Source of the DNA: Clostridia bacterium
GTDB taxonomy: Bacteria > Bacillota > Clostridia > Oscillospirales > CAG-272
Assembly (NCBI GenBank): GCA_017961575.1
Contig: JAGCXA010000020.1
Location: forward strand, 1 to 33,911
DNA length: 33,911 bases
Direction of reading: 5' to 3'
Numbering within the stretch: the first letter of the stretch is position 1; every line of letters starts with the position of its first letter. The translations under genes and the position numbers were made by a program. Of the stretch, positions 1 through 33,911 are shown in pieces. The notes under the pieces were generated by a model that did no database searches, was not told the origin of the DNA, and was given only the letters and a program-made list of their open reading frames with translations.

Positions 1-64
1 CGGCGAAGACGAGAACGAAGGTGCCGATACACTCGGCAAGCGCCTTTTTGAGCAGGGTGTTCAT
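1..64 (-). CDS. Aquaporin/glycerol facilitator (MIP family), 5' end only
   Basis: Only the first 21 codons lie in the window; the gene continues past position 1. The visible protein starts MNTLLKKALAECIGTFVLVF. The A-E-x-x-G-T-F stretch is the hallmark of the first membrane helix of major intrinsic proteins, which pass water, glycerol or other small neutral solutes. The ATG at 62-64 is preceded by a GGAGG about 12 bases upstream and by a strong promoter at 148-176. Water and glycerol specificity cannot be judged from this fragment, because the NPA loops and selectivity filter lie outside the window. Confidence 0.7.
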   Translation of the reverse strand, partial: MNTLLKKALAECIGTFVLVFA

Positions 65-147
65 ACTTTTCTTTTTCCTCCCGGTTTTTTGATCCCCTGT
101 CGGGGTCGGTTTTTCGGACGGGCGTAGTTTCACCCGTCTTCTCTTGT

Positions 148-176
148 ATCATACACCTTTTTGGAAAAAATGTCAA
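148..176 (-). promoter_or_regulatory. Sigma-A promoter of the aquaporin-family gene
   Basis: On the minus strand TTGACA (171-176) and TATGAT (148-153) are separated by 17 bp. The expected start near 141 gives a leader of about 77 nt that contains a GACGGG/CCCGTC hairpin before the ribosome binding site. Confidence 0.75.
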
Positions 177-180
177 CCGT

Positions 181-298
181 CTGGGAAAAGCTTTAACGGA
201 CAACAAATTGATTCGTTCTTTTTTCGGTCTGTGCCGCATAGGGGTTCCCCGACGCGAACCGGAGAGCGTTGGGGGTTCGCGTGTATCCGCGCGTCGTC
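181..298 (-). repeat. Truncated second copy of the 3'-end repeat element
   Basis: Directly distal to the full copy at 299-573, and in the same orientation, the proximal part of the element recurs. The opening block GACGACGCGCGGA (minus strand, 286-298) is followed, after about 50 unrelated bases, by GCGGCACAGACCGAAAAA and then GTCCGTTAAAGC. The terminator stem and the two distal stems are missing; the aquaporin promoter begins instead. The 50-base insertion can fold as GCGAACC pairing with GGTTCGC. Confidence 0.6.
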
Positions 299-573
299 CT
301 TCAATCCAACCGCGCCAGCCTTGTTATCAGGCGCGCGGGGGTGAGTGCAGAATCCCCGTTCTCGACCCGAAGGCGTATATATATACGTCGAGAGGGAGAG
401 AACGGGGAGAGAAAAACGAATTTGAACAAAAGGAGAAACCCGTTCGCAAAATGCGAACGGGTTTCAACCTTGCATTGCGTTTAACACCGTGGGAAAGCGG
501 CACAAGGCAGAAAGCCTTAACGATCTAAACAAACCGTTCGTTTTTCGATCTGCGCCGCCCTCCGCGCGTCGTC
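299..573 (-). repeat. 3'-end repeat element, copy A (behind nifJ)
   Basis: Full copy of a roughly 270-bp element that also occurs at 10889-11154 and 13736-14010. On the minus strand it begins directly after the nifJ stop codon with GACGACGCGCGGA. Then come a conserved block GCGGCGCAGATCGAAAAACG, the segment AAGGTTGAAACCC, stem 1 (436-464, terminator-like), stem 2 (354-407, CCCCGTTCTC pairing with GAGAACGGGG, with an inner CGTATA/TATACG helix), the strictly kept GATTCTGCACTC, and stem 3 (311-335). No reading frame of note is seen in it. Confidence 0.85.
436..464 (-). terminator. Intrinsic terminator of nifJ (stem 1 of repeat copy A)
   Basis: AAACCCGTTCGC pairs with GCGAACGGGTTT around a 5-nt loop. 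On the minus strand it is followed by CTCCTTTTG, a pyrimidine-rich rather than pure U tract. It lies about 110 bases past the nifJ stop codon. Confidence 0.65.
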
Positions 574-3500
574 TTACGAGTAGAAATCTCCAAACTTCTT
601 CAAGCGCTCGTAGCGTGCTTTCGCGTTCTCTTCCGCCTTGGCGAAGAGGTCTTTCGCCCTCTCGGGGAAGGACTGCGCGAGGCGCGCGTACCGGGCTTCG
701 TTCGAGATGAACGCCTGGTAGTCGCCGGTCGGATCCTTGCTGTCGACCGAGAGTTTGTTATGCTCGAGGGTCGGGTTGTACCGGAACATATTCCAGTAGC
801 CCGCCTCGACCGCGCGCTTCATCTCCTGCTGGCAGTTCTGCATACCGCCCTTCTTGATGCCGTGCATCTCGCAGGGAGCGTAGCCGATGATGAGCGACGG
901 TCCGTGATACGCCTCCGCCTCGGTCAGGGCTTTGAGCAGCTGGTTCATATCGGCGCCCATCGCGACCTGCGCGACGTAGACGTAGCCGTAGGACATCGCG
1001 ATCTCGGCGAGGTTCTTCTTGCCGATCGCCTTACCGGCGGCGGCAAACTGCGCGACCTGTCCGATGTTGGACGCCTTGGACGCCTGTCCTCCGGTGTTGG
1101 AGTAGACCTCGGTGTCGAAGACCATCACGTTGACGTCCTCGCCCGACGCGAGCACGTGGTCGAGCCCGCCGAAGCCGATGTCGTAAGCCCAGCCGTCGCC
1201 GCCGAAGATCCAGACCGACTTCTTCGACAGATAGTCCTTTTCAAGCAGGATCTTCTTCGCGAGGTCGCAGCCGCACTTTTCGAGCGCGGCGACCAGTTTC
1301 TCGGTCGCGGGGGTGTTCGCGGCGCCGTCCTCGAAGGTGTCGAGGTAGCCGGCGCAAGCCGCCTTGATCTCTTCGCTGTCGGACTTCGCGGCGAGTTCCT
1401 CGACGTAGTTCTTCAACTTCGCGCGGATCGTCTTCTGTCCGAGGGCGAGTCCGAGACCGTGCTCGGCGTTGTCTTCAAAGAGCGAGTTCGCCCAAGCCGG
1501 ACCCTTGCCGGTCTCGCGGTTGACGGTGTACGGGGTCGCGGGAGCCGAGCCGCCCCAGATCGAGGAGCACCCGGTCGCGTTCGAGATATACATCCGTTCG
1601 CCGAAGAGTTGGGTGATGAGACGCGCGTAGGAGGTCTCGGCGCATCCGGCGCAGGAGCCCGAGAACTCAAGCAGCGGCTGCTTGAACTGGCTTCCCTTGA
1701 CGGTCGGAGCGATCAGTTCGGGTTTCTCCGAAACGTTCGCCACGGCGTAGTTGAACGCCGCCTGCTGATCGAGCTGGCTCTCCTGGGTCGTCATCGTGAT
1801 CGCGTAGTCGGCGGGGTTCGCCTTCACGCCGGCGGCAGCCGCCTTCTTGTCGGCGCCCTGGTTGACCGGGCACGCCTTCACGCAGAGGGTGCATCCCATA
1901 CAATCGAGCGGCGAGATCGCGACGGTGAACTTGTAATCGGTCTTGGCGACCGGCTTCGACGAGAACTTGGTGACCTTCGGCGCGGCTTTCGCTTCCTTCT
2001 CGGTCATCGCGAACGGACGGATGGTCGCGTGCGGGCAGACGAAGGAACAGTTGTTGCACTGAATGCACTTCTCGGGGTTCCACTGCGGCACGTACACGGC
2101 AACGCCGCGCTTCTCAAACGCCGCGGCGCCCTGCGGAAGGGTACCGTCGACGTAGGGGGTGAACGCCGAAACGGGCAGACTGTCGCCGTCCATCTTACCG
2201 ACGGGGGTAACGATCTTGTTGACGAACTCGGCGAGTTCGGCACGGTCGGACTTGACGGGTTTCTCCGCCTTATCCTTGCCCGCGTTCTTCCACGCCTCGG
2301 GGATCTTCACTTCGACCAGCGCCCCGGCGCCGCGTTCGATCGCCTTGTGGTTCTGCGCGACGACGTCCTCGCCGAACTTGGAGTAGGACTTGGTCGCCAT
2401 GTACTTCATGTAGTTGATCGCGTCCTCGGTGGGCAGGATCTTCGCGAGCGCGAAGAACGCCGATTGCAGGACCGTGTTCTTCACCTTCGCGTTCCCGACC
2501 TCTTTCGCGGCGATCGCGGTCGCGTTGATGATGTAGAACTTCACGCCGTTGTTCGCGATGTAGGACTTGACCGAGTTCGGCAGATGACGGTCGAGATCCG
2601 CCTCGTCCCACTGGCAGTCGAGCAGGAAGGTTCCGCCCGGCTTGACGTCCTGCACGATCTTATATCCTTTGAGGATATACGCCACGTTGTGGCAGGCGAC
2701 GAAGTTCGCCTTCGTGATGTAGTAGGGCGCCTTGATCGGCTTGTCGCCGAAACGCAGGTGCGAAATCGTGATACCGCCCGTCTTCTTCGAGTCGTACTGG
2801 AAGTACGCCTGAATGAACTTGTCGGTGTGGTCGCCGATGATCTTGATCGAGTTCTTGTTCGCGCCGACGGTTCCGTCGCCGCCGAGCCCCCAGAACTTGC
2901 AGGCGATGGTCCCTGCGGGAGCGGTGTCGGGAGCAACCTTCTCGGGAAGCGAGAGTCCGGTCACGTCGTCCTTGATCCCGATGGTGAAGTTGTGCTTCGG
3001 TTCTCTCTTTTTCAGGTTGGCGTAGACCGCGAAGATCGACGCCGGGGTCGTATCCTTCGAGCCGAGGCCGTAGCGTCCGCCGACGACCTTCGCCTTCACG
3101 CCGGTTTGCGCCAGCGCGGCGACGACGTCGAGGTAGAGCGGCTCGCCGAGCGCGCCGGCTTCCTTGGTTCTGTCGAGGACCGCGATCTTCTTCGCGGTCG
3201 CGGGGATCGCCTCCGCGAGTTTCGCGGCGACGAACGGACGGTAGAGACGGACTTTGATAAGACCGACCTTCTCGCCGGCGGCGAGCATGTAGTCGATGAC
3301 CTCTTCCGCGACGTCGCAGACCGAGCCCATCGCGATGATCACGCGGTCGGCGTCGGGCGCGCCGTAGTAGTTGAAGAGTTTGTAGTCGGTGCCGAGTTTG
3401 GCGTTGACCTTGCCCATGTACTCCTCGACGATCTCGGGCAGCGCGTCGTAGTACGGGTTGCACGCCTCGCGGTGCTGGAAGAAGATGTCGCCGTTCTCAG

Positions 3501-4182
3501 CCGAGCCGCGCAGCACGGGATGCTCGGGGTTGATCGAACGGTCGCGGAACGCCTTGATCGCGTCCCAGTCGACCATCTCGGCGAGATCCTTGTAGTCCCA
3601 CGCCTCGATCTTCTGGATCTCGTGCGAGGTACGGAAACCGTCGAAGAAGTTGATGAACGGAACTCTGCCCTTGATGGTCGCGAGATGCGCGACGGCGCCG
3701 AGGTCCATGATCTCCTGCTGGTTGGATTCCGCGAGCATCGCGAACCCGGTCTGACGGCAGGCGTAGACGTCCGAGTGATCGCCGAAGATGTTCAGCGCGT
3801 GCGACGCGACGCAGCGAGCCGAGACGTGGATCACGCAGGGGAGCAGTTCGCCCGCGATCTTATACATGTTGGGGATCATCAGAAGAAGCCCCTGAGACGC
3901 GGTGTAGGTCGTGGTCAGCGCGCCCGCGGCAAGCGAGCCGTGCACGGCGCCCGCGGCACCCGCCTCCGACTGCATCTCCATAACCTTGACTTTCTCTCCG
4001 AAGATGTTTCTTGCGGGGCCGCCGAGAATGTTCTTATCGGTCGCGCTCCAGGTGTCGGTCACTTCTGCCATAGGGCTGGAAGGAGTGATCGGGTAGATGG
4101 CAGCGACCTCGGTGAACGCATACGAAACGTGCGCCGCGGCGGTGTTGCCGTCCATGGAAATCTTTTTTCTTTCGATCGCCAT
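574..4182 (-). CDS. nifJ: Pyruvate:ferredoxin (flavodoxin) oxidoreductase
   Basis: Single-chain PFOR of 1202 residues, close to the family's usual length of about 1170-1200. It oxidatively decarboxylates pyruvate to acetyl-CoA and CO2 and passes electrons to ferredoxin or flavodoxin in the cytoplasm. Domain order is complete. The N-terminal pyruvate-binding domain contains YPITPSSPMAE. Two 4Fe-4S motifs follow, CIQCNNCSFVCP (about 706-717) and CMGCTLCVKACP (about 761-772). Near residues 840-870 is the cluster-proximal and TPP region SCAGCAETSYARL. The TPP motif GGDGWAYDIG followed by NTGGQ lies near 995-1030. The ATG at 4182 has GGAGGA upstream and a good promoter at 4243-4271. It is monocistronic and ends directly at a repeat element that supplies a terminator. 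It points to a strict fermentative anaerobe. Confidence 0.97.
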   Translation of the reverse strand: MAIERKKISMDGNTAAAHVSYAFTEVAAIYPITPSSPMAEVTDTWSATDKNILGGPARNIFGEKVKVMEMQSEAGAAGAVHGSLAAGALTTTYTASQGLLLMIPNMYKIAGELLPCVIHVSARCVASHALNIFGDHSDVYACRQTGFAMLAESNQQEIMDLGAVAHLATIKGRVPFINFFDGFRTSHEIQKIEAWDYKDLAEMVDWDAIKAFRDRSINPEHPVLRGSAENGDIFFQHREACNPYYDALPEIVEEYMGKVNAKLGTDYKLFNYYGAPDADRVIIAMGSVCDVAEEVIDYMLAAGEKVGLIKVRLYRPFVAAKLAEAIPATAKKIAVLDRTKEAGALGEPLYLDVVAALAQTGVKAKVVGGRYGLGSKDTTPASIFAVYANLKKREPKHNFTIGIKDDVTGLSLPEKVAPDTAPAGTIACKFWGLGGDGTVGANKNSIKIIGDHTDKFIQAYFQYDSKKTGGITISHLRFGDKPIKAPYYITKANFVACHNVAYILKGYKIVQDVKPGGTFLLDCQWDEADLDRHLPNSVKSYIANNGVKFYIINATAIAAKEVGNAKVKNTVLQSAFFALAKILPTEDAINYMKYMATKSYSKFGEDVVAQNHKAIERGAGALVEVKIPEAWKNAGKDKAEKPVKSDRAELAEFVNKIVTPVGKMDGDSLPVSAFTPYVDGTLPQGAAAFEKRGVAVYVPQWNPEKCIQCNNCSFVCPHATIRPFAMTEKEAKAAPKVTKFSSKPVAKTDYKFTVAISPLDCMGCTLCVKACPVNQGADKKAAAAGVKANPADYAITMTTQESQLDQQAAFNYAVANVSEKPELIAPTVKGSQFKQPLLEFSGSCAGCAETSYARLITQLFGERMYISNATGCSSIWGGSAPATPYTVNRETGKGPAWANSLFEDNAEHGLGLALGQKTIRAKLKNYVEELAAKSDSEEIKAACAGYLDTFEDGAANTPATEKLVAALEKCGCDLAKKILLEKDYLSKKSVWIFGGDGWAYDIGFGGLDHVLASGEDVNVMVFDTEVYSNTGGQASKASNIGQVAQFAAAGKAIGKKNLAEIAMSYGYVYVAQVAMGADMNQLLKALTEAEAYHGPSLIIGYAPCEMHGIKKGGMQNCQQEMKRAVEAGYWNMFRYNPTLEHNKLSVDSKDPTGDYQAFISNEARYARLAQSFPERAKDLFAKAEENAKARYERLKKFGDFYS

Positions 4183-4242
4183 TTTTCTTCCTCCGTTTAT
4201 TATTTATCAATCTGAATAGGATCACAAAATAATCCAGATAGC

Positions 4243-4271
4243 ATTATAACACACCCGTCCCGAAAAGTAAA
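4243..4271 (-). promoter_or_regulatory. Sigma-A promoter of nifJ
   Basis: On the minus strand TTTACT (4266-4271) and TATAAT (4243-4248) are 17 bp apart, giving a leader of about 55 nt. One TTGTGA half-site occurs in the leader, without the second half expected of a Rex operator. Confidence 0.7.
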
Positions 4272-4334
4272 GAGGTTTTTCTTCCCTTTTCCCAAAAAAT
4301 TGCGCGCGTGTGCGCGCGTGTTTTCCCTTTTCTC

Positions 4335-4364
4335 TTGACAAACCGAAAGCGACAAATGTATAAT
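4335..4364 (+). promoter_or_regulatory. Sigma-A promoter of the aminotransferase-trpS pair
   Basis: TTGACA (4335-4340) and TATAAT (4359-4364) with an 18-bp spacer, about 60 bases before the aminotransferase start. No T-box or other tRNA-sensing leader fits in the remaining space. Confidence 0.8.
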
Positions 4365-4423
4365 AACCATATATATAAAGAACGCACCGCGGAAAACCTC
4401 CGCGGGAACCGAAAGGTAAAACT

Positions 4424-5617
4424 ATGGACTACCGCTTCTCCTCTTCGTTTGCGAACCTCGCGCCGTCGGCGATCCGCGAGATCCTGAAAAACGCGGGCGA
4501 TCCCTCGGTGATCGCCTTCGCCGCCGGGAACCCGAACGCCGCCTCCTTCCCGCTGCACGACATCCGGCGTCTCGTCTCGGACATCCTCGAAACGAAGGGT
4601 CCCGCCGCCCTGCAATACGGAACGACCGAGGGCTACACCCCTCTCCGCGAATCCGTCGCGAAACGGCAGAAAGAGCGCTTTTCGGTCGGACGCGATTTTG
4701 ACGACGTGCTGATTACCTCGGGCGGTCAGCAGGCGCTGGAACTCGCCTGCCGGGTGTTCTGCGATCCCGGCGACGCCGTGATCTGCGAGGATCCGAGTTT
4801 CATCGGCGCGCTGAACGCCTTTCGCGGCGTGGGCGCCCGCGTGGTGGGCGTCCCGTTGGAGTCCGATGGCATGAACGTCGAAGCGCTGGAAGAGAAACTG
4901 AAACGCGAGCCGAACGCCCGCCTGATCTACGTCATCTCGAACTTCCAGAACCCGGCGGGCGTCACCACCTCTCTTGCCAAACGCAAAGAGATCTACCGCC
5001 TTGCCAAACGGTACGGCGTGATGATCCTCGAAGACAACCCCTACGGCGAACTCCGCTTCTCGGGCGAGGATATTCCGACGATCAAGAGTATGGACGACGA
5101 CGGGATCGTGATCTACGCCTCCTCCTTCTCGAAGATCCTCTCGTCCGGGATGCGGGTCGGGTTCGCCGTCGCGCCGAAGTCCGTCGTCGCGAAGATGACG
5201 GTCTGCAAGCAGACCGAGGACGTGCATACCAACCTGCTCTTCCAGATGCTCTGCCACCGTTTTATGACCGAGTGCGATTTCGACGCACACGTGCAGTCGA
5301 TCCGCGACCTCTACCGCCGGAAGTGCGGGATTATGCTGAACGCGATGGAGCGGAACTTCCCCGCCGACGTCTCCTTCACGCGCCCGGAGGGCGGGCTTTT
5401 CGTCTGGTGCACCCTGCCCGAAAAGGTGGATCTTCTGACCTTCGTGAAGCGGGCGATGGAACGGAAGGTCGCCGTCGTGCCCGGCACGGCGTTCGCGACC
5501 GATTCAGAGAAATATACCGCGCATTCCTTCCGCGTGACCTACGCCACCCCGACCGACGAACAGCTTGCCGAGGGGGTCGCGATCCTCGGGGAACTCGTGC
5601 GCGAGATGACGAAATGA
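4424..5617 (+). CDS. PLP-dependent aminotransferase, fold type I (MocR/2-aminoadipate aminotransferase-like)
   Basis: A 397-residue class I/II aminotransferase, probably cytoplasmic. It shows the family landmarks in order: AAGNPNAASFP near the N-terminus, SGGQQALELACR (cofactor-phosphate region), the NFQNPAGVTTS stretch, EDNPYGELRFSG, the PLP-binding lysine in SSFSKILSSGMRVGF (K237), and a C-terminal arginine region FRVTYATP. The pattern is that of the LysN/ARO8-like branch, which covers 2-aminoadipate, aromatic and branched-chain substrates. There is no helix-turn-helix domain, so it is an enzyme and not a MocR regulator. It lies 16 bases before trpS and shares its promoter, so an aromatic amino acid role is possible but only inferred. 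Confidence 0.9.
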   Translation: MDYRFSSSFANLAPSAIREILKNAGDPSVIAFAAGNPNAASFPLHDIRRLVSDILETKGPAALQYGTTEGYTPLRESVAKRQKERFSVGRDFDDVLITSGGQQALELACRVFCDPGDAVICEDPSFIGALNAFRGVGARVVGVPLESDGMNVEALEEKLKREPNARLIYVISNFQNPAGVTTSLAKRKEIYRLAKRYGVMILEDNPYGELRFSGEDIPTIKSMDDDGIVIYASSFSKILSSGMRVGFAVAPKSVVAKMTVCKQTEDVHTNLLFQMLCHRFMTECDFDAHVQSIRDLYRRKCGIMLNAMERNFPADVSFTRPEGGLFVWCTLPEKVDLLTFVKRAMERKVAVVPGTAFATDSEKYTAHSFRVTYATPTDEQLAEGVAILGELVREMTK

Positions 5618-5633
5618 GATTTGGAGAACTGAC

Positions 5634-6629
5634 ATGATCGGAGAACAGAAAACGGTTTTATCCGGGGTGCAGCCCTCGGGCAACCTGACGATCGGGAACT
5701 ACCTAGGGGCGATCAAGAATTTCTCGGCGTTCTCGGGCGAATACAAGCCCTTTTACTGCGTCGTCGACCTGCACGCGATCACCGTGCGGCAGGTCCCGGC
5801 GGAATTGCGCCGCCGCACCTACGAGACGCTGGCGCTTTATATCGCGTCGGGGCTGGATCCCGAAAAGAACGTCCTGTTCGTGCAGTCGCACGTTCCGGCG
5901 CACGCCGAACTCGGCTGGATCCTCGATTGCTACACGATGTTCGGGGAACTGTCCCGGATGACGCAGTTCAAGGACAAGAGCGCGAAGCACGCCGACAACA
6001 TCAACGCCGGGCTCTTCACCTATCCGACGCTGATGGCGGCGGATATTCTGCTCTACCAAGCCGATCTCGTGCCGATCGGCGCCGATCAGAAACAGCACCT
6101 CGAACTGACCCGGAACGTCGCCGAGCGCTTCAATCAGGCGTACGGCGAGACCTTCACGGTGCCGGAGCCCTACATTCCCAAATCGGGCATGAAGATCATG
6201 TCGCTGCAGGAGCCGACCCTCAAAATGTCGAAGTCGGATCCCAACCCGAACGCCGTCGTCCGCATCCTCGATCCGCGCGACGAGATCTTGCGCAAGTTCA
6301 AGCGCGCCGTCACCGATTCGGGCGCGGAGGTGCGGTTTTCCGAGGAGAAACCCGGCGTCTCGAACCTGATGACGATTTACTCCTGCTTCACGGGCAAGAG
6401 TTTTGCCGAGATCGAAGCCGAGTTTGCCGGTAAGGGTTACGGCGACTTCAAAGCCGCCGTCGGCGAGGTCACAGCCGACGCGCTTCTCCCCGTGCAAACC
6501 GAGTTCGCCCGTCTGATGGGCGATAAAGCGTACCTTGAAGGCGTGATGAAGTCCGGCGCCGAGCAGGCGTCGTATTACGCGAGAAAAACGCTGTCGAAAG
6601 TACGCAGAAAAATCGGATTTGTAAATTAA
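5634..6629 (+). CDS. trpS: Tryptophanyl-tRNA synthetase
   Basis: A class I aminoacyl-tRNA synthetase of 331 residues, the normal length for bacterial TrpRS. It charges tRNA-Trp with tryptophan. The HIGH-type signature appears as PSGNLTIGNY (14-23) and the KMSKS loop as KMSKSDPN (starting at K197). GADQKQHLELTRN between them is also typical. The ATG at 5634 has TTTGGAGA upstream, 16 bases after the aminotransferase stop, so the two are cotranscribed. Unlike many Firmicutes trpS genes it has no T-box directly ahead. Its stop codon is followed by a short piece resembling the start of the 3'-end repeat (GGACGACGCGCG) and then by a mini-hairpin array. Confidence 0.96.
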   Translation: MIGEQKTVLSGVQPSGNLTIGNYLGAIKNFSAFSGEYKPFYCVVDLHAITVRQVPAELRRRTYETLALYIASGLDPEKNVLFVQSHVPAHAELGWILDCYTMFGELSRMTQFKDKSAKHADNINAGLFTYPTLMAADILLYQADLVPIGADQKQHLELTRNVAERFNQAYGETFTVPEPYIPKSGMKIMSLQEPTLKMSKSDPNPNAVVRILDPRDEILRKFKRAVTDSGAEVRFSEEKPGVSNLMTIYSCFTGKSFAEIEAEFAGKGYGDFKAAVGEVTADALLPVQTEFARLMGDKAYLEGVMKSGAEQASYYARKTLSKVRRKIGFVN

Positions 6630-6637
6630 GGACGACG

Positions 6638-6662
6638 CGCGCTTTCTTTCGGAGAAAGCGCG
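6638..6662 (+). terminator. Hairpin behind trpS, possible terminator
   Basis: CGCGCTTTCT pairs with AGAAAGCGCG around a TTCGG loop, 8 bases past the trpS stop. No T tract follows, so termination by this hairpin alone is doubtful. It may instead act as a 3'-end stabiliser or belong to the repeat. Confidence 0.4.
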
Positions 6663-6671
6663 GCAACTCAT

Positions 6672-6751
6672 GCAAACGCAGTTTGCAATTCATGCGTGCT
6701 TGCACGCAATTCACGCGCTCATCGAGCGCATGAATTGACGGCAGAGCCGTC
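6672..6751. repeat. Tandem mini-hairpin array, AATTCAT-spacer type
   Basis: Four short perfect hairpins of 6-bp stem and 2-3-base loop follow each other with a period of about 22 bases: GCAAAC/GTTTGC (6672-6686), GCGTGC/GCACGC (6694-6707), GCGCTC/GAGCGC (6715-6729), GACGGC/GCCGTC (6737-6751). The stems differ completely. The spacers are alike: AATTCAT, AATTCAC, ATGAATT, then ATGAAAA. This is neither a CRISPR (stems vary, spacers are constant and tiny) nor a protein gene. Confidence 0.75.
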
Positions 6752-6758
6752 ATGAAAA

Positions 6759-6790
6759 GCCGCGCGGCGGGAACCTTCCCGTCGCGCGGC
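6759..6790 (-). terminator. Terminator of the PHP-domain gene, possibly bidirectional
   Basis: A 15-bp stem with one G-T wobble, GCCGCGCGGCGGGAA pairing with TTCCCGTCGCGCGGC around a CC loop. On the minus strand it is followed by TTTTCATG. It lies 5 bases past the PHP gene stop and also closes the rightward trpS unit. Confidence 0.75.
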
Positions 6791-6795
6791 GTTGT

Positions 6796-7842
6796 TTACT
6801 GATACAGTTCGGGGAAATCACGGAAACGATACGCAGGGGTGTACGCGCGCTTCCCGTCGCGCCCGTTGATCTCCAAACGGAAATAGGAATCCTTCGCGCC
6901 GTAGACCATCTTCGCGCGGTAGTTCTCGCGGTAGATTTTCAGCGGGATGCGCGTGACGAAGACGTCGCCCTCGCGCTCCGGGGTATGGGTCTTCGTCCCG
7001 GGGGCGCGCCAGTCGGAGACGACGCGGATATTGGCGATCTCGTTCGTCTTGACGGTGAGGACCTTGTCCTCGAGCGAGAGTTCGTAGATCTCGGGTCCCG
7101 TCGAGGAATAGAAGTTCCCCGCAAGGAGCGCTTTGATCACGTCGTCGTAGTCGAGCGAATCGGCTTTGACCATCGTCCAGCCGCCGAAGAAGTCGTCCGC
7201 GACGTGGCTGTCGTCGGAGCAGATCGGGAAGACGTCCTTCCCCTGCCGGAGCAGGTCGTCGAAGGGAACCGTCGTGTCGGGCATCCCCTCGCGGACGCAC
7301 CCGGTGTTCCAGACCTCGATCCCCCACAGCCCCTCGAGCCCGGCGTAGTCCGCGTAGTTTTGCAGCGACCAGACGGGGTGGTTATAGGTGACGAAAAAGC
7401 CGTTCTCGTTCGCGATCCGGATCACCTCGTTGATCGAGCGGACCGAATAGCACGCCCAGACGTCGGTCTTCTTCATCTCCTCGGTGACGTACTTCGGCGA
7501 CTCGCCGATATAGACCCGCTTCTCGGAGAAGACGGGCGTCATCGTCGCGTTCCGATCCTTGGCGTAGAAGTTCAGATGATAGGTCTTGTGGTAGCGGTTC
7601 GGCTTGAACAGATACTCGCTGACCTCGATCTCGTGCGAGTTGATCGCGAGAAACTTCTCGTCGGAAAAATCGTTGTGCGGGATGAAAATGTCGTGATCGG
7701 TGAAGGCGAGGATCGAGTAGCCCGCGTCGACGTACTTTTGCTTCACCTCTTCGGGGGTGAAGTCTCCGTCGGAGAGCGTGGTGTGCAGGTGCAGACACGC
7801 CTTGTAAAAGTTGCCGTTCTCGGATATAAGCCAGCGTTTCAT
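6796..7842 (-). CDS. PHP-domain metal-dependent hydrolase
   Basis: A 348-residue protein with an N-terminal PHP (polymerase and histidinol phosphatase) domain. The metal-binding clusters are visible as CLHLHTTLSDGD (17-28), AFTDHD, INSHEIE, an H in NHPVWS, and CSDDSHV near residue 215. Stand-alone PHP proteins of this build are phosphoesterases on small molecules such as nucleotide 3',5'-bisphosphates or histidinol phosphate; the substrate here is unknown. No signal peptide, so cytoplasmic. A C-terminal part of about 100 residues after the PHP core looks like an extra beta domain. ATG at 7842 has CGGAGGA upstream. It is monocistronic, with its own promoter (7879-7907) and terminator. Confidence 0.85.
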   Translation of the reverse strand: MKRWLISENGNFYKACLHLHTTLSDGDFTPEEVKQKYVDAGYSILAFTDHDIFIPHNDFSDEKFLAINSHEIEVSEYLFKPNRYHKTYHLNFYAKDRNATMTPVFSEKRVYIGESPKYVTEEMKKTDVWACYSVRSINEVIRIANENGFFVTYNHPVWSLQNYADYAGLEGLWGIEVWNTGCVREGMPDTTVPFDDLLRQGKDVFPICSDDSHVADDFFGGWTMVKADSLDYDDVIKALLAGNFYSSTGPEIYELSLEDKVLTVKTNEIANIRVVSDWRAPGTKTHTPEREGDVFVTRIPLKIYRENYRAKMVYGAKDSYFRLEINGRDGKRAYTPAYRFRDFPELYQ

Positions 7843-7878
7843 ATAAGTCCTCCGAACTCAATTGATGGATCGAACTCC

Positions 7879-7907
7879 ATTATACCCCCTTGTCGCCCGT
7901 CCGTCAA
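7879..7907 (-). promoter_or_regulatory. Sigma-A promoter of the PHP-domain gene
   Basis: On the minus strand TTGACG (7902-7907) and TATAAT (7879-7884), 17 bp apart; leader about 30 nt. Confidence 0.8.
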
Positions 7908-8012
7908 GGGTTTTTCCCGCTTTTCGGACGATTTTTTCGGTCGGGCGCGAACGCGCCGGGCTTTTGCGCGGCGACTTTCCCGCTCCCGTCTCATACCCGT
8001 CGTTGCGGCAAG

Positions 8013-8047
8013 AAAAGAAAGAACCGGGCGCGCCGAAGCGCGCCCGG
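8013..8047 (-). terminator. Terminator of the large modular lipoprotein gene
   Basis: CCGGGCGCGC pairs with GCGCGCCCGG around a TTCG loop (minus-strand reading), followed by TTCTTTCTTTTCTT. It begins about 40 bases past the stop codon. Confidence 0.85.
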
Positions 8048-8088
8048 GTTTGCGATTGGATCGGACGTTTGCTCTTTTTCGGTCGAAC

Positions 8089-10488
8089 TCAGTCGTTCGC
8101 CTCGAAGAACATCGTGGAGGTCAGGTTGACGCCCGTCTCAACTTCAAGCTGATCCGCAACGGGGGTCTCGACCCGCTTGACGTCCTGCGTAAACTCGTTG
8201 CCGACGAAGCACTTGTAGTCGGCGTAAACGAGGTACGCTGCACCGGAGTCGGTGAAGTACGGCGGGCAACGCAGACCGAGGACGTAACCGTTGTCTTTAA
8301 CCTCGGTGTAGGTGACGCCGCCCTCTCCGTCGGACTCCGCCGTGTAGAGGTAGTTCTTCTCTTTCAGGGTGGAGTTGCCGTTCACGGTAGTCGGAGCGTT
8401 CGAGAGTTTGAAGAGCAGGGTGCCGTCGAGATAGTACTCAACGTAGACCAGATAGGTGGCGCGCTCGCCCGCCTTCACTTCATCAAGGTTGGTGACTTCC
8501 TCGTGCACACGCATCTGCACGTGGTGCCAGCCGTATTCGGGGTTCGCCTGATCGGCGCCGCCGATGTTCGGCCATTTTTCGTAGCTTGCCTCTGCGGGAA
8601 CGGGGGTAGACATCGTGACGGGACCGTACTCAACGGTACGGAGTCCTCCGTACTCAAAGCCGCCCGCGTACGGGCAGTCGGAACCGCCGCAGTTGTCGCA
8701 GAGACTCATCCAGACGATGTCGTTCTCATCCCCGTCGCCCTTGCCGCAGAGCCGCTGGCTGATGACCTGCCACTTGTTCTCGCTGCCGGCTTTGGAGAGG
8801 TTTCCGAGCGTGTCGTTCCAGAGCAGCGAGTACTCGATGATGAGATCGTTGCCGAGGTTGTTGTTCGATTCATCGGGATAGAAGTGCTTGCCGCCGGCGA
8901 GGAGGTCGCCGAAGGTGTGTTTCAGAACGACGGCGTCGCGGTGCTCGGTGGTGAACTTCTCGATATTGATCCCCTTGATCACTTCCTCTGCGAGCGCTTC
9001 GCCGCAGACGGTGCAGTACTTCTTCTGCATACCGTCGGCTGCGCCGGAGAGCAGGGTGCCCGGTTCCTCAACGACCGTCCACGCGAGCGTATCGACCTCG
9101 TCGTGCTGGTGATCGGCAAAGGTGTAGAAGAACGAAGCGGGAACGACGACGTCGTCGTCGGTTTCGTCCGTACCCTTATCGTCGAGGACGAGGGTCTTCG
9201 CGATCGGATCGGTCAGAGCGACCACGTCCTGCTTGAACTCGTTGCCGCAGGCGAAGTTGACGTCGCCGACGACCAGATAACCGGCGTTTGCGGAATTCTT
9301 CGGGAGTTCCTCAACCATCACGTAAGCGTCGCAGAAGTGTCCGTCGGCGTCCAGATCGTGATAGACCAGTTGGTCGTTCTCAATCGTCGCGGTGTAGAGA
9401 AGCCCGGAGTTCATATAAGCGTTATTATGCTTGGACAGCGCATACTTGGTCTTGTCGATCTCGAAGATCTTCACGCCGTCGAGGTACGCGGTCGCGATGA
9501 CGGTGTACTGCACCTCGTCGGCAACGATCTCGGCGGTCTGGCTGATGCGCATACCGAAGCGGTGCCAGCCGTATTCGCCGATCGGGATCTCGTGGCTGAC
9601 AGCGGACGGCGCCTCAAAGAGGTATTCGTCGGGTCCGCCGTCTCCGGCAGATCTGATCTTCGCGGTGATCTTACCGGTTTTCAGGTTGATGTTGAAGACG
9701 TTGTTGTTCTCGATATACATCGCGGTGAGGGTGCCGTCGCCGGCGTTGCCCATCGTGTTGTTGTAGAGGAAGCTGAACTCGACGAGCAGGTCGTTGCCGG
9801 CGTTCTCGTTCGACTCATCGGGATAGTAGTGACCGTTCGTCCCGCGGAGAGTGGTGATGTTGGTCTTGATGCCGAACGTTTTGATGGTCGAATCATCCGG
9901 GTTCGTGATCGTATACGGATTCGCGTTCCGGGTTTCGAGATCCCAGTTCGAGAGGTAAACGATCGGCTCGGATTCGGAGTATTCCTCAACCGGGGAGGAG
10001 CAGATCGTGCAGGTGCCTTTCTTGTAACCCTGATTCAGCAGCGTGGCTTCGACCTCTTCGTCCCAGGTTTCAACGTTGTGTTCGCCGGAACCGGCGGGGA
10101 TCGGACGGGTCATGTCTTCGCCTTCGAGGACGGTATTGCAGACGGTGCAGTACTTGGCTTCAAGACCTTCATCCGTGCAGGTCGCCGGAGTGACGACCCT
10201 GTAGTCCTCGGACGGAGTGTGCGCCTTCTTGGCGATGGGACGGGTCGAGCCGTCCTTCTTGGCTTCGCAGATCGTGCAGTAGATGGATTCGGAACCTTCC
10301 TTCGTACAGGTCGCATTCTCATCGACCGTGTACTCGCCCCAGACGTGGGTGCATTCGGTCTCGCCCGGAGTAGTATCCGGCACCTTGGTCGTGTCGTCGG
10401 TCTTCCCTTTCTTCGAGCAGGAAGCGAAAGCAAACAGACACAGAACGAGGCACAGGATCAGGGCAAGCGCTGTGGACAGTTTTTTCAT
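8089..10488 (-). CDS. Large secreted lipoprotein with two copies of an unnamed module
   Basis: 799 residues. A lipoprotein signal with lipobox FASC near residue 24 places it on the outer face of the membrane. After a short linker come Cys-rich repeats of the form ATCTxEG-YCTxC (about 40-165), each with a CxxC pair. Then follow module 1 (about 180-455), another Cys-rich repeat (456-503) and module 2 (504-799). The modules share HxYPDESN-GNDL, EYGWH and LYTA motifs; module 2 closely resembles the C-terminus of the lipoprotein at 14054-16381. A beta-sandwich, lectin-like fold is plausible but inferred. No catalytic motif is evident. The start is set by AAGGAGG ahead of the ATG at 10488; an in-frame start 24 codons further upstream lacks this and would hide the signal peptide. 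Function unknown. Confidence 0.85.
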   Translation of the reverse strand: MKKLSTALALILCLVLCLFAFASCSKKGKTDDTTKVPDTTPGETECTHVWGEYTVDENATCTKEGSESIYCTICEAKKDGSTRPIAKKAHTPSEDYRVVTPATCTDEGLEAKYCTVCNTVLEGEDMTRPIPAGSGEHNVETWDEEVEATLLNQGYKKGTCTICSSPVEEYSESEPIVYLSNWDLETRNANPYTITNPDDSTIKTFGIKTNITTLRGTNGHYYPDESNENAGNDLLVEFSFLYNNTMGNAGDGTLTAMYIENNNVFNINLKTGKITAKIRSAGDGGPDEYLFEAPSAVSHEIPIGEYGWHRFGMRISQTAEIVADEVQYTVIATAYLDGVKIFEIDKTKYALSKHNNAYMNSGLLYTATIENDQLVYHDLDADGHFCDAYVMVEELPKNSANAGYLVVGDVNFACGNEFKQDVVALTDPIAKTLVLDDKGTDETDDDVVVPASFFYTFADHQHDEVDTLAWTVVEEPGTLLSGAADGMQKKYCTVCGEALAEEVIKGINIEKFTTEHRDAVVLKHTFGDLLAGGKHFYPDESNNNLGNDLIIEYSLLWNDTLGNLSKAGSENKWQVISQRLCGKGDGDENDIVWMSLCDNCGGSDCPYAGGFEYGGLRTVEYGPVTMSTPVPAEASYEKWPNIGGADQANPEYGWHHVQMRVHEEVTNLDEVKAGERATYLVYVEYYLDGTLLFKLSNAPTTVNGNSTLKEKNYLYTAESDGEGGVTYTEVKDNGYVLGLRCPPYFTDSGAAYLVYADYKCFVGNEFTQDVKRVETPVADQLEVETGVNLTSTMFFEAND

Positions 10489-10541
10489 ACGGTTTTCCTC
10501 CTTATATTTCGGCGAACAAAGATATGTTCCCCGTTGATATA

Positions 10542-10570
10542 AGTATAGCAGAAAGAACATCCTTTTTCAA
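10542..10570 (-). promoter_or_regulatory. Sigma-A promoter of the large modular lipoprotein
   Basis: On the minus strand TTGAAA (10565-10570) and TATACT (10542-10547) with 17-bp spacing; leader of about 45 nt ending in AAGGAGG. Confidence 0.7.
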
Positions 10571-10764
10571 TATAAACGCCGCCGCAAATCACAAAATCGT
10601 CAATGTGCAACAATCTATTTTTGAAAAATTATCTATAACGCCCAAAGATAATAGATATTCTTAACTAATTAAAGGGAAAAGAAAAAATAAAGCCGCCCTG
10701 TTTTCGGAAAATAGGAACATTTCTTTTCTATCCGCGAAGCAAGAAAGGATATGCGCTCCTCCGA
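10571..10764. other. AT-rich intergenic stretch without recognisable gene
   Basis: Clearly richer in A and T than its surroundings, especially 10600-10720. No reading frame with a ribosome binding site, and no convincing promoter besides the one at 10542-10570. Nothing can be named here. Confidence 0.5.
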
Positions 10765-10862
10765 GAACGTGCGAACGCGCCGCACGTTCGCAATGATGTA
10801 GGCGCAAGGCGCCTAATGACGTAGCCCCTGCGGGGCAAATGACGTGCCGCGCCCTGCGCGGC
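10765..10862. repeat. Tandem mini-hairpin array, AATGAYGTA-spacer type
   Basis: Four hairpins in a row: GAACGTGCG/CGCACGTTC (10765-10789), GGCGC/GCGCC (10801-10813), GCCCC/GGGGC (10824-10836), GCCGCG/CGCGGC (10846-10862). Spacers are nearly constant: AATGATGTA, AATGACGTA, AAATGACGT, then AACGATTGGTA. The architecture matches the array at 6672-6751, with a different spacer word. Confidence 0.75.
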
Positions 10863-10888
10863 AACGATTGGTAACATCAAAAAAACCA

Positions 10889-11154
10889 CCCGCGCCAGCC
10901 AAGCCATCAGGCGGGCGCAGGCGAGTGCAGAATCCCCGCTCTCACCCCGAAGGCGTATCTACATACTCCGAGAGGGTGAGAACGGGGATAGAAAAACGAA
11001 TTTGAAAGAAAGAAGAAACCCGTTCGCGTCCGCGAACGGGTTTCAACCTTAAATGCGTTTCACAATGCGAGGATTACGCACAGAGCAAAATGCTTCAACG
11101 GATCAATAATAGACCCCATTCGTTTTTCGGTCTGTGCCGCATCCGCGCGTCGTC
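10889..11154 (-). repeat. 3'-end repeat element, copy B (behind kdgK)
   Basis: Starts on the minus strand directly after the kdgK stop codon with GACGACGCGCGGA, then GCGGCACAGACCGAAAAACG, ATCCGTTGAAGCATTTTG, CTCTGTGC, AACGCATTTAAGGTTGAA, stem 1 (11016-11043), stem 2 (10934-10987, CCCCGCTCTCACCC with GGGTGAGAACGGGG, inner GTAT/ATAC), GATTCTGCACTCGC and stem 3 (10889-10915, CCCGC/GCGGG). It is the clearest copy. Confidence 0.85.
11016..11043 (-). terminator. Intrinsic terminator of kdgK (stem 1 of repeat copy B)
   Basis: AAACCCGTTCGC pairs with GCGAACGGGTTT, loop of 4; on the minus strand followed by CTTCTTTCTTTC. Confidence 0.7.
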
Positions 11155-12177
11155 TTACCGTTGGACGCGGCCGCTTCCCGATCCGGCAGCCAGCGCCTTC
11201 ACCTCGTCCACCGACACCATATTGAAGTCGCCCTGGATCGAGTGTTTGAGGCAGGACGCCGCGACGGCGAACTCGATCGTATCCTGCGTGTTATAGCCCG
11301 ACAGGATCGCGTAGATCAGCCCCGCGCCGAAACTGTCGCCGCCGCCGACGCGGTCGACGATGTGCATATGGTAGGACTTCGAGAAGCAGTAATCTGCTCC
11401 GTCGTAGAGGAGCGCCGCCCAGTCGTTGTCGTTTGCCGAGATCGAGGAGCGCAGGGTGATCGCGACCTTCTTGAAGCCGAACTTCTCGGCGAGCTGCCGC
11501 GCCACACTCTTGTAGCCCTCGTGATTGAGTTTGCCGCCCTCGATGTCGGTGTTCTCGGCGTCGATGCCGAAGACGTCGTGCGCGTCCTCCTCGTTCGAGA
11601 TGCAGACGTCGACGTAATCCATCAGGGACGTCATCGTCGCGCGCGCCTCGTCCCGCGTCCAGAGTTTCTTGCGGTAGTTGAGGTCGCAGGAGACGGTCAG
11701 CCCCTTCGCCTTCGCCGCCTTGCACGCTTCGAGCGTGATCGCCGCGACGGTCGGGTTCAGCGCCGGGGTGATGCCGGTGAAGTGGAACCAGTCGGCGCCC
11801 TCGAAGATCGCGTCCCAATCGAAGTCGGACGCCGCCGCCGTGGCGATCGAACTGTTCGCGCGGTCGTAGATGACCTTCGAGGGACGCTGGCTCGCGCCCT
11901 TCTCGCAATAGTAGATGCCGAGGCGGTCGCCGCCGCGCACGATCATCGACGTATCGACGCCGTAGCGACGCAGGGCGTTGATCGCCATCTGCCCGATCTC
12001 GTGTTTCGGGAGTTTGGTGACGAACGCGCTGTCAAACCCGTAATTGGCAAGCGAAACCGAGACGTTCGCTTCCCCGCCGCCGAGCAGGGCTTCGAGATGA
12101 TCGACCTGCACGAAGCGCAGATACCCGTCGGGCGCGAGACGAAGCATAATTTCGCCGAACGTAACAACCTTTGCCAT
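11155..12177 (-). CDS. kdgK: PfkB-family sugar kinase, probably 2-dehydro-3-deoxygluconokinase
   Basis: A 340-residue ribokinase/PfkB-type kinase. It begins MAKVVTFGEIMLRLAPDGYL, has the substrate-binding GGGEANVSVSLANYG near residue 35, and carries the C-terminal catalytic signature VGGGDSFGAG with the base Asp near residue 280. Clostridial proteins with this N-terminus are annotated as 2-keto-3-deoxygluconate kinase, which phosphorylates KDG to KDPG in hexuronate breakdown; another ketose or aldose substrate is possible. No aldolase or uronate gene lies nearby, so context does not confirm the substrate. Start chosen at the ATG at 12177 (AAAGGA upstream). ATG at 12189 is in frame but its ribosome site would touch it. 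The stop is immediately followed by a repeat element. Confidence 0.85.
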   Translation of the reverse strand: MAKVVTFGEIMLRLAPDGYLRFVQVDHLEALLGGGEANVSVSLANYGFDSAFVTKLPKHEIGQMAINALRRYGVDTSMIVRGGDRLGIYYCEKGASQRPSKVIYDRANSSIATAAASDFDWDAIFEGADWFHFTGITPALNPTVAAITLEACKAAKAKGLTVSCDLNYRKKLWTRDEARATMTSLMDYVDVCISNEEDAHDVFGIDAENTDIEGGKLNHEGYKSVARQLAEKFGFKKVAITLRSSISANDNDWAALLYDGADYCFSKSYHMHIVDRVGGGDSFGAGLIYAILSGYNTQDTIEFAVAASCLKHSIQGDFNMVSVDEVKALAAGSGSGRVQR

Positions 12178-12223
12178 AATCCTGTTCATTCCTTTCGCAA
12201 AGCGTATTTTTCTTGCAGAGACT

Positions 12224-12252
12224 ATTATAGCAGACGCCGCCCGATTTGTCAC
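12224..12252 (-). promoter_or_regulatory. Sigma-A promoter of kdgK
   Basis: On the minus strand GTGACA (12247-12252) and TATAAT (12224-12229), 17 bp apart, about 47 bases from the start codon. Confidence 0.7.
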
Positions 12253-12299
12253 CCCCTTCGCCCCTTTTTTTCGCGGAAAAGCATTTTTTCTCCCGCGCG

Positions 12300-12308
12300 C
12301 ATATCGTA
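12300..12308 (+). promoter_or_regulatory. Possible sigma-K-like -10 element of dpaAB
   Basis: CATATCGTA fits the mother-cell sigma-K -10 form CATAnnnTA. The gene pair is sporulation-specific in relatives. The -35 region (about AGCA/AAGC) is a poor match and the leader would be only about 11 nt, so this is tentative. No sigma-A promoter is apparent for this pair. Confidence 0.3.
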
Positions 12309-12325
12309 TTAAGGGAGGGTATGCG

Positions 12326-13162
12326 ATGCGCGTTACGGTTTTCGGCGTCGACCGCCGGTTTATATACGCCGCGGAGTATCTGTCCCGGCGGGGCTACCGG
12401 GCGGAACGCTACGCCCCCGGGGCGGGGCTCGCCCCGATCCTTCTGCTTCCCGTTCCCGCGTCGCGGGACGGGGCGACGGTCACGGGCTTCCCCGGCGTTC
12501 CGATCGGCGATCTTCTCGCGGCGCGCCCGCGCCTGATCCTCGGGGGAAACCTGTCGGGCGGGTTCACCGCCGCGGCGAGGCGGGCGGGGATCGCCGTCCG
12601 CGACTATATGAACGCGGAGACGTTCGTTCTGAAAAACGCCTCGCTCACCTCCGACGCGGCGCTCGGGATCCTGCTCTCGGAGTCGTCCGCCGCCCCGCGC
12701 GAGAACCCGACGGCGATCATCGGGTTCGGCAGGATCGGGAAATTCCTCTCGCGCGGGCTTCTCTCGCTCGGCTGTCCCGTCACGGTCTTCGCGCGCGATC
12801 CGCGCGACCGCACGATGGCGACCCTGATCGGGGCGCGGGCGCGCGATACGGAAGACCTCGGCGAAGCGGGTGCGCTCGCCCCTTATCGGACGGTGGTCAA
12901 CACGGCTCCGGCGCGGCTCGTTCCGCGGGCGGCGGTCGGGGCGCTCGCGCCGGGTTCCCTGCTCCTCGAACTGGCGTCGGGGGAGGGCAACCTGCCGAAC
13001 CCCGATCCGGGGTCGGGCGTGACGCTCCGCCGGGCGAACGGACTCCCCGGCAGGGTCTTTCCCGAGAGCGCGGGGCTCGCGCTCGGCGAAACGGCGCACG
13101 ACCTGATCCGGGAGGTGTTCCCGGACGGACGCGCGGAAGAAGAAAAGACGGACTCTCCGTGA
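12326..13162 (+). CDS. dpaA: Dipicolinate synthase subunit A (SpoVFA-like)
   Basis: 278 residues, close to the usual 290-300. DpaA and DpaB together oxidise the dihydrodipicolinate pathway intermediate to dipicolinic acid, which is loaded into the spore core with calcium. An N-terminal dipicolinate synthase domain contains ILGGNLSGGF. A Rossmann domain follows with the nucleotide motif IIGFGRIGKFLSRGL (about 132-146). The family end motif appears as NGLPGRVFPESAGLALGETAHDLI. The ATG at 12326 is preceded by AAGGGAGGG; another ATG 5 bases upstream is out of frame. It lies 12 bases before dpaB. Its presence supports an endospore-forming lineage. The residues around 30-60 are more divergent and Pro/Ala-rich than I would expect. 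Confidence 0.88.
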   Translation: MRVTVFGVDRRFIYAAEYLSRRGYRAERYAPGAGLAPILLLPVPASRDGATVTGFPGVPIGDLLAARPRLILGGNLSGGFTAAARRAGIAVRDYMNAETFVLKNASLTSDAALGILLSESSAAPRENPTAIIGFGRIGKFLSRGLLSLGCPVTVFARDPRDRTMATLIGARARDTEDLGEAGALAPYRTVVNTAPARLVPRAAVGALAPGSLLLELASGEGNLPNPDPGSGVTLRRANGLPGRVFPESAGLALGETAHDLIREVFPDGRAEEEKTDSP

Positions 13163-13174
13163 AAGGATAACGAA

Positions 13175-13735
13175 ATGATCGGCTACGGTTTCTGCGGCTC
13201 GTTCTGCACCCTCTCCCGCGGGTTTCTCGGAATGGAACAACTGATCGCGGAGGGGCGGACGATCCTCCCGCTGATGAGCGAGGCGGTCTACTCGACCGAC
13301 ACCCGTTTCGGACGGGCGGAGGACTGGCGGGCGAGGGCGACCGAAGCGACGGGCGAGGAGATCGTGCATACGGTGGTCGACGCCGAACCGCTCGGTCCCG
13401 CCCGCCCGCTCGAGCTGCTGGTGATCGCGCCCTGCACGGGCAACACGCTCGCCAAGATCGCGCTCGGCGTCACCGACACCGCGATCACGATGGCGGCGAA
13501 GGCGCATCTGAGACGCGACCGACCGCTCCTCATCGCGCTCGCTTCCAACGACTCGCTCTCGGCGAACCTCGCGAATATCGCCCGGCTCATCACGCGGAAA
13601 GGGGTGTTCTTCGTCCCGATGGCGCAGGACGATCCCGAGAACAAGCCGCATTCGCTGGTCGCCGACTTCTCGCTTCTCCCCGAGTGCGCGTCCGCCGCCC
13701 TGGCGGGGAAACAGATCCGACCGCTGTTTGTGTGA
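13175..13735 (+). CDS. dpaB: Dipicolinate synthase subunit B (SpoVFB, flavoprotein family)
   Basis: 186 residues, near the usual 195-200. A flavoprotein-family fold (HFCD/Dfp-like): N-terminal IGYGFCGSFCTLSRGF, central LLVIAPCTGNTLAKIALGVTDTAITMAAKAHLR, and a C-terminal FFVPMAQDDPENKPHSLVADF that is highly specific for SpoVFB. It works with DpaA in dipicolinate formation in the mother cell. ATG at 13175 with AAAGGA upstream; it follows dpaA by 12 bases. Its stop codon is followed by copy C of the repeat element, which supplies a strong terminator. Confidence 0.93.
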   Translation: MIGYGFCGSFCTLSRGFLGMEQLIAEGRTILPLMSEAVYSTDTRFGRAEDWRARATEATGEEIVHTVVDAEPLGPARPLELLVIAPCTGNTLAKIALGVTDTAITMAAKAHLRRDRPLLIALASNDSLSANLANIARLITRKGVFFVPMAQDDPENKPHSLVADFSLLPECASAALAGKQIRPLFV

Positions 13736-14010
13736 GACGGGCGGAGAGCGGCGCAGACCGAAAAACGATCGGTATCCGTTCGATCCGTTAAAGCATTTCA
13801 CTCTGTGCAAATCTTCCGCACAGCAAAACGCATTTAAGGTTGAACCCCGTTCCGAGGGGTACCCTCGGAACGGGGTTCTTCTTTTTATTTCGAGTCGTTT
13901 TTCTCTCGCCGTTTGCTCGCTCTCGCGGTATGTAAATACCGCTTCGGGTCGCAAACGACGATTCTGCACTCGCTCCCGCACGTCTGATAGCGTTTGCCGG
14001 CGCGGGCAAA
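13736..14010 (+). repeat. 3'-end repeat element, copy C (behind dpaB)
   Basis: Same element as copies A and B but on the plus strand, again in the sense of the gene it follows. It opens with a degenerate GACGGGCGGA, then GCGGCGCAGACCGAAAAACG, GATCCGTTAAAGCATTT, CTCTGTGC, ACGCATTTAAGGTTGAA, stem 1 (13843-13877), stem 2 (13907-13960, CGCCGTTTGC with GCAAACGACG, inner CGGTAT/ATACCG), GATTCTGCACTCGC and stem 3 (13975-14006). Stem sequences differ from A and B but still pair. It fills the gap between convergent dpaB and the phosphatase lipoprotein. Confidence 0.85.
13843..13888 (+). terminator. Intrinsic terminator of dpaAB (stem 1 of repeat copy C)
   Basis: A 16-bp perfect stem from AACCCCGTTCCGAGGG to CCCTCGGAACGGGGTT with a 3-base loop, followed by CTTCTTTTTATTT. 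Confidence 0.9.
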
Positions 14011-14053
14011 AGATGCGGGGCGTGAAGCAACTCGTTTTGCCGATGGAAAGCGG

Positions 14054-16381
14054 TTATTTCAATTTGTAATAGATCGGGGCGGCAAGATTCTTGCCGGGCT
14101 CGACCGTCAGGGTCGAGTTCACGGGGGTCGCGCATTTCTCAACCGACTGAACGAAGTCCTTGCCGCAGGTGACCGACACGTCGGCGATCACAACGTAGGC
14201 GGTCTTGCCGCTCTGTGCCGTCATATCTTCCAACCGGAACGGAACCACGTAGCCGTCGGACCCGACGTCGGTATAAACGATCCCGCCCTTGCCGTCGGAC
14301 GCCGCGGTAAAGAGAAGGTTCGCCTTTTTGTGCATAGGCGTTTCGTTCGTTTCGGTTTTGAGTTTGTACGCCGCAACGCCGTCGAAGTAGACGGTCAGCG
14401 TCAGAACGTAGGTCGCCTTCGTCTTGCCGGCGGTCGTATCGCTTTTCAGCGCCGCGGCGTTGGTCAGTTCTTGGTGGATCCGGATCCCGATCCGGTGCCA
14501 GCCGTATTCGGGGCTGCTCTGGTTCGCGCCGCCGATATTCGGATAGTCGGCGTAACCGCCGCCCTCTCCCACGATCAGCGTCGGCGTCGTCACCGTGCCG
14601 TCCGACACGGGATTTATGAAATTGTCCCCCGTTGCCTCGAATCCCCCGGCAAACTTGCACCAAGACCCCGAGATGTTCGCGGTCGGCGACCAGTAGACCA
14701 CCGACTCCGCGTTGATGCGCGTCGTCGCGTAGGGATCGCACTTTTCCACGTCGAGATTCAGCATCGTCCGGTTAAAGAAGACCGAATACTCGACGAAAAG
14801 ATCGTTGCCGGAGGTATTTTCCGCCGTCGGATAGAAATGGCTTCCCTTCATCACGTCGGCAAAAGAGACCCGAACGGGTGTAAACGTGCCGCCGACTTGA
14901 TCCGTGCAAACCAAAATCGAGGGCGAGAAACGCGTCGTCTGCTCGACAAACTTGCCGCACAGGACGCAGGTGCCGTTCCGGCTTCCGTCCGCCTGATCGA
15001 CGACGGTCGGCTGACGAACCACGTTCCAATCTGCTCTGTGCCCGTCGGGATCGACCGGAATCTCGGCGACGGTATCCGCGATGAACTCGCCGCAGACCGA
15101 ACAGTACTTGACCCGGATCCCCGGATAAGAGCAGGTCGCCTCCGAGATCAGGGTATCGACGCTCTCCGGCACGTGGGTATGCCCCGCCGGGATGATCGGC
15201 ATCGTGTGGGTTTCCGCGGGGGCGCCGGGCAGGATCTTCATGATCCGGATCACGGCGTCGAGTTGCTCCTTCGGAACGCCCACCGTATCTTTCAGATAGT
15301 TATAGACCTTCTGCGAGTACGAATCGCCAGTCGCGTTTTTCAGCGTTTTGACGTACGCGTTCTGAATGTTGCTCTTGGACCTTGATCCACCGACGTCGCC
15401 GAAGTTGGTGAGCAGATAGTCGCGCCAGAGATCGTCCTCCGACACGCCGAGCAGACCGTTCACGAACCAGGCGACCAGCCCCGTGCGATCCGCCCCCGCC
15501 GCACAGTGGAAAAAGATCGGATAGTTGTTCTCGTCCGACAGGACGGCGAACACCTTTTTGAGATTGTCCTGCAAGGTGGCGTCGGGCGTGAATTTACCGC
15601 CTAACGTACGGCGGCAGTAGTTCACGTCGGCGCCGAGAAACGATTGGGTGATCGCGCCCGCCTCGTCGCTCGTACGCAGATCAAGCTCGGTCTTGATCCC
15701 GAGCGTCTGCCGCATCGTCTTGATCCCTTCGTCGGAGATCATCTTGATCCCTTTCCAATCCAGTTTCGCGCCGCGGAACAGAAGCCCCTGCCGGACGCGA
15801 CCTCCGTCCTCGGCCGTTCTGCCGCCGAGATCGCGGACGTTTGTGACGCCGTCGACGTAGAGATCGCGCGGAACCTGATCTTCGGTCAGGAAAGTGCCGG
15901 TGGCGGAAACGACGGTCACTCCGTCGGCGCCGACCGCCGTGACGTTCCAAGAGTATTTCTGTCCGGCGTAGGCGTTATAGAACGCATATTCCCGTTCCTC
16001 CCTGCCGACGAGGAACGCTCTCGCGTCGGATCTGTCGCGTTTGGTCCAGATCCGGACGACGAAATAGCGAAGACTGTTCTCCCCGGCTTGAAAATCGACG
16101 TCCCATCGGAGCAGGATCGGAGCGGGACGGCTGAGTTCTTCCTTACCCTCGGCGTAATCCGTTGCGGAATGGACGCCGTCCGCCAAATACGCCTTCACCG
16201 CCTCGTTTTGAAGGGAAACGGTTCCGTCGAACGCCGTCAGGCGAACGGAGCATTTCAGTTCTTTCTCCTCCTCCACCGTATCCCCGGTGACGGCGGTCGT
16301 CGCCTCCCCGCCCTTCTTTACGCAGGACACGAGCGGCAACAGCAGGGCGACGAGAAGCAGTACGATCAGAATTCTTTTCAT
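14054..16381 (-). CDS. Lipoprotein with tyrosine-phosphatase domain and the shared C-terminal module
   Basis: 775 residues, exported and lipid-anchored: lipobox LVSC with Cys at about 20. Order: a fibronectin-like beta domain (about 40-165), a protein tyrosine/serine phosphatase domain of the Y_phosphatase3 type (about 170-380), two CxxC-bearing Cys-rich repeats (about 400-488), and a module of about 285 residues matching module 2 of the lipoprotein at 8089-10488. The phosphatase has DGVTNVRDLGG and the P-loop HCAAGADRTG (Cys near 293), so it is probably active. Relatives act on phosphotyrosine, phosphoserine or phosphoinositides. ATG at 16381 has AAGGAG upstream and sits 13 bases after dnaI, so it is the last gene of the operon. 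Its link to replication genes may be positional only. Confidence 0.88.
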   Translation of the reverse strand: MKRILIVLLLVALLLPLVSCVKKGGEATTAVTGDTVEEEKELKCSVRLTAFDGTVSLQNEAVKAYLADGVHSATDYAEGKEELSRPAPILLRWDVDFQAGENSLRYFVVRIWTKRDRSDARAFLVGREEREYAFYNAYAGQKYSWNVTAVGADGVTVVSATGTFLTEDQVPRDLYVDGVTNVRDLGGRTAEDGGRVRQGLLFRGAKLDWKGIKMISDEGIKTMRQTLGIKTELDLRTSDEAGAITQSFLGADVNYCRRTLGGKFTPDATLQDNLKKVFAVLSDENNYPIFFHCAAGADRTGLVAWFVNGLLGVSEDDLWRDYLLTNFGDVGGSRSKSNIQNAYVKTLKNATGDSYSQKVYNYLKDTVGVPKEQLDAVIRIMKILPGAPAETHTMPIIPAGHTHVPESVDTLISEATCSYPGIRVKYCSVCGEFIADTVAEIPVDPDGHRADWNVVRQPTVVDQADGSRNGTCVLCGKFVEQTTRFSPSILVCTDQVGGTFTPVRVSFADVMKGSHFYPTAENTSGNDLFVEYSVFFNRTMLNLDVEKCDPYATTRINAESVVYWSPTANISGSWCKFAGGFEATGDNFINPVSDGTVTTPTLIVGEGGGYADYPNIGGANQSSPEYGWHRIGIRIHQELTNAAALKSDTTAGKTKATYVLTLTVYFDGVAAYKLKTETNETPMHKKANLLFTAASDGKGGIVYTDVGSDGYVVPFRLEDMTAQSGKTAYVVIADVSVTCGKDFVQSVEKCATPVNSTLTVEPGKNLAAPIYYKLK

Positions 16382-16394
16382 TGTGTTCTCCTTG

Positions 16395-17360
16395 TTATTT
16401 TTTCTGGTAACGAACGTTCATTCCTTGAAAAAGCAGAATTCGGTATTCGCCGAGCAGCCGGCTGAAAATGCGGTCGGCGTACTTGGCTTGCAGTTCCTCC
16501 TGCATCAGGTTGGTGCTGACGACCGTCGGCTTTTCCCGGTTGATCCGGGTGTTCAGCAGATGGTAGAGCGCCGAGATCGAGAAGGAGTTGACCAGCTCGG
16601 TCCCGAGATCGTCGAGGATCAGCAGTTCCGCGTCGAGATAGACCCGGCTCTCCTCGTCGTCCCCCTCGCGCCCCGAACGGAAACGGTCGTGCTCGTAGGC
16701 GGCGATCACGTTCTGCACGCTCTCGTAGCGTACCTCGTAGCCCCGCTCGATCACGCGGCGGGCGATCGCGGTTGAAAGATGGGTTTTTCCGAGCCCCGTC
16801 CCCCCCATCATCAGGAGGTTGCCGTACTGCGGCGGCACGTTCTCGGCGTATTCCTTCGCCGCGGCGAGCGTCTGCTCCATCAGGGCGTAGTCTTCCTTCG
16901 ACGAACGGTAGTAATCGAGCGAAAAGTTCTCAAACGACTGCTTCTCGATCAGGTGTCCGATCCCCGACGCGCGGAACCCTTCGAGGGTCAGTTCGCGCTT
17001 CATGCACGCGCACGTTTTCGTCCCGTCGTAGCCGGTGTCCTGACAGATCGGGCAGGTATACCGGATCTCGGTATAGTCGGCGGGATAGCCGAGCACTTCG
17101 AGGATCGCGCGCCGCTCGGCGAGCAGTTCGGCGTTCTCGCGCCGGAGTTCCTCGATCTTCTCGCGCACGCCGTCCCGGTTCCCCGTCGAGATCTCGAAGA
17201 TCTTTTTTGCGGTTTTGGCAAGAGAAGCGTCGATCTTTTGAATCTCGGGACTCTTCTCTTCGACTTCGCGGCGGCGGTTCTCCGCCGCTTCCTCGGCGGC
17301 GGCGCGGCGGTCGGCGATCCTCTGCCGTACCTCGCGTATCTGTTCCGCAAGATATGCCAT
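16395..17360 (-). CDS. dnaI: DnaI/DnaC-type helicase loader, AAA+ ATPase
   Basis: 321 residues, similar to Bacillus DnaI (about 310). It loads the replicative helicase onto DNA at initiation and restart. An N-terminal alpha-helical, charged coiled-coil-like part (1-95) is followed by a zinc-binding knuckle CPICQDTGYDGTKTCAC (about 105-121), Walker A GGTGLGKTH (about 185-193) and Walker B LLILDDLGTE (about 240-250), then a Sensor-1-like VVSTN. ATG at 17360 has GAAAGGAG upstream. It follows the DnaD-domain gene by 27 bases, as in many Firmicutes, which supports a chromosomal loader rather than an IstB transposition protein. Confidence 0.92.
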   Translation of the reverse strand: MAYLAEQIREVRQRIADRRAAAEEAAENRRREVEEKSPEIQKIDASLAKTAKKIFEISTGNRDGVREKIEELRRENAELLAERRAILEVLGYPADYTEIRYTCPICQDTGYDGTKTCACMKRELTLEGFRASGIGHLIEKQSFENFSLDYYRSSKEDYALMEQTLAAAKEYAENVPPQYGNLLMMGGTGLGKTHLSTAIARRVIERGYEVRYESVQNVIAAYEHDRFRSGREGDDEESRVYLDAELLILDDLGTELVNSFSISALYHLLNTRINREKPTVVSTNLMQEELQAKYADRIFSRLLGEYRILLFQGMNVRYQKK

Positions 17361-17387
17361 TTCCTGACTCCTTTCGGTCGGGTGACT

Positions 17388-18377
17388 TTAATCCTTTTTC
17401 TGATAACTGCGCTCGACGGCGCGGGCGAAGAAGTCCCCGCTGTCGTAGGTCTTGGGGATCTCGTCGTGCTTCGGGCTGCGCCCCGCGGGTTTCTTTTCGG
17501 GCGCCCCGCGCTTCGCCCGCTCCTCTTCAAGGAAGCGTTCGACCGCCTCGACGCTCGACGAGCATCCGGCGTCCTTCCATTTTTTCAGGATCTTATCGGC
17601 GTACGCCGACGACGCCTTCCCCGTCGCCTCGACGGTCAGGTCGTAGGCGATCCCGATCACGCCGATCGGAAATCCGCTGTCGACGAGCCATCCCGTGAAG
17701 CGCTTTTCCTCGGATTTGGTCAGGGCGCGTTCGCCGAGCCCGAACATCCGCCGGATCTGCCCGATCCCGCTCTCCGCCGCCTCGCGGCGGGTGATATACT
17801 CTTCAAGCTGCGGGAGCGTTTCGACCCCCTCGGAAACGAGCGAGAACGCCGTGCGCTCTGCGTAGCGGAGCGAGTCCTTCCCGCGGTTATGGCACCACGA
17901 GATCAGCGTCAGTATGTATTCGGGTTCCAGTGCAAGCTGTTCGGCAAGTCCGGCGACGATCCCGATCTCGGTGGTGTTGAACACCTTGCCGAGCAGGCGC
18001 TGCGCCTCGTCGATCACGCCCGACAGATTGCGCCGACGGACGATCTCCGCCGTTTCCTCCCCGGTCGCGGGGGCGAGTTCGTCCGGGCGGCGGAGCGGTC
18101 GCTTTTCGGTTTCGGGTTCGTTCGGTTCCCCTTCTCCCTCGGAGAGGATCCCGGCTTCACGCCAGTAGTCGAGCGCCGCCTCGGCGCGCGCTTCCGATAC
18201 CCCTGCGTCGCGCGACAGATGCTCGCTTCCCCGTTCGAGAAAAACGAGCAGGACGCGCAGGTCGTCCGCCGACGCCTCCCGCAGGGCGATCTTGCCGGCA
18301 AGCCGCGGGACGGCGCCGCGGATCCCGTCGACGACGCGGAGCGGGGATTCGGTTTTTCCGTTCTTATCCTGTTTCAT
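17388..18377 (-). CDS. dnaD: DnaD-domain replication initiation protein
   Basis: 329 residues. It remodels DNA and helps recruit the helicase loader at oriC or stalled forks. An N-terminal winged-helix part (about 30-110, ending in ALDYWREAGILS) is followed by a charged linker. Two DnaD/DnaB-type C-terminal modules follow. The first is at about 145-215, with EPEYILTLISWCHNRG. The second is at about 240-300, with the signature IGIAYDLTVEATGKASSAYADKIL cut across it. The double module resembles clostridial DnaD more than Bacillus DnaD, which has one. The start ATG at 18377 is 4 bases after the rex stop, with only a weak ribosome site, suggesting translational coupling. Confidence 0.9.
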   Translation of the reverse strand: MKQDKNGKTESPLRVVDGIRGAVPRLAGKIALREASADDLRVLLVFLERGSEHLSRDAGVSEARAEAALDYWREAGILSEGEGEPNEPETEKRPLRRPDELAPATGEETAEIVRRRNLSGVIDEAQRLLGKVFNTTEIGIVAGLAEQLALEPEYILTLISWCHNRGKDSLRYAERTAFSLVSEGVETLPQLEEYITRREAAESGIGQIRRMFGLGERALTKSEEKRFTGWLVDSGFPIGVIGIAYDLTVEATGKASSAYADKILKKWKDAGCSSSVEAVERFLEEERAKRGAPEKKPAGRSPKHDEIPKTYDSGDFFARAVERSYQKKD

Positions 18378-18381
18378 CTTC

Positions 18382-19092
18382 TCATTTCATCCGGGAACGG
18401 ATCCCGTAACTCAGCACCATCAGCGAATCGCCGAGATGCACGTTCAGAATATACACGTCGGGATAATCGTCGAGTTTCAGTTCCATATTCGCAAAGTTCC
18501 AGATGCCGCGCACCCCCGCCTTCGCGAGCCGCACCGACACGTCGTACGCCGCCTCTTTCGGGACGGTCAGGACGGCGATCTCGGGTTTTTCACGCTCGCA
18601 GAACGCTTCGAGTTCGTCGATGCAGAGGACGGGGAGATCCGAGACCGTTTTCCCGATCAGGTCGGACTTGACGTCGAACATCGCGATCCGCTCGATCCCG
18701 CGCCGCTCGAACATATGGCTCGCCGCGAGCGCGCGTCCGAGGTTGCCCGCCCCGACGATCACGGCGCGGAAACCGTCCTCGGTGCCGAGCACCTCTCCGA
18801 TCTTGCCGTAGAGGAACTTGACGTTGTAGCCGTACCCCTGCTGTCCGAAACCGCCGAAGCAGTTGAGGTCCTGCCGGATCTGCGAGGCGTTGACCTCCAT
18901 CATCTTCGAGAGTTCCGCCGAACTGATCCGGTAGATCCCCTCGCGGAGCAGTTCTCCGAGGTAGCGGTGATAACGGGGGAGCCGACGCACCACGACGGGC
19001 GACACCCGCGCGCGGAGATCGTTCTCCTCCCCGACGGAACGCGGGATCTCTTCCCCGTTCCGGTTCTTGCTCGTATTCTTTGCGTTTGCCAT
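18382..19092 (-). CDS. rex: Redox-sensing transcriptional repressor Rex
   Basis: 236 residues, a little longer than usual (about 210-220) because of a charged N-terminal extension of about 28 residues. Rex senses the NADH/NAD+ ratio and represses fermentation and electron-transfer genes when NADH is low. The N-terminal winged helix includes SSAELSKMMEVNASQIRQDL and FGQQGYGYNV. The Rossmann domain has VIVGAGNLGRALA (GxGxxG). The C-terminal swapping region NFANMELK-VHLGDSL is intact. ATG at 19092 has AAAAGGA upstream. It lies within the rimI-tsaD-rex-dnaD-dnaI operon, 30 bases after tsaD. No full Rex operator was found in the window. Confidence 0.95.
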   Translation of the reverse strand: MANAKNTSKNRNGEEIPRSVGEENDLRARVSPVVVRRLPRYHRYLGELLREGIYRISSAELSKMMEVNASQIRQDLNCFGGFGQQGYGYNVKFLYGKIGEVLGTEDGFRAVIVGAGNLGRALAASHMFERRGIERIAMFDVKSDLIGKTVSDLPVLCIDELEAFCEREKPEIAVLTVPKEAAYDVSVRLAKAGVRGIWNFANMELKLDDYPDVYILNVHLGDSLMVLSYGIRSRMK

Positions 19093-19122
19093 ATCGGTTT
19101 CCTTTTCCGTTTGGATTATGCG

Positions 19123-20205
19123 TCAGTCGTCCGACGCCGAAGCGTTCAGCGAGCTGTCTTGCAAGTTGCCCGCCAGATATTCGTAATACCCCTCTGCCGC
19201 GATCATCGCGGCGTTGTCGCCGCAGAGCGGGATCGGGGGGATGAAGAGCCCCACGCCGCGCCGCTTCGCGAGAGAGGCAAGTTCGCGGCGCAGGTGCGAG
19301 TTGGCGGCGACCCCGCCCGCCGCGACGACGGGCAGACCGGGATAGCGGTCGAGCGCCTGCCCGATCTTCTTTTCGACCGCACCGACGCAGAGCGCGGTGT
19401 AGCGGGCGGCGAAGAGGTCGCGCGGGAGTTCCCCTCCCGTCTGCCCGAGGTGGTGGAGCAGGTTGATCGCGGCGGTCTTCAATCCCGAGAAGGAGAAGTC
19501 GAGCGTCTCGCCGGGGAGCGCCGGGGACGGGAGTTTCATTTCGGGATCGCGCCCCGCCTCGCTCGCCTCGTATTCCGCGAGCGTCGTCGCGTCGTGACCC
19601 GTCGCCCGGAAAAAGCCCTCGGCGGCGAGTTTATCGAAGGCGGCGCCCGCCGGATATTCCAGCCCGATCAGCCGTCCGATCTTGTCGAACGCCTCGCCGA
19701 TCGCGTCGTCGCGGGTCGAGCCGACCGTCTCCCAGTCGGTATAACTCTTCACGCGGAAGATCGAGGTGTGTCCCCCGGAGAGCGCCAGCGCGAGGAAGGG
19801 CGGCTCCGGGACCTCGTTCCCCGCTTCCCCCGAAAGGTAGGCGGCGGCGATATGTCCCCGGACGTGGTCGACGCCGACGAGCGGGATCCCGTGCGCCGAG
19901 GCAAGCCCCTTCGCGAAGTTGACCGCGACAAGCAGCGCCCCGATCAGTCCCGGATGGCTCGTCACGGCGATAAGCCCCACGTCGGACAGCCCGATCCCCG
20001 CCTCCCGAAGCGCCTCTCCCGTGATCCGGGAGATCGCCTCGACGTGCGCGCGGGACGCGATCTCGGGCACGACTCCGCCGTAGAGCCGGTGAACCGGGAT
20101 CTGCGACGCGACGATATTCGAGCGGACGAAGAGCCGTCCGCCGACCTCCTCTACGACGGCGGCGGAGGTCTCGTCGCAGGAGGACTCAAAACCAAGTATG
20201 TACAT
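19123..20205 (-). CDS. tsaD: tRNA N6-adenosine threonylcarbamoyltransferase TsaD
   Basis: 360 residues, slightly over the usual 335-345. It transfers the threonylcarbamoyl group to A37 of ANN-decoding tRNAs, together with TsaB and TsaE. Visible are the N-terminal phosphate loop GFESSCDETSAAVV (5-18), the metal-binding histidines in VDHVRGHIAAA (about 115-125), ALSGGHTSIF and the C-terminal VAAGGVAANSHLRREL and CGDNAAMIA. ATG at 20205 lies 6 bases after rimI; AAGGAG overlaps the end of rimI. TsaB and TsaE, common neighbours in Firmicutes, are not in this operon. An extra C-terminal tail of about 15 residues follows the family end. Confidence 0.96.
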   Translation of the reverse strand: MYILGFESSCDETSAAVVEEVGGRLFVRSNIVASQIPVHRLYGGVVPEIASRAHVEAISRITGEALREAGIGLSDVGLIAVTSHPGLIGALLVAVNFAKGLASAHGIPLVGVDHVRGHIAAAYLSGEAGNEVPEPPFLALALSGGHTSIFRVKSYTDWETVGSTRDDAIGEAFDKIGRLIGLEYPAGAAFDKLAAEGFFRATGHDATTLAEYEASEAGRDPEMKLPSPALPGETLDFSFSGLKTAAINLLHHLGQTGGELPRDLFAARYTALCVGAVEKKIGQALDRYPGLPVVAAGGVAANSHLRRELASLAKRRGVGLFIPPIPLCGDNAAMIAAEGYYEYLAGNLQDSSLNASASDD

Positions 20206-20211
20206 ATCCGA

Positions 20212-20691
20212 TCAAAACTCCTTCGGACGCCCGATCGTCATCACGAGCGCCGCTTCACGGGGATCGCGGTAATAGTCTTCGCGGAGAAAGAACTCTTTGA
20301 ATCCGGCGTCGCGGTAGAGCGCGATCGCCGCGGCGTTCGATTCGCGCACTTCGAGGAAAAGAGAGTAGACCTCCCGCTCCTCCGCTTCGCGGAAGAACGC
20401 CTCGATCAGGCGCCGTCCGTACCCCCGCCGTCTCTTTTCGGGCAAGACGGCGATCCGGTAGAGTTCGCCCTCCGGCGGCGTGAACCCGGCGAAGAGATAG
20501 CCGACGGGTTCCTCCCCCTCGGAGAGCAGAAGCGACAGCGTGTAGTCCGCCGAGAGATGCCCCTCGATCTGCGAACGGGTCCACGGCGTCGAAAAGAGGC
20601 GCGCTTCGAGGTCGGACAGCGCCGAAAGATCGCCGGCGTCAGCCCGTCTGACCGAAACGTCGGTCAAACCGTCTTCCCCGTTTTTGCGCAT
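20212..20691 (-). CDS. rimI: GNAT acetyltransferase, RimI-like
   Basis: 159 residues. The family N-acetylates the N-terminus of ribosomal protein bS18 in characterised species; related GNATs have other targets. The acetyl-CoA motif appears as LYRIAVLPEKRRRGYGRRLIEAFF (R-G-Y-G core), followed by the RimI-typical VRESNAAAIALYRDAGF and a C-terminal YYRDP. ATG at 20691 is the most upstream start, with AAGGGCGG as a plausible ribosome site. First gene of the leftward operon, driven by the promoter at 20774-20802. Linkage to tsaD is conserved in Firmicutes and supports the call. Confidence 0.85.
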   Translation of the reverse strand: MRKNGEDGLTDVSVRRADAGDLSALSDLEARLFSTPWTRSQIEGHLSADYTLSLLLSEGEEPVGYLFAGFTPPEGELYRIAVLPEKRRRGYGRRLIEAFFREAEEREVYSLFLEVRESNAAAIALYRDAGFKEFFLREDYYRDPREAALVMTIGRPKEF

Positions 20692-20773
20692 ATCCGAAAC
20701 CGCCCTTCTCCGTACGTCGGTCGCCCCCCATTCGGGCGCGCGCCCGAAGAAAGAGTATAACGACCTAAATTAT

Positions 20774-20802
20774 ATTATACACGGTTCCCGCTTTTCCGTC
20801 AA
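20774..20802 (-). promoter_or_regulatory. Sigma-A promoter of the rimI-tsaD-rex-dnaD-dnaI operon
   Basis: On the minus strand TTGACG (20797-20802) and TATAAT (20774-20779), 17-bp spacer, about 75 nt before the rimI start. It is the only good leftward promoter seen for the six genes down to 14054. Confidence 0.8.
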
Positions 20803-20843
20803 GTACGGGCGGCGGTTATTTTCGGGAGCGTCCTCTCCGGGAC

Positions 20844-20873
20844 TTGCAAAACGCGGACGGATTGTGCTATACT
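20844..20873 (+). promoter_or_regulatory. Sigma-A promoter of the AAC(3)-like gene
   Basis: TTGCAA (20844-20849) and TATACT (20868-20873) with an 18-bp spacer, divergent from the rimI promoter about 40 bp away. Confidence 0.7.
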
Positions 20874-20914
20874 GGAAAGGAAAGGGGGCGGCGCGAAGGC
20901 GCCGGGGTGAAACG

Positions 20915-21703
20915 ATGGTAAACGAACGCGACGTGTTCCGGATGATGGAAGAATGCAATATCCCGCGCGACGCGAAAGTGACGGTGCGCGCTTCCATCCA
21001 CTCGATCGGGGGGATCGAGGGGGGCGCCGACGGGCTGATCGACGCGCTCGCGTCCTACCTGTCCGACGGGCTTCTTCTGGTTCCGACCCACACCTGGAAA
21101 ACCGTCAATCGGGACAACCCGATCTACGACGTGAAAAGGACGCCGCCCTGCATCGGGACGCTCGCCTCCGCCGCGGCGTTCCGGCGAGACGGGTTCCGCT
21201 CGCTTCACCCCACCCATTCGATGACCGGCTTCGGACGCGGGGCGGAAAAATACCTTGCCGGAGAGGAAAACGCGAAGACCCCGGCGCCCGTCGGGGGCGC
21301 TCTCTCGCGGCTCGCCGAGGAGAACGGATACGTTCTGCTCATCGGGGTCGGGATGGAGCAGAACACGTTCCTCTGCGCCGTCGACGAGATGGCGGAGAGT
21401 CCGTTTCCGGGGCATCTGTCCCGCAAGCCCTTCGATATTCAGATCTACGACCACGCGGGACGGCGCACGCTCGACCGCGGCTATACGCCCCACGAAAACG
21501 CCGGCGGATCGCGCGGTTTTCCGCGGTTCGTGCGACCGTTCGAGGCGACCGGGGCGACCGTCCCCTCCTCGCTCGGACTCGCCCGGGTCGTCTGCGGGAA
21601 CTGCGCCGCGATGGCGGACGTGATGGGGCGCGTCCTCTCGCGCGCCGAACGCGACCCGCTCCTCTCCAAAGAAGAAATCACGGAGGATCTGTACCTTGAC
21701 TGA
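20915..21703 (+). CDS. AAC(3)-family N-acetyltransferase
   Basis: 262 residues, the usual size for antibiotic acetyltransferases of the AAC(3) family (acetyl-CoA to an amino group of aminoglycosides; chromosomal relatives often have other substrates). Seen: VRASIHSIGGIEGGADGLIDAL, LLVPTHTW, HPTHSMTGFGRGAEKYL, TPAPVGGALSRLAE and a C-terminal NCAAMADVM. The central THSMTGFG block holds the family's catalytic histidine region. The reading frame stays open further upstream, but the ATG at 20915 with GGGGTGA upstream lies just past the promoter and is the only sensible start. It overlaps the following gene by 8 bases. Resistance to a drug cannot be inferred. Confidence 0.88.
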   Translation: MVNERDVFRMMEECNIPRDAKVTVRASIHSIGGIEGGADGLIDALASYLSDGLLLVPTHTWKTVNRDNPIYDVKRTPPCIGTLASAAAFRRDGFRSLHPTHSMTGFGRGAEKYLAGEENAKTPAPVGGALSRLAEENGYVLLIGVGMEQNTFLCAVDEMAESPFPGHLSRKPFDIQIYDHAGRRTLDRGYTPHENAGGSRGFPRFVRPFEATGATVPSSLGLARVVCGNCAAMADVMGRVLSRAERDPLLSKEEITEDLYLD

Positions 21704-22910
21704 TTACGGCGAACTGCTCTACTACGAATCGCTCTCGCCCGAAACCGAGGAGAAAATGCGCCGGGACGAAACCGACCGGCGCCTTCCCTCCTACGCCACC
21801 CCCGACGAAGCCGCGGTCCGGCGGCGCGACGTCGAAAGCGACCGTCCGAACGTCTGGCGCACCCCCTTCATCCGCGACGTCGACAAGATCCTGCATTGCC
21901 CCTTCTACAACCGCTACGCCGACAAGACCCAGGTCTTCTCCTTCTACCGCAACGACGACCTGACCCGGCGTTCGCTCCACGTGCAACTCGTTTCGCGGAT
22001 CGCGCGGACGATCGGGCGGGCGCTCCGGCTCAACCTCGATCTGATCGAGGCGATCGCGCTCGGACACGACATCGGACACACCCCGTTCGGGCACGCGGGC
22101 GAAGAGTATCTCGACGGGTGCCTGTTCCGCGAAACGGGGCGGCACTTCGCCCACAACCTGCACTCGGTGCGCGTGCTCGACGGGGTTTTTCCCTACAATA
22201 TCACGATCCAGACGCTGTCGGGCATCGCCTGCCACGACGGGGAACTCGAACTCGCGGAATACCGCCCCCGCCCCTCGACCGATTTTGAGGAGTTCGACGC
22301 GATGATCGCCGCCTGCGAACGCGACAAAAACGAGATCCGCCGCCTGATCCCCTCGACGCTCGAGGGGTGCGTCGTCAGGATCTCCGACATCATCGCCTAT
22401 CTCGGGAAAGACCGGCAGGACGCCGAACGGGCGCGCCTGACCGACGGGGAGTTTCCCGACGGCGAGATCGGAAGTCATAACGCCGAGATCATCAACAACC
22501 TGATCGTCAATATCATCGACAACAGTTACGGCAAGGACTATATCGCGATGGACGGAAAGCACTTCCGCGCCCTCTCAGAGGCGAAGCGGGTCAACTACGA
22601 CCGGATCTACAAGAACAAAGAGGTGCGCGAGGAGATGGAGCGGAGCGTGCGCCCTATGATGGAGGAGATGTACCGACGCCTGCTCTCGGACCTCGTCGGG
22701 CGGCGTTACGACTCCCCGATCTTCACCCACCACGTCCGCTACGTCAACGAAGCGCACTACCGCAGGGAAACGCCCTACGAGGACGGCGAACCGAACCGGA
22801 TCGTCGCCGACTATATCGCCAGTATGACCGACGATTACTTCGTCGATCTCTACGCCTACCTCTTCCCCGACAGCAAAAAAAGGATCGACTACAAGGGCTA
22901 TTTCGACTGA
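21696..22910 (+). CDS. dgt: dGTPase-like HD-domain nucleotide triphosphohydrolase
   Basis: 404 residues. The family hydrolyses dNTPs to deoxynucleoside and tripolyphosphate. N-terminal WRTPFIRDVDKILHCPFYNRYADKTQVF is the dGTPase signature region (R-D-x-D-R-I equivalents with H and R). SLHVQLVSRIARTIGRAL gives the first metal histidine. ALGHDIGHTPFGHAGEEYL has the HD pair (about 124-125), followed by HNLHSVRVL and a conserved H-D in IACHDGE. The start is the TTG at 21696, with GGAGG 10 bases upstream inside the previous gene; no ATG fits. Translational coupling with the acetyltransferase is likely. The C-terminal 100 residues contain YDSPIFTHHVRYVN and FVDLYAYLFP. A shared terminator follows. 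Confidence 0.9.
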   Translation: MTDYGELLYYESLSPETEEKMRRDETDRRLPSYATPDEAAVRRRDVESDRPNVWRTPFIRDVDKILHCPFYNRYADKTQVFSFYRNDDLTRRSLHVQLVSRIARTIGRALRLNLDLIEAIALGHDIGHTPFGHAGEEYLDGCLFRETGRHFAHNLHSVRVLDGVFPYNITIQTLSGIACHDGELELAEYRPRPSTDFEEFDAMIAACERDKNEIRRLIPSTLEGCVVRISDIIAYLGKDRQDAERARLTDGEFPDGEIGSHNAEIINNLIVNIIDNSYGKDYIAMDGKHFRALSEAKRVNYDRIYKNKEVREEMERSVRPMMEEMYRRLLSDLVGRRYDSPIFTHHVRYVNEAHYRRETPYEDGEPNRIVADYIASMTDDYFVDLYAYLFPDSKKRIDYKGYFD

Positions 22911-22918
22911 ACGAAAAA

Positions 22919-22952
22919 GGAGAGCCGCGAACGGCTCTCCTCTTCTCTTTTT
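22919..22952. terminator. Bidirectional terminator between dgt and the 311-residue lipoprotein
   Basis: GGAGAGCCG pairs with CGGCTCTCC around a 4-base loop. TCTTCTCTTTTT follows on the plus strand and CTTTTTCGT on the minus strand. It serves the two convergent genes. Confidence 0.85.
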
Positions 22953-22957
22953 CGGGG

Positions 22958-23893
22958 TCAACGCAGCGTCGCGCTGACGTACACGGCGACCGTTTTGCCC
23001 ATTCCCTCGTATTCGCGGCGCCACTCGACGCCGATCACGTCGCCCTCGGCGGACGTGTAGAAATATTTGTCGGTCTCGCCGTCCCGCGTAAAACTGTCGT
23101 AGGTCCAACCGTCGAGCGAAGAAAAGAACGCCCGGAGGGTTTCGACCGTGCCGCCGCCGAGACGGTCGCCCGCGGTCAGGGCGACGCAGACGTTTTTCGC
23201 CCCCTCGGGATACGGGGTTTCGTCCGCCGCGATCCCCGGCAAAAGCGGGAGCAGGACGCCGGTCGCCGCACGAAAGCCCTCGCGCGCGGTCCGATAACTC
23301 TGCAAAACCTCGGCGACGGTATAATCGACGTAAACCGTCGCGCCGTCCGCGCCGTCGGGTTCCGACGTCACCGCGATCCGACCGATATGGAGCGCACCGT
23401 CAAACTCGACCGTGATCTCCCACGCCGCCCCGTTTTGGTCGGAGGAGACGGGATCGTACCCGATCTCTTGCCGCAGGGCGGCGACGGTCGCCGCCGGATC
23501 GTCCGCCGTCCCGGAAAAAGCAAACCGCGCCGTTGCGTGCTGATCGGGGCGGACGTCGGAGGAGGCGAGCAATTCGCGCCCGGCAAGTTCGGGGAGCGTG
23601 AAACCCGTGACGGTCCGGAAATCCTCCCTGCCCCGCGCGTAACGCTCGGTCATCCCGACCGTCGATCCCTCCCCCGGCTCGTCCTCCGCTCCGGCGGTCG
23701 CCACGACGTCGGCGGTCGCCACAGCTTCGGTGGTTGAAAAACCCGTCGCGGGTGCGGTCCCCGTCCCGTCGGAGACGTCCGCGTCCCCGGTTCCGGATCG
23801 CGCCGCCGCGCCCTCTCCCGCGCAGGCGGCGAGACAGAACGCCAGCGCCGCCGTCAGACAGACGGTCAGGACGGCAATCATCGTTTTCTTCAT
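22958..23893 (-). CDS. Putative lipoprotein with an internally duplicated domain
   Basis: 311 residues of unknown function. Lipoprotein signal with lipobox LAAC (Cys near 24), then a low-complexity Ala/Thr/Gly linker (about 25-80). Two related halves follow: about 83-185, beginning YARGREDFRTVTGFTLPEL, and about 190-311, beginning YRTAREGFRAATGVLLPLL. The second half includes LRAFFSSLDGWTYDSF. Each half ends in hydrophobic strands such as VYVDYTVAEV and VAVYVSATL, and looks like an alpha/beta sandwich. Rich in Ala, Asp, Gly, with no Cys after the lipobox. ATG at 23893 has only a weak AAGAGA ahead. It has its own promoter (23950-23978) and shares a terminator with dgt. Confidence 0.75.
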   Translation of the reverse strand: MKKTMIAVLTVCLTAALAFCLAACAGEGAAARSGTGDADVSDGTGTAPATGFSTTEAVATADVVATAGAEDEPGEGSTVGMTERYARGREDFRTVTGFTLPELAGRELLASSDVRPDQHATARFAFSGTADDPAATVAALRQEIGYDPVSSDQNGAAWEITVEFDGALHIGRIAVTSEPDGADGATVYVDYTVAEVLQSYRTAREGFRAATGVLLPLLPGIAADETPYPEGAKNVCVALTAGDRLGGGTVETLRAFFSSLDGWTYDSFTRDGETDKYFYTSAEGDVIGVEWRREYEGMGKTVAVYVSATLR

Positions 23894-23949
23894 TCTCTTA
23901 CAAACCCCGTTATTGCGGTTGTGCGGGACGGTTCCCGCGTCCCGTTTCC

Positions 23950-23978
23950 ATTATACCTTTTTCGACATAAAATTGCAA
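23950..23978 (-). promoter_or_regulatory. Sigma-A promoter of the 311-residue lipoprotein gene
   Basis: On the minus strand TTGCAA (23973-23978) and TATAAT (23950-23955), 17 bp apart. The leader contains a 7-bp hairpin, CGGGACG/CGTCCCG. Confidence 0.75.
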
Positions 23979-24048
23979 GAGTCGACACGATCGCTCCCCG
24001 TCCGGGGGCGACGGCGGATCGTTTTTGCGCGCAAATTGCAAAAAGCGG

Positions 24049-24077
24049 TTGCGTCCGGGCGTTTTTTCTGCTACAAT
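24049..24077 (+). promoter_or_regulatory. Sigma-A promoter of the membrane protein-MBL pair
   Basis: TTGCGT (24049-24054) and TACAAT (24072-24077), 17-bp spacer, 32 bases before the start codon. Confidence 0.65.
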
Positions 24078-24109
24078 AAAAGTGACAAACGAAAGAAAGG
24101 ATCGGACAT

Positions 24110-24553
24110 ATGGCTAAAACCGTACAAAGCGTCGTCAAACGGCGGGTAAAAAGCGCCGCGAAGCGCACGGCGAAACGCAATCCGGCGGCGGTGATCGCCC
24201 TGATCTTCGTCCTCGTCGCGGGGCTTCTCGTCGGCTACTTCGCCTGCAAAGCGCTCGTCAAAAACGACGGATTTCAACTCAAAGGCGAAAAGGAGATCTC
24301 CTTTACCGTCGGGGACGGCGACGGGAGCGTCACACTCGCGGAACCCGGCTGGACCCTGACGGCGCTCGGACGCGACGCGTCGGGGAGCGTCAAGGTCGAA
24401 ACCGAACTGCAACAAACCGAGGGCGGCTATACCGTCCCGACCGACGAAGCGGGCGTCTACCGGATCGTGTACCGCCCGACCCACTTCCTGTTCTCAAAGT
24501 ACAGTCTGATCCGGACGGTCACGGTCAACGACGCGGAAGGAGGGGATGAATGA
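24110..24553 (+). CDS. Small single-pass membrane protein of unknown function
   Basis: 147 residues. A very basic N-terminus (MAKTVQSVVKRRVKSAAKR) precedes one membrane segment (about 27-47, AAVIALIFVLVAGLLVGYFA). A probably extracellular beta-rich domain follows (about 50-147), with repeated Gly/Asp/Val motifs and YRIVYRPTHFLF. Orientation inferred from the positive-inside rule. ATG at 24110 has AAAGGA upstream. Its stop overlaps the start of the next gene (ATGA), so the two proteins are probably made together and may form a complex. I do not recognise a family. Confidence 0.8.
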   Translation: MAKTVQSVVKRRVKSAAKRTAKRNPAAVIALIFVLVAGLLVGYFACKALVKNDGFQLKGEKEISFTVGDGDGSVTLAEPGWTLTALGRDASGSVKVETELQQTEGGYTVPTDEAGVYRIVYRPTHFLFSKYSLIRTVTVNDAEGGDE

Positions 24554-25686
24554 TGGCAGGTAAAGCGAAAAGACTATCCCCCGTATTCGTCCTCGTTTTG
24601 GCGATCCTCTGCTTTGTCGTCGGCGCCGCCGCCGGTTTTCTCGGCGCGGCGCGCGACAACTACCTTTCTCCCGTGGACGAGTACGCGGAGATCGCCAATC
24701 ACGGGCGGCGCGGCAAGGTCAACGCCGGCGGCGACGTCGGCGGGGATCTGCAGATCCACTTCCTCGAACTCGGCAACTATTACACCGGCGACTGCGTGTA
24801 TATCAAGGCGGGCGATACCGACGTCCTGATCGACGCGGGGTCGAAATCGTCGAGCGTCCCGACCATCTCCGCCTATCTCGATCAGTACGTCACCGACAAT
24901 AAACTCGAATACGTGATCGTCACCCACGCGCACGAGGATCACTACGCCGGATTCGCGGCGAAGAACGGGATCTTCGACCTCTACGAGTGCGAGATCATCA
25001 TCGACTTCGCGATGACCAACAAGGATCCGTCGAAGGGGATGCAGAAGAACTATCTCGCAAAACGCGACGCCGAGGTCGCCGCCGGCGCGACCCACTACAC
25101 GGCGCAGGACTGCGTTGATACGCCCGACTTCGTTCTGGCGGACGGGATCACGATGAAGATCCTCGACAGCTACTATTACACCCACGAAGACAAGCACACC
25201 GAAAACAACTATTCGGTCTGTATGCTGCTCACCGAGGGCGAAAACAACTACCTGTTCACGGGCGACCTCGAAGAGGACGGCGAACAGTACCTCGTCGAGA
25301 TGAACGACCTGCCCGAGGTGGTCCTCTACAAAGCGGGACACCACGGGTCGAAGACCTCCTCCTCCGACGCGCTGCTCTCGGTCATCAAACCGCAGATCGT
25401 CTGCGTCTGCTGCTGCGCGGGCAGTTCCGAGTACACCCCGACCGAGGCGAACAAGTTCCCGACCCAGGCGTTCATCGACCGGGTCGCGCCCTACACCGAT
25501 CAGGTGTTCGTCACCTCTCTCTGCGAAAGCGACGACGACAAATCGTTTACGTCGATGAACGGCAATATCACGGTTTGCAGCGACGGAACGAGGGTCTGGG
25601 TGGTCTGCTCCGCCTCCGATCTCATCCTCTCCGAAACCCCGTGGTTCGAGGAGAAACGCACCCGTCCCGCGGCTTGGCAGCATTGA
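24550..25686 (+). CDS. Membrane-anchored metallo-beta-lactamase-fold hydrolase (ComEC C-terminal domain type)
   Basis: 378 residues. An N-terminal membrane segment (about 9-32) is followed by an extracellular MBL domain. Metal-binding motif THAHEDHYAG (about 125-134), the later GDLEEDGEQYL and the HHGSKTSSS block match the beta-lactamase domain of ComEC, a presumed nuclease or phosphodiesterase acting on DNA during uptake. The ComEC channel domain is absent, so a role in natural transformation is not implied; extracellular nucleic acid or phosphoester hydrolysis is an inference. Two adjacent ATG codons exist; 24550 fits the AGGAGG spacing and the 4-base overlap with the upstream gene. Several Cys (CVCCCAGSS, about 285-293) near the C-terminus are unusual for an exported domain. 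Confidence 0.85.
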   Translation: MMAGKAKRLSPVFVLVLAILCFVVGAAAGFLGAARDNYLSPVDEYAEIANHGRRGKVNAGGDVGGDLQIHFLELGNYYTGDCVYIKAGDTDVLIDAGSKSSSVPTISAYLDQYVTDNKLEYVIVTHAHEDHYAGFAAKNGIFDLYECEIIIDFAMTNKDPSKGMQKNYLAKRDAEVAAGATHYTAQDCVDTPDFVLADGITMKILDSYYYTHEDKHTENNYSVCMLLTEGENNYLFTGDLEEDGEQYLVEMNDLPEVVLYKAGHHGSKTSSSDALLSVIKPQIVCVCCCAGSSEYTPTEANKFPTQAFIDRVAPYTDQVFVTSLCESDDDKSFTSMNGNITVCSDGTRVWVVCSASDLILSETPWFEEKRTRPAAWQH

Positions 25687-25690
25687 AAAC

Positions 25691-26482
25691 TCAATTCACC
25701 AATACGACGGCGCCGAGAGGCGCCGTTTCGTATATCCAGCGGCTGTCCTCCGGCGAGAGCCGGACGCACCCGTGCGAGATCCGCGCCCGGAGTTCGCCGT
25801 CGAGGATCTCGTCTCCCCGCCAGGTGTAGAGCACCGAGTGAAGAAGATACCCGCCGTAGTAGTGGACCCCCCAGCGGCAGAGGTAGACCCCCTCTTTCCC
25901 CAGAAACTCGGTCTTGTAGTCGGTCGTAAAACGTCCCCGCGGGGTCGGATGCCCGGCGTCCCCGACCGAACAGGGCATCCGGCGGATCACTTCCCCGTTT
26001 TCCAACGCCGTCACGGTCAACCGGATGAGATCGACGAAGACGACCCACGCGGGCAAGGGATCGCCGAGTTCCCGTTTCAAAAAGGAGACCGTCTCGCCCT
26101 CGGTCGGGTCCGGCGGGATCGGCGGGTCGGGCGCGAGCGGCGTGATCCTCTCCCACGCGACGGTCGCCTCGCTCCCCGACGGATACCGGATCCGGTAGGA
26201 GACGCCGCTCTCGGCGGAGAGCAATCCGACGGGGATCGTCCCGCCCCCGTCGAGACGCAGAAGACCCGGCTGTACGAAGGGCGGAAAGAGCGCGGCGAGG
26301 TCCCTCTCCGGCGGCTCTGTTTCGGGCGGCTCCGTCGCGGGGGGCTCGGTTTCGGGCGGTTCCGCCGTCGCCGTCGGCGACCCGGTCACGTCTGCGGGCG
26401 GCACGGGTTCCGACGCGCGTCGACAGGCGGAAAGCGTCGGCAAAAGCGACAGAAGAAGCAGACACGAAAGCAGTTTCCGCAA
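25691..26482 (-). CDS. L,D-transpeptidase (YkuD domain) lipoprotein
   Basis: About 263 residues. Lipobox LSAC (Cys near 20) and a Pro/Glu/Thr-rich linker of TEPPE type repeats (about 30-60) tether a C-terminal YkuD domain (about 130-263). The catalytic motif is SHGCVRL (Cys near 239) with the upstream HSVLY histidine. Such enzymes form 3-3 peptidoglycan cross-links or attach proteins to the wall, or act in spore or stationary-phase wall changes. Start: a TTG at 26482 has GGGGAGGG at good spacing and gives a normal lipoprotein signal. An in-frame ATG at 26527 would add 15 basic residues and lacks a ribosome site. It converges with the MBL gene with only a 4-base gap and no visible terminator. 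Confidence 0.85.
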   Translation of the reverse strand: MRKLLSCLLLLSLLPTLSACRRASEPVPPADVTGSPTATAEPPETEPPATEPPETEPPERDLAALFPPFVQPGLLRLDGGGTIPVGLLSAESGVSYRIRYPSGSEATVAWERITPLAPDPPIPPDPTEGETVSFLKRELGDPLPAWVVFVDLIRLTVTALENGEVIRRMPCSVGDAGHPTPRGRFTTDYKTEFLGKEGVYLCRWGVHYYGGYLLHSVLYTWRGDEILDGELRARISHGCVRLSPEDSRWIYETAPLGAVVLVN

Positions 26483-26569
26483 AGCGAACCCTCCCCGTTT
26501 TGGTTTTCTTTCAGTTTTCCCGCGCATGTCGATCCGATACGGGCGGACGCCCGCCGCATTCTCCCTCTC

Positions 26570-26598
26570 TTGCTTTTTTCGGGAAAAAGGTGTATAAT
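26570..26598 (+). promoter_or_regulatory. Sigma-A promoter of the MBL-GDPD fusion gene
   Basis: TTGCTT (26570-26575) and TATAAT (26593-26598), 17-bp spacer, about 32 bases before the ATG; GGAGGG serves as ribosome site. Confidence 0.75.
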
Positions 26599-26630
26599 AA
26601 AGGTGAAATCAAGAAAAGGAGGGCAAGATC

Positions 26631-28085
26631 ATGTTGGGAGATACTTCTCCGTTCCGGATCGCCGGGAACCTGTATTTCGTGGGGACGCGCGCCAAATCCT
26701 GTCACGTTCTTTCGACCTCGCGCGGGCTGATCATGATCGACAGCGGCGGGATCGACACGGTTGACGCGATCCTCGGATCGCTCGACACCCTCGGCTTTTC
26801 CCCGAAGGACGTGAAGATCATTCTGCTCTCGCACGGACATCCCGATCACGCGGGCGGCGCAAAACGGCTGCGTGAAGTCACCGGCGCCGAGGTCTACCTT
26901 GCCGAAGAGGATCTGAAATACGTGAGCGAAAGCCAGCTCGGTTTCCGCTTCGTTCCCGATCACTTCCTTTTCGACGGCGACGAGATCTCGCTCGGGGACA
27001 CGACCGTGACCTGTCTCTTCACGCCGGGACACACCGAGGGCACCTTCTCCTTCTTCTTCGATCTCGTTGAAAACGGGATGACCTACCGCGCCGGGATGTT
27101 CGGCGGCAGCGGCGTCAATCAACTGAAAAAGTCCTACCTGAACCGTCCCGACCGCCGGGTTTCCTACCTGATGCGCGGCGCCTTCTTCAAAACGCTCGAC
27201 CGCCTGGAAGAGGAACACGTCGATATTATGATCGGCAACCACACCTGGCAGAACAATCAGGACGAAAAATACAAAAAAATGTTCTCCTCGCCCGAAAATC
27301 CCTTCATCGACCCGACCGAGTGGATGAAGTACCTCACGCGGGCGCGCGAGGCGCTTTGGAAGATCATCCGCGAAGAGGCGAAGACCGAGTTCGTCAACTA
27401 CGCGCACCGCGGCGCGAGCGACCTGCGCCCCGAAAACACGATGATGGCGTTCTACGCGGGGATCGCGCTCGGCGCGAACGGGCTGGAAACCGACGTGCAG
27501 ACGACAAGAGACGGGATCCCCGTCCTCTTCCACGACGAGACCCTGCTCCGCGTCACGGGAGAGGCGGGCGCCGTCCGCGACTATCCGCTCGCCGAACTCA
27601 AAAAGTTCACCGTCAAAAAGGACGGGGTCGTCGACCGCATCCCGACCCTGGAAGAATTCCTCGCCGTCTTCGCCTGGCGCGACCTGACCTTTGCCATCGA
27701 GTTGAAAACCGACGGCGCGGAGGAGATCGTCGCCGACCTGATCTACCGTTACGGCGTCGACTGCAAGTGCGTCGTCACCTCCTTCGCCCTCGACCGCCTG
27801 CGCCGGATCCGCGCGATCGCGCCGGAGCTCCGCACCGGATGGCTGAAAAAGGACGTGTCCGACGAGGATCTGGACGCGATGGAGGCGGCGGGCGTGGACG
27901 AGATCTGCGTCCGCGCCGAGAACGTCACCCCCGAGCGCGTCGAGGAATGGCACGCGCGCGGCTTCAACGTCCGTCCGTGGGCGGTGACCGACGACGACCT
28001 GATGCGCCGCGTGGTCGACGCGGGCGCCGACGGGATGACGATCAACTTCCCCGACCGCCTCGCCGCGTACCTCAAAAACCGATAA
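26631..28085 (+). CDS. Fusion of MBL-fold hydrolase and glycerophosphodiester phosphodiesterase
   Basis: 484 residues without signal peptide. The N-terminal half (about 1-225) is a metallo-beta-lactamase fold with the metal motif LLSHGHPDHAGG (about 65-76), FTPGHTEGTFSF and the terminal IGNHTWQNN. The C-terminal half (about 255-480) is a GDPD domain: NYAHRGASDLRPENTMMAF (catalytic His near 260), GLETDVQTTRDGIPVLFHD, AIELK and a closing WAVTDDD. GDPD hydrolyses glycerophosphodiesters to glycerol-3-phosphate and an alcohol. The MBL half could be a phosphodiesterase or phosphonate-type hydrolase, so the two may act in sequence on one head group. The joint (about 226-254) reads straight through with no frameshift. 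ATG at 26631 has GGAGGG upstream. Monocistronic. Confidence 0.9.
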   Translation: MLGDTSPFRIAGNLYFVGTRAKSCHVLSTSRGLIMIDSGGIDTVDAILGSLDTLGFSPKDVKIILLSHGHPDHAGGAKRLREVTGAEVYLAEEDLKYVSESQLGFRFVPDHFLFDGDEISLGDTTVTCLFTPGHTEGTFSFFFDLVENGMTYRAGMFGGSGVNQLKKSYLNRPDRRVSYLMRGAFFKTLDRLEEEHVDIMIGNHTWQNNQDEKYKKMFSSPENPFIDPTEWMKYLTRAREALWKIIREEAKTEFVNYAHRGASDLRPENTMMAFYAGIALGANGLETDVQTTRDGIPVLFHDETLLRVTGEAGAVRDYPLAELKKFTVKKDGVVDRIPTLEEFLAVFAWRDLTFAIELKTDGAEEIVADLIYRYGVDCKCVVTSFALDRLRRIRAIAPELRTGWLKKDVSDEDLDAMEAAGVDEICVRAENVTPERVEEWHARGFNVRPWAVTDDDLMRRVVDAGADGMTINFPDRLAAYLKNR

Positions 28086-28100
28086 CCCCGAAAACGTGAA

Positions 28101-28145
28101 AGCCCCCCGCTCCGCCGAACGGCGGAACGGGGGGCTCTCTTTTTT
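28101..28145. terminator. Bidirectional terminator behind the MBL-GDPD gene
   Basis: AGCCCCCCG pairs with CGGGGGGCT and an inner CCGCC pairs with GGCGG; CTCTTTTTT follows on the plus strand and TTCACG on the minus strand. It also lies past the DUF436 gene. Confidence 0.85.
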
Positions 28146-28150
28146 GCGTT

Positions 28151-28699
28151 TTACAGGAGATTTTCGTCGTAAACGGCTCGCGAACCGCCGACGAATTTCG
28201 GACGGGTGCGCGCGGCGAGCAGGATCGCCTCCCCGATCCGATTGACCGAGAGCCGCACGGGGACGGCGACCTTTTTCAGGTGCATCCCGATCAGCGTCCC
28301 GCCGATATCGAGTCCGGCGTCGGCTCTGACCTCCTCGACGAGAACGGGGCGTTCAAACCCCTTGTACGCCGCGGTGGCGAACGATCCGCCCGCCTTCGGC
28401 TGCGGAACAGCGTTGACCGGTTCGAGCCCGTGCTTCTCGGCGTATTCCGCCTCCACGACCAGCGCGCGGTTCAGGTGCTCGCAGCATTGCGCCGCGAGAA
28501 AGATCCCCTTCCCGACGATGACGTCGCGAATCGCGGAAAAAACCTCGTTTGCCGTCTCGGGCTTCGAGTCCGAGCCGATCTTCGCCCCCGTGATCTCGCT
28601 CGAACTGCATCCGACGACGAGAAGATCCCCCTTCTTGATTTTGGCGACGTCAAGCAATTCCTCGACCGCCGTTTTCACCTGTTCGTAAACGCTCGTCAA
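28151..28699 (-). CDS. DUF436/TIGR01440 family protein (YwlG-like)
   Basis: 182 residues, the normal family length of about 180. The family is widespread in Firmicutes, cytoplasmic and of unknown biochemical role. Recognised by VVGCSSSEITGAKIG near residue 30, AAQCCEHLNRALVVE near 75, VNAVPQPKAGGSFATAA and the C-terminal RPKFVGGSRAVYDE. The conserved CSSSE and CCEHLNRA stretches look like active-site elements. Start is the TTG at 28699 with AAGGAGG 8 bases upstream; it overlaps the stop codon of the ECF gene (TTGA). Coupled expression suggests that this protein works on whatever the ECF system imports, but that is inference. Confidence 0.88.
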   Translation of the reverse strand: MTSVYEQVKTAVEELLDVAKIKKGDLLVVGCSSSEITGAKIGSDSKPETANEVFSAIRDVIVGKGIFLAAQCCEHLNRALVVEAEYAEKHGLEPVNAVPQPKAGGSFATAAYKGFERPVLVEEVRADAGLDIGGTLIGMHLKKVAVPVRLSVNRIGEAILLAARTRPKFVGGSRAVYDENLL

Positions 28700-29256
28700 T
28701 TCGCTTTCCTCCTTGCAAACCCGTGAATACCGTAGATCCGGAAAAACTCGGTTCTTCCGAGCAGTTCGATGAGCAGATACGCGCCCGCCGCGCCTGCGAC
28801 CCCCTGTACGGCGTTGCCGGGGACTCCCGCGAACGCCGCGGCGAAGCCCTCTCCGACGATCGCCGCCTCATAGAGGTAATAGCCCGCGACCATAACGAGT
28901 TCCGCCAACGGAGCCGCCAGCATAAAGCCGAGCCGCGGACGGCTCTCCTCGCGCCGCGCCGCGCGGAGCGGAACGAGCGAGACGAGAAACGCCATCGTCG
29001 CCTTGATGACGAGCGTGCCGGGAACGTAGACCGGGTAGCCCGCGAGCAGGTCGGCGAGCGCGGATCCGACCCCGCCCGCGATCGAACCGTAGATCGGTCC
29101 GAGCAGCCAGCCCGAGAGCAGGACGGCGGCGTCGCCGAGGTTCAGATACCCCTTCGTCGGGGTCGGGATACGGACGACCATCGTCAGAACGCAGGTCAGG
29201 GCGATCATCGCCGCGGTCGTCGTGATTTTGAGTAAGTGAGTTCTTTTGTTATCCAT
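28696..29256 (-). CDS. ECF transporter S component (substrate-binding membrane protein)
   Basis: 186 residues with about five to six hydrophobic segments. Landmarks: AAMIALTCVLTMVVRIPTP, YLNLGDAAVLLSGWLLGPIYGSIAGGVGSALADLLAGY and GTLVIKATMAFLVSLVP, typical of the S components that bind a vitamin or precursor and work with a shared EcfA/EcfT module. The ATG at 29256 is chosen because coding upstream of it is Arg/Ser-rich shadow and the hydrophobic start follows. No riboswitch of a known vitamin class was seen in the 64 bases upstream, so the substrate remains open. Partner ATPases are not in the window. Confidence 0.85.
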   Translation of the reverse strand: MDNKRTHLLKITTTAAMIALTCVLTMVVRIPTPTKGYLNLGDAAVLLSGWLLGPIYGSIAGGVGSALADLLAGYPVYVPGTLVIKATMAFLVSLVPLRAARREESRPRLGFMLAAPLAELVMVAGYYLYEAAIVGEGFAAAFAGVPGNAVQGVAGAAGAYLLIELLGRTEFFRIYGIHGFARRKAN

Positions 29257-29282
29257 TTTCCCGTACCGAATAATAGTCCGAA

Positions 29283-29310
29283 GTCCTGCGCCCGAAACCG
29301 GGCGCAGGAC
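29283..29310 (-). terminator. Hairpin between cysK and the ECF gene
   Basis: GTCCTGCGCCCG pairs with CGGGCGCAGGAC around a 4-base loop, 10 bases past the cysK stop. No T tract follows, so it may be a weak terminator or an mRNA-end stabiliser; read-through into the ECF-DUF436 pair is possible, as no separate promoter is apparent for that pair. Confidence 0.5.
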
Positions 29311-29320
29311 GGTTGGTTTG

Positions 29321-30250
29321 TCAGTCCGCGAAGAGCGGGGTGGAAAGGTACCGATCTCCCGTATCGGGGAGCAGCACCACGATCGTTTTGCCCGCGTTCT
29401 CGGGGCGCTTGGCGATCTCGATCGCGGCGAACGCCGCGGCGCCCGAGGAGATTCCGACAAGCACGCCTTCCTTCTTGCCGATCAGTTTTCCCGTGGCGAA
29501 GGCGTCCTCGTTCTGCACCGGGATGATCTCGTCGTAGATCTTGGTGTTCAGAACGTCGGGGACGAAGCCCGCGCCGATCCCCTGGATCTTGTGCGGTCCG
29601 GCAACGCCGGTCGAAAGCACGGCGGAGGTGGCGGGTTCGACGGCGACGACCTTGACGGCGGGATTCTTCGATTTCAGATATTCGCCGACGCCGGTCACGG
29701 TGCCGCCGGTACCGACGCCCGCAACGAAGAAGTCGACCTTTCCGTCGGTGTCCGCCCAGATCTCGGGGCCGGTCGCTTCACGGTGCGCCTTCGGATTGGC
29801 GGGGTTGACGAACTGACCGGGGATGAAACTGTTCGGGATCTCGTCGGCAAGTTCCTGCGCCTTCGCGATCGCGCCCTTCATTCCCTTCGTCCCGTCGGTC
29901 AGGACGATCTCGGCGCCGTACGCCTTGATGAGTTGACGGCGCTCGACCGACATGGTTTCGGGCATCGTCAGGATGAGGCGGTATCCTCTCGCCGCGGCGA
30001 CCGAGGCAAGCCCGATCCCGGTGTTGCCCGACGTCGGCTCGATGATGACGGCGCCCGGTTTGAGTTTGCCCGACGCCTCGGCGTCGTCGATCATCGCCTT
30101 CGCGATCCGGTCCTTGACCGATCCGGCGGGATTAAAGTATTCGAGTTTGGCGACGAGTTTCGCTTTCAGACCGAACTCCTTTTCGACGTGGGTGAGTTCA
30201 AGCAGCGGGGTTTTTCCGATCAGTTGATCGGCGGAAGTGTAGATAGACAT
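29321..30250 (-). CDS. cysK: Cysteine synthase A (O-acetylserine sulfhydrylase)
   Basis: 309 residues, the standard size. Makes cysteine from O-acetylserine and sulfide with PLP. The PLP lysine is in [11 protein letters not shown] (about residue 43). [12 protein letters not shown] (substrate loop), [16 protein letters not shown] (phosphate loop) and [11 protein letters not shown] are all intact. ATG at 30250 is favoured (GAAAGGA upstream); an in-frame TTG 8 codons upstream has no ribosome site. It lies 42 bases after metY and has no promoter of its own, so it depends on the attenuated metY transcript. Confidence 0.96.
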
Positions 30251-30292
30251 GGTCGTTTTTCCTTTCGTATTCAAATCTGATTCGTTTTTCGG

Positions 30293-31576
30293 TTATCGGA
30301 TCGCCGCGAAACCTTTTTCAAGGTCGGCGATGATGTCGTCGACGTGTTCGGTTCCGATCGAGAGCCGGATCGTGTTCGGACGGATGCCCTGATCGAGCAA
30401 TTCCTCCTCGGAGAGCTGCGAATGGGTGGTCGAGGCGGGGTGAATGACGAGCGACTTGACGTCGGCGACGTTGGCGAGCAGCGAGAAGATCTCGAGCGCG
30501 TCGATGAACTTCCACGCTTCCTCTTTGCCGCCCTTCACGTCGAAGGTGAAGATCGAGGCGCCGCCGTTCGGGAAGTACTTTTCGTAGAGCGCGTGGTCGG
30601 GGTGATCCGCAAGCGACGGGTGGTTGACCCGCTCGACCTTCGGGTGATTTGCGAGGAACTCGACGACCTTTTTCGTGTTCTCGGCGTGCCGGTCAAGCCG
30701 GAGCGAGAGCGTCTCGACCCCCTGCAAAAGCAGGAAGGCGTTGAAGGGAGAGATCGACGCGCCGGTATCGCGGAGCAGGATCGCGCGGATGAAGGTCACG
30801 AACGCCGCGGGTCCGACGGCGTCGTAGAAGGAAACGCCGTGATAACTCGGGTTCGGGGCGGCGATATTCGGGTACTTGCCGCTCGCTTTCCAGTCGAACT
30901 TGCCGCTCTCGACGATGATCCCGCCGAGCGTGGTGCCGTGACCGCCGAGGAACTTGGTCGCCGAATGAACGACGACGTCGGCGCCGTGCTCGATCGGACG
31001 GATCAGGTAGGGGGTGCCGAAAGTGTTGTCGACGACCAGCGGGATCCCGTGCTTGTGGGCGATTTCTGCGAGCGCGTCGAGGTCGGGAATGTCGCTGTTC
31101 GGGTTGCCGAGCGTCTCGGCGTAGATCGCCCGCGTGTCGGGCTGGATCGCGTTTTCGACCTCGCGGAGGTCGTGAATGTTGACGAAGGTCGTTTTGATCC
31201 CGTACTGCGGGAGCGTGTGACCCAGCAGGTTGAAGCTGCCGCCGTAGATGGTCTTCTGCGCGACGATATGTCCGCCGTTCGCGGCAAGCGCCTCGATCGT
31301 GTAGGTGATCGCCGCAGCACCCGACGCCAGAGCCAGCGCCGCGCTGCCGCCTTCAAGCGCAGCGACCCGCTTTTCCAGAACGTCCTGGGTCGAGTTGGTC
31401 AGCCGCCCGTAGATGTTGCCCGCATCGGCGAGTCCGAAGCGGTCGGCGGCGTGTTGGCTGTTGCGGAAGACGTAAGAGGTGGTCTGGTAGATCGGCACCG
31501 CGCGGGCGTCGGTCGCGGGATCGGGCGTTTCCTGCCCGACGTGAAGTTGCAGGGTCTCGAATTTGTATTTGCTCAT
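30293..31576 (-). CDS. metY: O-acetylhomoserine (O-acetylserine) sulfhydrylase
   Basis: 427 residues, typical of the MetY/Met17 branch (about 425-440) of Cys/Met metabolism PLP enzymes. It makes homocysteine from O-acetylhomoserine and sulfide; some members use O-acetylserine. Motifs: VPIYQTTSYVF, the N-terminal active-site YGRLTNST, SGAAAITYTIEAL, NPNSDIPDLDAL, and the PLP lysine in SATKFLGGHGTTLGG (about 210). C-terminal IHPASTTHSQL and IRLSIGTEH. ATG at 31576 has AAGGAG upstream. First enzyme gene of metY-cysK, behind a 36-codon leader frame and an attenuator, and next to a LysR regulator. Confidence 0.95.
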   Translation of the reverse strand: MSKYKFETLQLHVGQETPDPATDARAVPIYQTTSYVFRNSQHAADRFGLADAGNIYGRLTNSTQDVLEKRVAALEGGSAALALASGAAAITYTIEALAANGGHIVAQKTIYGGSFNLLGHTLPQYGIKTTFVNIHDLREVENAIQPDTRAIYAETLGNPNSDIPDLDALAEIAHKHGIPLVVDNTFGTPYLIRPIEHGADVVVHSATKFLGGHGTTLGGIIVESGKFDWKASGKYPNIAAPNPSYHGVSFYDAVGPAAFVTFIRAILLRDTGASISPFNAFLLLQGVETLSLRLDRHAENTKKVVEFLANHPKVERVNHPSLADHPDHALYEKYFPNGGASIFTFDVKGGKEEAWKFIDALEIFSLLANVADVKSLVIHPASTTHSQLSEEELLDQGIRPNTIRLSIGTEHVDDIIADLEKGFAAIR

Positions 31577-31620
31577 GGGTGTTACTCCTTATCGTTTCAT
31601 TTTTTCGTTTCGGTCCGCTC

Positions 31621-31657
31621 TTCAATAAAAAGCCGGGGGCTTTCTTCGCTCCCGGGC
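31621..31657 (-). terminator. Intrinsic terminator in the metY leader (attenuator)
   Basis: On the minus strand CCGGGAGC pairs with GCCCCCGG (one A-C mismatch) around a 7-base loop and is followed by TTTTTATTG. It lies between the leader frame and metY and would end transcription before the structural genes. Confidence 0.75.
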
Positions 31658-31752
31658 AAACGGCGTACCGGCACGAAACGTGTCGATCTGTCAGGAGGCG
31701 CAACGCGAACCGTCGAACGCCTCCGCCGTACACTCTGCCCGGGAGAACGGCA
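31649..31752 (-). promoter_or_regulatory. Antiterminator / cysteine attenuator of metY-cysK
   Basis: CTCCCGGGCA (31736-31745, within leader codons 19-22) is a perfect 10-base complement of TGCCCGGGAG (31649-31658), the 5' arm of the terminator. ACGGCG and CGCCGT extend the pairing. A local alternative hairpin TGCCGT/ACGGCG (31724-31752), with CTC/GAG inside, would hide the upstream arm. A ribosome paused at Cys15 would cover TGCCGT and leave the arm free for antitermination. Confidence 0.65.
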
Positions 31753-31801
31753 TTCGACACCACTCGCGGCGATTCTGTTTTTCGGTCAATGAAACGTACA
31801 T
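31691..31801 (-). CDS. Leader peptide of metY-cysK, 36 residues with three Cys
   Basis: An ATG at 31801 preceded by AAGGAG 8 bases away opens a 36-codon frame, starting MYVSLTEKQNRREWC, with Cys at 15, 24 and 34. It starts about 24 nt into the predicted transcript. Three Cys in 36 is far above the 1-2 percent usual in proteins. Its Cys15 codon lies about 14 nt before the antiterminator arm, just where a stalled ribosome would melt the local hairpin without covering the arm. It shows no membrane segment or domain and is most likely a sensing frame, not a working protein. Confidence 0.6.
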   Translation of the reverse strand: MYVSLTEKQNRREWCRMPFSRAECTAEAFDGSRCAS

Positions 31802-31831
31802 GTTCGCGTCTCCTTCGTTTTGGTTGTTTCC

Positions 31832-31860
31832 ATTATACTCCGGAGCGCGCCGTTTGTAAA
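31832..31860 (-). promoter_or_regulatory. Sigma-A promoter of metY-cysK
   Basis: On the minus strand TTTACA (31855-31860) and TATAAT (31832-31837), 17-bp spacer; start expected near 31825, giving a leader of about 250 nt. Confidence 0.8.
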
Positions 31861-31880
31861 TAACTGGCTTTTTATCGTCG

Positions 31881-31901
31881 GTGATAAGCGGAAGTTATCA
31901 C
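31881..31901. promoter_or_regulatory. LysR-type box TGATA-N9-TATCA, probable cysteine regulator site
   Basis: Palindrome GTGATAA-N7-TTATCAC overlapping the lysR stop codon. It has the form TGATA-N9-TATCA, which from memory of comparative work in streptococci is the CmbR/CysR box. Its centre lies about 66 bp upstream of the expected metY start, the standard position of a LysR activator recognition site. It is part of the coding end of lysR, so the match may partly be chance, but symmetry and position argue for function. Confidence 0.6.
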
Positions 31902-32818
31902 AGATCCGCCGTCTCAATCTCCTTGTATTTTTTGAGTTCTTCGACGTACGCTTCGCCGTAGCGGGACAGGGCGCTTCCCCGCCGGACGATGTAGCCGATG
32001 ATGAGGGGGTCTTCCTCTTTCAGTTTGATCGCGACCATCCCTTTTAAGATCACGTCCTCGCCCGACAGCATCCCCGATCCGATCGAGTAGCCGCCGAGTT
32101 CGGCGATCATCTCCATCGTGGTCGCGCGGTCGTCGGATTTGATGGTCTTATCGAAGGCGTAGTCCGCCATCGCCTCCTCGGTCAGGTAGAAGTTGTCGTC
32201 GCCCGCCTGGTCGAACGAGACGCAGGGATAGCCCCGCATCTCCTCGATCGAGATCTCGCGCCGTCCGGCGAGCGGGTGATTCTGCCAGACGTAGACGTAG
32301 GTCTCGCGCCGCATCAGCGGCGTGAATTCCAGTTCGTAATCGCGGAAGAGTTTTTTGATGACGGCTTGGTTCGACCCCGAGAACGAAACGATCCCGACCT
32401 CGCTTCGGAGGGTGCGCACGTCGTCGAGCACGTCCTTGGTCTTGGTCTCGTGGATCGAGAAAACGTACTTGTCCGGGTTCGTCCGTTTGATAACGTCGGC
32501 AAACGCCTTCATCGCGAAGTTGTAGTGCTGGGTCGAGACCGAAAACCGCTCCTTGCCGCCGTCGCGCGACAGGTACCGGTCTTCGAGGATGCCGTACTGT
32601 CCGACGGCTTTTTTGGCGTAATCGATGAACTCCCTGCCCTCGTCGGTCAGACTGACGCCCTTGTTCGTGCGCTCGAAGATCAGGATGCCGAGTTCCTCTT
32701 CCAGTTCGCGGATGCTTGCCGACAGCGCGGGCTGCGAAACGTAGAGTTTCGTCGACGCCTCGCGCATCGAACTCGACGCCGCGACTTCCAGCACGTATTT
32801 CAGTTGGTTGACGTTCAT
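31898..32818 (-). CDS. LysR-family transcriptional regulator, probably of sulfur amino acid genes
   Basis: 306 residues, normal LTTR length. N-terminal winged helix-turn-helix MNVNQLKYVLEVAASSSMRE then LYVSQPALSASIRELEEELG (recognition helix about 28-48). C-terminal effector domain with the first subdomain from about 90. VGIVSFSGSNQ and the later PCVSFDQAGDDNFYL are in the ligand cleft region. It lies directly upstream of metY-cysK in the same direction and its likely box overlaps its own stop codon, which suggests it activates metY. The effector (O-acetylserine or similar) is inference. ATG at 32818 has AGAGGA upstream, 16 bases after the preceding gene, with which it is probably cotranscribed. 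Confidence 0.9.
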   Translation of the reverse strand: MNVNQLKYVLEVAASSSMREASTKLYVSQPALSASIRELEEELGILIFERTNKGVSLTDEGREFIDYAKKAVGQYGILEDRYLSRDGGKERFSVSTQHYNFAMKAFADVIKRTNPDKYVFSIHETKTKDVLDDVRTLRSEVGIVSFSGSNQAVIKKLFRDYELEFTPLMRRETYVYVWQNHPLAGRREISIEEMRGYPCVSFDQAGDDNFYLTEEAMADYAFDKTIKSDDRATTMEMIAELGGYSIGSGMLSGEDVILKGMVAIKLKEEDPLIIGYIVRRGSALSRYGEAYVEELKKYKEIETADL

Positions 32819-32834
32819 GGCGTTCCTCTTTTCG

Positions 32835-33494
32835 TTAAACCGTCGGTTCCCGGTACCCCGCGTCCTTCAACGCGGCGATCTTCTCCGTCATCTCCTCGGG
32901 GGTGATCTTCGGTTCCTTTATCTTTGCCACATCAAAAACATAACCGAAAACGGCGAACTGCTCAAACAATTTCTTTGATTCGTTGACGGCAAGAAAACGA
33001 ATGTCCGGATCGCATTCGTCTGCGAGGTCTTCCGGCGGTTCGATGACGGTGCAGGAGGCAGTCCACTCCCCGAGCGTGGAAAGTACGTAATCATATTCTA
33101 GGAACACATCTTTATAATCTCCTAGTTGTTCCGCATATTCTTCTTCGGTTTCGGCGAAAATGTCTAAAAACGACAAGGAGTCCAACGTTCTGGAAATCTC
33201 TTCGATAAGATAGTCTTCAAATCCGATCAATCTGTCAGAGAAGTCATTTTTCGCCCGCTCGGTCGCCATAATAATCCAATCGTACGCCGTCGCCCACATC
33301 GTCAGATAATCGACGTCGATCTCCCCACGCTCAAAGCGTTCGATCGTGTGCAAGATCCGCCCGAGCCGATAGTACTTTCCGAACGAACCGTCAAGATCGT
33401 ATTCCCGTTCGTCAATGTTCGCACAAAAATCTGCGAGTTCCGCTTTTTCGCACGCGGCGTCCGCGATCCGCTCCAAAAGTTTCTTGTCAACCAT
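32835..33494 (-). CDS. Hypothetical acidic protein of lower GC
   Basis: 219 residues, strongly acidic, no signal peptide or membrane segment, predicted mostly helical (for example DGSFGKYYRLGRILHTIERF and WATAYDWIIMATERAKNDF). It resembles small immunity-type or helper proteins in composition, but no family could be named. GC content is visibly lower than in the neighbours, especially 32920-33480, hinting at acquisition. ATG at 33494 follows GGAAAGGAGAG. It shares the promoter at 33558-33586 with lysR downstream. Confidence 0.75.
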   Translation of the reverse strand: MVDKKLLERIADAACEKAELADFCANIDEREYDLDGSFGKYYRLGRILHTIERFERGEIDVDYLTMWATAYDWIIMATERAKNDFSDRLIGFEDYLIEEISRTLDSLSFLDIFAETEEEYAEQLGDYKDVFLEYDYVLSTLGEWTASCTVIEPPEDLADECDPDIRFLAVNESKKLFEQFAVFGYVFDVAKIKEPKITPEEMTEKIAALKDAGYREPTV

Positions 33495-33529
33495 ATCCGC
33501 TCTCCTTTCCTTCCCACGATCAATTTATC

Positions 33530-33546
33530 ATCACCGCGTTTGTGAT
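33530..33546. promoter_or_regulatory. Inverted repeat just past the lysR-operon start
   Basis: ATCAC-N7-GTGAT (outer TTATCA/TGATAA possible) lies at about +5 to +21 of the transcript. Its half-sites are the same words as in the metY box, turned outward. It may be an operator for autorepression, or chance. Confidence 0.3.
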
Positions 33547-33557
33547 AACCTATCCTT

Positions 33558-33586
33558 ATTATAAAACACCACGCGCGTTTTTGCAA
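33558..33586 (-). promoter_or_regulatory. Sigma-A promoter of the acidic protein-lysR pair
   Basis: On the minus strand TTGCAA (33581-33586) and TATAAT (33558-33563), 17-bp spacer. Confidence 0.75.
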
Positions 33587-33605
33587 GAGGTAGGTCGGAG
33601 GATTC

Positions 33606-33632
33606 AAAAAAAGCGCTTGCGGAAGCAAGCGC
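33606..33632 (-). terminator. Terminator of the GyrI-like gene
   Basis: GCGCTTGC pairs with GCAAGCGC around TTCC, followed by TTTTTTT on the minus strand, about 30 bases after the stop. Confidence 0.9.
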
Positions 33633-33661
33633 CCGGTTCGAGGTCGATTTCGTTACTGTTA

Positions 33662-33911
33662 TTATAGCATACGAGCCGCCGCGCGATCCTCTCTTTTTTC
33701 TTTTACCGCGATTCGGATTTCGCCGAAGTCGGCTTCCCCGTCGGGATAATTGACCATGATATAATTCGGAGAGAGCGGTTCGTAGTTCGTTTGCGGAAGC
33801 CATTCGCTTTTGATCTTTTCCCAAGTCTTTTCCCGCGCCTCGGTTCGCGTCGCCCCGGAACACTTGAAAATTGCCCACAAGAAACCCGGGACGCGCACCG
33901 CGTCAAAACCG
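33662..33911 (-). CDS. GyrI-like / effector-binding domain, 3' part only
   Basis: The frame is open up to the window edge, so the gene starts beyond 33911; only about 82 C-terminal residues are seen. VPGFLWAIFKCSG followed by TWEKIKSEWLPQTNYE and a terminal FGEIRIAVKEK match the end of the AraC-type effector-binding (GyrI-like) domain that binds small hydrophobic ligands. Whether a DNA-binding domain precedes it cannot be told. The GTG at 33898 is internal to this domain and is unlikely to be the start. Confidence 0.75.
   Translation of the reverse strand, partial: GFDAVRVPGFLWAIFKCSGATRTEAREKTWEKIKSEWLPQTNYEPLSPNYIMVNYPDGEADFGEIRIAVKEKREDRAAARML

Follow-up and report, generated by a model that had tools for sequence, protein, structure and literature searches.

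The window, as we call the whole 33,911-nucleotide stretch of DNA analysed here, carries on its minus strand, from 5' to 3', a LysR-type gene, a 19-bp palindrome, a promoter, a 36-codon leader frame, metY, cysK, and a probable ECF transporter component that scored below the cut-offs of its models. The metY gene (30293 to 31576, minus strand) belongs to the O-acetylhomoserine aminocarboxypropyltransferase/cysteine synthase family (TIGR01326, 625 bits, above cut-off), and cysK (29321 to 30274, minus strand) encodes cysteine synthase A (TIGR01139, 458 bits, above cut-off). The upstream LysR-family regulator (31898 to 32818, same strand) matched no listed model at its curated cut-off. A near-consensus sigma-70-type promoter (TTTACA-17-TATAAT, 31832 to 31860, minus strand, 11 of 12 matches) was found once, compared to 0.1 expected in shuffles, and promoters of similar form were present in genus relatives. 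The palindrome TGATAA-N7-TTATCA (31882 to 31900), 5' of the -35 box, overlaps the stop codon of the LysR gene and has similar dyads in genus relatives; we predict it to be a probable operator, perhaps the LysR gene's own. Elsewhere, the window's genome has a second MetY-family gene, 44% identical (C59:89910-91115), along with seven T-box matches (two above cut-off) and one SAM riboswitch.

Between the promoter and metY, all on the minus strand, we read a ribosome binding site (AAGGAG, 31810 to 31815) and a frame encoding the 36-residue peptide MYVSLTEKQNRREWCRMPFSRAECTAEAFDGSRCAS (31691 to 31801), with Cys residues at positions 15, 24, and 34. The proposed regulatory codon is the TGT of Cys15 (31757 to 31759), a single Cys at a place where relatives usually have a pair. 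Directly 3' of it lies CGA ATG (Arg-Met, 31751 to 31756), and then arm 2, the 5' arm of an antiterminator (CTCCCGGGCA, 31736 to 31745), which forms a perfect 10-bp helix with arm 3 (TGCCCGGGAG, 31649 to 31658). This pairing is extended by ACGGCG (31729-31724) with CGCCGT (31665-31660), and an inner hairpin, GGAGGCG...CGCCTCC (31694 to 31724), lies within the antiterminator loop. Arm 3 is also the 5' arm of an intrinsic terminator identified by folding (31624 to 31657), made up of the hairpin 31657-31632 and the U tract TTTTTATT, such that the antiterminator and the terminator are mutually exclusive. An earlier note on this DNA had described the promoter, the frame with its ribosome site, the three Cys codons, the antiterminator, and the terminator, and we found each of them where it had been placed, on the minus strand.

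To collect related leaders, we used a search that fixed the spacing from CGA to arm 2 and allowed any CGN before ATG. This returned 48 matches, of which four were dropped as chance (L028 and, on the minus strand, L065, L070, and L075 at 1930). In 12 leaders, namely, the window's and those from the DNA searches of the genus and family described below, the core reads TG(T/G or TA) TGT CGAATG-N5-CTCCCGGGCA, then TGCCCGGGAG, then the terminator, with arm 3 beginning 89 to 114 nt after the start of CGA; arm 3 reads TGTCCGGGAG in L005 and L096. The frame leading into CGAATG was open from a Shine-Dalgarno-preceded ATG in 43/43 instances of this first set, and each of the two other frames was open in 1/43. 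The same frame was open in 27/27 covariance-model hits outside the training set (other frames, 0 and 2); these hits were located by CGAATG, and L143, which lacks it, is not included. From sequence, the leader frame is thus shown to be under selection as a coding region.

Cys codons are concentrated immediately before the CGA. At least one lies no more than three codons upstream in 42/43 first-set instances and in 25/27 of the model hits outside the training set. We assigned 61 leaders to class I (the first set minus L075 on the plus strand and L079, plus 20 of the 27 hits), and the seven other hits (L139-L142 and L144-L146) were moved to a second class described below. Within class I, Cys occupies position -1 in 51/61 leaders and position -2 in 50/61, and Met occupies position -3 in 37/61. 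Apart from Cys and Met, the peptide upstream of CGA is weakly conserved (entropy, 3.3 to 3.95 bits at -12 to -4; n = 61, with the far-upstream positions of short frames falling outside the frame), and the number and order of Cys codons vary among leaders (MCCRM, MCCCRM, MCMRM, MCWRM, MWCRM, and MCCYRM), both of which suit the sensing of codons. At positions -1 and -2, Cys is encoded by TGT in 64/67 cases; in the metY and cystathionine genes that these loci carry, TGT accounts for 6/11 Cys codons. In many relatives, Met codons often flank the Cys codons. We also observed a second recurring Cys position: 9/44 leader peptides end in Arg-Cys, usually as CGATGT plus stop (e.g., L018, L038, L041, and L085).

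The CGA-AUG pair that follows the Cys codons did not vary within the first set (43/43), for which the search had allowed any CGN. The 27 further hits were found via CGAATG and therefore add no weight to this invariance. CGA is otherwise rare: among the Arg codons of the metY and cystathionine genes at these loci, it makes up 10/582. The Cys codon or codons end 11 nt before arm 2, and the spacing between CGA-AUG and arm 2 was kept in 27/28 model hits (gaps allowed), with one extra base in L131. The leader frame then crosses arm 2, with its stop codon 3' of arm 2 in 41/41 aligned leaders. This stop precedes arm 3 in 40/41 and lies beyond it in L096; in L120 the frame ends inside arm 2.

We aligned 41 of the 44 core instances, leaving out L069 (the same leader as L041) as well as L044 and L108, which keep the core and have no clear terminator; all counts on 41 leaders exclude the latter two. 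The main antiterminator helix is nearly invariant in this alignment (99.0% of cells paired), and the extension and the inner hairpin covary: we counted 43 double-change cells, compared to 16.0 ± 3.4 in shuffled alignments (0/500 as high) and at most 23 when the arms were slid. Among 28 sequences outside the training set, whose alignment is fitted to the model structure, there were 54 such cells, compared to 18.6 ± 3.2 when shuffled and at most 24 when slid. Here the main helix itself covaries, with one pair being G-C in 18 sequences and A-U in 8. The extended 10-bp antiterminator that the earlier note had drawn from a single sequence is borne out by relatives within and outside the training set. 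The note had proposed aligning related metY leaders as a check, and the frame, the Cys codons, the covarying helices, and the terminator were all found in them.

A hairpin followed by a U run was present in 41/41 aligned leaders (median z, -3.6). The window's terminator segment folds at -13.2 kcal/mol (z, -2.8) with a bulged stem; the simple shuffles behind both z values preserve base composition only. A simple terminator scan of the leader region detected none. A small alternative hairpin in the window, AAAGCC/GGCTTT, is absent in L006-L008, which points to the hairpin built on arm 3 as the terminator. As a whole, the leader folds only slightly better than its shuffles (z, -1.69; 12/200 as good), so it is conservation rather than folding that argues against chance. 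On the frame, codon, and covariation tests, we rejected a chance origin of the leader.

The placement of the Cys codons raises the question of how a ribosome waiting there would act on the RNA. We placed the edge of the ribosome relative to arm 2 by the size of its footprint, and the spacing between CGA-AUG and arm 2 suits a ribosome whose A site holds the last Cys codon and which leaves arm 2 just free. In folding tests, the nucleotides under the ribosome were held unpaired. With the last codon before CGA in the A site, the antiterminator was favoured in 28/41 leaders, including the window's, and not favoured in 13/41. With arm 2 covered, the antiterminator is impossible by construction, and the probability of the terminator exceeded 0.5 in 38/41. 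In these folding models, then, a ribosome on arm 2 does switch the leader RNA. The antiterminator still won, however, with the ribosome at the stop codon (17/41) and without any ribosome (20/41), the window being included in both counts, so the OFF state is explained only in part. The window folds as the antiterminator in every state except that with arm 2 covered.

The earlier note had assigned a more specific role to Cys15, namely, that a ribosome stalled there would melt a local hairpin (31724-31752) that otherwise competes for arm 2. Its positioning of the ribosome agrees with the spacing, which would leave arm 2 just uncovered, and the hairpin can be written (GCCGT/ACGGC). As a protector of arm 2, however, it found no support. 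It is absent in L003 of the same genus, and the mean unpaired probability of arm 2 in the window was 0.51 without a ribosome and 0.50 with a ribosome on Cys15. Since stalling does not free the window's arm 2 before arm 3 exists, the hairpin is not supported as the key element, and we rejected it as a general protector. Across the alignment, stalling before arm 3 is made barely raised the accessibility of arm 2 (median, from 0.27 to 0.32; higher in 30/41). A possible protector pairing of GTCGAATGCC (31758-31749) with GGCGTTCGAC (31721-31712), spanning 31712 to 31758 on the minus strand (P1, the Cys-codon region GTCGAATG with CGTTCGAC), was complementary in 80.6% of cells and showed no covariation above shuffles. 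For want of covariation, P1 was rejected as a proven helix.

We consider it likely, from the conserved frame, codons, and helices, that the leader is a ribosome-operated transcription attenuator of metY-cysK that senses charged tRNA-Cys. When charged tRNA-Cys is scarce, the first ribosome would pause once the last Cys codon has entered its A site, covering CGA AUG NNNN and leaving arm 2 uncovered. The free arm 2, the inner hairpin, and arm 3 would then form the antiterminator, and RNA polymerase would continue into metY-cysK. When cysteine is plentiful, the ribosome would proceed over arm 2 and the inner hairpin; with arm 2 occupied, arm 3 would pair with its downstream partner, and transcription would end at the U tract. 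The invariance of CGA-AUG is not required by this model. Moreover, a group of leaders with a conserved NFRxGRM peptide speaks against it, as these keep CGA-AUG, and some of them also the RNA switch, without tandem Cys codons.

These class II leaders (L139 at 1501-1635 on the minus strand, L140-L142, L144-L146, L166-L170, L189-L204, and L206) encode the peptide F-x-x-L-(V/L)-R-x-N-F-R-x-G-R-M (LVRANFRxGRM) ahead of metN, metY, or MetQ-like genes. L139-L142 keep the whole RNA switch ahead of metN, L144-L146 are more diverged, and others are short and end close before metY. Over a stretch of 12 codons, much of the amino-acid sequence is conserved and the changes are synonymous, as judged on 18 instances that the CGAATG pattern had no part in choosing, seven of them chosen by the model. 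In the 18 instances not chosen by the pattern, the Arg of Arg-Met is CGA in 18/18 and the Arg at -7 or -3 is CGA in 0/34; in the 17 pattern-chosen instances, the latter count is 3/34. A search with the class II pattern gave matches in 18/291 class genomes, compared to 4 for the reversed control. For 17 of the 18 pattern matches, CGA precedes a gene start by 60 to 94 nt; the gene is metY in 15 (identified from their N termini) and encodes a MetQ/NlpA lipoprotein in 2, and in 14 of these 17 a Shine-Dalgarno-preceded ATG was found by rule. This conservation makes NFRxGRM a candidate nascent-chain arrest peptide.

Both proposed sensor types occur in the window's own genus ahead of related metY genes that are 81 to 100% identical, sometimes in tandem. 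As read from the sequence, L166-L170 carry class II where L003-L008 carry the Cys type, with the Shine-Dalgarno rule flagging just L166 and L169 among the former. In L086 (2664-2932, plus strand), L169, and L170, a Cys/Met-rich frame with a terminator-like hairpin comes first, and a short NFRxGRM frame then stands immediately ahead of metY. Separately, a dyad, CCTATTGACA-N2-GTAGG or close to it, overlaps the -35 box in L129, L131, L166-L168, and L170 and is probably the operator of a regulator.

It is quite possible, if somewhat short of probable, that both classes represent one modular switch for sulfur amino acids. Such a switch would have a fixed RNA core (CGA-AUG, arm 2, arm 3, and the terminator) and exchangeable sensors, either a Met-Cys-Cys codon sensor or the LVRANFRxG arrest peptide, with CGA-AUG as the common stalling step. 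A related alternative to tRNA-Cys sensing keeps the same RNA switch but ascribes the stall to the nascent peptide or to the CGA-AUG pair itself, as a programmed Arg-Met pause of the sort that may also operate in the NFRxGRM leaders; the effector would then be another sulfur signal, such as Met-tRNA or a metabolite. The invariance of CGA-AUG in the first set and in the 18 class II instances, despite the rarity of CGA, speaks for this reading, as does the conservation of class II as peptide; a ribosome just past the Cys codons would also adjoin arm 2. We nonetheless hold it to be unlikely: in class I, the upstream peptide is weakly conserved save for Cys and Met, and the Cys codons vary in number and order (CC, CCC, CMC, WC, and CW) in a way that suits codon sensing.

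The short class II leaders, with CGA so close to the gene start, could also be taken to mean that the leader acts on the translation of metY or on Rho-dependent termination rather than through the intrinsic terminator, and the cys leaders of actinobacteria, in the portion of their description available (PMC1262725), lack conserved terminators. Given that all 41 aligned class I leaders have a hairpin and U run whose arm 3 is shared with a covarying antiterminator, we regard such control as very unlikely.

Cys and Met genes in Firmicutes are usually under the control of T-box RNAs, S-box (SAM) RNAs, and DNA-binding regulators. The earlier note had seen neither a T-box nor an S-box here, and our scan agrees: Rfam 15 gave no match at the metY-cysK leader even at an E value of ≤5, and T-box (RF00230), SAM riboswitch (RF00162), or other known RNA at the locus was rejected for lack of a covariance-model match. 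The only match from a scan of 60 other loci at the gathering score was to a purine riboswitch, which lies on the minus strand in L028. A structured, covarying RNA ahead of sulfur genes would fit a ligand- or protein-binding RNA, such as a riboswitch or a T-box variant, for which translation is not needed. This reading leaves the strong conservation of the frame unaccounted for, and the invariant part of the leader is coding and adjoins the Cys codons; together with the empty Rfam result at the locus, this renders it highly improbable.

We searched for the element at increasing taxonomic distance and found its distribution to be patchy. The covariance model matched in 7/69 genus, 16/395 family, 13/391 class, and 3/299 phylum genomes, with the window's own genome counted in each; one phylum hit (L150; E value, 0.002) was judged to be chance since no leader was visible. 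A DNA search of the 69 genus genomes yielded six further leaders ahead of metY (L003-L008), with three more short hits judged to be chance, and the same search of the 395 family genomes added L094-L097 and L100. The DNA hits L009-L011 and L102-L105 were judged to be chance or unrelated. A protein scan recovered 80 metY loci, 84 to 90% identical and mostly labelled Lachnospiraceae or Clostridia; one of those that carry the leader (L052) is from a named strain, Lachnospiraceae bacterium AC2029. A short frame that follows a Shine-Dalgarno sequence and has two or more Cys codons was found in 33/78 metY upstream regions, compared to 54/1560 shuffled ones (L060, in which no start was found, and L064, with a short upstream region, were left out). 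At an E value of ≤0.001, the model matched ahead of metY in 32/80 loci, 27 of which were in the training set, and gave no match ahead of metY in 48/80. Some loci without the core carry other Cys/Met-rich frames (L046, L047, L086, and L089).

Outside the window's own genome, 17 of the 18 class matches had a met/cys or amino-acid ABC gene directly downstream: a MetQ/NlpA lipoprotein gene in 6, a cystathionine gamma-synthase/lyase family gene in 5, metY in 3, an ABC permease gene in 2, and metN in 1. The metY names pass TIGR01326, and the MetQ, MetN, and cystathionine names are those of the best models below their curated cut-offs. In L116, no downstream gene start was found in the locus; L116, like L044, L108, and L120, may be a decayed copy. 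Up to three model matches occur per genome in genus g136. The gene after L148 encodes a protein that combines an amino-acid-binding part with a MetQ part, and L143 and L059 precede amino-acid-binding proteins. Because Met codons flank the Cys codons and genes for Met transport and synthesis are controlled, the family probably senses both sulfur amino acids, with Cys dominant. That the adjacent LysR regulator performs the sulfur control through the palindrome 5' of the -35 box (genus relatives have dyads like it), leaving the leader as a constitutive attenuator or a remnant, is barely credible given that the leader is retained ahead of several different sulfur genes.

Attenuators of the trp and his type combine regulatory codons, a stalled ribosome, and an exclusive antiterminator and terminator with one common arm, and in their leaders the stop codon is not known to lie 3' of arm 2. 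The present leader resembles them in its short frame with codons for the operon's amino acid (its translation being inferred from frame conservation), in the proposed stalled ribosome, and in its mutually exclusive antiterminator and intrinsic terminator; a ribosome at the regulatory codons allows the antiterminator in the 28/41 leaders noted above, and in the window the antiterminator also forms without one. It differs in that the frame crosses arm 2 and stops 3' of it in 41/41, so that a ribosome at the stop codon does not occupy arm 2. As to a protector hairpin (1:2), the candidate region is complementary in most leaders and shows no covariation. The trp/his analogy drawn in the earlier note is supported for the Cys leader and the exclusive structures but not for its particular protector.

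The nearest described element, as far as the accessible portion of its description goes, is the uORFC-8-2 motif, which lies upstream of cysS in Rhodobacterales (Alphaproteobacteria) and for which low charged tRNA-Cys is proposed to act by ribosome-mediated attenuation (PMC8632094). Both have a short frame with two tandem Cys codons (usually at positions 14 and 15 in uORFC-8-2) and an intrinsic terminator. In contrast to the present leader, uORFC-8-2 is, in that portion, restricted to cysS of Rhodobacterales, and its first stem holds the Cys codons; neither CGA-AUG nor an antiterminator of the present kind is mentioned in the part available. The gene set is also different, being metY at this locus and metY, metQ, metN, CGS/CGL, and ABC genes in relatives.

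Polycysteine leader frames of cys operons in Actinobacteria were reportedly described by Canestrari et al. in 2020. In the available part of another account, such leaders have Cys runs near the stop and no conserved terminators (PMC1262725). They share with the present family a Cys-codon leader ahead of sulfur genes, and on the same partial evidence the present family differs in having a covarying antiterminator, a terminator, and a Cys pair in the middle of the frame, even though 9/44 leaders end in Arg-Cys. Leader peptides of regular kind are known in Firmicutes from Bacillus hisS and hisZ, where, according to the portion available, His leaders replace T-boxes (PMC2965389); there the codons are those of His and the genes are others. 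Among the matches listed in a search of the open-access literature (titles and beginnings of abstracts, with subscription papers and supplements outside its scope), there was no description of a Cys leader ahead of metY in Clostridia, nor, among those listed for the NFRxGRM peptide, of that peptide. The scope also included parts of PMC13236596, PMC11109978, PMC6429828, and PMC2864571, searched by term, and PMC8040213, which held none of the terms.

The proposed mechanism is of a known kind; what appears to be new, within the literature searched, is the family, its regulon, the mixture of Cys and Met, the location of the stop past arm 2, the invariance of CGA-AUG, and a peptide sensor that may be exchangeable. 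Of these points, the earlier note had foreseen neither a family with its own regulon nor Met beside Cys, the invariant codon pair, the position of the stop, or a related class of leaders with a conserved peptide. If our reading is right, bacteria known chiefly through metagenome-assembled genomes would have a family of peptide attenuators that governs a regulon of its own and that Rfam 15 lacks at the scanned loci. Even a genome with T-boxes and a SAM riboswitch, then, may rely on stalled ribosomes to control sulfur genes. Two features open to direct testing also emerge from the analysis: NFRxGRM, a conserved peptide that is a candidate for nascent-chain arrest, and a rare codon pair that does not vary. 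In L047 (2794-2913, plus strand), one of the loci without the core, the leader peptide MSYALINKSYEYMCSNRMCCCRIGSCRMCCCDMCNDCID, ahead of metY, has 10 Cys in 39 residues and contains CGAATGTGT twice.
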